The position numbers and the translations under genes are program-made. The notes under the pieces are model-generated. The model had not been told where the DNA came from, ran no database searches, and saw only the letters and a list, made by a program, of their open reading frames with translations. From a virus, in the IMG/VR virus record IMGVR_UViG_3300035564_000037, positions 1 through 37,835 of that record: a stretch of 37,835 nt of DNA; one strand, 5' to 3'. Below, in pieces: positions 1-37,835 of the stretch. Each line of letters begins with the position of its first letter. Positions within the stretch are counted from its first letter, which is position 1.

Positions 1-123
1 ATGTCGTTGCAAAGCTCCTTCCTGACACTCCCCAGGACTGAACGCGAGAAGCGCGTAAAGTCATTGAGTACCGCAGAACTTGCGGCGCTCAAATATGCCT
101 GGATGTGGTGGGCTAGACCGGAG
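1..123. repeat. Terminal direct repeat, left copy
   Basis: These bases are identical to 37713-37835 at the right end, so the unit closes into a 37,712-bp circle. The copy covers the first 41 codons of the large terminase. It is either a short physical terminal repeat or the overlap left by an assembler on a circular or circularly permuted molecule; sequence alone cannot decide. Confidence 0.95.
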
Positions 124-1290
124 CAAAAGTTACCCCCCGGCAATTGGTCAGCCTGGATGATCCTGGCAGGACGTGGATTTGGCAAGACACGCACCGGCGC
201 GGAAACTGTGCGCCAATGGGTCAAGGATTACCAGTTTGTCAACATGATCGGCGCTACGGCTGATGATGCGCGGGATATTATGATCGAGGGCGAAAGCGGG
301 ATACTTGCGATTTGCCCAACCCATGAGCGCCCGCGTTATGTCAAGAATGAGCGCAAATTGATCTGGCCCAATGGCGCTGTATCGCTTGTCTTTACGGCTG
401 CCGAGCCTGAGCGCTTGCGCGGGAAACAGTCCATGAAGTTGTGGGAGGATGAACTTGCGGCATGGCAGTATCCCGAAGCGCACACCCAGGCGATGTTAGG
501 GCTACGGCTGGGCAACAATCCGCAAACGTTGATAACCACCACGCCAAAGCCAACCAAACTTATCAAGCAAATCGTGGCGAACAAGAACGCGATTATTACT
601 CGCGGGTCAACATACGACAATCGTTCCAACCTGGCGCAAGCGTTCTTTGATGCGATCATCACCAGTTACGAGGGGACGCGCTTAGGGCGGCAGGAGATCG
701 ACGCCGAGATCCTGGAAGATGTTGAGGGCGCGTTGTGGAAAGATGCGATGATTGAGCAGCACCGGGTATTGAAGCCGCCCGAAGTGATGGAGCGCATCAT
801 CGTTGCGATTGACCCAGCAGTATCAGCCAACAAGCAAAGTGATGAAACTGGCATTATCGCGGTTGGGATGCAGGATAAGCACTATTACGTTTTGGGTGAT
901 GTGAGCGGAATTTATACGCCGCTTGAATGGGCAAAGAAAGCAATCGGCTTACTGTCCCTGCATACCGCCGGCGCATTTGTGGCAGAGGTGAACCAGGGCG
1001 GCGATTTGGTTGAGGCGAACCTACGCGCTGCCGGTCATCAAGGGCGGGTTATCAAGGTTCATGCCTCCAAAGGCAAGACAACCCGCGCCGAGCCGATTGT
1101 CGGGCTGTACGAACTTGGCAAAGTTCATCATGTCGGTTATCTCGCAGGGCTAGAAACACAAATGACAACCTGGGACCCAAAAGAAGGGGACAGCCCCGAC
1201 CGGGTTGACGCACTGGTGTGGGGCTTGACCGAACTAAGCGGGCAGGGTGCGCCGCCCGAAGTCGTTGATATATCCTCAGTGGGTTGGTAG
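1..1290 (+). CDS. terL: Terminase large subunit
   Basis: ATPase and nuclease of the DNA-packaging motor, which docks on the portal, pumps DNA into the procapsid and cuts it. The Walker A loop GRGFGKT is at residues 57-63, Walker B LWEDE at 147-151, and a coupling-type motif LITTTPKP near 177-184. The RNase H-like nuclease is marked by IVAIDPAV (Asp271), the acidic pair at 281-282 and DRVDALVWG near the C-terminus. The 429-aa length is usual for the family. The start is the ATG at base 1; in the right-end copy it is preceded by AGGA with about 8 nt spacing and overlaps the upstream small terminase candidate by 41 bp. The portal gene follows after 9 bp. Assignment is secure. Confidence 0.96.
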   Translation: MSLQSSFLTLPRTEREKRVKSLSTAELAALKYAWMWWARPEQKLPPGNWSAWMILAGRGFGKTRTGAETVRQWVKDYQFVNMIGATADDARDIMIEGESGILAICPTHERPRYVKNERKLIWPNGAVSLVFTAAEPERLRGKQSMKLWEDELAAWQYPEAHTQAMLGLRLGNNPQTLITTTPKPTKLIKQIVANKNAIITRGSTYDNRSNLAQAFFDAIITSYEGTRLGRQEIDAEILEDVEGALWKDAMIEQHRVLKPPEVMERIIVAIDPAVSANKQSDETGIIAVGMQDKHYYVLGDVSGIYTPLEWAKKAIGLLSLHTAGAFVAEVNQGGDLVEANLRAAGHQGRVIKVHASKGKTTRAEPIVGLYELGKVHHVGYLAGLETQMTTWDPKEGDSPDRVDALVWGLTELSGQGAPPEVVDISSVGW

Positions 1291-1299
1291 GAGTACCTT

Positions 1300-2766
1300 A
1301 TGGCTAACTTTATCTCTAACATGTATAACAACTTTATGGGCGATCTGACAACCCGCATTGGTGCATCCATCAGCGCTGCCGCTGAGACTGCCGAGAACTA
1401 TTGGGCCGGCAAGCACAAAGAGAACCTGCGCCGCAAGGATGGGCAGTACAACGATAACGTCACCATCAACCTGTTTGGGCTGGTGATAGACCGCAATGTG
1501 TCCCAGATGATTAGCGGCGGGGTGAACCTTGAAGTTGAGGGTGAGGATGGCGATACTGCGCTGCCTGAGGGTGACTTCTTGCGCGGCTGCCTGGATGCCA
1601 ATCACGAGGAGATATTTTTCCACCGCTCTTGCCTCGCTGCCGGCATGAATGGGACGGGTTATTGGTTCTTACTTGATCCACAATCATCCTTTGTCGTTGG
1701 CGAGGACGGCAAGCAGTACCCGCGCATCCTGGTTTGGAACCCCGGCCTTGTCACCATGAAAACGCAGCACGGTGACTATGAAGTGGTTATCCAATACACC
1801 CATCAGTATTACGAGATGGACGAAGACGGGCGGCAGGTTGGCTATCGCAAGGTTGTTGCCCGTGACATGAGCGCTGTTGCTGAGAGATGGACCATCCAGG
1901 ACTGGATCGAACGCACCGGGCGGGGTTGGGTAGCCGTGGCTCCTGCCGTCGTTTGGCGCTGGCCCTTCTCGCCCGTGCTCCATTGGCAAAACCTGCCTTC
2001 CGTTGCGAATTGCTACGGAGAGCCGGACTTGACTGACGATAAGTTGGTGCTACAAAACGCAATCAACGCAGACGCGAGTGTTATCCGCAAGAACATCCGG
2101 CTACTGTCCAACCCGCGCATTTGGAGCAAGGGACCGAACAAGCCAGAATCCATTGACGCTGGTCCTGACAAGCTAATCCACATGGGCGAAAATGGAGAGA
2201 TGCACGTAGAGCCAGCATTGGGTGATCTAGTCGCCGCCCGTGAGTTTGTCAATTGGGAGAAGGCCGTGTTTATGGACGGCGCGAGAACAGTTGACATTCA
2301 CTCGCTTGCTGACAAGCTGGGCAGCCTGACCAATTTTGCGCTAAGGGTGCTCTACCAGGATAACGTGAACAAGATCGACACAAAGCGCGAGTTGATGGGT
2401 GATGCTATCGAGGATTTAGCGCGGCGCTTGCAGATCATGGTGGGTCTTACCCCCGTTCCTGTGTCCGTGAAGTGGGAGGACTTTGTACCCGTGAACTCTA
2501 TGGAACAGGCTCAGACGGAGCAGGTTATCGTGGGCATGGGCGCGGAAAGTGTCCAGACCGCATCAGAGAATTTAGGCCGAGACTGGCAGCAGGAACTTGA
2601 CCGCATGGCTGAGGAGAAGCAGTCCAGTGACAACATTGGCGCGTTCCTTCTCAATGCGTTCAACAAGAACGGGGGTGTAGATAATGCGAACACCCCGCCG
2701 ATGGGCAACAACATGCAACAGGGAGGCATGAATGCATACAACCAAACAGCACCAACGGGCGGGTAA
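1300..2766 (+). CDS. Portal protein
   Basis: Forms the dodecameric ring at the capsid vertex through which DNA enters and to which the connector and tail attach. The 488-aa length, the position directly after the large terminase and before a MuF-type gene, and the long helical C-terminal half (about 330-440, with a TNFALRVLYQDNV-type segment) match SPP1 gp6-like portals. The last 40 residues are rich in Asn, Gly and Met, as in disordered portal tails. There are no catalytic residues to check. A small membrane ORF begins inside its 3-prime end in another frame. Confidence 0.9.
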   Translation: MANFISNMYNNFMGDLTTRIGASISAAAETAENYWAGKHKENLRRKDGQYNDNVTINLFGLVIDRNVSQMISGGVNLEVEGEDGDTALPEGDFLRGCLDANHEEIFFHRSCLAAGMNGTGYWFLLDPQSSFVVGEDGKQYPRILVWNPGLVTMKTQHGDYEVVIQYTHQYYEMDEDGRQVGYRKVVARDMSAVAERWTIQDWIERTGRGWVAVAPAVVWRWPFSPVLHWQNLPSVANCYGEPDLTDDKLVLQNAINADASVIRKNIRLLSNPRIWSKGPNKPESIDAGPDKLIHMGENGEMHVEPALGDLVAAREFVNWEKAVFMDGARTVDIHSLADKLGSLTNFALRVLYQDNVNKIDTKRELMGDAIEDLARRLQIMVGLTPVPVSVKWEDFVPVNSMEQAQTEQVIVGMGAESVQTASENLGRDWQQELDRMAEEKQSSDNIGAFLLNAFNKNGGVDNANTPPMGNNMQQGGMNAYNQTAPTGG

Positions 2767-2845
2767 GTTGTTCGTGTTCCTGGCCGTGATCGTTCTCGGC
2801 CCGCTTATTGCGCTTGTCACCCTGGCTTGTATCGCGTCGATGTAG
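2732..2845 (+). CDS. Small membrane protein overlapping the portal 3-prime end
   Basis: A 37-aa ORF in a different frame from the portal, starting 35 bp before the portal stop. A strong ribosome site GGGAGG lies at 2721-2726, five bases before the ATG, which argues for real translation. The protein has a basic N-terminus (KQHQRAGK) followed by one hydrophobic segment of about 22 residues (LFVFLAVIVLGPLIALVTLA), so it should sit in the inner membrane with the N-terminus inside. Its function is unknown. Late phage genes of this size can be lysis or exclusion factors, but nothing here proves that. Confidence 0.6.
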   Translation: MHTTKQHQRAGKLFVFLAVIVLGPLIALVTLACIASM

Positions 2846-2846
2846 C

Positions 2847-3053
2847 ATGGATACCGCCCACGTTCACGAGTTTGTTTTGGATGACACGTTTGAAATGTTT
2901 CGCGTCATCCAGTACAAAGAGTGGTATTGCGCGGTTGGCATCTGTGCTTGTGGTGAGCGCAAATTGCTAGAGGTGGACTTCCTCACCTTCCGCAAGTATG
3001 AACGTGCATTAGAGCACAAAGATAAGGTGATCCTTGACCCTGCCAAACGATAA
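2847..3053 (+). CDS. Hypothetical protein with CxC motif
   Basis: A 68-aa soluble protein between portal and MuF genes. I chose the ATG at 2847, directly after the stop of the small membrane ORF (TAG-C-ATG), so translation may be coupled; a TTG at 2808 would add 13 residues. It contains a GICACGERK motif that could be half of a metal site, and a charged C-terminus. I do not recognise the family. The 3-prime end overlaps the next gene by 20 bp, typical of this compact head operon. Confidence 0.65.
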   Translation: MDTAHVHEFVLDDTFEMFRVIQYKEWYCAVGICACGERKLLEVDFLTFRKYERALEHKDKVILDPAKR

Positions 3054-4038
3054 CACCAGTCCGCTAATCCGCCAGGTGGAACGACTGCGCCAGGCTCAGC
3101 GCTTCCGCGAGGCGGCCGAGTTGGAGCGGCTGGTACGGGCGTTCGTGTCCATCCATAACGCGGTGCAAGCCAAGGCGGATGCGCTTGCCGTCAAGTTGTC
3201 CACCCTGGATCGTGTCCCAACACGCGGGGAACTGGTGCGCATGGCGCAGTACAAGGACGCGATTGAAACGGCGCAAGAGGAGCTTGATAAATATGCAACA
3301 TTCATGCAGGTCGAATTACAAACTACATCACACGAGGCAGTTACGTTCGGAGAGATTGATGCGCGTCAACTTAGTAAAATTGCGGCTCAATCTGCAGGAA
3401 TATCAGCTCAATTTAGGACGCTCTCTCCTGACATCATTACTCAACTTGTCGGCTTCCTTGATCCCCGTGGCCCACTCTACAAACGCCTGGATGGAATGCC
3501 GGGATATACCGCCGACCAGGTCAGCGAACGACTGATTGAGGGCGTGGGCATGGGGCAAAACCCGAAGGTGATTGCGGCGGGCATCACGAACACGCTAGGC
3601 ATGGCGCTGACTGACAGTCTGCGCATGACCAGGACCGTCCAGTTGTGGTCATACCGCGAGGCATCAAGAGCCTCGTATGTCGCTAACAATGATGTGGTTG
3701 GCTATTGGGTTTGGTACGCCGATTTAGCAAACGCTTGCCCTGCTTGTGTGGTCATGCACGGGTCAGAACACCCGCTAGACGAACCGCTAGACGATCATCA
3801 CAACGGAGGATGTACGCCCATCCCTATGCTGACAGGACAAACAAACTATATCGAGCAGGGGGCGGACTGGTTCGCCAATCAGAGCGAGGAACAGCAAAAG
3901 GCGACGCTGGGTGATACGAAGTGGCAAGCCTGGAAGGATGGCAAGTTCAAACTTGCGGACCTGCCGCAGCAAACACCGAATGATGTATACGGCATGATGC
4001 GCACAGAGCGCAGTCTAAAGGATTTGGTGGGCGAATGA
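3034..4038 (+). CDS. MuF-type minor head protein
   Basis: Minor capsid protein likely bound to the portal inside the head (phage Mu gpF / SPP1 gp7 family). The 334-aa protein has a helical N-terminal half (1-150, rich in Arg, Gln and Ala) and a C-terminal MuF-like region with TRTVQLWSYREASRASY near residues 190-205, then a Cys/His cluster ACPACVVMHGSEHP near 234-247 and HHNGGCTPIP near 254-263. In known families such clusters stabilise the fold. The start is TTG at 3034, with AAGGT five bases upstream and overlap with the previous gene. The stop overlaps the next start (ATGA). Confidence 0.82.
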   Translation: MTLPNDNTSPLIRQVERLRQAQRFREAAELERLVRAFVSIHNAVQAKADALAVKLSTLDRVPTRGELVRMAQYKDAIETAQEELDKYATFMQVELQTTSHEAVTFGEIDARQLSKIAAQSAGISAQFRTLSPDIITQLVGFLDPRGPLYKRLDGMPGYTADQVSERLIEGVGMGQNPKVIAAGITNTLGMALTDSLRMTRTVQLWSYREASRASYVANNDVVGYWVWYADLANACPACVVMHGSEHPLDEPLDDHHNGGCTPIPMLTGQTNYIEQGADWFANQSEEQQKATLGDTKWQAWKDGKFKLADLPQQTPNDVYGMMRTERSLKDLVGE

Positions 4039-4982
4039 AGTTTCTCGTTTGCGGATATGGAAGCATTGCCAAACGGCATATCCAAAACATTCGCGCTATT
4101 CAGTCGGATGCGCGAATAACTGTGCTTCGACATGCCCCAGGCGAGGAAACAATACAGGGCGTTGATCGGGTGGTGTATTCGCTTGCTGATGCCTTGCGGG
4201 ACAACCCACGGGCAGCGCTGATCACCAATCCGGCGAGTATGCACATTTGCACCGCGCTGGCATTGGCAGAACAAGGCGTGCATTTGTTTATCGAGAAACC
4301 ATTATCGGACAGATGGGATTGCGTCACTGAGTTGTTCGATCTATGCACCAAGAGAAAGCTAGTGTTATTGGTTGGGTATCAGTACCGATTTTATGAGCCG
4401 CTTATTGCAGTAAAACAGGCCATTGATGAGGGCTTGATTGGGCGCATCCTGTCTATCCGTGCTGAGGTTGGGCAGTATCTACCCGATTGGCGACCAGGGG
4501 TAGACTACAGGATTGGCGTAAGCGCAAGAAGTGAATTAGGCGGCGGCGCGATATTTGAGCTAAGTCACGAATTAGATTATGTGCGCTGGTTTGGCGGTGA
4601 CGTAAAGGCCGTAAACGCGCTTTATAACCACATTAGCGAGTTGGATACAAACGTTGAAGATTTGGCCGAGATCATTCTCCAATTCAACTCGGGCGCGATT
4701 GGGTCCATCCATCTTGACTTTTTACAGCACCAACCCTACCGGATGCTAAAGATCATCGGGCAGAATGGCATGTTAGCTTGGAACGGCATGGATCACCTGG
4801 TGCATCATTTCTCCAACGATGCAAACCGATGGGAGTGCTTATACTGCGGCACGCGGGACGAATTGAAACTAGCGTATATCCGCGAGTTGCAATACTTTAT
4901 CGACTGCATCCATGAGGATCGCATGATTGATAGCGCCGAAGCCCTGGAAACCTTGCGGCTCATTATGAGGGTCAAGGCGTGA
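4035..4982 (+). CDS. Gfo/Idh/MocA-family oxidoreductase
   Basis: NAD(P)-dependent sugar or sugar-nucleotide dehydrogenase/reductase of the Gfo/Idh/MocA family, acting in the cytoplasm. The N-terminal Rossmann motif CGYGSIAKRH is at residues 6-15. The family signature EKPLS, with its conserved lysine, lies near 87-91. The substrate domain contains GGGAIFELSHELDYVRWFGG near 172-191, whose His is typical of the active site. At 315 aa it is slightly short but complete. It overlaps the MuF gene by 4 bp (ATGA) and the next gene by 4 bp (GTGA), so it is co-translated with head genes. Members often make unusual sugars for surface glycans; the exact substrate cannot be read from sequence. Confidence 0.9.
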   Translation: MKFLVCGYGSIAKRHIQNIRAIQSDARITVLRHAPGEETIQGVDRVVYSLADALRDNPRAALITNPASMHICTALALAEQGVHLFIEKPLSDRWDCVTELFDLCTKRKLVLLVGYQYRFYEPLIAVKQAIDEGLIGRILSIRAEVGQYLPDWRPGVDYRIGVSARSELGGGAIFELSHELDYVRWFGGDVKAVNALYNHISELDTNVEDLAEIILQFNSGAIGSIHLDFLQHQPYRMLKIIGQNGMLAWNGMDHLVHHFSNDANRWECLYCGTRDELKLAYIRELQYFIDCIHEDRMIDSAEALETLRLIMRVKA

Positions 4983-5728
4983 GAACCTTTACGCAGATGA
5001 TGGACTTGACTGATCGCGTTGCCCTAGTCACTGGCGGGACTGGTCATTTGGGCGGCGTGATCTGCGATACATTGACCGAGTTGGGCGCTGCCGTGGTAAG
5101 CGTTGATTGCCACGATAGCACGATTATCATGGATTTACAGGATGAGGTCAGTATTCGCAAACTTCCCAGGCTGATTACCAAAAGTCACGGGCGGCTTGAC
5201 ATCCTGGTAAACTGCGCGGCGTTGGTAGGAACATCCCTACTGTCTGGGTGGGGCGTGCCGTTCCACCAACAAAGCGCCGACACCTGGCGCAAGGCGTTGG
5301 AACTAAACTTGACTGTACCGTTTATCCTCAGTCAGATATTTGATGACATGCTCACCCAATCAGGACATGGAACGATTATCAATATCTCATCGATCTATGG
5401 CGTGGTTGGTCCTAATATGTCGCTTTACCAAAACACGAACATGGGCAACCCTGCCGCGTACGGCGCAAGCAAGGCGGGTCTGTTGCAACTTACACGCTAC
5501 CTGGCAACAAATCTGGCCCCACGGGTGCGCGTGAACGCCATAACCCCAGGCGGGATACTCAGGGGCCAGCCGGCTAGTTTCGTGGATGCCTATACTACAC
5601 TTACCCCCTTTGGGCGCATGGCGACCGAGGAAGATTTCAAGGGCGCGATTGGCTATCTTGCCAGTGACTTATCAAGTTACATGACAGGCCAAAACCTGAT
5701 CGTGGATGGGGGATGGACGGCATGGTGA
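4979..5728 (+). CDS. Short-chain dehydrogenase/reductase (SDR)
   Basis: Classical SDR, using NAD(P)H to oxidise or reduce an alcohol/carbonyl, here most likely on a sugar or sugar nucleotide. The cofactor loop TGGTGHLG is at residues 18-25 and NCAA near 79-82 replaces the usual NNAG. The catalytic Ser is in INISSIYG near 135, and the Tyr and Lys are in YGASK near 160-164. PGGI and the C-terminal MTGQNLIVDGGW are also classical. A segment before the Tyr (NTNMGNPAA) is longer than usual. It starts at GTG overlapping the preceding oxidoreductase stop. Together the two genes look like a small sugar-modification pathway carried by the phage. Confidence 0.92.
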   Translation: MRTFTQMMDLTDRVALVTGGTGHLGGVICDTLTELGAAVVSVDCHDSTIIMDLQDEVSIRKLPRLITKSHGRLDILVNCAALVGTSLLSGWGVPFHQQSADTWRKALELNLTVPFILSQIFDDMLTQSGHGTIINISSIYGVVGPNMSLYQNTNMGNPAAYGASKAGLLQLTRYLATNLAPRVRVNAITPGGILRGQPASFVDAYTTLTPFGRMATEEDFKGAIGYLASDLSSYMTGQNLIVDGGWTAW

Positions 5729-5731
5729 AGT

Positions 5732-5833
5732 ATGTCTGACCGCGATTTCTGGCTGATGATTCGCCGCGCCTTGTTGATGATCTGCAAGGCGATTGAAAAG
5801 CGTTGGTGCACTGAGGAGGTTGTTACCGAGTGA
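5732..5833 (+). CDS. Small basic amphipathic protein
   Basis: A 33-aa ORF three bases after the SDR stop. It reads as one amphipathic, arginine-containing helix (DFWLMIRRALLMICKAIEKR) followed by an acidic tail. Short DRxFW...RRALLxIxxAIxKR proteins are familiar as hypothetical genes in phages, usually near structural genes; their role is unknown. The ribosome site (GGTGAAG) is weak, so translation may depend on coupling to the SDR. A promoter-like TATAAT lies just beyond the stop. Confidence 0.55.
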   Translation: MSDRDFWLMIRRALLMICKAIEKRWCTEEVVTE

Positions 5834-5860
5834 TTGTTGTCAGTGCGTGTATAATGATAT
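5833..5860 (+). promoter_or_regulatory. Promoter-like motif ahead of scaffold/capsid genes (site A)
   Basis: Contains a perfect TATAAT (5850-5855) directly preceded by TG, after ATTGTTGTCAGTGC. A TTGTCA at 5837 is too close (7 bp) to be the -35 for this -10, so a conventional sigma70 reading needs an extended -10 or another factor. A similar 25-base motif occurs at 34998-35022 just before the holin-like cluster. Position in the longest gap of the head region supports a late-gene promoter. Confidence 0.5.
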
Positions 5861-5861
5861 T

Positions 5862-6007
5862 AACTCAATAAAACGCCCGTTCGCCGCAAGGCCACCGGAC
5901 ACAGGCTGAACCGCCGCACACGCGCCCGTTCTGAGCAATCAGAAACGGGCGCTTTTCGTTTTCACCCTCCGTCCACCAAGACGGCATAAACCGGATAAAG
6001 GGAAACC
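5862..6007 (+). ncRNA. Candidate structured 5-prime leader of the scaffold/capsid operon
   Basis: About 145 nt between the promoter-like site and the scaffold ATG. The octamer CGCCCGTT occurs twice, at 5874-5881 and 5923-5930, while its complement AACGGGCG occurs once, at 5944-5951. The two copies therefore compete for one partner, which would allow two alternative folds, one of them the terminator-like hairpin. GC-rich segments CGCCGCAAGG and ACCGCCGCAC lie between them. This is the arrangement of an attenuator or riboregulator, but the regulatory role is inference. Confidence 0.4.
5922..5960 (+). terminator. Rho-independent terminator or attenuator hairpin
   Basis: GCGCCCGTT at 5922-5930 pairs with AACGGGCGC at 5944-5952, extended by CTGA/TCAG around a GCAA tetraloop with one bulged A. 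It is followed at once by TTTTCGTTTT. This is a strong intrinsic terminator shape. It sits downstream of the promoter-like TATAAT and about 50 nt before the scaffold gene, so it either ends the upstream transcript or attenuates the capsid transcript. Confidence 0.75.
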
Positions 6008-6586
6008 ATGTCAGATCAACCGAACGTTACTCCCGCTCTTACCCTAACCTCGCAGGTCCAGCCAACGGCCACCACGCCGGTAACAACTGGGGGCAAAACC
6101 TACACCGAGGCGGAACTAGAGCAAATCATCAAGGATCGCTTAGGGCGTGAAAAGGTCAAGTCAGAAAAGGCCGTGCAAGAAGCCGCTGACCGTGCCGCCC
6201 AGGAAGCAGCCGCCAAGAATGGCGAGTGGGAGAAAGTCGCCAAAGCAAACGAGGCGAAGTTGGCTGAGTTGCAAGGCGCACTCAAAAACCGCGAACTGCT
6301 GGACCTGAAACGCACCATCGCTGAGCGGATCGGGCTAGACCCCAAGTTGGCCAGCCGCCTGAATGGTGACACAGAAGCGGACATTGAAACGGATGCCAAA
6401 GCCCTCCTTGAAACCCTACCAAAACAACCCAAGCCCGGCCCCGGTATTGTGACCAACCCAGGACCAAACGCCACACCGCAGAACACAGAGAACGAAATGC
6501 TACAACGCATACATCACGGCGGCGCAAACGTATGGGGATTAGCAGCCAAAGGCGAGGCGGGCGGGGGATTTGTAATCAACGAATAA
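6008..6586 (+). CDS. Capsid scaffolding protein
   Basis: Internal scaffold that guides major capsid assembly and then leaves the head. The 192-aa protein has a Thr/Pro-rich N-terminus, then a long charged Ala/Glu/Lys helix predicted as coiled coil (about 33-105), then a Pro/Gly-rich linker (138-155) and a short C-terminal segment. This composition, and its place 14 bp before the major capsid gene, fit phage scaffolds of the DUF4355/gp20 type. AAAGGGA lies just before the ATG. No protease motif is visible, so maturation cleavage, if any, must come from elsewhere. Confidence 0.85.
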   Translation: MSDQPNVTPALTLTSQVQPTATTPVTTGGKTYTEAELEQIIKDRLGREKVKSEKAVQEAADRAAQEAAAKNGEWEKVAKANEAKLAELQGALKNRELLDLKRTIAERIGLDPKLASRLNGDTEADIETDAKALLETLPKQPKPGPGIVTNPGPNATPQNTENEMLQRIHHGGANVWGLAAKGEAGGGFVINE

Positions 6587-6600
6587 CAGGATAAAACCTC

Positions 6601-7431
6601 ATGGCTTCCGAAGCTACGTATGCTGCATTTTCAAGCCTCATGCCCTCGATCTATCAGGCATCCTACCTGACTGCCCGTGAACAGGGCATCATGGCTCAAC
6701 TCGTAACCACATGGACCGGCTCCGGCCTCATGCCTCGCATCTTTGGCACGACCTCGGGCGGAACCGCTCAGACCTTAGCTGAAACTGGCGATGGCGCAAA
6801 CCAGGCTTTTGCTGGAACCGCCAGCGGGACCGTTACCCCGGCGATCATCTACGCTCAGTACTTCGTCAACGATACCGCCCGCGACAGCGATCCTCAGATC
6901 GCAACCCTCGCCGGTGGTGAGTTGGGCGGCATCCTGGGCCAGAAACTTGACACCGATCTGTGCGCCCTGTTCTCGTCCTTTGCGGGAACCGTGGGTACCG
7001 GAACCGTCATGCTGACCTGGGCGAACATCATGTACGCCGCGATGAAACTGCGCGCCAACCTCGCCCCGATGCCGTATGTCTGCGTCATCAACCCGATGCA
7101 CTGGTACGGGCTGGGGACCGTGGGCAGCGCGTCCGTCCCGTTCCCACTGAACGCGCCGGCATACCTGAACGAACTGGCGCAGTCGCCCTACTTCATGGGC
7201 AACTTCGGCGGGATCGCGATGTTCCTGGACGGCAACGTCACCCAGGCGGTCGGTGGGGGCATCTTCTCGCCCCAGGCAATCGCGGTGGACATTCGCCGGG
7301 CTTTGCGCATTGAAGCGCAGCGGGATGCCTCTCGCGGTGGTGGCGGGTACGAACTGAACGCCTCCATGATCTACGGGAAGGGCGTTTGGCGCTCATCGTT
7401 CGGCTACAACCTGCTCGGAACGATCACCTAA
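6601..7431 (+). CDS. Major capsid protein
   Basis: Main shell protein, probably HK97 fold. The 276-aa protein follows the scaffold. It has a helical N-terminus, an acidic/glycine-rich loop region (TLAETGDGANQAF near 58-70), and a TARDSDPQIATLAGGELG segment near 97-114 resembling the spine helix. The C-terminal beta-rich part includes an IAVDIRRALRIEAQRDASRGG segment, typical of capsid proteins. Codon choice is noticeably GC-rich compared with neighbours, as often seen for a highly expressed gene. A 9-bp perfect inverted repeat follows about 10 bp after the stop. Confidence 0.88.
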   Translation: MASEATYAAFSSLMPSIYQASYLTAREQGIMAQLVTTWTGSGLMPRIFGTTSGGTAQTLAETGDGANQAFAGTASGTVTPAIIYAQYFVNDTARDSDPQIATLAGGELGGILGQKLDTDLCALFSSFAGTVGTGTVMLTWANIMYAAMKLRANLAPMPYVCVINPMHWYGLGTVGSASVPFPLNAPAYLNELAQSPYFMGNFGGIAMFLDGNVTQAVGGGIFSPQAIAVDIRRALRIEAQRDASRGGGGYELNASMIYGKGVWRSSFGYNLLGTIT

Positions 7432-7441
7432 GAATGATTAT

Positions 7442-7500
7442 GGGCGGGGATAGGGTCACGTGCCTGACAAGCGCAGCCCTCCCTCCGCGCTTCCCCGCCC
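7442..7500 (+). promoter_or_regulatory. GC-rich inverted repeat after the major capsid gene
   Basis: GGGCGGGGA at 7442-7450 is the exact reverse complement of TCCCCGCCC at 7492-7500, with a 41-nt loop containing further short complementary pieces. Only TGTTT follows, so it is not a textbook terminator. It could partly stop readthrough, or protect the capsid mRNA 3-prime end, keeping the glycosyltransferases at lower level than the capsid. Confidence 0.5.
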
Positions 7501-7533
7501 TGTTTGGGAGGATGCTCATGGAGGTGAGCAGTT

Positions 7534-8679
7534 ATGAAATTTACATGGCTATCTAACGCGCCCTGGGCGCCATCCGGCTACGGACAGCAAACCAGGATCA
7601 ACGTACACCGAATCGCAAATCCAACCACGGGACACCAGGCGGGTATCATCTGTGCGCCTGGGCTTGAAAGCGGGATGATGAAAGTTTCCGATAACGTAAC
7701 CTGTATGCCGCATGGAGCAAGTCCTTATGGTGGGGATGTGTTTGTACCCCACTCTCAGGCATTCGGGGCGCAGTTCGGCATCTCGCTCACTGATGTTTGG
7801 TGCTTACCCGCTGAGGATTACCCGCTGTCATTACATTGGGTAGCATGGTATCCGGTTGACCATGAACCCATGCCGCCAATCATTCGCACCAAACTCAATA
7901 GCTCATGGAAGCGCATCGCAATGAGCCAGTTTGGGGTAGCCCAAACTCACTTGATGGGAATGGATTGCAGTTATATCCCCATGTCGCTCGAAAAGGATGT
8001 GATGTTCCCGCACGATAAAGCGGCCTGCCGCAAAGAGTTGGGTATGCCAGAGGATAAGTTTATTTGCGGGATCGTTGCGATGAACAAGGGCAACCCATCC
8101 CGGAAAAACTTCGTGGAGCAAATCGCGGCCTTCGCAAACTGCAAGCGCCGTCACTCCAATATGTTCTTGTGGCTCCAAACCGAAAGCGGCATGTTCGGCG
8201 GCGATCTGGTCAACCTGCCTGAGTACATGCGTGCGCTGGGACTGGTAGAGGAACAAGATTACCTGTTCTGCAACCAGTACGGCCTGCACATGGGCTTTCC
8301 TGGTGATTACATGGCGAAGGTCTTTAGCTCCCTGGACGTTCTTCTAGCGGTCGGCGCAGGCGAGGGATTTGGGATACCCATCATCGAGGCGCAGGCTTGC
8401 GGCTGCCCGGTGATCGCCGGTGACTGGACGGCAATGACTGAACTGGTCAACGCTGGGCGGCTGATTGACCGCAAGGACGCCTTTGCGCAGTACTCGACTT
8501 ACTACGCCTTTCTATATCGTCCCCACGTGCGTGCGGTTGAACTGGCGATTGAGGCCGAATACCGCAAGCCAACGCCCACGGCGAAGGCGGTCAAGTGGGT
8601 GCATGAGAACTACGACGCGGACGCGGTTTACCTCAAGCATTGGGTCCCGGTCCTGGCAGAGATCGAGGCGGCGCTATGA
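7534..8679 (+). CDS. GT-B glycosyltransferase (GT4-like)
   Basis: Transfers a sugar from an activated donor to an acceptor in the cytoplasm. The 381-aa protein has an N-terminal Rossmann half beginning FTWLSNAPWAPSGYGQQT, where the Gly-rich loop should face the acceptor. The C-terminal half has a GIVAMNKGNPSRKNF segment near 181-195 and the retaining GT4 E-x7-E signature in GEGFGIPIIEAQACGCPVIAG near 274-294. Its ATG is preceded by GGAGGTGAG. It overlaps the next glycosyltransferase by 4 bp, so the two are made together. No membrane segment is visible. The acceptor is unknown: virion protein, host glycan or DNA are all possible. Confidence 0.88.
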   Translation: MKFTWLSNAPWAPSGYGQQTRINVHRIANPTTGHQAGIICAPGLESGMMKVSDNVTCMPHGASPYGGDVFVPHSQAFGAQFGISLTDVWCLPAEDYPLSLHWVAWYPVDHEPMPPIIRTKLNSSWKRIAMSQFGVAQTHLMGMDCSYIPMSLEKDVMFPHDKAACRKELGMPEDKFICGIVAMNKGNPSRKNFVEQIAAFANCKRRHSNMFLWLQTESGMFGGDLVNLPEYMRALGLVEEQDYLFCNQYGLHMGFPGDYMAKVFSSLDVLLAVGAGEGFGIPIIEAQACGCPVIAGDWTAMTELVNAGRLIDRKDAFAQYSTYYAFLYRPHVRAVELAIEAEYRKPTPTAKAVKWVHENYDADAVYLKHWVPVLAEIEAAL

Positions 8680-9356
8680 ACGACGCGCTCATCATCCAAC
8701 AATGTACCTCTACAAACTCATGGCAGATGCCCTGGTCGTTGTCATTCATCGACATGCAGAGATTGGCCCAGCCGCGTCACATGGCCTACGCACGGGCGCA
8801 CAAGTTCGATCTGTGGTCCATCTACGGCGACATTCATCCAGAATACAAGCCTGGCGCATGGTCAAAGATTTGGCTCATCATCGACGCGCTAAAGGCCAAG
8901 TATGAGTATGTCGTATGGATTGACAGCGACGCGGCAATCATGGACTTTGAGGCTGATTTGCGCAACGCGCTCCCGGCTGACAAGTACATTGGTGCGGTGC
9001 TGCATACCCCTGACAAAAGCGCGTACTTGAAACTTCATCAAGTCCCGCCTCACATGAACGTAGGCGTGATGTACATTCGCAATTCGTCCAGGGTGCGCAT
9101 GTTCTTTGATGAGTGGTTAGCGGCCTGGCCTACTGATATTCGTTTCATCGAGCAGGCCGTTTTCAACGAACTAACAGCCAGTCCTAAGTACCGCGACCTG
9201 GTTCACTGCGTGGATGATGCCTACAACGCGACGGTCAATGTCAACATGGTCAAGAAACCCATCGTCAAGGGCTATCACGGGGTAATGCCGCCCGAAAAAC
9301 GGCTGGACCTGATGAAGATCGACCTTGCCGACGACTTTATGAAGTTCAGGGTTTAG
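8676..9356 (+). CDS. GT-A glycosyltransferase (galactosyltransferase-like)
   Basis: A 226-aa GT-A fold glycosyltransferase. The metal-binding DxD motif is in VVWIDSDAAIMDF near residues 79-91. A preceding KPGAWSKIWLIIDAL segment and a later HMNVGVMYIRNS segment (near 126-137) match the GMA12/MNN10 or related nucleotide-sugar transferase families, where the Asn/Gly stretch contacts the donor. The DD and YHG motifs near 178-203 may supply further active-site residues. I chose the ATG at 8676 (ATGA overlap with the GT-B gene). It ends 8 bp before the connector gene, so it is embedded in the head operon. Confidence 0.82.
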   Translation: MNDALIIQQCTSTNSWQMPWSLSFIDMQRLAQPRHMAYARAHKFDLWSIYGDIHPEYKPGAWSKIWLIIDALKAKYEYVVWIDSDAAIMDFEADLRNALPADKYIGAVLHTPDKSAYLKLHQVPPHMNVGVMYIRNSSRVRMFFDEWLAAWPTDIRFIEQAVFNELTASPKYRDLVHCVDDAYNATVNVNMVKKPIVKGYHGVMPPEKRLDLMKIDLADDFMKFRV

Positions 9357-9364
9357 GAGGTGCG

Positions 9365-9919
9365 ATGCGATCCACAATGCAGATATTGGTAGATGAACTT
9401 CGCGGGATGACCAACACGGCCCCGGCGGATTACAGCATTGGAAGTATTTCCTACTGGAATGATGACCAGATCCAAACCATCCTGGACCGCAACCGCAAGT
9501 ATCAAAACCAACTGCCGCTAGAAGCTGTTCTAACCATCGCGCCGGGCAACCTTCCCAGCTACACCCTTTACAAGACGTGCATGCGCAAGTGGGAAAGCGG
9601 CGCGGAAGTCCTGGACTATAACGCGGCGGTGGTAAGTTCAACGCTTTACACCTTCGCGCCGGACATTGGAGAGATCACATTCCTGGCCGATCAGAAGGCG
9701 GCATACTACACCCTGCGCGGCTACACCTACGACATGAACGCGGCAGCCGGGCAGGTATGGCGACAAAAGGCCGCGCACTACGCCAGTGCCTACGATGTGA
9801 GTACGGACAACCACAACTTGAAACGTTCGCAGCTCATCATCCAGGCGCGTGAAATGGCCGCGATGTATGAGGGCATGAGCGGCTCCAATGTGATCTACGC
9901 CGAGCGGGGGGATATGTGA
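9365..9919 (+). CDS. Head-tail connector (adaptor) protein
   Basis: A 184-aa protein in the usual adaptor position after the capsid block. The N-terminus MQILVDELRGMTNT followed by YWNDDQIQTILDRN resembles phage connector proteins of the gp6/gp15 type, which bind the portal ring from below. A C-terminal helix (KRSQLIIQAREMAAMYEGM) would pack against the portal. GGAGGTGCG lies directly ahead of the ATG. Assignment rests mainly on position and the N-terminal pattern. Confidence 0.72.
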   Translation: MRSTMQILVDELRGMTNTAPADYSIGSISYWNDDQIQTILDRNRKYQNQLPLEAVLTIAPGNLPSYTLYKTCMRKWESGAEVLDYNAAVVSSTLYTFAPDIGEITFLADQKAAYYTLRGYTYDMNAAAGQVWRQKAAHYASAYDVSTDNHNLKRSQLIIQAREMAAMYEGMSGSNVIYAERGDM

Positions 9920-10269
9920 TGCTACCCGCCAATGAGCTTGCCGAACTGAGGGCGGCGATCCTGGACTTGTTGCCGGACACCTGTGACATTCTGAGTGTGT
10001 CACGCGCCCCGGATGGGCATGGCGGCAGCACCGATACCTGGACAACTGCAAGCGCGGCGGTCAAGTGCCGGTTAGATTACAGGACGGGTCAGGAAGTCGT
10101 GAGTGGCGGGGCTATCCAATCCTATCAGGCCGAAGTGCTGACAGTTCCCTACAACACAGTTATCACCACGGCCAGCAGGGTGAGTTATGGCGGGGCGCTT
10201 TACAACGTGCTGAGCGTGTCCGAAGGCTCATTGATTGCGGTAAAGCGCGTAAGTTTGGAGAAACTATGA
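9919..10269 (+). CDS. Head-tail joining (stopper-like) protein
   Basis: A 116-aa beta-rich protein. The pattern LPDTCDILSVSRAPDGHGGSTDTWTTA followed by VKCRLDYR (near 19-54) is typical of phage head-tail joining/stopper proteins of the SPP1 gp16 type that close the connector after packaging. The ATG at 9919 has G-rich SD sequence about 6 nt upstream; a GTG at 9916 is a near-equal alternative. It overlaps both neighbours by 1-4 bp. Confidence 0.75.
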   Translation: MLPANELAELRAAILDLLPDTCDILSVSRAPDGHGGSTDTWTTASAAVKCRLDYRTGQEVVSGGAIQSYQAEVLTVPYNTVITTASRVSYGGALYNVLSVSEGSLIAVKRVSLEKL

Positions 10270-10640
10270 GCGCGGCGGTCAAGGTAGACACGGCAGTACT
10301 CGAAAAGATCGCGGCGAATCTCAGTTCCAATGTGGTCGCTATTGGCTTGTCAATGGCTTACATGATTGAGGCCGGAGCCAAACAGCGTGTGCCTGTCAAA
10401 ACTCATGCGCTTCAAAACTCTATAAAAGTTTCCGATGTAAAGCGCGTACCGTTCTATTGTCGTGTTGGCCCACACATGGATTATGCCGCCGCCGTCGAAT
10501 TTGGGCATCTAACCAAACCATTTAGAAAAAGCCAGGGAGTACAAAGATTTGTCGCGGCTCGCCCCTATCTCATCCCTGCCGTTGAAGCGGTTCGCTCTAA
10601 GTTTGAAAGCGCATCCACCTGGAAGGACGTATTGAAATGA
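10266..10640 (+). CDS. HK97 gp10-like neck/tail completion protein
   Basis: A 124-aa protein with the pattern IEAGAKQRVPVKTHALQNSI near 37-56, a classic mark of the HK97 gp10/tail-completion family, which links the neck to the tail tube. A YAAAVEFGH motif near 74-82 and ARPYLIPAVEA near 97-107 complete the family signature. Start at ATG 10266, overlapping the previous stop. Confidence 0.85.
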   Translation: MSAAVKVDTAVLEKIAANLSSNVVAIGLSMAYMIEAGAKQRVPVKTHALQNSIKVSDVKRVPFYCRVGPHMDYAAAVEFGHLTKPFRKSQGVQRFVAARPYLIPAVEAVRSKFESASTWKDVLK

Positions 10641-11023
10641 GCGTAGATGTGGCCCTGAATGATGCGCTTTACACCGTCTTACACGCGGGGCTGGGGACTG
10701 TGGGCGTGTATCACATGCAAGCGCCTGAAAATATCACCCTGCCTTATGTGGTCTATTCCTGGCAGGGTGGCGGGCGCGTTGGCAATACGCCCGATCTCAT
10801 CAACCGTTTGGAGTTTGTGCGAGCCTATGGCACGACGCAGTACCAGGCCGGAACGCTGGACGATAAATGCGCAAGCCTTTTGGATAACGTGAATATTCCT
10901 GTCGCGGGGTGGACAACCATAACCATGATGCGGCAGGATGATTATGAAACCGTGGAAACCCAGCCCAACGAGAACCCGATTTACACAATGGGCGGGATAT
11001 ATCGGATCATTTTGGACATCTAA
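10637..11023 (+). CDS. Tail terminator protein
   Basis: A 128-aa protein whose arrangement (N-terminal VALNDALYTVLH, then ITLPYVVYSWQGG near 33-45) matches the DUF3168/gpU-like family that caps the tail tube at the head-proximal end. It sits between the neck protein and the tail tube gene, the standard place. ATGA overlap with the previous gene. Confidence 0.75.
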   Translation: MSVDVALNDALYTVLHAGLGTVGVYHMQAPENITLPYVVYSWQGGGRVGNTPDLINRLEFVRAYGTTQYQAGTLDDKCASLLDNVNIPVAGWTTITMMRQDDYETVETQPNENPIYTMGGIYRIILDI

Positions 11024-11034
11024 GGAGATTTGCT

Positions 11035-11451
11035 ATGCCTGGTTACATTGGAACACCGCTGATTATTCAATGGTCGTATGGGACAGGAACCACCCTATTG
11101 AATGGGGATTACCTGTCATTCAACTACACCCCCTCGGTTGACCTGGTTGACGAAACCGCCGGGGCCGATACCAACAAAGTGTATCTTGCCGCGCAGAAGG
11201 ACGGCAAGGCCAGTGCATCCGGCAACTTCCAAACGGGCTCGGGTGGCAACGGTACGGCGATGGGCACGGTTCTGCAAGAAGGCTACTTCGGCACAATCGC
11301 CTGGTCACCCGAAGGAACCGCGGCAGGGAAAGCGCGATACTCCATGCCAGCCTACTCGCAAGGCGTCAAGTTCGATTATGCCTACGCGGACCTCACCAAG
11401 TGGGCGTGCGACTGGCAGCAAAGCGGGACGCGGGTAGAAGGGACGAACTAA
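11035..11451 (+). CDS. Major tail tube protein
   Basis: Forms the tail tube around the tape measure. The 138-aa protein is rich in Gly, Thr, Ser and aromatic beta-strand residues, and its place between the tail terminator and the assembly chaperone is standard. AAGGAGAT lies just upstream of the ATG. It is small for the family but within the range of short-tube proteins. No extra immunoglobulin-like domain is present. Confidence 0.72.
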   Translation: MPGYIGTPLIIQWSYGTGTTLLNGDYLSFNYTPSVDLVDETAGADTNKVYLAAQKDGKASASGNFQTGSGGNGTAMGTVLQEGYFGTIAWSPEGTAAGKARYSMPAYSQGVKFDYAYADLTKWACDWQQSGTRVEGTN

Positions 11452-11708
11452 TGGACGTGACACTTTCTGGAGGGAAGGTGCTGACGGTGGACCTGCGCCG
11501 GATCACGATACGCGAGTACCGTGAATTGGTAACGACCAAAGACCAGCCCCGCGAAGATGCGCTTATTGCCCAGGTGGTCGGGCTGACGGCTGACGAATTA
11601 TTGGACTTGCCCCAGCCCGATTACCGCCTGGTTGTAGATAGGTTCTTCAAGACGGCAACGGAACCGCTGGCGGACCCTACCTCAGCAAGCGCGTCTATCT
11701 CGCCCTGA
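11451..11708 (+). CDS. Tail assembly chaperone, short (G-like) form
   Basis: An 85-aa protein directly before the tape measure. The pattern MDVTLSGGKVLTVDLRRITIREYREL near 1-26 fits phage tail assembly chaperones, which bind the tape measure during tail assembly. Its ATG overlaps the tube stop (TAATGG). The frame ends at 11708, but the -1 frame stays open from 11642 to 11881 and encodes a protein-like extension, as in lambda G/GT. Confidence 0.7.
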   Translation: MDVTLSGGKVLTVDLRRITIREYRELVTTKDQPREDALIAQVVGLTADELLDLPQPDYRLVVDRFFKTATEPLADPTSASASISP

Positions 11709-11881
11709 CCGAAGAACAAGCGCCCGTCCCGTTTGAATTGATGCGCTGGCAAATGGCTGAGACTTACGGATGGACGCTGGACTACATCGACGGGCTGGAC
11801 ATGGCGACGCTTGCGGAACACACCCAGATTGTAGACGGGACCAATAAGGCGAATGCAAGCCGGAGAAAGTTAGGAAGATAA
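11642..11881 (+). CDS. Tail assembly chaperone, T-like extension reached by -1 frameshift
   Basis: In the -1 frame relative to the short chaperone this stretch has no stop from the TAG at 11639 to the TAA at 11879-11881, which overlaps the tape measure ATG. The usable part reads YLSKRVYLALTEEQ, then VPFELMRWQMAETYGWT and a charged C-terminus. It lacks a good start; the first ATG is at 11741 with no ribosome site. This matches the T part of a G-T fusion. No canonical X-XXY-YYZ heptamer is visible. The best slip point is GAC-CCT at 11673-11678, where a proline tRNA could re-pair on CCC. Confidence 0.65.
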   Translation, partial: VLQDGNGTAGGPYLSKRVYLALTEEQAPVPFELMRWQMAETYGWTLDYIDGLDMATLAEHTQIVDGTNKANASRRKLGR

Positions 11882-13548
11882 TGGCATCTGGCACGAAGGT
11901 CGCGGAACTATACGCCGAGTTGGGAATAGATAGCAGCAAGCTCCAAACTGGTCTAAAGGAATCAGAGAGCAAGCTAAAGAAGATGGGCTCAACCCTGAAC
12001 GATAGCGTCCAGGGGTTGACCGGCTTGAACGTTGCGGCCTTGGCTGGAGCCGGTGGAATTGTCATGCTTGGAAAGGTTTTAGGCGATTCCATCCAAGAGG
12101 CGGCTGATGCGCAAAAGGGACAGGCCCAGCTTGCCGCTGTTTTGAAATCGACAGGCGGCGCGTCTGGTATGACTGCGGATGCCATAAATGAAATGGCAAA
12201 CTCTATGGGCCGCCTGAACGCTATGGATAATGACGAGATCGTATCAGCGTCCAATGTATTACTTACTTTTACTAATATTGGGAAGCAGGCATTTCCAACA
12301 GCTACCCAGGCGGCGCTAGATTTGTCCGCCGCGATGGGCCAGGATTTACAGAGTAGCATTGTCCAGATTGGAAAGGCTCTAAACGATCCTATTACCGGTA
12401 TGACCGCATTGCAGCGGGTTGGAGTGACATTCTCCCAAACCCAAAAAGACCAGATCAAGAATTTACAGGCCGAGAATGATCTTTTTGGAGCACAACAGAT
12501 TATTCTAAGTGAGCTAAATAAAGAATTTGGTGGTTCGGCGGCGGCGGCGGCTGACACCTACGCCGGCAAGGTAAAAAAGTTAGATTTAGCCTGGAAGAAC
12601 TTTGAGGAAACAATTGGCAACGGGGTTCTCCCTGTTATGAGTGACTTACTCGACGCTTTCAATAATGGCATTGACCGAACAGACTTATTGGCAAAAGCCA
12701 GTCAATTTAGCGGTTTGAAACTCCAATATTTGTCACGCGAAATGCAGGATGCAAAGATTGAAGCCTATCAATATGCAATTGGATTAACGCAACTAAATTC
12801 AAGTCAGGACTTGGGAGCCGTATCGTCCGATAAACTAACGGTCGCAGTGAGATCCACCAGAACCGCAGTACAAGAGGCCGCTATTGGTTGGGCGGCGATA
12901 CCCACTAACATCCAGGCTTATATCTTGGCTACGGATGAGGCTACCAGGAAAACTGCCGAGATGAAATTAGTTACGGATGGGTCCGCTTTCTCTCTATCAC
13001 AGGTTGACGAGAAAGCGGCTTATGCGGCCAACAGTCTGAACAACATCAAGCAGGCATGGCTTGACGGCGATGAGACATGGAATGTTGCAATGCAAAAAAC
13101 CCAGGCCGTCCGTGACTTCCTGGCAGGTATCACCTCCAAAGAAGTAACGATTGGCGTAAACATCGAAATGCGTGGTTATTCTGGCCAGGGTGGAAGCCAG
13201 GATGATTTCGTCAACGACTATTCCGGGAACTTCAACGGGGGGCAAGGGCTGGATATTCAAAAAACCGGCGCGTATGATCCTGGAAAAGCGGCACGCGATT
13301 TAGAAAAGAGCAAGAGTTATCGGCCTGGTAAAGCGGGGGGTGGTCCAGTAGGTTCTGGGAATATGTATTTGGTTGGCGAGCGAGGGCCGGAGTTATTCAG
13401 ACCTGGCGTGAACGGAACAATCATCCCAAACAACCAAATTACCAATCACATGGGCGGGATCACGGTCAACATCTACGGGCCTGCCAACGGCAACGACGTT
13501 GTCAACAAACTCAAAGCGGCATTTGGCGGGGCCTATCAAGGAATGTAA
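11881..13548 (+). CDS. Tape measure protein
   Basis: Sets tail length and is ejected ahead of DNA. The 555-aa protein begins KVAELYAELGIDSSKLQTGL, the usual tape measure start, and is mostly helical with Ala/Gly-rich hydrophobic stretches (about 47-70). The C-terminal part has GGGPVGSGNMYLVGERGPELF near 483-503, a very common tape-measure tail motif. It is short for a siphovirus, implying a short tail. No peptidase or lysozyme domain is recognisable. Its ATG shares bases with the chaperone frameshift stop. Confidence 0.9.
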   Translation: MASGTKVAELYAELGIDSSKLQTGLKESESKLKKMGSTLNDSVQGLTGLNVAALAGAGGIVMLGKVLGDSIQEAADAQKGQAQLAAVLKSTGGASGMTADAINEMANSMGRLNAMDNDEIVSASNVLLTFTNIGKQAFPTATQAALDLSAAMGQDLQSSIVQIGKALNDPITGMTALQRVGVTFSQTQKDQIKNLQAENDLFGAQQIILSELNKEFGGSAAAAADTYAGKVKKLDLAWKNFEETIGNGVLPVMSDLLDAFNNGIDRTDLLAKASQFSGLKLQYLSREMQDAKIEAYQYAIGLTQLNSSQDLGAVSSDKLTVAVRSTRTAVQEAAIGWAAIPTNIQAYILATDEATRKTAEMKLVTDGSAFSLSQVDEKAAYAANSLNNIKQAWLDGDETWNVAMQKTQAVRDFLAGITSKEVTIGVNIEMRGYSGQGGSQDDFVNDYSGNFNGGQGLDIQKTGAYDPGKAARDLEKSKSYRPGKAGGGPVGSGNMYLVGERGPELFRPGVNGTIIPNNQITNHMGGITVNIYGPANGNDVVNKLKAAFGGAYQGM

Positions 13549-13550
13549 TC

Positions 13551-15986
13551 ATGGCATATTCTGTAAAACTGGTACGTGGAAACGCATCAAGAGAACTCAA
13601 CAGCGCACCCTATTCGGTGGGGCTGGACTTCGCACCGCCTGCTATCAACCGCGAGAACAATATCACCAGCGGCACCAGCGCCAATGTTTCCGGCGGGGGT
13701 ACATTAGTTTCCTACGTTGACCATGACCGGGATTTCAGTTTCACGGTACGCATACTAAGCACAACCATCAACGCGGCGCACGCAAACGCCCGGCTGCTTG
13801 CGTCATTCATCGAAACGAAATCGATCGATCCGCTGTACCTGGAATATCGCCACAATACCAGCATCCCCGTTCCATCCTGGGGGCAGTTGGGAGCACCGCT
13901 GAGATACGAGATCGTTACCGCGCACATGGGCGGGGTGTCATCGGAATATACCACAACGGGCGGGCTGGGCTTTTGGGTGACGATCACCCTGGAAATCAAA
14001 CCTCTCGCGGTGGGGCTGAAACAGCGCCTTATCAACGCATCCGGCGCGATCATAGAGGACAATTACGGCACGGTAGACGGGACATCGCGGGGGCTGGGTA
14101 TGTTCGAGGGAACATACAACAAGATGACCAATCCCGCGTTTGGCAATGCCACCTACAACAATAACTGGACGGCTGGCGGGGCTGATCTGATTGTATCCAA
14201 GAACACGGACCCCGCGTTTATTCTGCCAGGCTTATCGTGCAGTGTGAAACTTACCGCAACCACGACCGACCGCACCTTTTACCAGTCCATCGCGGCGGGC
14301 AACACAAATAAGCACAGTCTGAGCGCATATATCTACCTCCCAGACGGCGGGACGCCTTCCAACCTGGACATGTCGTTTTACTATGATGCGGTCAAAGCGC
14401 CCACGTTTGTAAGCCTGGGTAACGGCCTTTGGCTGGCATACTCGGACAACATCACGGGCATTTCAGCCGCAAAAGCAACGGGCGTGTACATCGTTGCCCG
14501 GCGGACAATCTACCTTTGCGGGTTCCAATTTGAGGAAAACACTCACCACACCCCGCTATGCTACGGCGATCAGTTAGGATGTGTTTGGGCAACGACCGCG
14601 CACGCATCAACCACCCAGCGGGTTGAGCCTGCGCTACCCTTGCAGGCCCAGGACATCGTTAGCATGGCGGCGGGCGGGGTAAGTATCGTGTACCAGCCCT
14701 GGTACGCTAACAACATTTTGGCATCCGAATATTTCTTTAGCCTGTGGAAGCCTGATTACTCAGCGAATGGGCATCAGTTGTACTTCCAGACCGCCGATAA
14801 CAAGTGGTATCTGACGGACGGTACGAACACCATCTCTAGCGGTGCAACCACCTGGGCAGCCTATGACAATATTTACATCACCGCAACCTGGGGGCCAACC
14901 GGGCTGAACATCTACCGCAACGGGGTAAACATCGCCACGGGCGCTACTTATACCCCACCCACGCCGGTAAACTCATCCCTGCTGCTGATTGGGTCTGCCA
15001 ACCCTGCCAATGGGCTGATGGGCGGTATCCTCAAAGGCTTTGATGTTTACGCAACTGAGTTGACCGCGGCGCAAGCCTTAGCGATCTACAACGCGCAGTA
15101 CAGCATCATCAATGCCGGCGGGCGGGTATCGTCTATCCCGTGGTTGTGGACGAAAGACGGTGACGGGGTTGTGGACAACTGCGACGATGCAACCAGAGAC
15201 AATTGGTGCGTGGCAGGCGGGATACCAGGAAGTGCAGAAGCTAATACTGAATGGCGGGTAACGGTTACTGCAGCGGCCAACTATAAATCAATGTGGGTTA
15301 TGTTATCGCCCAAAGACAGCTTTACCTTACCATCAACTCAAAATTATAATGATTTATCGGGTACTGCGGATGTTGGCAATGCATCGGGAGATGCTTATGC
15401 CGGGGATAGTTCTCATACAATAACCTCGTATAGTCTATCGGTATTCAAAAGTTACCAGATGACCGGAAAACTATATTGTTTTGCCAGAATAGGACACTCA
15501 ACAGGAGCAGGTACATTATCGCTATATTGCGAATTAGATGCAACTGTAGGGGTATTGGCGCGAACTGCTACAAAAGTTATTACGACAATACCGACGGCTT
15601 ACACCTGGTACTATTTAGGCGACATGACCGTAGACAATTACAGTAATTTATTGTTGCAGTCAGAGTATGGAAACTTAGCACAGTATATTGAAACCGCAAC
15701 GTCAGGAGAAATAAAGACTGATTTTGTTATGTTTATACCCGGCAAGGTTATCCGTATAGATCAGGTTGGAGCCGTACAGTTCCGTTTGTTGGGAAGTCAA
15801 GCTGTTAGTATTGTTTCCGGCGCATTTTCTGCTGTAAATTCAACTTATGGCAACGATGCAATAGACGTATCCCCCAACAAATATAATGTCGTGTGGCTTT
15901 GTCGCGCTAACGATGGGGGCGCTCATGAATTGACCGATACTTTTACAGTCATAGCGAATATCAATCCTCGCTACACACTGGCATAA
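13551..15986 (+). CDS. Distal-tail-like protein with carbohydrate-binding/LamG domains
   Basis: An 811-aa tail-tip protein. Residues 1-150 have the strand pattern of a distal tail (Dit-like) domain (YSVKLVRGNASRELN, then FSFTVRIL and a GGLGFWVTITLEI strand). Residues 170-310 look like a carbohydrate-binding beta-sandwich. About 330-525 form a LamG/concanavalin-like lectin ending GGILKGFDVYATELTAAQALA. The final 250 residues are a further beta-rich domain encoded by distinctly more AT-rich codons (from about 15260), suggesting a later acquisition. It probably links the tail tube to the tip and touches host glycans. Confidence 0.72.
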   Translation: MAYSVKLVRGNASRELNSAPYSVGLDFAPPAINRENNITSGTSANVSGGGTLVSYVDHDRDFSFTVRILSTTINAAHANARLLASFIETKSIDPLYLEYRHNTSIPVPSWGQLGAPLRYEIVTAHMGGVSSEYTTTGGLGFWVTITLEIKPLAVGLKQRLINASGAIIEDNYGTVDGTSRGLGMFEGTYNKMTNPAFGNATYNNNWTAGGADLIVSKNTDPAFILPGLSCSVKLTATTTDRTFYQSIAAGNTNKHSLSAYIYLPDGGTPSNLDMSFYYDAVKAPTFVSLGNGLWLAYSDNITGISAAKATGVYIVARRTIYLCGFQFEENTHHTPLCYGDQLGCVWATTAHASTTQRVEPALPLQAQDIVSMAAGGVSIVYQPWYANNILASEYFFSLWKPDYSANGHQLYFQTADNKWYLTDGTNTISSGATTWAAYDNIYITATWGPTGLNIYRNGVNIATGATYTPPTPVNSSLLLIGSANPANGLMGGILKGFDVYATELTAAQALAIYNAQYSIINAGGRVSSIPWLWTKDGDGVVDNCDDATRDNWCVAGGIPGSAEANTEWRVTVTAAANYKSMWVMLSPKDSFTLPSTQNYNDLSGTADVGNASGDAYAGDSSHTITSYSLSVFKSYQMTGKLYCFARIGHSTGAGTLSLYCELDATVGVLARTATKVITTIPTAYTWYYLGDMTVDNYSNLLLQSEYGNLAQYIETATSGEIKTDFVMFIPGKVIRIDQVGAVQFRLLGSQAVSIVSGAFSAVNSTYGNDAIDVSPNKYNVVWLCRANDGGAHELTDTFTVIANINPRYTLA

Positions 15987-15989
15987 CCC

Positions 15990-17624
15990 ATGAATGACAA
16001 CCAGATAGTCATCAAGGCTTACAGCACAGGCACAACCGAGATTTATGGCGGCGGTCTGGACAAGGCCCAAGACCTGACCTTCTCGCATCAATACCCAGGC
16101 GGGATGTGCAATAGCATGACATTCTTTGTCCCGCGTGATATTACCTCTACCTGGACGCTACAAGGTGCGCAGCGCATCACCGCATGGAACGGCTTTCACA
16201 TGGTATGGGAAGGCTATGTAGCCTCGATAGCCCCGACACTTAGTGGCGGCGCTCAGGGCATGGCCGTCACGTGCGCGGGCGCGTGGGCATGGCTCCTGAT
16301 GAACCGCAAGACACAAAAGCCGTGGGCGGATACCAGACTAGACAATAACGCCTGGGCAGAGGCTACGGCGGCAGCGGACGCTAACGACATATCCCTGCTC
16401 AAATCATGCCAGATCGACAGGACCAACCGGATACGGTTTACCCCATCATCCATCCGTGACGCGGCCGGGGCTGAAAAAGGTTGGGCCAACGGGAACTATG
16501 TGCGGGTGATCTACACCGCCCCAACCGGGCAGACCATCAAAAGGATCACCCTGGATTATGACTTGCAGGAAGGGGCGCAAGCCTGGGAACTGAACCTTTA
16601 CAGTGTCACCGGTGCTACAAACCTGCTAAATCGCACAGCCTCAAATGCCACCCCAGGCACGCGGGTATCTTGGGATAGCGGCACGATTGCTACACCCACT
16701 CAATCGGTGTTCTTGATTTTCAAGTCGGGCGCGGCGCAAACACCCGCTACTGACGGGACTATGTACGGCGATGTAGCTAACGTGGTGGTTTATACCGAAG
16801 TCGGTAACATCAACGCCCAGGAGATTATCAAGGACATTGCCGCGATGGTATCACCCATCTCCACGGACCTGACCAAGATAGGCGCTGAGACATTATCGCT
16901 CGTTCCGTTCATCAGCGATCCGCCGCAAACCCTGGCCGATGAAATCGCGGCAGCAGCAACCACGGGTGATACCTCCTTCAATCGTTGGGGCTATTACGTG
17001 GGGTTTAGCTCAGACTTTAGCGACGGGAAACCGGGTCTAGTATTGGAGCAGGTTCCCGCGTTGACTGATTACGATTATGCGCTAAGGGTAGATGACAAAC
17101 TCGGCACTGGCGGTCTCTCATTCTCCCAGGACTTTGACGCGATCCGCAACTGGATCGGGGTGCAATACCAGGACACAACCGGCCGGCCAGTTTACGTCAC
17201 GCCGGACGATGACGCAGCGCTGAAAGATGCCAGCTCCATCACCAATTACGGCCAGCGTGAATTGTGGTTGACCCTGCCAACTACCAGCCTCGCCAATGCC
17301 AAATATCAGGCCGGGCGCTGGCTCGCGATGCTCAAAGACCCGCAATGGAAAGCGACGGGAACTATTACCGTAGCTGGTTCGATCCGTGCCAAGTCGGGGC
17401 AACCCGTCCCAGCCTCGCAAATCCTACCCGGGAAGCGGGTCAAGATTGAGAACTGGCTAAACGATCTCAGTGGTGCGGGGCTGACATTCCTCATCAGTGG
17501 CACGGACTACACCGACAACGGGCAGACCTGCGCTATGACCATTGGCAAGCCTGACCCTACCGAATTTATTGTGGCGCGGATGCAAAAGCAGCTTGACCAA
17601 CAGCGCTTGATGAGCAATGGATAA
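15990..17624 (+). CDS. Tail tip / baseplate hub protein
   Basis: A 544-aa beta-rich protein following the distal-tail gene, in the place of the tail-associated hub (Tal/gp27-like). It has a YPGGMCNSMTFFVPRD segment near 36-51 and an FHMVWEGYVASIAPT segment near 70-84, a pattern seen in minor tail proteins that form the hub. About 130-265 look like an inserted jelly-roll. The second half has QDFDAIRNWIGVQYQD near 379-394. No peptidoglycan hydrolase motif is visible. The assignment is by order and general pattern. Confidence 0.6.
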   Translation: MNDNQIVIKAYSTGTTEIYGGGLDKAQDLTFSHQYPGGMCNSMTFFVPRDITSTWTLQGAQRITAWNGFHMVWEGYVASIAPTLSGGAQGMAVTCAGAWAWLLMNRKTQKPWADTRLDNNAWAEATAAADANDISLLKSCQIDRTNRIRFTPSSIRDAAGAEKGWANGNYVRVIYTAPTGQTIKRITLDYDLQEGAQAWELNLYSVTGATNLLNRTASNATPGTRVSWDSGTIATPTQSVFLIFKSGAAQTPATDGTMYGDVANVVVYTEVGNINAQEIIKDIAAMVSPISTDLTKIGAETLSLVPFISDPPQTLADEIAAAATTGDTSFNRWGYYVGFSSDFSDGKPGLVLEQVPALTDYDYALRVDDKLGTGGLSFSQDFDAIRNWIGVQYQDTTGRPVYVTPDDDAALKDASSITNYGQRELWLTLPTTSLANAKYQAGRWLAMLKDPQWKATGTITVAGSIRAKSGQPVPASQILPGKRVKIENWLNDLSGAGLTFLISGTDYTDNGQTCAMTIGKPDPTEFIVARMQKQLDQQRLMSNG

Positions 17625-17642
17625 TGGATATAAGGATATAAC

Positions 17643-18026
17643 ATGACACAAATCACATTACAGCGCGGGGAATATCGGGTAGACAGGGTTACAGTGACGC
17701 GCTCAGGCGTTGCTGTAGACCTATCTGGAGCTACGGTCAAATTGTGCGTTATCCCTGGCTGGTATCCTGCCGGGTCGGTTGTGGTGGATACTGGCGCACT
17801 CATCACCAAGACGGTCGGGAGCGGAATAACTCTGTCAGACCCCACCAACGGCATCTTTGATATTGAATGGCTGAAGGCTGACACCTCCACAATTGACTTT
17901 GCCGTTGGGCGGGATGCGCTTGAATATCTTTGGGGGATCGAGTGCATTATTCCCGCAATTGGTTTTGCTGAACCCGTGGCAAATGGAACCTTGTTAGTTA
18001 CCCCCGATGTAGTGAGGGCGATATGA
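17643..18026 (+). CDS. Baseplate upper protein-like (BppU N-domain type)
   Basis: A 127-aa beta-sandwich protein. The pattern ITLQRGEYRVDRVTVTRSGVAVDLSGATVKL followed by ITLSDPTNGIFDIEW resembles the N-terminal domain of baseplate/fiber-attachment proteins that anchor receptor-binding modules. AAGGATATAAC precedes its ATG. It overlaps the next gene by 4 bp, which fits an adaptor made together with the fiber protein. (Pattern quoted in parts; it spans residues 3-82.). Confidence 0.6.
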   Translation: MTQITLQRGEYRVDRVTVTRSGVAVDLSGATVKLCVIPGWYPAGSVVVDTGALITKTVGSGITLSDPTNGIFDIEWLKADTSTIDFAVGRDALEYLWGIECIIPAIGFAEPVANGTLLVTPDVVRAI

Positions 18027-18991
18027 GCAGATTAACGGCAACGATTGTTGAGGGCGGCGGGCAAGCTCCATTATCTTTAGACTTCTCGGATTTTCCTGGT
18101 ATTCCGGGATTTACCGGAGCATCCTGGGCGATTGTTGGCGGGGTAGCGGTAAATATCCCAACTCTAGGCACCGAGTCGCTTTCCAATGGCAACATGGAAA
18201 CTGGATCACCACCTACAGGATGGGACACAATTACGGCTACCCCCGCCTCGGTTGCAGACGAACGAACTGGCGGGACAGGCACTAAGGCGTTGCAGGTGAC
18301 GTTAGCATCCGGTAATTATGGGACGGTCTATCAAGCAATTGCAACGACAATTGGGAAGTTCCACGAGCTGACGTTCTGGGCCAAAAAAGGATCGGCTACG
18401 GCAGGTTATCAAACTACACCAGGAAGTGTTCTGGGAGTGGATTTCTTTCCTGCCGATGTAGCGTGGACACAATATAAAACTCATTACCTTGCAACGGCGG
18501 CGGCACCCCAAATCAGGGTAGGATGTTACGATGCAGGCACAACCCTATATGATGATTTCTCCGACAAGGAAATTATAGGAGTTTTCGCGGGGTTTAGTTT
18601 TGCACAAAAATTCATCACAGTAAAGGGTGCTTTGACCCTGGCAGAACTCAACACCTTTGAAGGCGTGTTCCTGGCAGGAAACACCGCCGCGCCAGTATCG
18701 GGCGTATTCGCGGTAGGGTTTTTATATGCGGCGGGCTATATTCGGTTGGTGTTGTACAAGTTGGTCAACAATACTTATACCGTTCTCGCAACAAATGACG
18801 TGGCTTATGTGGCCGGGGCGTTTATTGAAATTCGCAGAACCGCCAATACCACCTTCCAGTCATGGTACAACAACACGCAAGTCGGAACGGACCAAACCGT
18901 TTCGGATTCCGCAATTATCAACAACACTTATGTGGGGATGTTATCGACAGGAGGCTCTGGAAATTCCATCGGTTCCTTTTTTCTGCTCTAA
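18023..18991 (+). CDS. Tail fiber protein with carbohydrate-binding domains
   Basis: A 322-aa probable receptor-binding protein. Residues 55-175 contain ESLSNGNMETGSPPTGW, the usual start of a carbohydrate-binding jelly-roll. Residues 190-322 form a second lectin-like sandwich ending SIGSFF. The frame stops just after a T6 run at 18977-18982. One base fewer in that run would join it, without a stop, to the SGNH hydrolase domain. Whether the stop is real, programmed or a sequencing error is open. ATGA overlap with the BppU-like gene. Confidence 0.65.
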   Translation: MSRLTATIVEGGGQAPLSLDFSDFPGIPGFTGASWAIVGGVAVNIPTLGTESLSNGNMETGSPPTGWDTITATPASVADERTGGTGTKALQVTLASGNYGTVYQAIATTIGKFHELTFWAKKGSATAGYQTTPGSVLGVDFFPADVAWTQYKTHYLATAAAPQIRVGCYDAGTTLYDDFSDKEIIGVFAGFSFAQKFITVKGALTLAELNTFEGVFLAGNTAAPVSGVFAVGFLYAAGYIRLVLYKLVNNTYTVLATNDVAYVAGAFIEIRRTANTTFQSWYNNTQVGTDQTVSDSAIINNTYVGMLSTGGSGNSIGSFFLL

Positions 18992-18995
18992 TTAC

Positions 18996-19928
18996 TTGAC
19001 CCGTAACGATGCTTTCCTGGGAACCTCGATCACGGCGAATTTTATCTATGTCAATACGACGAATGATTATATTCGTACTCATTCACCATTCCCCAGCTTA
19101 CTCAGTACGGTCAACGCCGGGATTGGCGGGTCAACCTCCTGGTATGCTCTGGCTTCTCAATTGGAGGTGATCACCGCGAACAGCCCTGATGCCGTGTGTG
19201 TTGAATTTGCCGTGAACGATGCTTTTACCGAATTCTATGCTAAAACTGCCGAGGCACTGATTAGACGGATCAGGACGGTTTTACCATTGGCGCGGATTGT
19301 TTTTATTGCTTTCACGCGAGTAGGTGATCCTGCTGTGGACGACGCAACCAATCTCAACCAGGATATACACGACCGCTGGAAGGCGCTTTGCAACCTGTAC
19401 GGCGTGGCATTTGTGAGCTTTGCTGATGCGCTGGTATCTGCCGTTGCGGGCGGTGAGCATGTTGCCACTTACATGACAGATACTTTGCATCCAACGGCAA
19501 CAGGACACGCACTCGCCGCGACGGTTTTGGAAGCAACGATGGCAAGCGCCGTCAACGGTGGAACGATGCCGGTCCTACCCGCCAGGTTATATGATTGCGC
19601 AGACTTTGAGAACGCGCCGATTGTACGAAACGGAACGGATAACGAGGGCGAGACTGGAACATGGACAACCGTTTCAACAACCTCGCGTAGATCGACCGTC
19701 GCCAATAGCACAATAAGTTGGACGGGTACATTTGTATCTTGTGGCATCCAGACGGTTGATGGAGTTATATCCTGGCAGATTGACGGCGGGGCATGGACAC
19801 AATTGGACCTGACGAATTACGGGCCAGGAATTGAACTGACAACCACGGCGCTAGTTCGTGGAGTTCATACCCTGACGATCAGGGTTGATAGTGGAACGGT
19901 CCAGATTGATCGGTTTTTGTCGGTGTAA
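18996..19928 (+). CDS. SGNH/GDSL-type hydrolase domain protein (possibly 3-prime part of the fiber gene)
   Basis: An esterase-type hydrolase likely to deacylate host surface polysaccharide. Block I is FLGTSIT with Ser11 (GTS in place of GDS), block II GIGGST, block III FAVND, and block V DTLHPTATGH with Asp162 and His165. Residues 190-310 form a C-terminal beta-sandwich. I give the TTG at 18996 as start, but it has no ribosome site; the nearest AGGAGG is about 40 nt upstream. The open frame extends upstream across the T6 run into the tail fiber frame, so a fused reading is at least as likely. Confidence 0.7.
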   Translation: MTRNDAFLGTSITANFIYVNTTNDYIRTHSPFPSLLSTVNAGIGGSTSWYALASQLEVITANSPDAVCVEFAVNDAFTEFYAKTAEALIRRIRTVLPLARIVFIAFTRVGDPAVDDATNLNQDIHDRWKALCNLYGVAFVSFADALVSAVAGGEHVATYMTDTLHPTATGHALAATVLEATMASAVNGGTMPVLPARLYDCADFENAPIVRNGTDNEGETGTWTTVSTTSRRSTVANSTISWTGTFVSCGIQTVDGVISWQIDGGAWTQLDLTNYGPGIELTTTALVRGVHTLTIRVDSGTVQIDRFLSV

Positions 19929-19949
19929 AAATCATAAGGACACAACAGC

Positions 19950-20924
19950 ATGAACTACCCAAAATTCATTGACGTATCAGACTACCAGCCCGTTTTGACG
20001 GCTGCTGACTTGAAGGGACATATCAACGCCCTGGCCTGCAAAGCCTGTGAGGTTGACGATCAGGCGTGGGGCGTGGGCGACAGCGTAGACAAGTTTTGCG
20101 ATCCGAAACTTGCGGATAATGTCGAGTTGGCGTATCTATTAAATATCCCGTGTGCCTGCTATATCTTCGACAACCCAAACTATACCAGCGTGAACGGGGG
20201 CAGTTGGCAGGACCACAAGTTACATCCGAACTCAGGCGACCCGCGCATGTTAGCGCTACGGCAGGCGTTGAAGAACAAAACCTACCATGCAATTTGTATT
20301 GACGTTGAACGGTGGTGGGTACGGTACAACGAATATTACAGCAACCCAGGGACGGCGCTACGCATCCCGCCCTTGTGGATACGTGACAGCGCGGCTGACC
20401 TCATGCAGCGCATCAAGGAAGATCAAGCGGCTGGCATATTGCGCCAAGTTCCTATTTGGATATACACCGCCAAGTGGGTTGTTGATGCTTACAGCCCTGA
20501 GCTTGACACGTTCCTGGCTAATCAAATTCAGTGGTTAGCTGATTACACCACCCCTGTTTACACTGGCTCAAAGGGTAAGGTGATGACTTGGGAGGCGCTC
20601 AGCACGCTCATCGACGCGCAGTCATTCAACCCGAAATGGGTTGGCAACAAACGCGCCGAGATGCTCCAACTGACGGACGCGGTAACTGTCCCCGGCATCT
20701 ACAACACGGCAGGGGCAGCGCGGCCCGTTGACATTGACGTTTCACTTGTGGAACTCGCTAAGGTGTTCGCACCCGGCGAGTGGTCCGGGGTCACGCCCCC
20801 GCCGCCCCCCGTAGTTCCCCCAGTTGTGCCACCCGTTGACCTTGCGCCGATCATCGCACGCCTGGCCGAAGCAGAAGCGCGGGTCAAGGCATTGGAAGAT
20901 TGGAAAGCGAGAGTGCAGGCATGA
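19950..20924 (+). CDS. Endolysin, GH25-like muramidase
   Basis: Cell-wall hydrolase predicted to cleave the glycan backbone of peptidoglycan. It opens FIDVSDYQ (Asp8), the usual GH25 start, and has ICIDVERWW with Asp118 and Glu120 as the DxE catalytic pair. IWIYTAKW (near 172-179) and a WLADY segment follow the GH25 strand order. After residue 275 comes a proline-rich linker (PPPPPVVPPVVPPV) and a short coiled coil (AEAEARVKALEDW) instead of a recognisable wall-binding domain. No signal peptide, so release would need a holin. It lies in the tail-tip cluster, so a virion-bound role is possible. Confidence 0.8.
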   Translation: MNYPKFIDVSDYQPVLTAADLKGHINALACKACEVDDQAWGVGDSVDKFCDPKLADNVELAYLLNIPCACYIFDNPNYTSVNGGSWQDHKLHPNSGDPRMLALRQALKNKTYHAICIDVERWWVRYNEYYSNPGTALRIPPLWIRDSAADLMQRIKEDQAAGILRQVPIWIYTAKWVVDAYSPELDTFLANQIQWLADYTTPVYTGSKGKVMTWEALSTLIDAQSFNPKWVGNKRAEMLQLTDAVTVPGIYNTAGAARPVDIDVSLVELAKVFAPGEWSGVTPPPPPVVPPVVPPVDLAPIIARLAEAEARVKALEDWKARVQA

Positions 20925-22567
20925 GCCACACAGGACTGGACCCAGCATTGATGTTGACGGTGGTGTTGAACCAGGGAGCGGCTCCCAAGACTTATTACCT
21001 GGATGCAACTGGCGGAAACGATGCCAATACGGGATTGTCTACCGCCGCACCCTGGCAGACTATCGCCAAAGTAAACGGATCAACTTTCAATGCGGGTGAA
21101 ACGATTTGTTTCAAGAGAGGAGAGGCTTGGAGCACAACGCAACTATTAATAACCCAATCGGGCGCAGCGGGGAAACCGCTTATATTTGATGCTTATGGTA
21201 GTGGAGCGCAGCCCCTAATCCAATCGCCTGTAGGTGCGAACAATCGGGCTGTGTATATTACCGGGAATTATGTGACCGTTAAAAATATTCACACCTTGTC
21301 GCAGGAACACAAGACCAACCTAGCGTACTGCATCGAGGCGACCGGACACGATATAACGATAGACACCTGCACGGCGGAAGGAAACAAGACATTAGGCACG
21401 CCGTTCAACAATGCCCACGGAATCAATATTGATGGCGCGGCGGCAGCTTGCTACAACATTATTGTTCAAAACTGCACTGTGTATAACTGCGCCTGCACCA
21501 ATGGGCGCATGGGAATTGTTGCGGCTAACGCGACTTATCCGGGTCCAACTGATGTGCAATTTCTAAACAACACCGTTCACGATGTTGGCATTATGACGTA
21601 TACCTACAATCAATTTGGTATGTATTTTCTGAGGGTCAATCGCGGTTTGATGTCTGGAAATCTGGTTTACAACACGGACAGCGACGGTATTCAGATTGAA
21701 TATACAACCAATAGCGTTGTCGAAAAAAATACTGTGCATCATGCCGGAATAAATGGAATTACGATTTTCTTTGCATCGGCTGGCGATAATCTCATTATAC
21801 GTAATAATCTGGTATACCTCAGCCGCCGCAACGGGTTTACATATGACAACTCCTGTGCTGAAGCAAATGTATTCCATAACACATTCGTAAACAACGCCAC
21901 GGCAGTTACCAATTGTTATGGAATTTCATTACCGACAACCACCATTGGGGCCAATATTCAAAATAATCTTATTGTTCAGGATGCCGCCGTGGTTTTTTCG
22001 GGGGCTACCTGCATGAGAGCCGAAGACGACACCGTTATCGATAACTCGACAGCCATCGATTACAACTGTTGTATATTCCTGAACTACACCACTCCAGATC
22101 GTGCGCATAAAGTCGGCGGTGTATACAAGAGTTTGGCTAACTGGAAGCTGGCGGGGACCACAAAACATCCTGATGCTCATGGTATTTCAGTTGATCCAAA
22201 ATTATCAAGTTCTGTCTACACCGCAGTAGACGCCGACAGCAACAGCGGCCAGAAGGTTCTAAACGTAGCATCTACTGTGGGATTTAATGCCGGAGATATA
22301 GTCGCAATTTGCCCAGATGGGGCAAGGCATGAGTATGGTACTATCGATACGATCCAGGCCGGGGTTAGTTTGACTTTATTGGTCAACCTAACCAGCACTC
22401 ACACCGCAGCGCAGACTGATGTTGTGATGTCATGTGTATGGACAAATTTCCACCTACAATCTACCAGCCCATGCCGGGGAGCGGGTGTCAATGTTGGGGT
22501 ATTGACTGACTTCGATGGAGTTGCACGGCCCGATCCGCCCTCAATCGGCGCATATGAGTTCGTATGA
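20921..22567 (+). CDS. Right-handed parallel beta-helix protein (tailspike/depolymerase candidate)
   Basis: A 548-aa protein starting at ATG 20921, overlapping the endolysin stop. The N-terminus has YYLDATGGNDANTGLS then APWQTIAKVN, the common start of DUF1565-type beta-helix proteins. The middle (about 90-390) is a series of strand-turn repeats rich in Asn and Val (VKNIHT, IIVQNCTVYNC, LMSGNLVYN, SVVEKNTVHH, LIIRNNLVYLS). The C-terminus, FDGVARPDPPSIGAYEF, is the usual end of such helices. It probably binds or cuts a host polysaccharide as a tailspike. Catalytic residues cannot be assigned. Confidence 0.75.
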   Translation: MSHTGLDPALMLTVVLNQGAAPKTYYLDATGGNDANTGLSTAAPWQTIAKVNGSTFNAGETICFKRGEAWSTTQLLITQSGAAGKPLIFDAYGSGAQPLIQSPVGANNRAVYITGNYVTVKNIHTLSQEHKTNLAYCIEATGHDITIDTCTAEGNKTLGTPFNNAHGINIDGAAAACYNIIVQNCTVYNCACTNGRMGIVAANATYPGPTDVQFLNNTVHDVGIMTYTYNQFGMYFLRVNRGLMSGNLVYNTDSDGIQIEYTTNSVVEKNTVHHAGINGITIFFASAGDNLIIRNNLVYLSRRNGFTYDNSCAEANVFHNTFVNNATAVTNCYGISLPTTTIGANIQNNLIVQDAAVVFSGATCMRAEDDTVIDNSTAIDYNCCIFLNYTTPDRAHKVGGVYKSLANWKLAGTTKHPDAHGISVDPKLSSSVYTAVDADSNSGQKVLNVASTVGFNAGDIVAICPDGARHEYGTIDTIQAGVSLTLLVNLTSTHTAAQTDVVMSCVWTNFHLQSTSPCRGAGVNVGVLTDFDGVARPDPPSIGAYEFV

Positions 22568-22665
22568 GAGACTTCCGCGACGACGGGCATCCTGGCTATC
22601 TGGCCTGGTGGGTCATCGGCTGCGCGGTGTTCTGGGTGGGAGTGATATTGGTGTTGGTAAAATAA
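22564..22665 (+). CDS. Small single-pass membrane protein
   Basis: A 33-aa ORF overlapping the beta-helix stop by 4 bp (ATGA). A short polar N-terminus (MRDFRDDGHPGY) precedes a hydrophobic span of about 21 residues rich in Trp and Val. It is the last plus-strand gene before the convergent HNH gene. Function unknown; a small membrane protein next to the endolysin region could act in lysis, but this is guesswork. Confidence 0.55.
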   Translation: MRDFRDDGHPGYLAWWVIGCAVFWVGVILVLVK

Positions 22666-22707
22666 TAGGCATTATGTGACGCAGAAAGGGCAGGCTTGTG
22701 CTAAGAA

Positions 22708-23130
22708 TTATTGGTTTCTTTTCAAATAGGAAATCAATTGCTCCAAATAATTAATATCGTCTTTCATCATGCCCAAAGTTAGATTGCAATGGGAGCATAT
22801 AACTCCGCGAAATTTATTGTTTTTATGGTTGTGGTCGATGTGTGAATTTCGGGGAGTCATAGTTCTTCCGCATATTTGACAAACCCCCAATTTTATAGAT
22901 TGTTCTATTTCGACCTTTTCTTCGGGAGAGAACTCAATATCCAGTCTTTTATATACGTTATAACGTAAATACATTTTTCTTTCCTGGTATTGTTCGGGAT
23001 GTGTTTCATTCCAGAATTCCTGTCTACACGATCGAGAACAAGCATATTTTATAGCATTTCTGGAATTGTCAATAAAATACTTACCGCACACCGGACAACA
23101 CTTCTCGACAAAAGCCTGATTGATATTCAT
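22708..23130 (-). CDS. HNH endonuclease (endonuclease VII-like)
   Basis: A 140-aa nuclease with two zinc sites. The N-terminal CCPVCGKYF plus CSRSC forms a small FCS-like zinc module. The C-terminal half has CQICG, then HIDHNH (catalytic His-Asp-His-Asn-His) and GVICSHCNLTLG, the pattern of the recombination endonuclease VII/HNH group. I chose the ATG at 23130; a TTG at 23175 would add 15 residues. The gene is markedly AT-rich against its neighbours and sits alone between the convergent ends of the tail operon and the early operon. That fits a free-standing homing-type endonuclease. Confidence 0.85.
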   Translation of the reverse strand: MNINQAFVEKCCPVCGKYFIDNSRNAIKYACSRSCRQEFWNETHPEQYQERKMYLRYNVYKRLDIEFSPEEKVEIEQSIKLGVCQICGRTMTPRNSHIDHNHKNNKFRGVICSHCNLTLGMMKDDINYLEQLISYLKRNQ

Positions 23131-23238
23131 ATTGCCCCAAGGAAACCGCCCTCGCATCGGGGCCAGCCGATACAAGAGCGGTGTTCTGATTATAGCGTAT
23201 CTGATGATCCTGGCCGATCATTTCGATGTGCTAATTAT

Positions 23239-23266
23239 ATCATATTGTGGATAATATTGCTGTCAA
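23239..23266 (-). promoter_or_regulatory. Probable sigma70 promoter for the HNH gene
   Basis: On the minus strand TTGACA (23266-23261) is separated by 16 bp from TATGAT (23244-23239). A second -10-like TATAAT lies 5 bp further on. Transcription would begin roughly 100 nt before the HNH start. The surrounding 23176-23386 stretch has no convincing ORF. Confidence 0.55.
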
Positions 23267-23290
23267 GCGACAATGTTCACAGGTAAACTT

Positions 23291-23319
23291 GAACGGCCCT
23301 CCACCACGGAAGGCCGTTC
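23291..23319. terminator. Inverted repeat downstream of the early minus-strand operon
   Basis: GAACGGCC at 23291-23298 pairs with GGCCGTTC at 23312-23319 around a 13-nt loop. It lies about 70 bp past the stop of the last gene of the minus operon. Neither side has a T-run, so if it ends transcription it is not a classical intrinsic terminator; RNA 3-prime protection is an alternative. Confidence 0.4.
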
Positions 23320-23386
23320 TAGATTGCGGCTAGAGCCTATATATCTATGTTATCGTGTGCCTCCTTGCGCTCAGGATGCTTTCGGG

Positions 23387-23794
23387 TCAGTTGTCGTCAG
23401 ACTTCACCTCCTCCGTGCTGGGATAGGCTGGCGGGGAAGTGTCGGCAAGGACGCGGCGAGAATTTTCCAACTGACGCATTATTTCTTGTAACGCCAAATA
23501 AGCCTGGTTCGAGTCGGGACTCCCCGTCTTGGTCAAATGGAAGTCCGCAGCTATGGCATTGACTAACCCAGCAAGCCCCTCCCTCGCCTTCTCAGCCCGT
23601 GCGCGTTCCGCCTCAGCCGCAAGCGTCATAAGCCCAAGCGCCTTTTGGGTTTCGGTGAGTTCTGAAATTACGCGGTCATGCTCTGCGCGTATCCAGGCTC
23701 GATATTCTTGAAATTCTGACGCGGGGTGTTTGTCTGTGTCAATTGATGCGTAACACCACATTCTCAAAGTGTCCACAAAACTTTCAGTATTCAT
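23387..23794 (-). CDS. Coiled-coil hypothetical protein
   Basis: A 135-aa acidic/alanine-rich protein with a long predicted coiled coil (about 38-80, LTETQKALGLMTLAAEAERA then RAEKAREGLAGL) and a disordered acidic C-terminus. GGAGG lies 7 nt before its ATG. It is the last gene of the minus-strand operon. No family recognised; the coiled coil suggests oligomerisation or a partner protein. Confidence 0.75.
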   Translation of the reverse strand: MNTESFVDTLRMWCYASIDTDKHPASEFQEYRAWIRAEHDRVISELTETQKALGLMTLAAEAERARAEKAREGLAGLVNAIAADFHLTKTGSPDSNQAYLALQEIMRQLENSRRVLADTSPPAYPSTEEVKSDDN

Positions 23795-23804
23795 TTCAGC
23801 CTCC

Positions 23805-24179
23805 CTACTTGATGCGCGTGCATCCCTTTGAGCGCATGATTTTGTCCAGGTCGTCCATCCCTACCCCCATGGCGTAGGCGTATGCCGTCTTTACCAGAAG
23901 CCCCGCGTCGGTTGGGAAACTCACCTGATTACAGAGTCTACCATCCTTCAACTGCTTGATTAGCTCAAACTTGTAGCAGTTCATCGACTTGTCCCAGGAG
24001 ATGTACACCCCCTGCAAGAACTCGCACCGCATGACCTCACCCGCTTCGGGATGCTTGTCAAGATGTACCTGGTCCATGACCTTGACTGGCGGCAGGTTCA
24101 CCGCAACGGCCAGGGCGACGGCGCACGCGAACAGGGCCAGGAGAATCAGTTGAGGCACGGCTATCAGGTTGCGGGTCAT
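23805..24179 (-). CDS. Membrane-anchored or exported hypothetical protein
   Basis: A 124-aa protein whose first 28 residues form a hydrophobic segment (LIAVPQLILLALFACAVALA) after MTRN, either a signal anchor or an uncleaved signal. The remaining 95 residues are soluble and include three cysteines (CEF, NCYKFEL, RLCNQV) that could form a disulfide outside the cytoplasm. It overlaps the upstream gene by 4 bp. In an early operon such a protein might alter the host envelope, but there is no direct evidence. Confidence 0.7.
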   Translation of the reverse strand: MTRNLIAVPQLILLALFACAVALAVAVNLPPVKVMDQVHLDKHPEAGEVMRCEFLQGVYISWDKSMNCYKFELIKQLKDGRLCNQVSFPTDAGLLVKTAYAYAMGVGMDDLDKIMRSKGCTRIK

Positions 24180-24388
24180 ATCGTAAACACCACCCCTCGC
24201 CGCTTCAACTCGGCCTCGATCTTGGCGTTGATGATCTCGTTTACTTTCAAGCGATGTTCCACACTTCCACCGGAATAACTGGTAACGCCTTCACGCAAGG
24301 CTGTTTTACAAACGGCAATATCATCCAGGCCATCACGTAGGTCATCAATAAGCTCAGCCGTTGGTATTTTGGTTATATCTTCCATCAT
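24176..24388 (-). CDS. Small helical hypothetical protein
   Basis: A 70-aa charged, mostly helical protein (ITKIPTAELIDDLRDGLDDIA, then HRLKVNEIINAKIEAELKRRG). Helical phage proteins of this kind are common and unassigned. Two adjacent ATG codons (24388 and 24385) follow AGGAAGGGG; the second has better spacing. It is separated by about 120 bp from the upstream gene of the operon, the longest gap inside it. Confidence 0.7.
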   Translation of the reverse strand: MMEDITKIPTAELIDDLRDGLDDIAVCKTALREGVTSYSGGSVEHRLKVNEIINAKIEAELKRRGVVFTI

Positions 24389-24480
24389 GCCCCTTCCTGT
24401 ACTAGACGTTCATTTGTTATACTACACGAAGTTTATGCCGGTGTTTCCCCTGCGCCGGTACAGGTTTGTCTCATAGCGCC

Positions 24481-24536
24481 GCCCGTAATGTTTGGCGCGT
24501 TTCCCCCGGTGTTATGCGTGTCCTGACATTACGGGC
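24481..24536. repeat. 11-bp inverted repeat at the 3-prime end of the 24512-25393 gene
   Basis: GCCCGTAATGT at 24481-24491 and ACATTACGGGC at 24526-24536 are exact reverse complements 34 bp apart. One arm lies within the last codons of the minus-strand gene and the other in the gap after it. No T-run follows, so this is either an mRNA-stabilising stem or a protein-binding site rather than an intrinsic terminator. Confidence 0.6.
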
Positions 24537-25393
24537 CGTCCATTGCGACGCGCTTTGATGATGATGCGTAATGCCCCCAACTTGCGGATTTGTCCATTGT
24601 CGCGGTTCTTGACGGCTGCAAGGGAATTTGCGCGATTGACAAGGGCCTCGGTTGCGATCATGCCATAGGGGATATGCTCAGTATCGCTAATCTCGGCCTC
24701 GGCCTGTTCGATGGTAGTAATAGGATCGACTGGCGCTTCTTGTTCCGATTGCACGGGTTGTTCGCCCTTCGCCTGTTTCGTTGCTTCCCATGCGTCTACC
24801 TGGGGCTGCACTTGGGCCGGATCACCCGTCTCTACCGGCGCTGGCGCCGGGGGCTTGACCACCTTGATCTCGTTCGCCGGGCTCGGTGTCATATTGGGCT
24901 GGTAGCGTTCGTCCATCCCGTCCATTTCCTCGGCGGGTGTTGGAGCATATCCCGCAAGCGCCATGATCCACGAGAAGCCCAGGCGGTATGCCTTGCCAGT
25001 TGCGCGGGTGATCGCCATGGAGCGTTTGGCGTAGCGCGGGCGTGACTTCCAGGTGTTCTCGTCGTACCCCACGATAGCGGAGCCGAATCCAACCACTGCC
25101 CCGTCGTTGACGCGGATCAATTCCACAGCCGCGATGAAGTCACCGTTCTCTAATTCCTGGGTCGCGTCCTGGACCTCGCGGGGCAGCACGCCGATCATGG
25201 CGCCCATCGTGGCCCAGCCCTCGACGTAGACGTATTCGCGGCCGCTAATGTTGCGGCTGAGCTTGCGATCCTTCACGACTTTGGCAAGTGCCGTGGCGAT
25301 CTCGCTGGCCCTGCCGATCATATCGGACGGGTGCATAACTGACAGGCTGCCGAGCCGAATTTCAGGCTCAATAACTACAATTTCGTTGCTCAT
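24512..25393 (-). CDS. Phage protein, possibly recombination/annealing-associated
   Basis: A 293-aa early protein. I start at ATG 25393, which has AAAGGA 6 nt upstream and overlaps the gene before it. The core (about 30-150) has the pattern REYVYVEGWATMGAMIGV, a middle segment with VRVNDG-type strands (IRVNDGAVVGFGSAIVG), and KRSMAITRATGKAYRLGF followed by IMALAGYAPTPAEEM. This layout recurs in phage genomes beside recombination genes, and the SMAxTRATxKA helix recalls ssDNA-annealing (ERF/Rad52-like) proteins, but I cannot confirm that. The second half is a Pro/Gln/Glu-rich linker then a basic tail. If correct, it would work with the RusA resolvase. Confidence 0.6.
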   Translation of the reverse strand: MSNEIVVIEPEIRLGSLSVMHPSDMIGRASEIATALAKVVKDRKLSRNISGREYVYVEGWATMGAMIGVLPREVQDATQELENGDFIAAVELIRVNDGAVVGFGSAIVGYDENTWKSRPRYAKRSMAITRATGKAYRLGFSWIMALAGYAPTPAEEMDGMDERYQPNMTPSPANEIKVVKPPAPAPVETGDPAQVQPQVDAWEATKQAKGEQPVQSEQEAPVDPITTIEQAEAEISDTEHIPYGMIATEALVNRANSLAAVKNRDNGQIRKLGALRIIIKARRNGRPVMSGHA

Positions 25394-25488
25394 TTCGGTC
25401 CTTTCACAATGTCTCGGTCGATCCACAGGGCGATACCAGCCACGCCCATCAGAATAATTGCCAGTATGATGAAGTCTGCGCCGATCAT
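25390..25488 (-). CDS. Small membrane protein
   Basis: A 32-aa ORF filling the gap between two operon genes, with its stop overlapping the next ATG (ATGA). It is a single hydrophobic helix (FIILAIILMGVAGIALW) followed by a basic/polar tail. GGGAGGGTAGC lies just upstream of the ATG, a good ribosome site. Function unknown. Confidence 0.6.
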   Translation of the reverse strand: MIGADFIILAIILMGVAGIALWIDRDIVKGPK

Positions 25489-25490
25489 TG

Positions 25491-25793
25491 CTACCCTCCC
25501 CTTCTCAACTGCGCGTGAAGTTCGCGGTCATCCTGCCAGTTGCGGAAGTCGTCAATCCGTTTTATCTCGGCCTGGATCATCGCCAGGATCGTGACGTTCG
25601 TGGACGGCTCGGGCACGGTTGCCCAGAACGCTTCCCAACTTTCATCGTTTACCAGGTCCCTTAGTGCGAGGCTGGTCTCGAGTATCAACCCCCTCGCGGC
25701 TTCCTCTGCGTCGATCATGCGCTGGATGTTCGCGCTGGCCTGGCTCATGTTGCGGGCCGAATATGCGTTAGCGTTTGCGTGGAATGTGCTCAT
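25491..25793 (-). CDS. Hypothetical helical protein
   Basis: A 100-aa, mainly helical protein (NIQRMIDAEEAARGLILETSL..., shortened here) with a Trp-rich middle (SWEAFWATVPEP) and a charged C-terminus. A GGGGACGAG site precedes the ATG, which overlaps the upstream gene by 4 bp. No family recognised. Its place early in the minus operon suggests a host take-over or accessory role. Confidence 0.7.
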   Translation of the reverse strand: MSTFHANANAYSARNMSQASANIQRMIDAEEAARGLILETSLALRDLVNDESWEAFWATVPEPSTNVTILAMIQAEIKRIDDFRNWQDDRELHAQLRRGG

Positions 25794-26185
25794 CTCGTCC
25801 CCTCCCCTTCTGCCTTTGCGATTGCAGCGCGGGCATCATCAAGAAAAGACCCATCGACGTACTCCGACAATTCTTCATGTTCATCTGCCAAAATACACGC
25901 TTCCCATAAAGCCTTTAGTGCTTCGAGCAGGTCAGGCGCGGCTGCGATCAGGCGGGCATCCTGGTGCATATTGAGATTGTCGATACTATCCGCGTCGATC
26001 ATAATCCCACCAAGCGGAGCATCGCCACGATCACTGAAAAGCGGCTGACCATCAGCCATCCCGCTTCGAGCGAAGTCCATCACAATGCAATGCCCATTCT
26101 TTTGGGTTGCCAGCCTCCACCCCTTGCATTTCCCACGATAGCGCGTTTTCTCCCAAAACCACGGACCCGGTGTATGTTTGCTCAT
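25790..26185 (-). CDS. Phage protein of the HTPGPW / AAPDLLEALK type
   Basis: A 131-aa protein starting MSKHTPGPW and ending with DARLIAAAPDLLEALKALWE, two hallmarks of a very common but functionally unassigned phage protein. I chose ATG 26185, which overlaps the upstream stop; an upstream in-frame start exists but lacks the conserved beginning. It is encoded second in the minus operon. Known members lie in early regions; no activity can be inferred from motifs. Confidence 0.8.
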   Translation of the reverse strand: MSKHTPGPWFWEKTRYRGKCKGWRLATQKNGHCIVMDFARSGMADGQPLFSDRGDAPLGGIMIDADSIDNLNMHQDARLIAAAPDLLEALKALWEACILADEHEELSEYVDGSFLDDARAAIAKAEGEGTR

Positions 26186-26346
26186 CTCGCCCCCTCCCCT
26201 ACCGCCACGGCCTGCACGTCGCTGGCCTTCACCCACTGCACCGCTTCGGTAGACTGGAACTGAATAAACGCTGTCATGCTCTCGCCGCTGCCTTTGGTGC
26301 GGATCACCTTCACCCGCTCGCCCTGGTAGATCGCTATGGTGGTCAT
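26182..26346 (-). CDS. Small hypothetical protein, first gene of the minus operon
   Basis: A 54-aa beta-rich protein (MTTIAIYQGERVKVIRTKG...). The ATG at 26346 has AAGGAG 5 nt upstream, which decides the start over a longer reading to 26418 that would run across the promoter. It is the first gene transcribed from the consensus promoter at 26383-26411 and overlaps the next gene (ATGA). Confidence 0.75.
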   Translation of the reverse strand: MTTIAIYQGERVKVIRTKGSGESMTAFIQFQSTEAVQWVKASDVQAVAVGEGAR

Positions 26347-26382
26347 TGTCGCTCCTTGAGAATTGAATTGGTTGATACTGAT

Positions 26383-26411
26383 ATTATAGGGCATTGTATA
26401 CATTTTGTCAA
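26383..26411 (-). promoter_or_regulatory. Perfect consensus sigma70 promoter of the early minus operon
   Basis: On the minus strand TTGACA (26411-26406), a 17-bp spacer, and TATAAT (26388-26383) match the sigma70 consensus in every base. Transcription should start near 26376, about 30 nt before the first gene. A promoter this strong is usual for immediate-early phage genes. The spacer overlaps GTATAC, and nearby inverted repeats could be operators. Confidence 0.9.
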
Positions 26412-26435
26412 TAAGCAATATTGGGTACTATACAA
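26393..26435. promoter_or_regulatory. Candidate operator region between the divergent promoters
   Basis: TTGTATA near 26394-26400 and TATACAA near 26429-26435 form a 7-bp inverted repeat placed over the spacer of the minus promoter and the -35 of the plus promoter. The 8-bp palindrome CAATATTG (26416-26423) lies between them. The first plus-strand gene encodes a ribbon-helix-helix-like protein that could bind here. Operator function is inference. Confidence 0.4.
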
Positions 26436-26457
26436 GTCGTTAGCGTTGTGGTATTAT
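26429..26457 (+). promoter_or_regulatory. Probable plus-strand early promoter
   Basis: TATACA (26429-26434), a 17-bp spacer and TATTAT (26452-26457) resemble sigma70 elements (4/6 and 5/6 matches). The start would fall about 10 nt before a GGAGG and the ATG at 26475. It faces away from the minus-strand promoter, giving a divergent control region of about 130 bp. Confidence 0.6.
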
Positions 26458-26474
26458 ATGTGTGGAGGCTTCAC

Positions 26475-26693
26475 ATGGATAAACAATTTGATAATGCGTC
26501 GGTGGTGGTTACGTTTCGGGCAACGCCAGAAGAAAACGAGGCGCTTGTCCAGGCTGCGAAATTGTCTGGCCGTTCTCGCGCTGATGTTATGCGCCGGTTG
26601 GCCTGCCTGGTGAATACGTCCGCTGGGCGTGCGATCCTGGGGATTGTGACAGAAACAACGCCCGCTGTCAATGAATGGGTCAAGGGGGAGTGA
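26475..26693 (+). CDS. Ribbon-helix-helix-like DNA-binding protein
   Basis: A 72-aa protein with a predicted strand (SVVVTFRATPEEN) followed by two helices (EALVQAAKLSGRSRADVMRRLA), the layout of ribbon-helix-helix regulators such as Arc/CopG, which bind DNA as dimers. GGAGG precedes the ATG. It is the first plus-strand early gene, directly beside the divergent promoters, so it is the best candidate for regulating them. Its stop overlaps the next start (TGATG). Confidence 0.65.
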   Translation: MDKQFDNASVVVTFRATPEENEALVQAAKLSGRSRADVMRRLACLVNTSAGRAILGIVTETTPAVNEWVKGE

Positions 26694-27742
26694 TGCTGGA
26701 ATACCACGAATACGCCAATCTATTCCCTATGATGAACCCCGCCGAGCTGGGGCAGCTTTGCGACGACATGCGGGCAACGGGCTACGACAAAACCGCACCA
26801 ATTGTTTTGTGTGATGGGAAAATTCTCGACGGGCGTAATAGACAACTGGCAGCGGATACGGTGGGGGTTATACCTGAATATTCTATGTTCGTGGGTGATG
26901 ACCCTCTGGCTTATGTCATCCGTCACAACTTGCACCGGCGACACTTGAACGAAAGTCAACGGGCAATGGTGGGGGCTAGGATTGCGGATATGAAACGTGG
27001 GCGGCAGGCATTAAATACATCAATTGATGTATTTGTTTCACAGCCAAAGGCAGCAGAAATGATGAATGTGGGGGTTGCGACGGTACAGCGTGCCCGTCAA
27101 GTTATTGACCACGGCACTCCCGAAATCATAGCCAAAGTTGAAAGCGGGGAAATGGCTGTCAGCCGGGCGATACAAGAAATAAAACGCGCCGAAGTTATCA
27201 ACCACCTGGAGAATATCGAGGCTAAGGAAGTAAAAGCTACAACCGGTGTTTATGACGTGATCGTGATCGATCCGCCCTGGGATATGGAAAAGATCGAGCG
27301 TGATGTGGCACCAAATCAAGTAGGGTTTGAATATCCTACGATGTCAGACGATGAAATCAAAAGCCTATCCATTCCGTTTGATGATAACTGCCACGTCTGG
27401 TTATGGACAACGCACAAGAAACTACCCTATGCCTTTGAATTATTGAAAGCGTGGGGATTGAAATATGTATGTACCTTCACGTGGCACAAACCAGGCGGCT
27501 TCCAACCTTTCGGACTTCCACAATACAATTGTGAGTTCGCATTATACGCAAGACGCGGAACGCCAGTGTTCAATGAGACTAAAAATTTCATGGTTTGCTT
27601 TACTGCACCCCGACGGGCACATAGTGAAAAACCAGAAGAATTTTACGAAGTTGTAAGAAGGGTTACACCTGGAAGGCGGTTAGATATGTTTAATCGTCGA
27701 TCTATTGAAGGTTTTGATACATGGGGAAACGAGGCTAAATGA
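26693..27742 (+). CDS. ParB-like / MT-A70 adenine methyltransferase fusion
   Basis: A 349-aa fusion. Residues about 10-90 are a ParB/Srx-type nuclease-like domain with VLCDGKILDGRNRQLAA. Residues 95-150 contain a helix-turn-helix (QPKAAEMMNVGVATVQRARQ) that could give sequence specificity. From about 185 comes an MT-A70 methyltransferase with the catalytic DPPW at 193-196 and AdoMet-fold strands around VWLWTTHKK. It should make N6-methyladenine in DNA. A perfect 22-bp palindrome lies inside its coding sequence at 27013-27034. The downstream gene overlaps by 4 bp. It may protect phage DNA from restriction or mark it for the phage's own nuclease. Confidence 0.9.
   Translation: MLEYHEYANLFPMMNPAELGQLCDDMRATGYDKTAPIVLCDGKILDGRNRQLAADTVGVIPEYSMFVGDDPLAYVIRHNLHRRHLNESQRAMVGARIADMKRGRQALNTSIDVFVSQPKAAEMMNVGVATVQRARQVIDHGTPEIIAKVESGEMAVSRAIQEIKRAEVINHLENIEAKEVKATTGVYDVIVIDPPWDMEKIERDVAPNQVGFEYPTMSDDEIKSLSIPFDDNCHVWLWTTHKKLPYAFELLKAWGLKYVCTFTWHKPGGFQPFGLPQYNCEFALYARRGTPVFNETKNFMVCFTAPRRAHSEKPEEFYEVVRRVTPGRRLDMFNRRSIEGFDTWGNEAK
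27013..27034. repeat. Perfect 22-bp palindrome inside the methyltransferase gene
   Basis: AAATACATCAA followed directly by its exact reverse complement, with CAATTG at the centre and no mismatch. It sits in the helix-turn-helix part of the ParB/MT-A70 gene. Such a long perfect palindrome in a coding region is unlikely by chance and suggests a binding site for a dimeric protein, perhaps the ribbon-helix-helix protein or the methyltransferase itself. Confidence 0.85.
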
Positions 27743-28242
27743 CAACGGGTTTTGCACTTTCCGAAAAGATGATGCCGGTTATAAAAACCGCAATTGGCAG
27801 AATACCTTCACGCTATTTTTTCGATATCGAAGACGCAACATTTGAAAAGGATACCCAGGAAGCTACCGATCTAATAATAAAATTATCGGGCGGTGATGTC
27901 GCTGTTCGTGTTCGTGGGTACAAATATAGTTATCCAGATGGAAAACCACTAGCTTTTGATCTGTCTATTCGCTGGCGTTCAAGATACGGCCTGAAGACGG
28001 AAATAGATAAACTTCGGGAAGGTTTTGGACGTTGGTATTTTTTCGCAATTGCACATCCGAATGAAGATGGTTTATGTGATGGGTGTCTGATTGATCTAAA
28101 CAAAATGCGATCATCTGGAATATTACAAGACGAGAAATTGTGGCAAATCAATCCTAATACTGATGGTACGGCAGGGGGATATATAGCAGCGCGCAAACTT
28201 CAAAATTTGGGATGTGTTCTTTGGCCCGAAATAAAGGCTTGA
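27739..28242 (+). CDS. Unknown protein paired with the methyltransferase (nuclease-like?)
   Basis: A 167-aa protein overlapping the MT-A70 gene by 4 bp. A predicted strand-rich centre carries ATDLIIKLSGGDVAVRVRGYKY, then a segment KTEIDKLREGFGRWYFFAIA and CLIDLNKMR. The spaced acidic and basic residues (TDL, DVAVRVR) could fit a PD-(D/E)xK-like nuclease core, but I do not see a clear PD-ExK motif. Pairing with a methyltransferase would suit a restriction-like or modification-dependent partner. Both genes are AT-rich compared with flanks, hinting at joint acquisition. Function is not established. (The strand pattern is 22 residues; key residues are the Asp at 3 and Asp at 12 of it.). Confidence 0.7.
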   Translation: MTTGFALSEKMMPVIKTAIGRIPSRYFFDIEDATFEKDTQEATDLIIKLSGGDVAVRVRGYKYSYPDGKPLAFDLSIRWRSRYGLKTEIDKLREGFGRWYFFAIAHPNEDGLCDGCLIDLNKMRSSGILQDEKLWQINPNTDGTAGGYIAARKLQNLGCVLWPEIKA

Positions 28243-28267
28243 CAATTCCTAACATACGTTATAAAAT
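28239..28267 (+). promoter_or_regulatory. Strong sigma70 promoter, apparently leaderless
   Basis: TTGACA (28239-28244), a 17-bp spacer and TAAAAT (28262-28267), so the expected start of transcription (about 7 nt after the -10) falls at the ATG of the HTH gene at 28274. There is no ribosome site before that ATG. The -35 overlaps the last codons of the preceding gene. Confidence 0.75.
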
Positions 28268-28273
28268 ATAAAC

Positions 28274-28456
28274 ATGGAAAAGAAACTTTACACGCAGCGA
28301 GAAGTGGCGGACATATTGGGGGTAACTCCCGTGACAGTTACCAGGTGGGTGAAGGACGGCAAAGTAAACGTCGTGTACCTGCCTATGAGCAGCCGGCCAT
28401 TCGTTACCCAGGAAGAATTAGAACGCATTCAAACGCCAATCAACGAACGCCCATAG
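28274..28456 (+). CDS. Helix-turn-helix protein (excisionase/MerR-like)
   Basis: A 60-aa single-domain DNA-binding protein: LYTQREVADILGVTPVTVTRWVKDGK (turn at LGVTPVT) followed by a wing (VVYLPMSSRPFVTQEEL). This is the HTH_17/excisionase fold. It heads the replication gene block and is driven by its own strong promoter with almost no leader. It may control the downstream operon; no integrase is present, so a role in excision is unlikely. (Helix pattern quoted at residues 5-30; key residues are the Arg and Glu at its start and Trp 25.). Confidence 0.8.
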   Translation: MEKKLYTQREVADILGVTPVTVTRWVKDGKVNVVYLPMSSRPFVTQEELERIQTPINERP

Positions 28457-28465
28457 GGGGTCAAA

Positions 28466-28576
28466 ATGTTTACATGGTTACTTGATCTCGTTCGCGCCTG
28501 GCAGATCAGGCGGATTGATAAGCGTATTGCGGAGATACGCGCCAAGAGGTTCGGCACGAAGACCTGGCGGTACTAA
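28466..28576 (+). CDS. Small basic hypothetical protein
   Basis: A 36-aa ORF (MFTWLLDLVRAWQIRRIDKR..., net strongly basic) that fits between the HTH gene and the primase. GGGGGTC lies just upstream of its ATG and its stop shares bases with the primase start (TAATG). It would form an amphipathic helix with many Arg/Lys. Function unknown. Confidence 0.6.
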   Translation: MFTWLLDLVRAWQIRRIDKRIAEIRAKRFGTKTWRY

Positions 28577-29454
28577 TGGATGCGCCTGACACCTATAAAA
28601 TCGCAGTCAGTCAGTACATCCTCAATCGCAAGATACCCGCTGGAGATCCAGCCTGGGCGAAGTTCAACGCGGGGTTTGAGAATTACGAGTTGGGCATCAG
28701 CCGAATTGTAACGGCGATTTACGAAGGCAGGGCGATCACCACTCAGCATAAAGATCACTGGCGCACCGCGGCTAATTACCTATGCGGGCAACACCTGGGC
28801 CTGGACTTCGACAATGGGGACGTGACCAGTTCAATCGACCATCTTCTGAAGGATAGTTTCATTGGCCGGTATGCCGCATTCCTATATTCCACCATCAGTC
28901 ACAAAGATGAATCGCCACGCAGCCGGGTTATCTTCCTGCTTGATAAGCCAATTGTGTTATCCAAAAATTATTCGATGGCTGCCTCCGCCCTACTCTGGTT
29001 ATTTGGAACCGCCGATCGTCAATGTAAAGACGCCGTGCGGTTCTTTTATGGTGCTCCAGGCTGCCGAGTTGAGATGGTAAATAACATCCTTCCCCTGGAG
29101 GTCGTCCAACACCTTATCGCCCAATATCTTGAAACTGGGCAGACCGAAAAGCGCAATACGCAAACCTACCACGCGCCGGCCAGTCAACAGGAAGTGGCCG
29201 ACGCTTTGAAATTTATTCCACCCTGGCAGGTAGATTATGGAGAATGGGTTGAGATATTGATGGCGATCCATTCCGCCTTTGGCGAGGGTGGTTATGGTTT
29301 AGCCGAGAGCTGGGGGGATGGTAAGGGAAACGAGATTGAGAAAAAATGGGCATCATTCAACGCCTCGGGGAATACTACCGGCGCTATAACGATTGCCACT
29401 GTTTTCGGAATTGCCAAACGCTTTGGCTGGAGGCGGATCGATGGCGGAATTTAG
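28576..29454 (+). CDS. Primase-like protein (AEP core with PriCT-2 domain)
   Basis: A 292-aa replication protein. GLDFDNGD at about 75-82, with the acidic pair Asp77/Asp79, and SRVIFLLDKPI near 116-126 match the archaeo-eukaryotic primase/PrimPol core. The N-terminus is shorter than in stand-alone PrimPols. Residues about 205-280 (ALKFIPPWQVDYGEWVEILMA, then ESWGDGKGNEIEKKW) are a PriCT-2 primase C-terminal domain. It is followed with a 14-bp overlap by a DnaD-like gene and then a helicase, so it probably supplies primers for phage replication. No helicase motif in this protein. (PriCT-2 pattern spans two adjacent segments.). Confidence 0.8.
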   Translation: MDAPDTYKIAVSQYILNRKIPAGDPAWAKFNAGFENYELGISRIVTAIYEGRAITTQHKDHWRTAANYLCGQHLGLDFDNGDVTSSIDHLLKDSFIGRYAAFLYSTISHKDESPRSRVIFLLDKPIVLSKNYSMAASALLWLFGTADRQCKDAVRFFYGAPGCRVEMVNNILPLEVVQHLIAQYLETGQTEKRNTQTYHAPASQQEVADALKFIPPWQVDYGEWVEILMAIHSAFGEGGYGLAESWGDGKGNEIEKKWASFNASGNTTGAITIATVFGIAKRFGWRRIDGGI

Positions 29455-30196
29455 AAATATTCATACTCGAATTTGGGCAGATGCCTGGTTTAGCGAACTG
29501 AAACCAGATGAGAAATTATTGTTCGTCTATCTGTTCAGCAATCCTAACGCCAGCGTTTGTGGCATGTACGAAATGCCTAAGCGCAACATGGCCCTGGATA
29601 CTGGCTTGCCCGTGGATAGGGTATCTCAAATCCTGGATACCTTCACTGTCAGCGGAAAGGTATTTTACGAGAACGGGATCGTGTGGGTTGTCAATCTAAA
29701 AAAGTACAACGACAGCGGGGATAACGTAAAGGTACAGGTCCGCGTCAAGAAAGACATAGCAGCCATCACCGATTGTGCGCTTAAGCGGTTCTATTGCGAA
29801 CACGAAAAAATACCCTATTCCAAAACGCAGATAGGGTATCCAGAAAAAAAGAGCGAGACGGAGACAGACGGAAAAGAGACGGAGACAGACGGAGACGGAG
29901 ACAGGATACCCCCGCCGCCCTTCGTGAACGTCTACAAAACTTACGAGAGTGAGATTGGACCGCTTACCCCATTAATAAGCGAAGAGCTGGACGATGCCGA
30001 AAAAACATATCCAGTGGAATGGGTGGTGGAAGCAATGCAAGAATCGGCACGGGTTAATAAGCGTTCGTGGAAATATGCCCTGGCGATCCTGACGCGCTGG
30101 AAGGCCGAGGGACGCGGTCCCAAGTCTAACGGGAAACCCAAACCAGAATATCACGGCCAGATCGTTTTATCTGACGGCAAGGTGGTGGACGTATGA
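29441..30196 (+). CDS. DnaD/DnaB-like replication initiator (replisome organizer)
   Basis: A 251-aa protein starting at ATG 29441, inside the primase 3-prime end. Residues 1-115 form a winged-helix region (RIWADAWFSELKPDEKLLFVYL, then MYEMPKRNMA). A low-complexity acidic linker with KSETETDGKETETDGDGD follows at 138-155. Residues 170-235 are a DnaD/DnaB_2 domain (LDDAEKTYPVEWVVEAMQES, KRSWKYALAILTRWKAEG). Such proteins open the origin and load the helicase, which is the next gene. In several phages the origin lies inside this gene, and repeats in the linker coding region support that here. (Winged-helix pattern spans residues 8-29.). Confidence 0.85.
   Translation: MAEFRNIHTRIWADAWFSELKPDEKLLFVYLFSNPNASVCGMYEMPKRNMALDTGLPVDRVSQILDTFTVSGKVFYENGIVWVVNLKKYNDSGDNVKVQVRVKKDIAAITDCALKRFYCEHEKIPYSKTQIGYPEKKSETETDGKETETDGDGDRIPPPPFVNVYKTYESEIGPLTPLISEELDDAEKTYPVEWVVEAMQESARVNKRSWKYALAILTRWKAEGRGPKSNGKPKPEYHGQIVLSDGKVVDV
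29810..29839. repeat. 9-bp inverted repeat beside A-tracts in the initiator gene
   Basis: ATACCCTAT (29810-29818) and ATAGGGTAT (29831-29839) form a perfect stem with a 12-nt loop. Read on the minus strand it is followed by TTTTTT, but no minus-strand gene ends there. It lies just ahead of the linker repeats and may belong to a replication origin. Confidence 0.6.
29855..29904. repeat. Tandem purine-rich repeats in the initiator gene
   Basis: The 18-base unit GAGACGGAGACAGACGGA occurs at 29855-29872 and again at 29876-29893 (21-bp period), followed by a partial GACGGAGACAG. It encodes the Thr/Glu/Asp/Gly linker of the DnaD-like protein. Iterated sites within an initiator gene are typical of phage origins such as that of lambda. 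Confidence 0.75.
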
Positions 30197-31263
30197 ATCC
30201 CGAAGTTGCACAGTTTGAGGCATTAGCGAAAGAACTTCTACGCAAATGTTATGCCGAAGATGAGGCTGAGGATTTGCGGCAATGGTTGGCGGGTGCGCTT
30301 GCTCATCTCGGTGGTGGTGACATTGGCGTCGTGATGACCTGGCCCGAGTCGTTCGATCTGGTTGACCAGATGGTTGAGGACTACGAACGAATTGCTAACA
30401 TGCCAGATAAGGAACGCAAGGTTTTATCCTGGCCCTGGCAGTCATGGCGTGCGCTTATCGATCCGCTCGATGCCGGAATGTTGGGGGTTGTGACTGCTCC
30501 AGATGGGCAAGGTAAAACGATCTACGCCGAGAGCATTGCCGAATATTGGGCAGAACATAAAAACAAGGTTGTGTTTGTCCATTATGAACTCAACCGGAAG
30601 CTGATGATGCTGCGCAGAACCTCCAGGCATGTAAATATTTTGGCGCGGTGCATCAAAGAGGGTAAGTTGGACGCATCGCAGAAGGCGGCGATCAAGGCGA
30701 TCCGCCCGCGCTTGATGGCCTGGGATGGCTTTATCACTTACGTCCACACGCCTGGCTGGAGCATGGAGCGCACTATTTCAGAACTAACCCGGCTTCATGC
30801 AGAAGATAAGTGTGATGCGGTGGTGCTCGACTATCTGGAAAAGGCTGCGGCATCAACGCGGCAGTCCAGATTATTCGGCCCGAACATCTATCAGCGAGAG
30901 GCCGATAACGTGGAACAGCTCAAAAACTTTGCAGAGACATCAGACATTCCCGTGTTGATGGTTGCGCAGATGAGCAAGGCCGGGAAGGAAGAAAAATTCG
31001 CACGGGTTGATAGAACCGACATGCGCGGCGCTGGTGAGAAAAGCGATAAAGCCAATTTGGTTGTCATCCTAAAACGGGAACGAAGCGATGAAGGATATTC
31101 CAGTACGGTTGACGTATTGGTGGATAAAAACACTATGGGCAGTACCGGGGCTTTCAAGCAGGTGATGCGCCCTGAGTTTTTCCAGGTCGGCGATGTGCTG
31201 AGCGTCTCGGACAAAGAAGCCCGTGCGACCGCGCAGCCAGCCCGCGAAGGAGGGGTGAGGTGA
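30193..31263 (+). CDS. DnaB/RepA-type RecA-fold replicative helicase
   Basis: A 356-aa ATPase with Walker A APDGQGKT at residues 102-109 and Walker B AVVLDY with Asp213. The VPVLMVAQMSK-like segment (DIPVLMVAQMSKAGK near 252-266) is the sensor strand with its conserved Gln, and NLVVILKRE near 290-298 is the following strand. It lacks the DnaB N-terminal domain; residues 1-80 are a different helical region. This suits a hexameric helicase loaded by the DnaD-like protein. It overlaps the initiator gene by 4 bp, and its last codons carry the first copy of a repeated junction element. Confidence 0.85.
   Translation: MNPEVAQFEALAKELLRKCYAEDEAEDLRQWLAGALAHLGGGDIGVVMTWPESFDLVDQMVEDYERIANMPDKERKVLSWPWQSWRALIDPLDAGMLGVVTAPDGQGKTIYAESIAEYWAEHKNKVVFVHYELNRKLMMLRRTSRHVNILARCIKEGKLDASQKAAIKAIRPRLMAWDGFITYVHTPGWSMERTISELTRLHAEDKCDAVVLDYLEKAAASTRQSRLFGPNIYQREADNVEQLKNFAETSDIPVLMVAQMSKAGKEEKFARVDRTDMRGAGEKSDKANLVVILKRERSDEGYSSTVDVLVDKNTMGSTGAFKQVMRPEFFQVGDVLSVSDKEARATAQPAREGGVR
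31231..31263 (+). repeat. Gene-junction repeat, copy 1
   Basis: A 33-base stretch ending the helicase gene. It differs at one base from copy 2 (31452-31484). It encodes AQPAREGGVR at the protein C-terminus and also carries the GGAGG ribosome site and the GTGA overlap that starts the next gene. Confidence 0.85.
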
Positions 31264-31484
31264 ACTATTGCATCATTTGTGGCAAGCCCTTAGACTATGA
31301 GCCGGTGATGTGCTGTAACGGTGACGAGTGCGGTTGCATGGGACTACCAGTAGAGCCGCCCGTTTGTAGTGACGCATGTTTCTCCGCTTGCATGGATTAC
31401 ATTGGGAAACCCTACGAGGAACGGCGGATATTGGCGGGCATCAAGAAGCACGCGCAGCCAGCCCGCGAAGGAGGGATGAGGTGA
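31260..31484 (+). CDS. Cysteine-rich zinc-ribbon-like small protein
   Basis: A 74-aa protein with CIIC at the N-terminus, then CC, CGC, and C-x3-C-x3-C further on, enough for one or two zinc sites. It starts at GTG 31260, overlapping the helicase stop, with GGAGG upstream. It ends with AQPAREGGMR, the same tail as the helicase because of the repeated junction element. Zinc binding is inferred from the cysteine spacing; function unknown. Confidence 0.75.
   Translation: MNYCIICGKPLDYEPVMCCNGDECGCMGLPVEPPVCSDACFSACMDYIGKPYEERRILAGIKKHAQPAREGGMR
31452..31484 (+). repeat. Gene-junction repeat, copy 2
   Basis: Identical to copy 1 except one G-to-A change near its 3-prime end. It again forms the last ten codons of one gene and the ribosome site and start overlap of the next. 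Confidence 0.85.
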
Positions 31485-32068
31485 GTGAGAAACTTTACTT
31501 GGGTGACTGCCTTGACTTCATGCGCACCCTTGCGCCGGGCAGCGTTGACGCGGTGGTGACAGACCCGCCGTACCTGGATGGGGATTTCTCTTACCTGCTT
31601 GATGAATTTCTACGCATCGGAAAACGGGTTGTGCTTACCCCTGGAAAACTCGAAAGTTTCAATTGGATACGTCGCAAAGCGCCGGCGTGGGAATATGTAT
31701 GGCGCGGAAGCTCTAAGTCTATGGGCGGCTCTGCCTGTATGCACATAGGGTTTGAGCCTATTCTTGCCTATCATATGCCCCTAATTCCATTGGGAAACGA
31801 CGTTTTAGATTACCCCGTTGGGCAGGCGGACCAGAAGAACGGCCATGTTTGGCCCAAACCCCTGAAACTGTTCAAGAAATTGGTTTACCACTGGACACGC
31901 GAGGGCGAGACCGTGTTTGACCCTTTTACAGGAAGTGGCACTACCGGACAAGCCTGTATTGACTTGGGCCGTAACTTCATCGGCTGTGAAATCGACCCCG
32001 GCTATTACGCCATAGCCGAGAAGCGCATCAAGGCCGCGCAACAGCAGCCACGATTGGCGGGGATATGA
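31481..32068 (+). CDS. DNA methyltransferase (N4/N6, beta-type order)
   Basis: A 195-aa AdoMet-dependent DNA amino-methyltransferase. GDCLDF at 8-13 is the acceptor-side strand, DPPY at 28-31 the catalytic motif and FDPFTGSGTT at 146-155 the AdoMet loop. DPPY before FxGxG is the beta-class order, as in many solitary phage methyltransferases. It starts at GTG 31481 (GTGA overlap); no earlier in-frame start has a ribosome site. There is no separate target-recognition domain. No nuclease gene adjoins it, so it is probably a solitary protective enzyme. Confidence 0.88.
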   Translation: MSEKLYLGDCLDFMRTLAPGSVDAVVTDPPYLDGDFSYLLDEFLRIGKRVVLTPGKLESFNWIRRKAPAWEYVWRGSSKSMGGSACMHIGFEPILAYHMPLIPLGNDVLDYPVGQADQKNGHVWPKPLKLFKKLVYHWTREGETVFDPFTGSGTTGQACIDLGRNFIGCEIDPGYYAIAEKRIKAAQQQPRLAGI

Positions 32069-32070
32069 CC

Positions 32071-32090
32071 GTGCAGCCAGCCCGCGAAGG
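32071..32090 (+). repeat. Gene-junction repeat, partial copy 3
   Basis: The 18-base core GCAGCCAGCCCGCGAAGG (32073-32090) matches copies 1 and 2 exactly. Here it is in the gap after the methyltransferase, followed by a different GGGAGGATGAG ribosome site for the next gene. So the element spreads as DNA or RNA, not as a conserved protein tail. Confidence 0.8.
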
Positions 32091-32104
32091 GCAGGGAGGA
32101 TGAG

Positions 32105-32302
32105 ATGATACGCGTCAAAGTTGATGTCCAGTGTGACAAATGCGGGGTGATCGAACACCGGGAGGATATGGCTGAGTACCGCATCAGTAGCATTATGAAC
32201 GATGCAATTGATGAGCTTGAATATGACGGCTGGAAGTTTACCCGTGATCGTAACTGGAAACTTGAAAAGGTGACCTGTGGCCACTGCGGAGGAAAACGAT
32301 GA
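32105..32302 (+). CDS. Zinc-ribbon small protein
   Basis: A 65-aa protein with two CxxC pairs, CDKC at 10-13 and CGHC at 58-61, bracketing a helical middle, as in zinc ribbons. GGGAGG lies upstream. It overlaps the next gene by 4 bp. Many phages encode such small ribbons beside replication genes; no specific role can be given. Confidence 0.75.
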   Translation: MIRVKVDVQCDKCGVIEHREDMAEYRISSIMNDAIDELEYDGWKFTRDRNWKLEKVTCGHCGGKR

Positions 32303-32475
32303 CCAACTGTGACAAATGCCGTGAACTTCGTGACGCGCTTGCCGATGCGCAACGGCTGCCAATGAGCGACCCGCAGCGGTATCACAAGATACAGGCGGCG
32401 AGTTATGCCTTCGTCCAGCATGACACGCGGGATCATGTACTGCATATTGCGACTGTTGTGGAGGTAAAGAGATGA
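32299..32475 (+). CDS. Small hypothetical protein with CxxC
   Basis: A 58-aa ORF in the tandem of small genes. It opens MTNCDKCRELRDAL with a single CxxC and continues as a helical chain with a HDTRDH segment. Start and stop overlap its neighbours by 4 bp (ATGA). Homology to the preceding CDKC protein is possible. Function unknown. Confidence 0.65.
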   Translation: MTNCDKCRELRDALADAQRLPMSDPQRYHKIQAASYAFVQHDTRDHVLHIATVVEVKR

Positions 32476-32585
32476 TAGCGACCCTAATTTGCGGCGGGGC
32501 GGTGGTGTTCGTGTTCACCGTGTTGCTAATCCTGGGCCTGTGCCGGGCGGCGGCTGACGCTGACGACCAAATGGGGCTGAGATGA
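32472..32585 (+). CDS. Small membrane protein
   Basis: A 37-aa ORF with one hydrophobic helix near the N-terminus (LICGGAVVFVFTVLLILGL) and an acidic tail. It overlaps both neighbours by 4 bp, in a run of translationally coupled small genes. Function unknown. Confidence 0.6.
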   Translation: MIATLICGGAVVFVFTVLLILGLCRAAADADDQMGLR

Positions 32586-32695
32586 GACGCTGGAACGGTG
32601 CGCAGATCAGGCTCCAGGTGTTCATGGCCGTCGCGCTGATAGCGGCCTGCGGGGCGATCATCGGCATGGCCCTGGCGATTGTGACGGCGAGGTGA
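32582..32695 (+). CDS. Small basic membrane protein
   Basis: A 37-aa ORF with a basic N-terminus (RRWNGAQIR) followed by a hydrophobic segment (VFMAVALIAACGAIIGMALA), so one membrane pass with the N-terminus inside. It overlaps the preceding small membrane gene by 4 bp. The pair could act together, but no evidence shows how. Confidence 0.6.
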   Translation: MRRWNGAQIRLQVFMAVALIAACGAIIGMALAIVTAR

Positions 32696-32702
32696 TGACA
32701 AC

Positions 32703-33317
32703 ATGAACTTCCATCCACGCGGCGAACTGTTCTGGCAGCCACTTCTCGCGGCGTTCGTCGCGGGGATGTTGTTTGCTGGACTAGGCTTTTCTATCCGAGA
32801 CAAGGATACGCCCAATGCGCCCTTGATCCTGGGTATGATCGCTGCTTGCGTCGTGTGGGTGTGGGTATACGCCGTCTGCCTGGACATTTACCGCAAGTCG
32901 TTTGCACCCGTTCCACCTGCCGCGCCTATCTATCATCCCAGCGAGGCGGACCTGGACACATTCGACCCTGATTGGATCGAGGTTCATTGTGTCGCCAGGC
33001 CGCAGGATACGCACATCATCCAGGGCTTACCCTGTAAGTACACTGTCCTAGTTTCCTATGCCATCGCCATACTCAATGGGGAGCGAACAACAGTCTACAA
33101 CGATTGGAAGGGCGAGGCTAATGGTTTCCCCAGCCAGGATGATTACAAGGCACTGATCGATTGGTTTATTGATAATCATTACGGAATAAAGGGGCATCGG
33201 GATAGTCTGGCTTTCAATGACTTTGGGATTGATTTATTAAATGATTTGGTCAATCCGCAATTCAAGCCCCCCTCACCCACCGAGACGGGGAAAATACGAG
33301 AAATACGTACCTACTGA
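32703..33317 (+). CDS. Two-pass membrane protein with cytoplasmic domain
   Basis: A 204-aa protein. Two hydrophobic helices (LLAAFVAGMLFAGLGF near 14-29 and LILGMIAACVVWVWVYAVCL near 41-60) form a hairpin, followed by a soluble domain of about 140 residues with a WKGEANGFPSQDDYKALIDWF segment. Third of three membrane genes in a row. Unlike a holin, most of its mass is soluble. No family recognised. (The quoted soluble segment starts near residue 135.). Confidence 0.7.
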   Translation: MNFHPRGELFWQPLLAAFVAGMLFAGLGFSIRDKDTPNAPLILGMIAACVVWVWVYAVCLDIYRKSFAPVPPAAPIYHPSEADLDTFDPDWIEVHCVARPQDTHIIQGLPCKYTVLVSYAIAILNGERTTVYNDWKGEANGFPSQDDYKALIDWFIDNHYGIKGHRDSLAFNDFGIDLLNDLVNPQFKPPSPTETGKIREIRTY

Positions 33318-33352
33318 AATATGACACACGTTGCGTCTAGAAGGGGTTAATC

Positions 33353-33703
33353 ATGGGTAAAAATTACGGCATACTCTCTCACCGATACGACCGCACCTCG
33401 ACCGAACCCGGAGAGGACTACGGCCAAGGCGACGGGCAGGACGTGACGCAGTTCTGCTACCAGACCAATAAGAACTGGCATGGCGCTGACTACCGCGAAA
33501 GGCACGCTGCCGAACTTGACGCGAAGTACCACCAGGACCATATCACCCACCCCACCGGCGACGTGTCCCCCGACTTTTGGGGCGGCAACGGCAAGGCCCA
33601 ACCCGCGCAGGCTGACCCCGGCGGCGTGACGCAAAGGACGGGCAGCGCTGACGCGCCGTACCCGATCAGCAATTGGCCGGTGAGGGTGGAGGTGAAGAAG
33701 TGA
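33353..33703 (+). CDS. Hydrophilic hypothetical protein
   Basis: A 116-aa protein very rich in Asp, Gly, Gln, His and Tyr and poor in hydrophobic residues, so probably partly disordered. AAGGGGT precedes its ATG. The C-terminus overlaps the next start (GTGA). No family recognised; the codons are GC-rich compared with the next gene. Confidence 0.65.
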   Translation: MGKNYGILSHRYDRTSTEPGEDYGQGDGQDVTQFCYQTNKNWHGADYRERHAAELDAKYHQDHITHPTGDVSPDFWGGNGKAQPAQADPGGVTQRTGSADAPYPISNWPVRVEVKK

Positions 33704-33990
33704 TTATCGAATTTGCGATCCTTGACCAAACTATCGACTGGCGCAAAGAATACCGATCGCGCCACCTTATTTTGAAATCTAAAGCGTTATGCGCCGACGG
33801 GTTTCAAGTTTATCCCGTTGGAGATAGGCTGGTCAAAATGTCATGGGATGAAATAAGCGCCCAGTCGGTTGAATGGCAAGCCGCCGAAAGGGTTAGGTTT
33901 ACGAACCTTCCGCAATTTCCAGTCAAGGTCACGCTACTGCTTTTGGTATTTGCGTTTTTTTTGATGGTGGTGTTTTATGCCACCCGTTAG
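33700..33990 (+). CDS. Tail-anchored membrane protein
   Basis: A 96-aa protein starting at GTG 33700. The first 75 residues are soluble and the C-terminus is one hydrophobic helix (VTLLLLVFAFFLMVVFY) followed by a short polar end, a tail-anchored layout. GGAGGTGAAGAA lies upstream. Function unknown; several membrane proteins cluster in this part of the genome. Confidence 0.65.
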   Translation: MIIEFAILDQTIDWRKEYRSRHLILKSKALCADGFQVYPVGDRLVKMSWDEISAQSVEWQAAERVRFTNLPQFPVKVTLLLLVFAFFLMVVFYATR

Positions 33991-34017
33991 CGCGCAACGC
34001 ACAGGGGGCGGTGAGCA

Positions 34018-34212
34018 ATGTTCACGCTGGGTGACAATGTTCACAACATGGTGCGCCACGATGCCCCAGAATGGCGAAATTCGGGCGGTTTATGCCGTGA
34101 AATTTCAACGCTACAAAAATGCGCGGTAGGTAGGATGTCAAACTTGTCCTGGGGCTTCCTGGGGCACTACAGCAAATTGGATAAGGGGAGTGTGATATGG
34201 ACCAAATTTTGA
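34018..34212 (+). CDS. Possible small hypothetical protein
   Basis: A 64-aa ORF filling the 34018-34196 gap, with AGGGGGCGGTGAG before its ATG. The sequence (MFTLGDNVHNMVRHD...) has several Trp and Cys but no recognisable pattern, and it overlaps the next gene by 16 bp. Coding is uncertain; the stretch may instead be non-coding. Confidence 0.4.
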   Translation: MFTLGDNVHNMVRHDAPEWRNSGGLCREISTLQKCAVGRMSNLSWGFLGHYSKLDKGSVIWTKF

Positions 34213-34397
34213 TCGATCAGCATGAACGGGCGCTACAAAAGCCCATGCGGGTGTACGCGGCAAAGACCCAGGATGAGGCGGTTGATTGCGCGGTAAAACG
34301 CTACCACGAGGAGGGCTGGCCCCTGCCCGATGCCTGCTATGTCATCAAGCGGCGCATCTGCGTGGAAGTCTACATGCCCGTCACCAAGCACCCATGA
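34197..34397 (+). CDS. Small hypothetical protein
   Basis: A 66-aa alpha/beta protein (RVYAAKTQDEAVDCAVKRYH, then YVIKRRICVEVYMPV) with AAGGGGAG before its ATG. The strand-helix-strand pattern looks like a small folded domain. It overlaps the next ATG (ATGA). Function unknown. Confidence 0.65.
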   Translation: MDQILIDQHERALQKPMRVYAAKTQDEAVDCAVKRYHEEGWPLPDACYVIKRRICVEVYMPVTKHP

Positions 34398-34648
34398 TTA
34401 CCAGGGCCTTTCGCGTGGGGAGATTGGTCATCACCGCGCAGTTCTGCGGATATGGCGTTCTGTTGTGGGATATGTGGACCAGTGAATGCGAGTGCTACCA
34501 CCTGTTGCCAGAACTTGAAAAGAACAACGCTGCGGCAGTTGAGCCAATGCGCAATGCAGCCCCTTTGTGGTACGGGCATAAACAGGGTTGCCGTGTATGT
34601 AGGATCATTCAGATAGAGATTTGCGAACCGCAAACGGGAATGTTATGA
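34394..34648 (+). CDS. Small hypothetical protein with cysteine pairs
   Basis: An 84-aa protein starting at ATG 34394. Cys-x-Cys (CECYH) in the middle and C-x2-C (CRVC) near the end could bind a metal. The stop overlaps the RusA start (TTATGA). The translation-coupled position makes it real, but its role is unknown. Confidence 0.65.
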   Translation: MITRAFRVGRLVITAQFCGYGVLLWDMWTSECECYHLLPELEKNNAAAVEPMRNAAPLWYGHKQGCRVCRIIQIEICEPQTGML

Positions 34649-34992
34649 CCATCACGATCAGCCTGCCCTTCCCAAGACCTGAATTATCCCCAAACGCTCG
34701 ACTTCATTGGGCCAAGAAATCTAAGGCTGTCAAACTCGCCAGGGCTGAGGCGTATTACGTGACACGGACTGAATATTGCGCCTGCCCCCAGCCTGAGCGG
34801 GTTGCGGTGACGCTGTACTTCTACCCGCCCAACAAAAGGCACGTGGACCTGGACAACTTACAGGCCAGGATGAAAAGCGCACTGGATGGAATTTGTGACG
34901 CGCTAGGGTGGAACGACCACTGCATCAAGCAAGTGACCAGCTCACTACTTGACCCGATCACCAATGGCGGTGTTGATATTATCATCGAGTGA
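34645..34992 (+). CDS. rusA: RusA-family Holliday junction resolvase
   Basis: A 115-aa endonuclease that resolves four-way junctions in concatemeric phage DNA before packaging. It starts ISLPFPRPELSPNARLHW, the family beginning, and carries the signature VDLDNLQARMKSALDGICDALGWNDH near 72-97, with acidic residues and a lysine at the positions that bind metal and DNA in RusA. The ATG at 34645 overlaps the preceding stop; a TTG at 34621 is less likely. (The signature is 26 residues; key positions are the Asp pair at its start, the Lys in its middle and the Asp near its end.). Confidence 0.9.
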   Translation: MTITISLPFPRPELSPNARLHWAKKSKAVKLARAEAYYVTRTEYCACPQPERVAVTLYFYPPNKRHVDLDNLQARMKSALDGICDALGWNDHCIKQVTSSLLDPITNGGVDIIIE

Positions 34993-34997
34993 ATGAT

Positions 34998-35022
34998 ATT
35001 GCTGTAAGTGCTACAATGGTAT
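34998..35022 (+). promoter_or_regulatory. Promoter-like motif before the holin-like cluster (site B)
   Basis: ATTGCTGTAAGTGC then TACAATGGTAT, closely matching the motif before the scaffold gene (5833-5860). It is followed by AGGAG and the ATG at 35039. The -10-like TACAAT (35012-35017) has no good -35 at 17 bp. The two matching sites precede late functions, so a common phage-specific control is possible. Confidence 0.45.
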
Positions 35023-35038
35023 AGGAGTACATACTACT

Positions 35039-35209
35039 ATGCTAGTTACAATTCTCATTCTCGTGCTTGTGTTCTGCTTGATCTGGTATCTCATCTCCAT
35101 CATCCCGTTGCCGCCTCCAATCGCTGCCGCCCGTTGGGTGTTCTACGCGATACTCATCATCGTCGCGATTATCGTGCTGCTGGGCTATGCCGGGATCAAA
35201 CTGCCGTAA
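35039..35209 (+). CDS. Small two-pass membrane protein (Thivi_2564-like, holin candidate)
   Basis: A 56-aa protein with two hydrophobic helices (VTILILVLVFCLIWYLISII and FYAILIIVAIIVLLGYAGI) joined by a Pro-rich turn (PLPPPIAAARW). This form matches a widespread phage family (Thivi_2564-like) usually found by lysis genes. It has AGGAG upstream and follows the promoter-like motif. A holin role is plausible but unproven. Confidence 0.7.
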   Translation: MLVTILILVLVFCLIWYLISIIPLPPPIAAARWVFYAILIIVAIIVLLGYAGIKLP

Positions 35210-35218
35210 GGGGGAACT

Positions 35219-35482
35219 ATGTTTCAAGCTAAAAAGACCAGTAAAACGCTATGGTTCAACGTTATCTCCATCGTCGTACTGACTATCCCTGTCATCCTCA
35301 CGGCGCTCAAAACGATTGAGCCGGGCTGGGCGCTACTCGCTGACTCCATTGGCGGGATGATCGTGGGTATCGGCAACATCGTCATTCGCACACTGTGGAC
35401 CACCCAGCCGCTTGACACTGCCGCGAACCGGGCGAAGTTTGCGGAGCCGTCCGGCGAGTTCCCAGGCACGCCGCAGCCGTGA
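35219..35482 (+). CDS. Holin-like membrane protein
   Basis: An 87-aa protein with a short basic N-terminus (QAKKTSKT), two hydrophobic segments (LWFNVISIVVLTIPVILTAL and ALLADSIGGMIVGIGNIVI) and a polar tail. The layout fits small phage holins, which make the membrane holes through which the endolysin passes. The 8 bases before it contain GGGGGA. The muramidase is encoded 15 kb away. The next gene starts at an overlapping GTG. Confidence 0.65.
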   Translation: MFQAKKTSKTLWFNVISIVVLTIPVILTALKTIEPGWALLADSIGGMIVGIGNIVIRTLWTTQPLDTAANRAKFAEPSGEFPGTPQP

Positions 35483-35805
35483 CAGCACAGGATACAGCCA
35501 GGGCCATAAGCATCCTGGGTTATTTGATACTGATGCTCTATGCGTTCAAGGTCGTAACCACCTGTGAACAAAAGCTAAATTATTTGGGGTGGGTGTTCCT
35601 GGCGTTTCACGGGCTGATATTCTACGCCGTCATTGCCATAGATGGATATGACAACATTTATGACTTTGGCCTGTTCGGTTATCACGGCGCTGTGTTTTAT
35701 AACTTCTGGTCAACTGCATTACGGGTTCATTCGCTGGTTGTTGCGATACTGACCCTGGCAACTATTTATAGGACATCGCGGGGGAAACTAAAGAATGGAT
35801 GCTAA
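35479..35805 (+). CDS. Multi-pass membrane protein of the lysis-like cluster
   Basis: A 108-aa protein starting at GTG 35479. Three hydrophobic segments (AISILGYLILMLYAFKVV, YLGWVFLAFHGLIFYAVIAI and VHSLVVAILTLATIY) suggest three passes. It shares no motif with known lysis proteins. The position between two holin-like genes suggests a function in lysis timing or membrane perturbation. Confidence 0.6.
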   Translation: MTAQDTARAISILGYLILMLYAFKVVTTCEQKLNYLGWVFLAFHGLIFYAVIAIDGYDNIYDFGLFGYHGAVFYNFWSTALRVHSLVVAILTLATIYRTSRGKLKNGC

Positions 35806-36163
35806 CATAGCGGCCATCATCATCGGGGTGATTGCTTCCCTTCCTGGCGTTGTTGCGTTGTATATTCAGTGGCGCAAGGACAAGCACAAAGAACCCCAAG
35901 AAGATGTCAACGAAGGGCTTACTGCGTCTCGTGACGCGGCCTCCACGGTGATTACCTATTCCGGTGAACTGCGTAATGTGCGCATCGAGCTAAGTGAAGT
36001 GCGCGCCGAAGTTTTCAAGTTAACTGCTGAGCGTCAGGCCGACAAGATGCTGATTGCAGAATGGCAATATGGAATTGAGCGCCTAATTGCACAACTGGTG
36101 AGCATGGACATTACCCCAGTATGGCGACCCAGGCCCAAAGACGCAGGAAAGGCGGCGGGTTGA
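35795..36163 (+). CDS. Membrane-anchored coiled-coil protein (holin or spanin-like)
   Basis: A 122-aa protein with one N-terminal hydrophobic segment (IAAIIIGVIASLPGVVALYI) then a long charged coiled coil (about 55-100, with RNVRIELSEVRAEVFKL). Such anchor-plus-coil proteins occur beside phage lysis genes. It overlaps the preceding gene by 11 bp and the following methyltransferase by up to 43 bp. Role is inferred only from layout and position. Confidence 0.65.
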   Translation: MDANIAAIIIGVIASLPGVVALYIQWRKDKHKEPQEDVNEGLTASRDAASTVITYSGELRNVRIELSEVRAEVFKLTAERQADKMLIAEWQYGIERLIAQLVSMDITPVWRPRPKDAGKAAG

Positions 36164-37404
36164 GCGAGATCACCTGGACACTGCAAACCGTTGACGTTGC
36201 CAGTCTCACGGACTATTTCAAAAACCCGCGCAGTCTGTCAAAGGAACAGTTTGCACAACTCAAAACCAGCCTTGACAAGTTTGGCATGATCGACAAGCCG
36301 ATCATCAATCTTGACGCGGCGCACACCGTCATCGGCGGTCACCAGCGCCTTCACGTTATCCGGTCAGAAGGTATCAAGCAGGTTGAAGCCTGGATACCCT
36401 CGCGTGAACTGGACGGGCGTGAGGTTGAGGAATTGAATATCAGGCTCAACAAGAACACCGGCGCATGGGACTTCGATGTGCTGGCGAATGCCTGGGATGT
36501 GCCTGACCTGCTGGAATGGGGGTTTAGCGAGAAAGAATTACAACTCGGCGGTTTTGACCTTGACCAGCCCGAAGGCGAAGACCCAGGCGCACAAATTGAC
36601 AAGGCTGAGGAACTGCGCGTTAAGTGGGGCGTGGAGTCGGGCCAGTTGTGGAAGCTGGGCGAGCATAGGCTGATATGCGGCGACTGCACGGACAGAGCGG
36701 TGGTTGACCAAGTTATGCAAGGCGACAAAGCGGAGATGGTCTGGACAGACCCGCCCTATGGTGTGGCGGTTGGTGACAAGAACAAATACCTGAACGCGAT
36801 TGCTCCGAGCAATCGCGTAGAAGAGAACCTAGTGAACGATACCCTGGATGAACCAGGACTTATCAAGATGTTGTGCAAGTCTTTTGATTTAGCTATCGAG
36901 CATTGCACCGCCGGGGCCGCGTGGTATGTAGCGGCCCCGCCGGGGCCGCTACATGTGGTGTTCGGGCAGGTTCTCAAGGACCGGGGAATATGGCGTCAGA
37001 CAATTCAGTGGGTAAAAAACAACTCGACATTCTCCCCGATGGGCGTTTGCTATCACTGGCAGGCCGAACCCATCTTCTTCGGGTGGTTGCCCAGCGCTGG
37101 ACATCGTTGGTATGGAGGAAGAACCCAAACAACCGTTTGGAATATTGACCGACCGATGAAGTCACCAGAACACCCAACCATGAAGCCCGTTGAGTTGGTG
37201 GTAAGGGCTGTGCAAAACTCATCGAAACAAGGCGAGGTAGTTTACGAACCTTTTAGTGGATCGGGTACAACAATATGCGCCTGCGAACAACTTGGTAGAC
37301 TAGCCCGCGCCGTGGAAATCTCGCCCGCCTATTGCGCCGTGACAATCCAGCGCTGGGTTGACATGACGCAAGGCACGCCGGAATTGATGGATACAACGCA
37401 ATAA
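36121..37404 (+). CDS. ParB-like / DNA amino-methyltransferase fusion
   Basis: A 427-aa fusion. Residues about 20-130 are a ParB-type domain with VIGGHQRLHVIR and LNIRLNKNTGAW. From about 180 comes an N4/N6 methyltransferase with HRLICGDCTD (near 181-190), catalytic DPPYG at 210-214 and EPFSGSGTT at 376-384. It probably methylates DNA just before packaging, being next to the terminase genes. The ATG at 36121 overlaps the upstream gene by 43 bp. A TTG at 36160 with AGGAAAGG upstream and a TTGA overlap is an equally good start that would drop 13 residues. No cognate nuclease is adjacent. Confidence 0.9.
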   Translation: MATQAQRRRKGGGLSEITWTLQTVDVASLTDYFKNPRSLSKEQFAQLKTSLDKFGMIDKPIINLDAAHTVIGGHQRLHVIRSEGIKQVEAWIPSRELDGREVEELNIRLNKNTGAWDFDVLANAWDVPDLLEWGFSEKELQLGGFDLDQPEGEDPGAQIDKAEELRVKWGVESGQLWKLGEHRLICGDCTDRAVVDQVMQGDKAEMVWTDPPYGVAVGDKNKYLNAIAPSNRVEENLVNDTLDEPGLIKMLCKSFDLAIEHCTAGAAWYVAAPPGPLHVVFGQVLKDRGIWRQTIQWVKNNSTFSPMGVCYHWQAEPIFFGWLPSAGHRWYGGRTQTTVWNIDRPMKSPEHPTMKPVELVVRAVQNSSKQGEVVYEPFSGSGTTICACEQLGRLARAVEISPAYCAVTIQRWVDMTQGTPELMDTTQ

Positions 37405-37408
37405 CAAC

Positions 37409-37753
37409 ATGAGCAAAGAAGGCGGAGTGACTGGCAAAGGGTTCGTCAAAGGCGACAAGCGCATCAACAGGCTTGGTCGCCCTAAGAGCTTTGACCAGTT
37501 GCGCAAGCTGGCGCAGTCTATTGCCAATGAGGTTGTCGAGACGAAGCAGGGCGAGAAGATTACCGTTGTCGATGCGATCATGCGAACCTGGGCGCAGTCG
37601 AAAGACCCGCGATTGGTGCAGGCGTTCGTGGCGTATGCGTATGGCAAGCCGCCGGATAATGTTGAGGTTAGCGGGCCAAACGGTGGACCGATTGAAACAA
37701 AGGATATAACGGATGTCGTTGCAAAGCTCCTTCCTGACACTCCCCAGGACTGA
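37409..37753 (+). CDS. Small terminase subunit candidate (DUF5681-like)
   Basis: A 114-aa protein just before the large terminase. The GFVKGDKRINRLGRPKSFDQLRKL beginning is the usual DUF5681 pattern (a basic arm), followed by helices (TVVDAIMRTWAQSKDPRLVQA) and a YAYGKPPDNVEVSG end. Small proteins of this family occupy the small terminase slot and are thought to recognise the packaging site. It overlaps the large terminase start by 41 bp. Not a typical HTH TerS, so the role stays a candidate. (Quoted patterns are in parts; both lie within residues 10-75.). Confidence 0.7.
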   Translation: MSKEGGVTGKGFVKGDKRINRLGRPKSFDQLRKLAQSIANEVVETKQGEKITVVDAIMRTWAQSKDPRLVQAFVAYAYGKPPDNVEVSGPNGGPIETKDITDVVAKLLPDTPQD

Positions 37754-37835
37754 ACGCGAGAAGCGCGTAAAGTCATTGAGTACCGCAGAACTTGCGGCGC
37801 TCAAATATGCCTGGATGTGGTGGGCTAGACCGGAG
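37713..37835. repeat. Terminal direct repeat, right copy
   Basis: Exact copy of bases 1-123. It contains the terminase large subunit start codon with its upstream context, showing that the small terminase candidate and the large terminase overlap in a closed molecule. Confidence 0.95.

Follow-up and report, generated by a model that had tools for sequence, protein, structure and literature searches.

A capsid-linked glycosyltransferase pair and a nonulosonate-type enzyme pair, apparently inserted, in one phage head operon

We analysed a DNA stretch of 37,835 nucleotides from an uncultivated phage (IMG/VR record IMGVR_UViG_3300035564_000037, positions 1 to 37,835; hereafter the window), in which genes for carbohydrate enzymes lie among head genes, all features described here being on the + strand. 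The series begins with a MuF-like head morphogenesis protein (3034..4038; weak match to PF04233, 5.9e-4; PHROG head morphogenesis), followed by a Gfo/Idh/MocA oxidoreductase annotated as PtmF type (Gfo, 4035..4982; PF22725, 1.7e-20; PF01408, 9.4e-14) and a short-chain dehydrogenase annotated as PtmA type (SDR, 4979..5728; PF13561, 5.6e-39). Then come a conserved small ORF that begins MSDRDFWLMIRRALL (5732..5833; homologues in the relatives L001, at 1295-1420, L022 and L024), a promoter -10-like element, TATAATGAT (5850..5858), which L001 also has and whose promoter role is putative, and a strong terminator- or attenuator-like hairpin with a T-rich tail (5922..5962, the hairpin itself at 5922-5952), recognised by its fold z-score. 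Further downstream lie a capsid scaffolding protein (6008..6586; phrog_233, 1.2e-18), the major capsid protein (MCP, 6601..7431) with an HK97 fold, a GT-B glycosyltransferase (GT) of GT4 type (7534..8679; PF13692, 3.5e-9; phrog_2170, 7e-24), a GT34-like GT-A glycosyltransferase with a DSD motif (8676..9356, ATG at 8676; PF05637, 1.9e-7), and an adaptor-like protein (9365..9919), the last gene of the cassette in relatives, whose family is kept at the same place there. The MCP gave no Pfam match; annotated MCP relatives are about 31% identical to it, and its predicted model matches phage capsids and encapsulins. The gene identities proposed in an earlier sequence-only reading were borne out by profile matches, and for the MCP by the model and the relatives. 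The 4-bp overlaps which that reading described within each enzyme pair are real (GTGA at 4979 for Gfo/SDR, ATGA at 8676 for GT4/GT34), and the MuF stop overlaps the Gfo start in the same way (ATGA at 4035, 4 bp). The small ORF and the hairpin, both located between the SDR and scaffold genes, had been overlooked.

The head module is SPP1-like, with the order TerL-portal-MuF-scaffold-MCP and no protease gene. It had been proposed that the sugar enzymes occupy the usual slot of the capsid protease. We rejected this replacement, since relatives with the same order have no protease in the MuF-to-MCP interval, whether enzymes are present there or not, and protease-bearing phages of the phiPsal1 type keep the GT pair behind the MCP too.

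Both GTs have the motifs expected of their families. The GT4 carries EGFGxPxxE, and the assignment of the second enzyme as GT34-like agrees with its GT-A fold match, its PF05637 hit and its DxD motif (D83-S-D85, with D83 and D85 invariant). The best PDB match of its predicted model (pLDDT 87) was 2P6W (TM 0.69/0.74), which is domain 1 of the capsid glycosyltransferase A064R of PBCV-1. This domain transfers rhamnose onto the N-glycan of the major capsid protein (PMC9614988). A064R thus shares with the window enzyme a GT34-like fold with DxD, but it is a three-domain protein of a eukaryotic virus, a rhamnosyltransferase acting on an N-glycan, and only 14% identical; it works on a major capsid protein glycan, the kind of target proposed for the window enzyme. 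Such folds are common to many enzymes with other acceptors.

Relatives of the GT4, among them that of L001 (74% identical), were found in at least 594 viral stretches. Upstream sequence was visible in 69 related viral contigs, and in 56 of these a recognised MCP lay at most 1.5 kb upstream of the GT4; these MCPs fell into two capsid lineages, the window capsid type (25 of 56) and the phiPsal1 type (31 of 56). Three of the 13 loci with no recognised MCP had other major head proteins upstream. Between GT4 and MCP distances r was 0.68 (n=27); for MCP-portal it was 0.43, for MCP-adaptor 0.51 and for MCP-MuF 0.30, the subsets compared being unequal. With a GT4 close behind the MCP and then a second GT, the window carries an MCP-linked GT4 cassette of phrog_2170 type. 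The second GT of such cassettes in relatives is a GT34 or a GT2, and the added enzymes likewise vary (epimerases, UDP-galactopyranose mutase, methyltransferase). Judged by these sequence comparisons, the GT4/GT34 pair has long belonged to the phage head module; the GT4 could have kept its position beside the MCP by common descent.

The Gfo/SDR pair has another distribution. It sits exactly between MuF and the small ORF, which in relatives lies directly behind MuF and marks the insertion site, and among the relatives examined only the window phage has the pair there. The gene order of the window is therefore shared with related phages as regards the GT4 behind the MCP, but not as regards Gfo/SDR, and what had been read as a single carbohydrate-enzyme module resolves into two with different histories, one conserved and one apparently inserted into the head operon. 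Codon usage (GC3 0.58-0.61) does not mark either Gfo or SDR as a recent arrival, so the case for insertion is built on comparison with relatives and not on composition. In the relative L012, nonulosonate-type genes (a NeuB fragment and a ThDP enzyme) were inserted independently just 5' of MuF, which suggests repeated uptake of sugar genes in the head module; L118 is another phage with nonulosonate genes in a head or packaging module.

The hairpin 5' of the scaffold gene has a fold z of -2.9, and its counterpart in L001 one of -3.9. A strict promoter and terminator scan of the region gave matches not above chance, and the promoter reading of TATAATGAT is therefore weak; the terminator scan needs an unbroken stem, which is why this hairpin escaped it. 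Rfam gave no match. The sequence-only reading had argued from co-expression with the capsid; as regards Gfo/SDR, this hairpin, which the relative has as well, weakens the argument.

Both inserted enzymes retain their catalytic residues (EKP and SHELD in Gfo; S138 and Y161xxxK165 in SDR). Their cellular homologues sit in operons for nonulosonates of the sialic-acid-like, legionaminic type with the order Gfo-CMP synthetase-SDR-NeuB-NeuC, and the window pair therefore resembles PtmF and PtmA. The Gfo is 43% identical to that of a full legionaminic-type operon (L115; LegB-like-Gfo-CMP-SDR-NeuB-NeuC-NeuD-PtmE) and 37% to that of Sulfitobacter L094 (nucleotidyltransferase-Gfo-CMP synthetase-SDR). 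Over Gfo proteins encoded within nonulosonate operons or close to them, which were compared in place of Campylobacter PtmF itself, identity was 33-43%, and the window Gfo has the GQYLPxWRPxxDYR-type signature in common with those of the operons. The SDR is 58% identical to that of L115 and 54% to that of L094; its score against the NCBIfam model FlagModPtmA (113.4 bits) is below the cut-off of 350, as are those of the operon SDRs of L094 (112.5 bits) and L115 (149.5 bits). The Gfo of Halorussus caseinilyticus (L096), considered as a PtmF relative, was only 23% identical and was left out of the family alignment. Scanning viral contigs with the single Gfo sequence gave no matches and with the alignment seven, two of which (L123, L124) were discounted as 24-residue matches; genome contigs yielded only two, both distant.

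In Campylobacter and Plesiomonas, PtmF and PtmA are likewise a Gfo/Idh-type oxidoreductase and an SDR, and the closest homologues of the window pair lie in operons of the type seen in the Plesiomonas legionaminic cluster, PtmE-PtmF-LegF-PtmA (PMC4481668). There LegF separates the two, whereas in the window they are directly joined, and relatives of LegF, LegI, LegG, LegB and PtmE are not in the window. By tblastn, none of four required enzymes (NeuB-type synthase, NeuC-type epimerase, CMP synthetase, PtmE-type nucleotidyltransferase) was found in the window. The Gfo/SDR pair therefore cannot alone yield a finished sugar, and the proposal of a complete pathway making and attaching an unusual sugar had to be abandoned. 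GT4 and GT34 enzymes are not known to use CMP-nonulosonates, which means that the two pairs do not have to contribute to the same product.

The explanation that we favour, at somewhat better than even confidence, is that of two modules with different histories in one head operon, a capsid-linked GT pair and an inserted Gfo/SDR pair of nonulosonate type. From gene content, homology, position, co-inheritance and predicted folds we infer substrates, acceptor and joint function as follows. The GT4/GT34 pair would draw on host sugar nucleotides to decorate the virion with a short glycan, the MCP being its probable site, one GT adding the first sugar and the other extending it. The Gfo/SDR would be a PtmF-PtmA-like pair taken from a bacterial nonulosonate (legionaminic-acid-type) operon that probably provides an amino-sugar precursor, or remodels one, through paired oxidation and reduction, activation and further steps having to come from host enzymes. 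The virion had already been suggested as the sugar target; for the GTs this is the best and most economical reading, and a fairly probable one, because the link between this pair and the capsid gene extends well past the window phage, but Gfo/SDR has no such conservation.

It is quite conceivable, if short of probable, that Gfo/SDR is an auxiliary metabolic or passenger pair unrelated to the GTs, for instance a source of glucosamine phosphate or a pair with some other sugar as its substrate, and merely lodged in the head operon. Its restriction to the window phage, the incomplete nonulosonate pathway and the hairpin that separates it from the scaffold and MCP genes fit this account, which has to be set against the retained catalytic motifs, the tight overlaps and the independent insertion in L012. 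A passenger origin concerns the Gfo/SDR half only and is compatible with GT-driven virion glycosylation. We consider it unlikely that the target is the host surface, with a pool of host nonulosonates or amino sugars shifted by Gfo/SDR while the GTs glycosylate a host glycan, leading to superinfection exclusion or release of progeny from receptors. Gfo/SDR homologues do occur clustered with genes for surface polysaccharides or within full nonulosonate operons, and other phages have nonulosonate cassettes; however, in two capsid lineages the GT4 is coupled to the capsid gene, with which it is co-inherited, and no flippase or gtr-type membrane-anchored GT was recognised in the cassette. Phage GTs can also glycosylate modified DNA bases, as in T-even phages, and the window is predicted to encode two DNA methyltransferases, but this role is very improbable here, given that the part of the window's genes that was scanned yielded no recognisable gene for a hydroxymethylase or for base hypermodification and that the cassette follows the capsid gene, not DNA metabolism.

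Virion glycosylation, the reading preferred here for the GTs, has been demonstrated in few tailed phages. It is reported for the mycobacteriophages Che8, Corndog and Myrna (Freeman et al, 2023, as described in PMC12363180 and PMC11256854). The resemblance to the window lies in a tailed phage with a few adjacent GTs of its own that overlap by 4 bp; the mycobacteriophage GTs are reported to modify proteins of both capsid and tail tube. Che8 gp108-110 are GT2-methyltransferase, GT2 and GT25 proteins encoded at the right genome end, away from the MCP, unlike the GT4 and GT34-like enzymes beside the window MCP. Homology between the two sets was rejected, as neither BLASTP nor hhalign gave a significant match. 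Since this nearest proven phage system uses unrelated GTs far from its capsid genes, position is neither needed nor proof.

The finding of a GT beside the capsid gene in two capsid lineages, in combination with sugar enzymes that can be exchanged, suggests that capsid decoration may be widespread in environmental phages, which, if true, bears on the interactions of capsids with surfaces, predators and antibodies; capsid-linked cassettes also point to a source of new sugar enzymes. A bolder generalization, which we regard as possible but doubtful, is that two or more capsid lineages of tailed phages share a modular system of capsid glycosylation, with an MCP-anchored GT4, a changeable second transferase and a swapped-in epimerase, UDP-galactopyranose mutase or nonulosonate-type pair, the window sugar coming from a borrowed legionaminic-acid segment completed by the host. 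Capsid glycosylation is testable in a named phage, Microcystis phage Mae-JY09. As in the window, its MCP and that of Pontimonas phage phiPsal1 are followed by a homologous GT4 and then a further protein or GT. These phages differ from the window in that the Gfo/SDR pair is absent and the second GT is a GT2 or has no detectable homology, the second protein of Mae-JY09 having been rejected as a GT34 homologue after BLASTP gave no match. The extra enzyme nearby is an epimerase in Mae-JY09 and a methyltransferase in phiPsal1.

The virus record of 37,835 bases begins at the terminase large subunit gene (TerL, 1-1290), which is followed by genes for the portal (1300-2766), MuF (3034-4038), a Gfo/Idh/MocA oxidoreductase (Gfo, 4035-4982), a short-chain dehydrogenase (SDR, 4979-5728), a small ORF (5732-5833), the scaffold (6008-6586), the major capsid protein (6601-7431), a GT4 (7534-8679) and a GT34-like (8676-9356) glycosyltransferase, and an adaptor-like protein (9365-9919). 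The sequence-only reading had described this arrangement largely correctly, and was wrong in proposing that the sugar enzymes replace the capsid protease. The three 4-bp overlaps are all real. Pfam gave no match for the capsid protein, which was identified through relatives annotated as capsid proteins and an HK97-like model (pLDDT 77) that matched phage capsids and encapsulins. All four window enzymes (Gfo, SDR, GT4 and GT34) retain the residues that an active enzyme would be expected to carry.

A capsid-linked GT4 cassette with exchangeable partners is the finding of greater strength and generality. Using an alignment of four GT4 sequences, we found at least 594 viral relatives. Of the 80 best GT4 loci, 69 extended 1 kb or more upstream, and in 56 of those 69 a capsid gene was recognised no further than 1.5 kb upstream of GT4 (25 belonging to the window type, 31 to the type of Pontimonas phage phiPsal1). 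This fraction is descriptive, since the relatives are non-independent and capsid-linked sequences were used to seed the query. Other major head proteins were found upstream in three of the remaining 13 loci. Pairwise GT4 and capsid distances were correlated (Mantel r = 0.68, n = 27, p = 0.0005), and r was 0.43 for capsid-portal, 0.51 for capsid-adaptor and 0.30 for capsid-MuF, suggesting, across differing subsets, that GT4 tracks the capsid at least as closely as these proteins do. Sequence comparison places the GT pair within the head module. Gene types 3' of GT4 vary across relatives (GT34 or GT2, epimerases, methyltransferase, B12/radical-SAM proteins). In Mae-JY09 (listed host Microcystis), the capsid gene is followed by GT4, a second protein and an epimerase, and UDP-galactopyranose mutase is encoded in or near the cassette of three related phages (L019:5505-6512, L029:4882-5901 and L047:3532-4530). 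We also observed a glutamyl/glutaminyl-tRNA-synthetase catalytic domain within one cassette (L020:5453-6193), and B12-binding and/or radical-SAM proteins between two GT4-type genes in others (L025:7215-8480 and L045:8315-9232).

Based on the linkage to the capsid gene, the co-inheritance and the PDB matches of the GT34 model, the virion was judged the best target of the GTs; we somewhat favour the view that the pair acts there, in which case the capsid protein would most likely be the substrate. The four best PDB matches of the GT34 model (pLDDT 87) were chains described as PBCV-1 major capsid glycosyltransferase (2P6W, TM 0.69/0.74, 14% identity), and the matched domain of the PBCV-1 enzyme is a rhamnosyltransferase acting on the capsid N-glycan (PMC9614988). 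Phage GTs are reported to glycosylate virions in Che8, Corndog and Myrna (PMC12363180, PMC11256854). The Che8 GTs, however, are unrelated to those of the window and are located away from the Che8 capsid genes, so that the likeness is one of analogy and not of membership.

The Gfo/SDR pair has a different history from the GT pair. The closest relative, contig L001, encodes in window order MuF, scaffold, a capsid protein 73% identical to that of the window, GT4 (74%) and GT34 (64%), and contains neither Gfo nor SDR. A homologue of the small ORF overlaps the end of MuF in L001 and two further contigs (L022 and L024), and the window Gfo and SDR therefore lie exactly between MuF and the small ORF. 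None of the listed relatives compared carries the pair at this site.

Homologues of the pair were found in nonulosonate operons. On a Sulfitobacter plasmid (L094), genes with 4-bp overlaps run in the order nucleotidyltransferase (with CBS and NTP-transferase domains)-Gfo-acylneuraminate cytidylyltransferase-SDR; contig L115 has LegB-like-Gfo-CMP synthetase-SDR-NeuB-NeuC-NeuD-PtmE (43% identity to the window for Gfo and 58% for SDR); and in Ensifer (L097) NeuC and NeuB lie upstream of Gfo-CMP-SDR. PtmF and PtmA, which Gfo and SDR resemble, act in early pathway steps, toward GDP-GlcNAc. The Plesiomonas legionaminic cluster is ordered PtmE-PtmF (oxidoreductase)-LegF-PtmA, with PtmA assigned to the first pathway segment (PMC4481668), and C. 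jejuni cj1329-cj1332 matches this arrangement in gene order (PMC7245135). A homology search of the window found no NeuB, NeuC, CMP synthetase or PtmE; the window alone therefore cannot finish a nonulosonate, which leaves the earlier proposal of a single pathway making and attaching an unusual sugar unsupported.

In the interval from the small ORF to the scaffold gene, we found TATAATGAT at 5850 and, at 5922-5962, a strong hairpin trailed by a T-rich stretch. Both are present in the same interval of L001 (hairpin fold z of -2.9 in the window and -3.9 in L001), and a strict promoter/terminator scan of the region found no excess. If the hairpin terminates, Gfo and SDR would be transcribed with TerL, portal and MuF and not with the capsid gene; their proposed co-expression with the capsid is weakened by this possible terminator, but may still occur. 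Just 5' of the scaffold start, CCACCAAGnCG...AAACCGGATAA is strongly conserved between the window (around 5970-6007) and L001 (around 1543-1578).

In viral contig L118 (8001-14098), TerL is followed by Gfo-CMP synthetase-SDR-NeuB-NeuC and then the portal, which by gene content makes a nearly complete nonulosonate cassette within the packaging region of a phage. Contigs L119 and L120 carry Gfo-CMP-NeuB with NeuC nearby. L012, related to the window by GT4 (49%), encodes a NeuB C-terminal fragment at the contig edge and then an acetolactate-synthase-like ThDP enzyme over two ORFs (2-1925), just upstream of MuF and coupled to it. From the gene content of these four contigs, nonulosonate-type genes seem to have entered phage head or packaging modules more than once. 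Such repeated entry keeps open a virion link for the Gfo/SDR pair without proving one, and we give less than an even chance to the pair working jointly with the GTs.

Elsewhere in the window, the tail region encodes a protein with a GDSL lipase/acylhydrolase domain (18726-19928) that could remove acyl groups on a host glycan, and a right-handed beta-helix protein (20900-22567) is probably a tail spike. Predicted DNA methyltransferases of the MT-A70 and N6/N4 types are encoded at 26675-27742 and 36121-37404.
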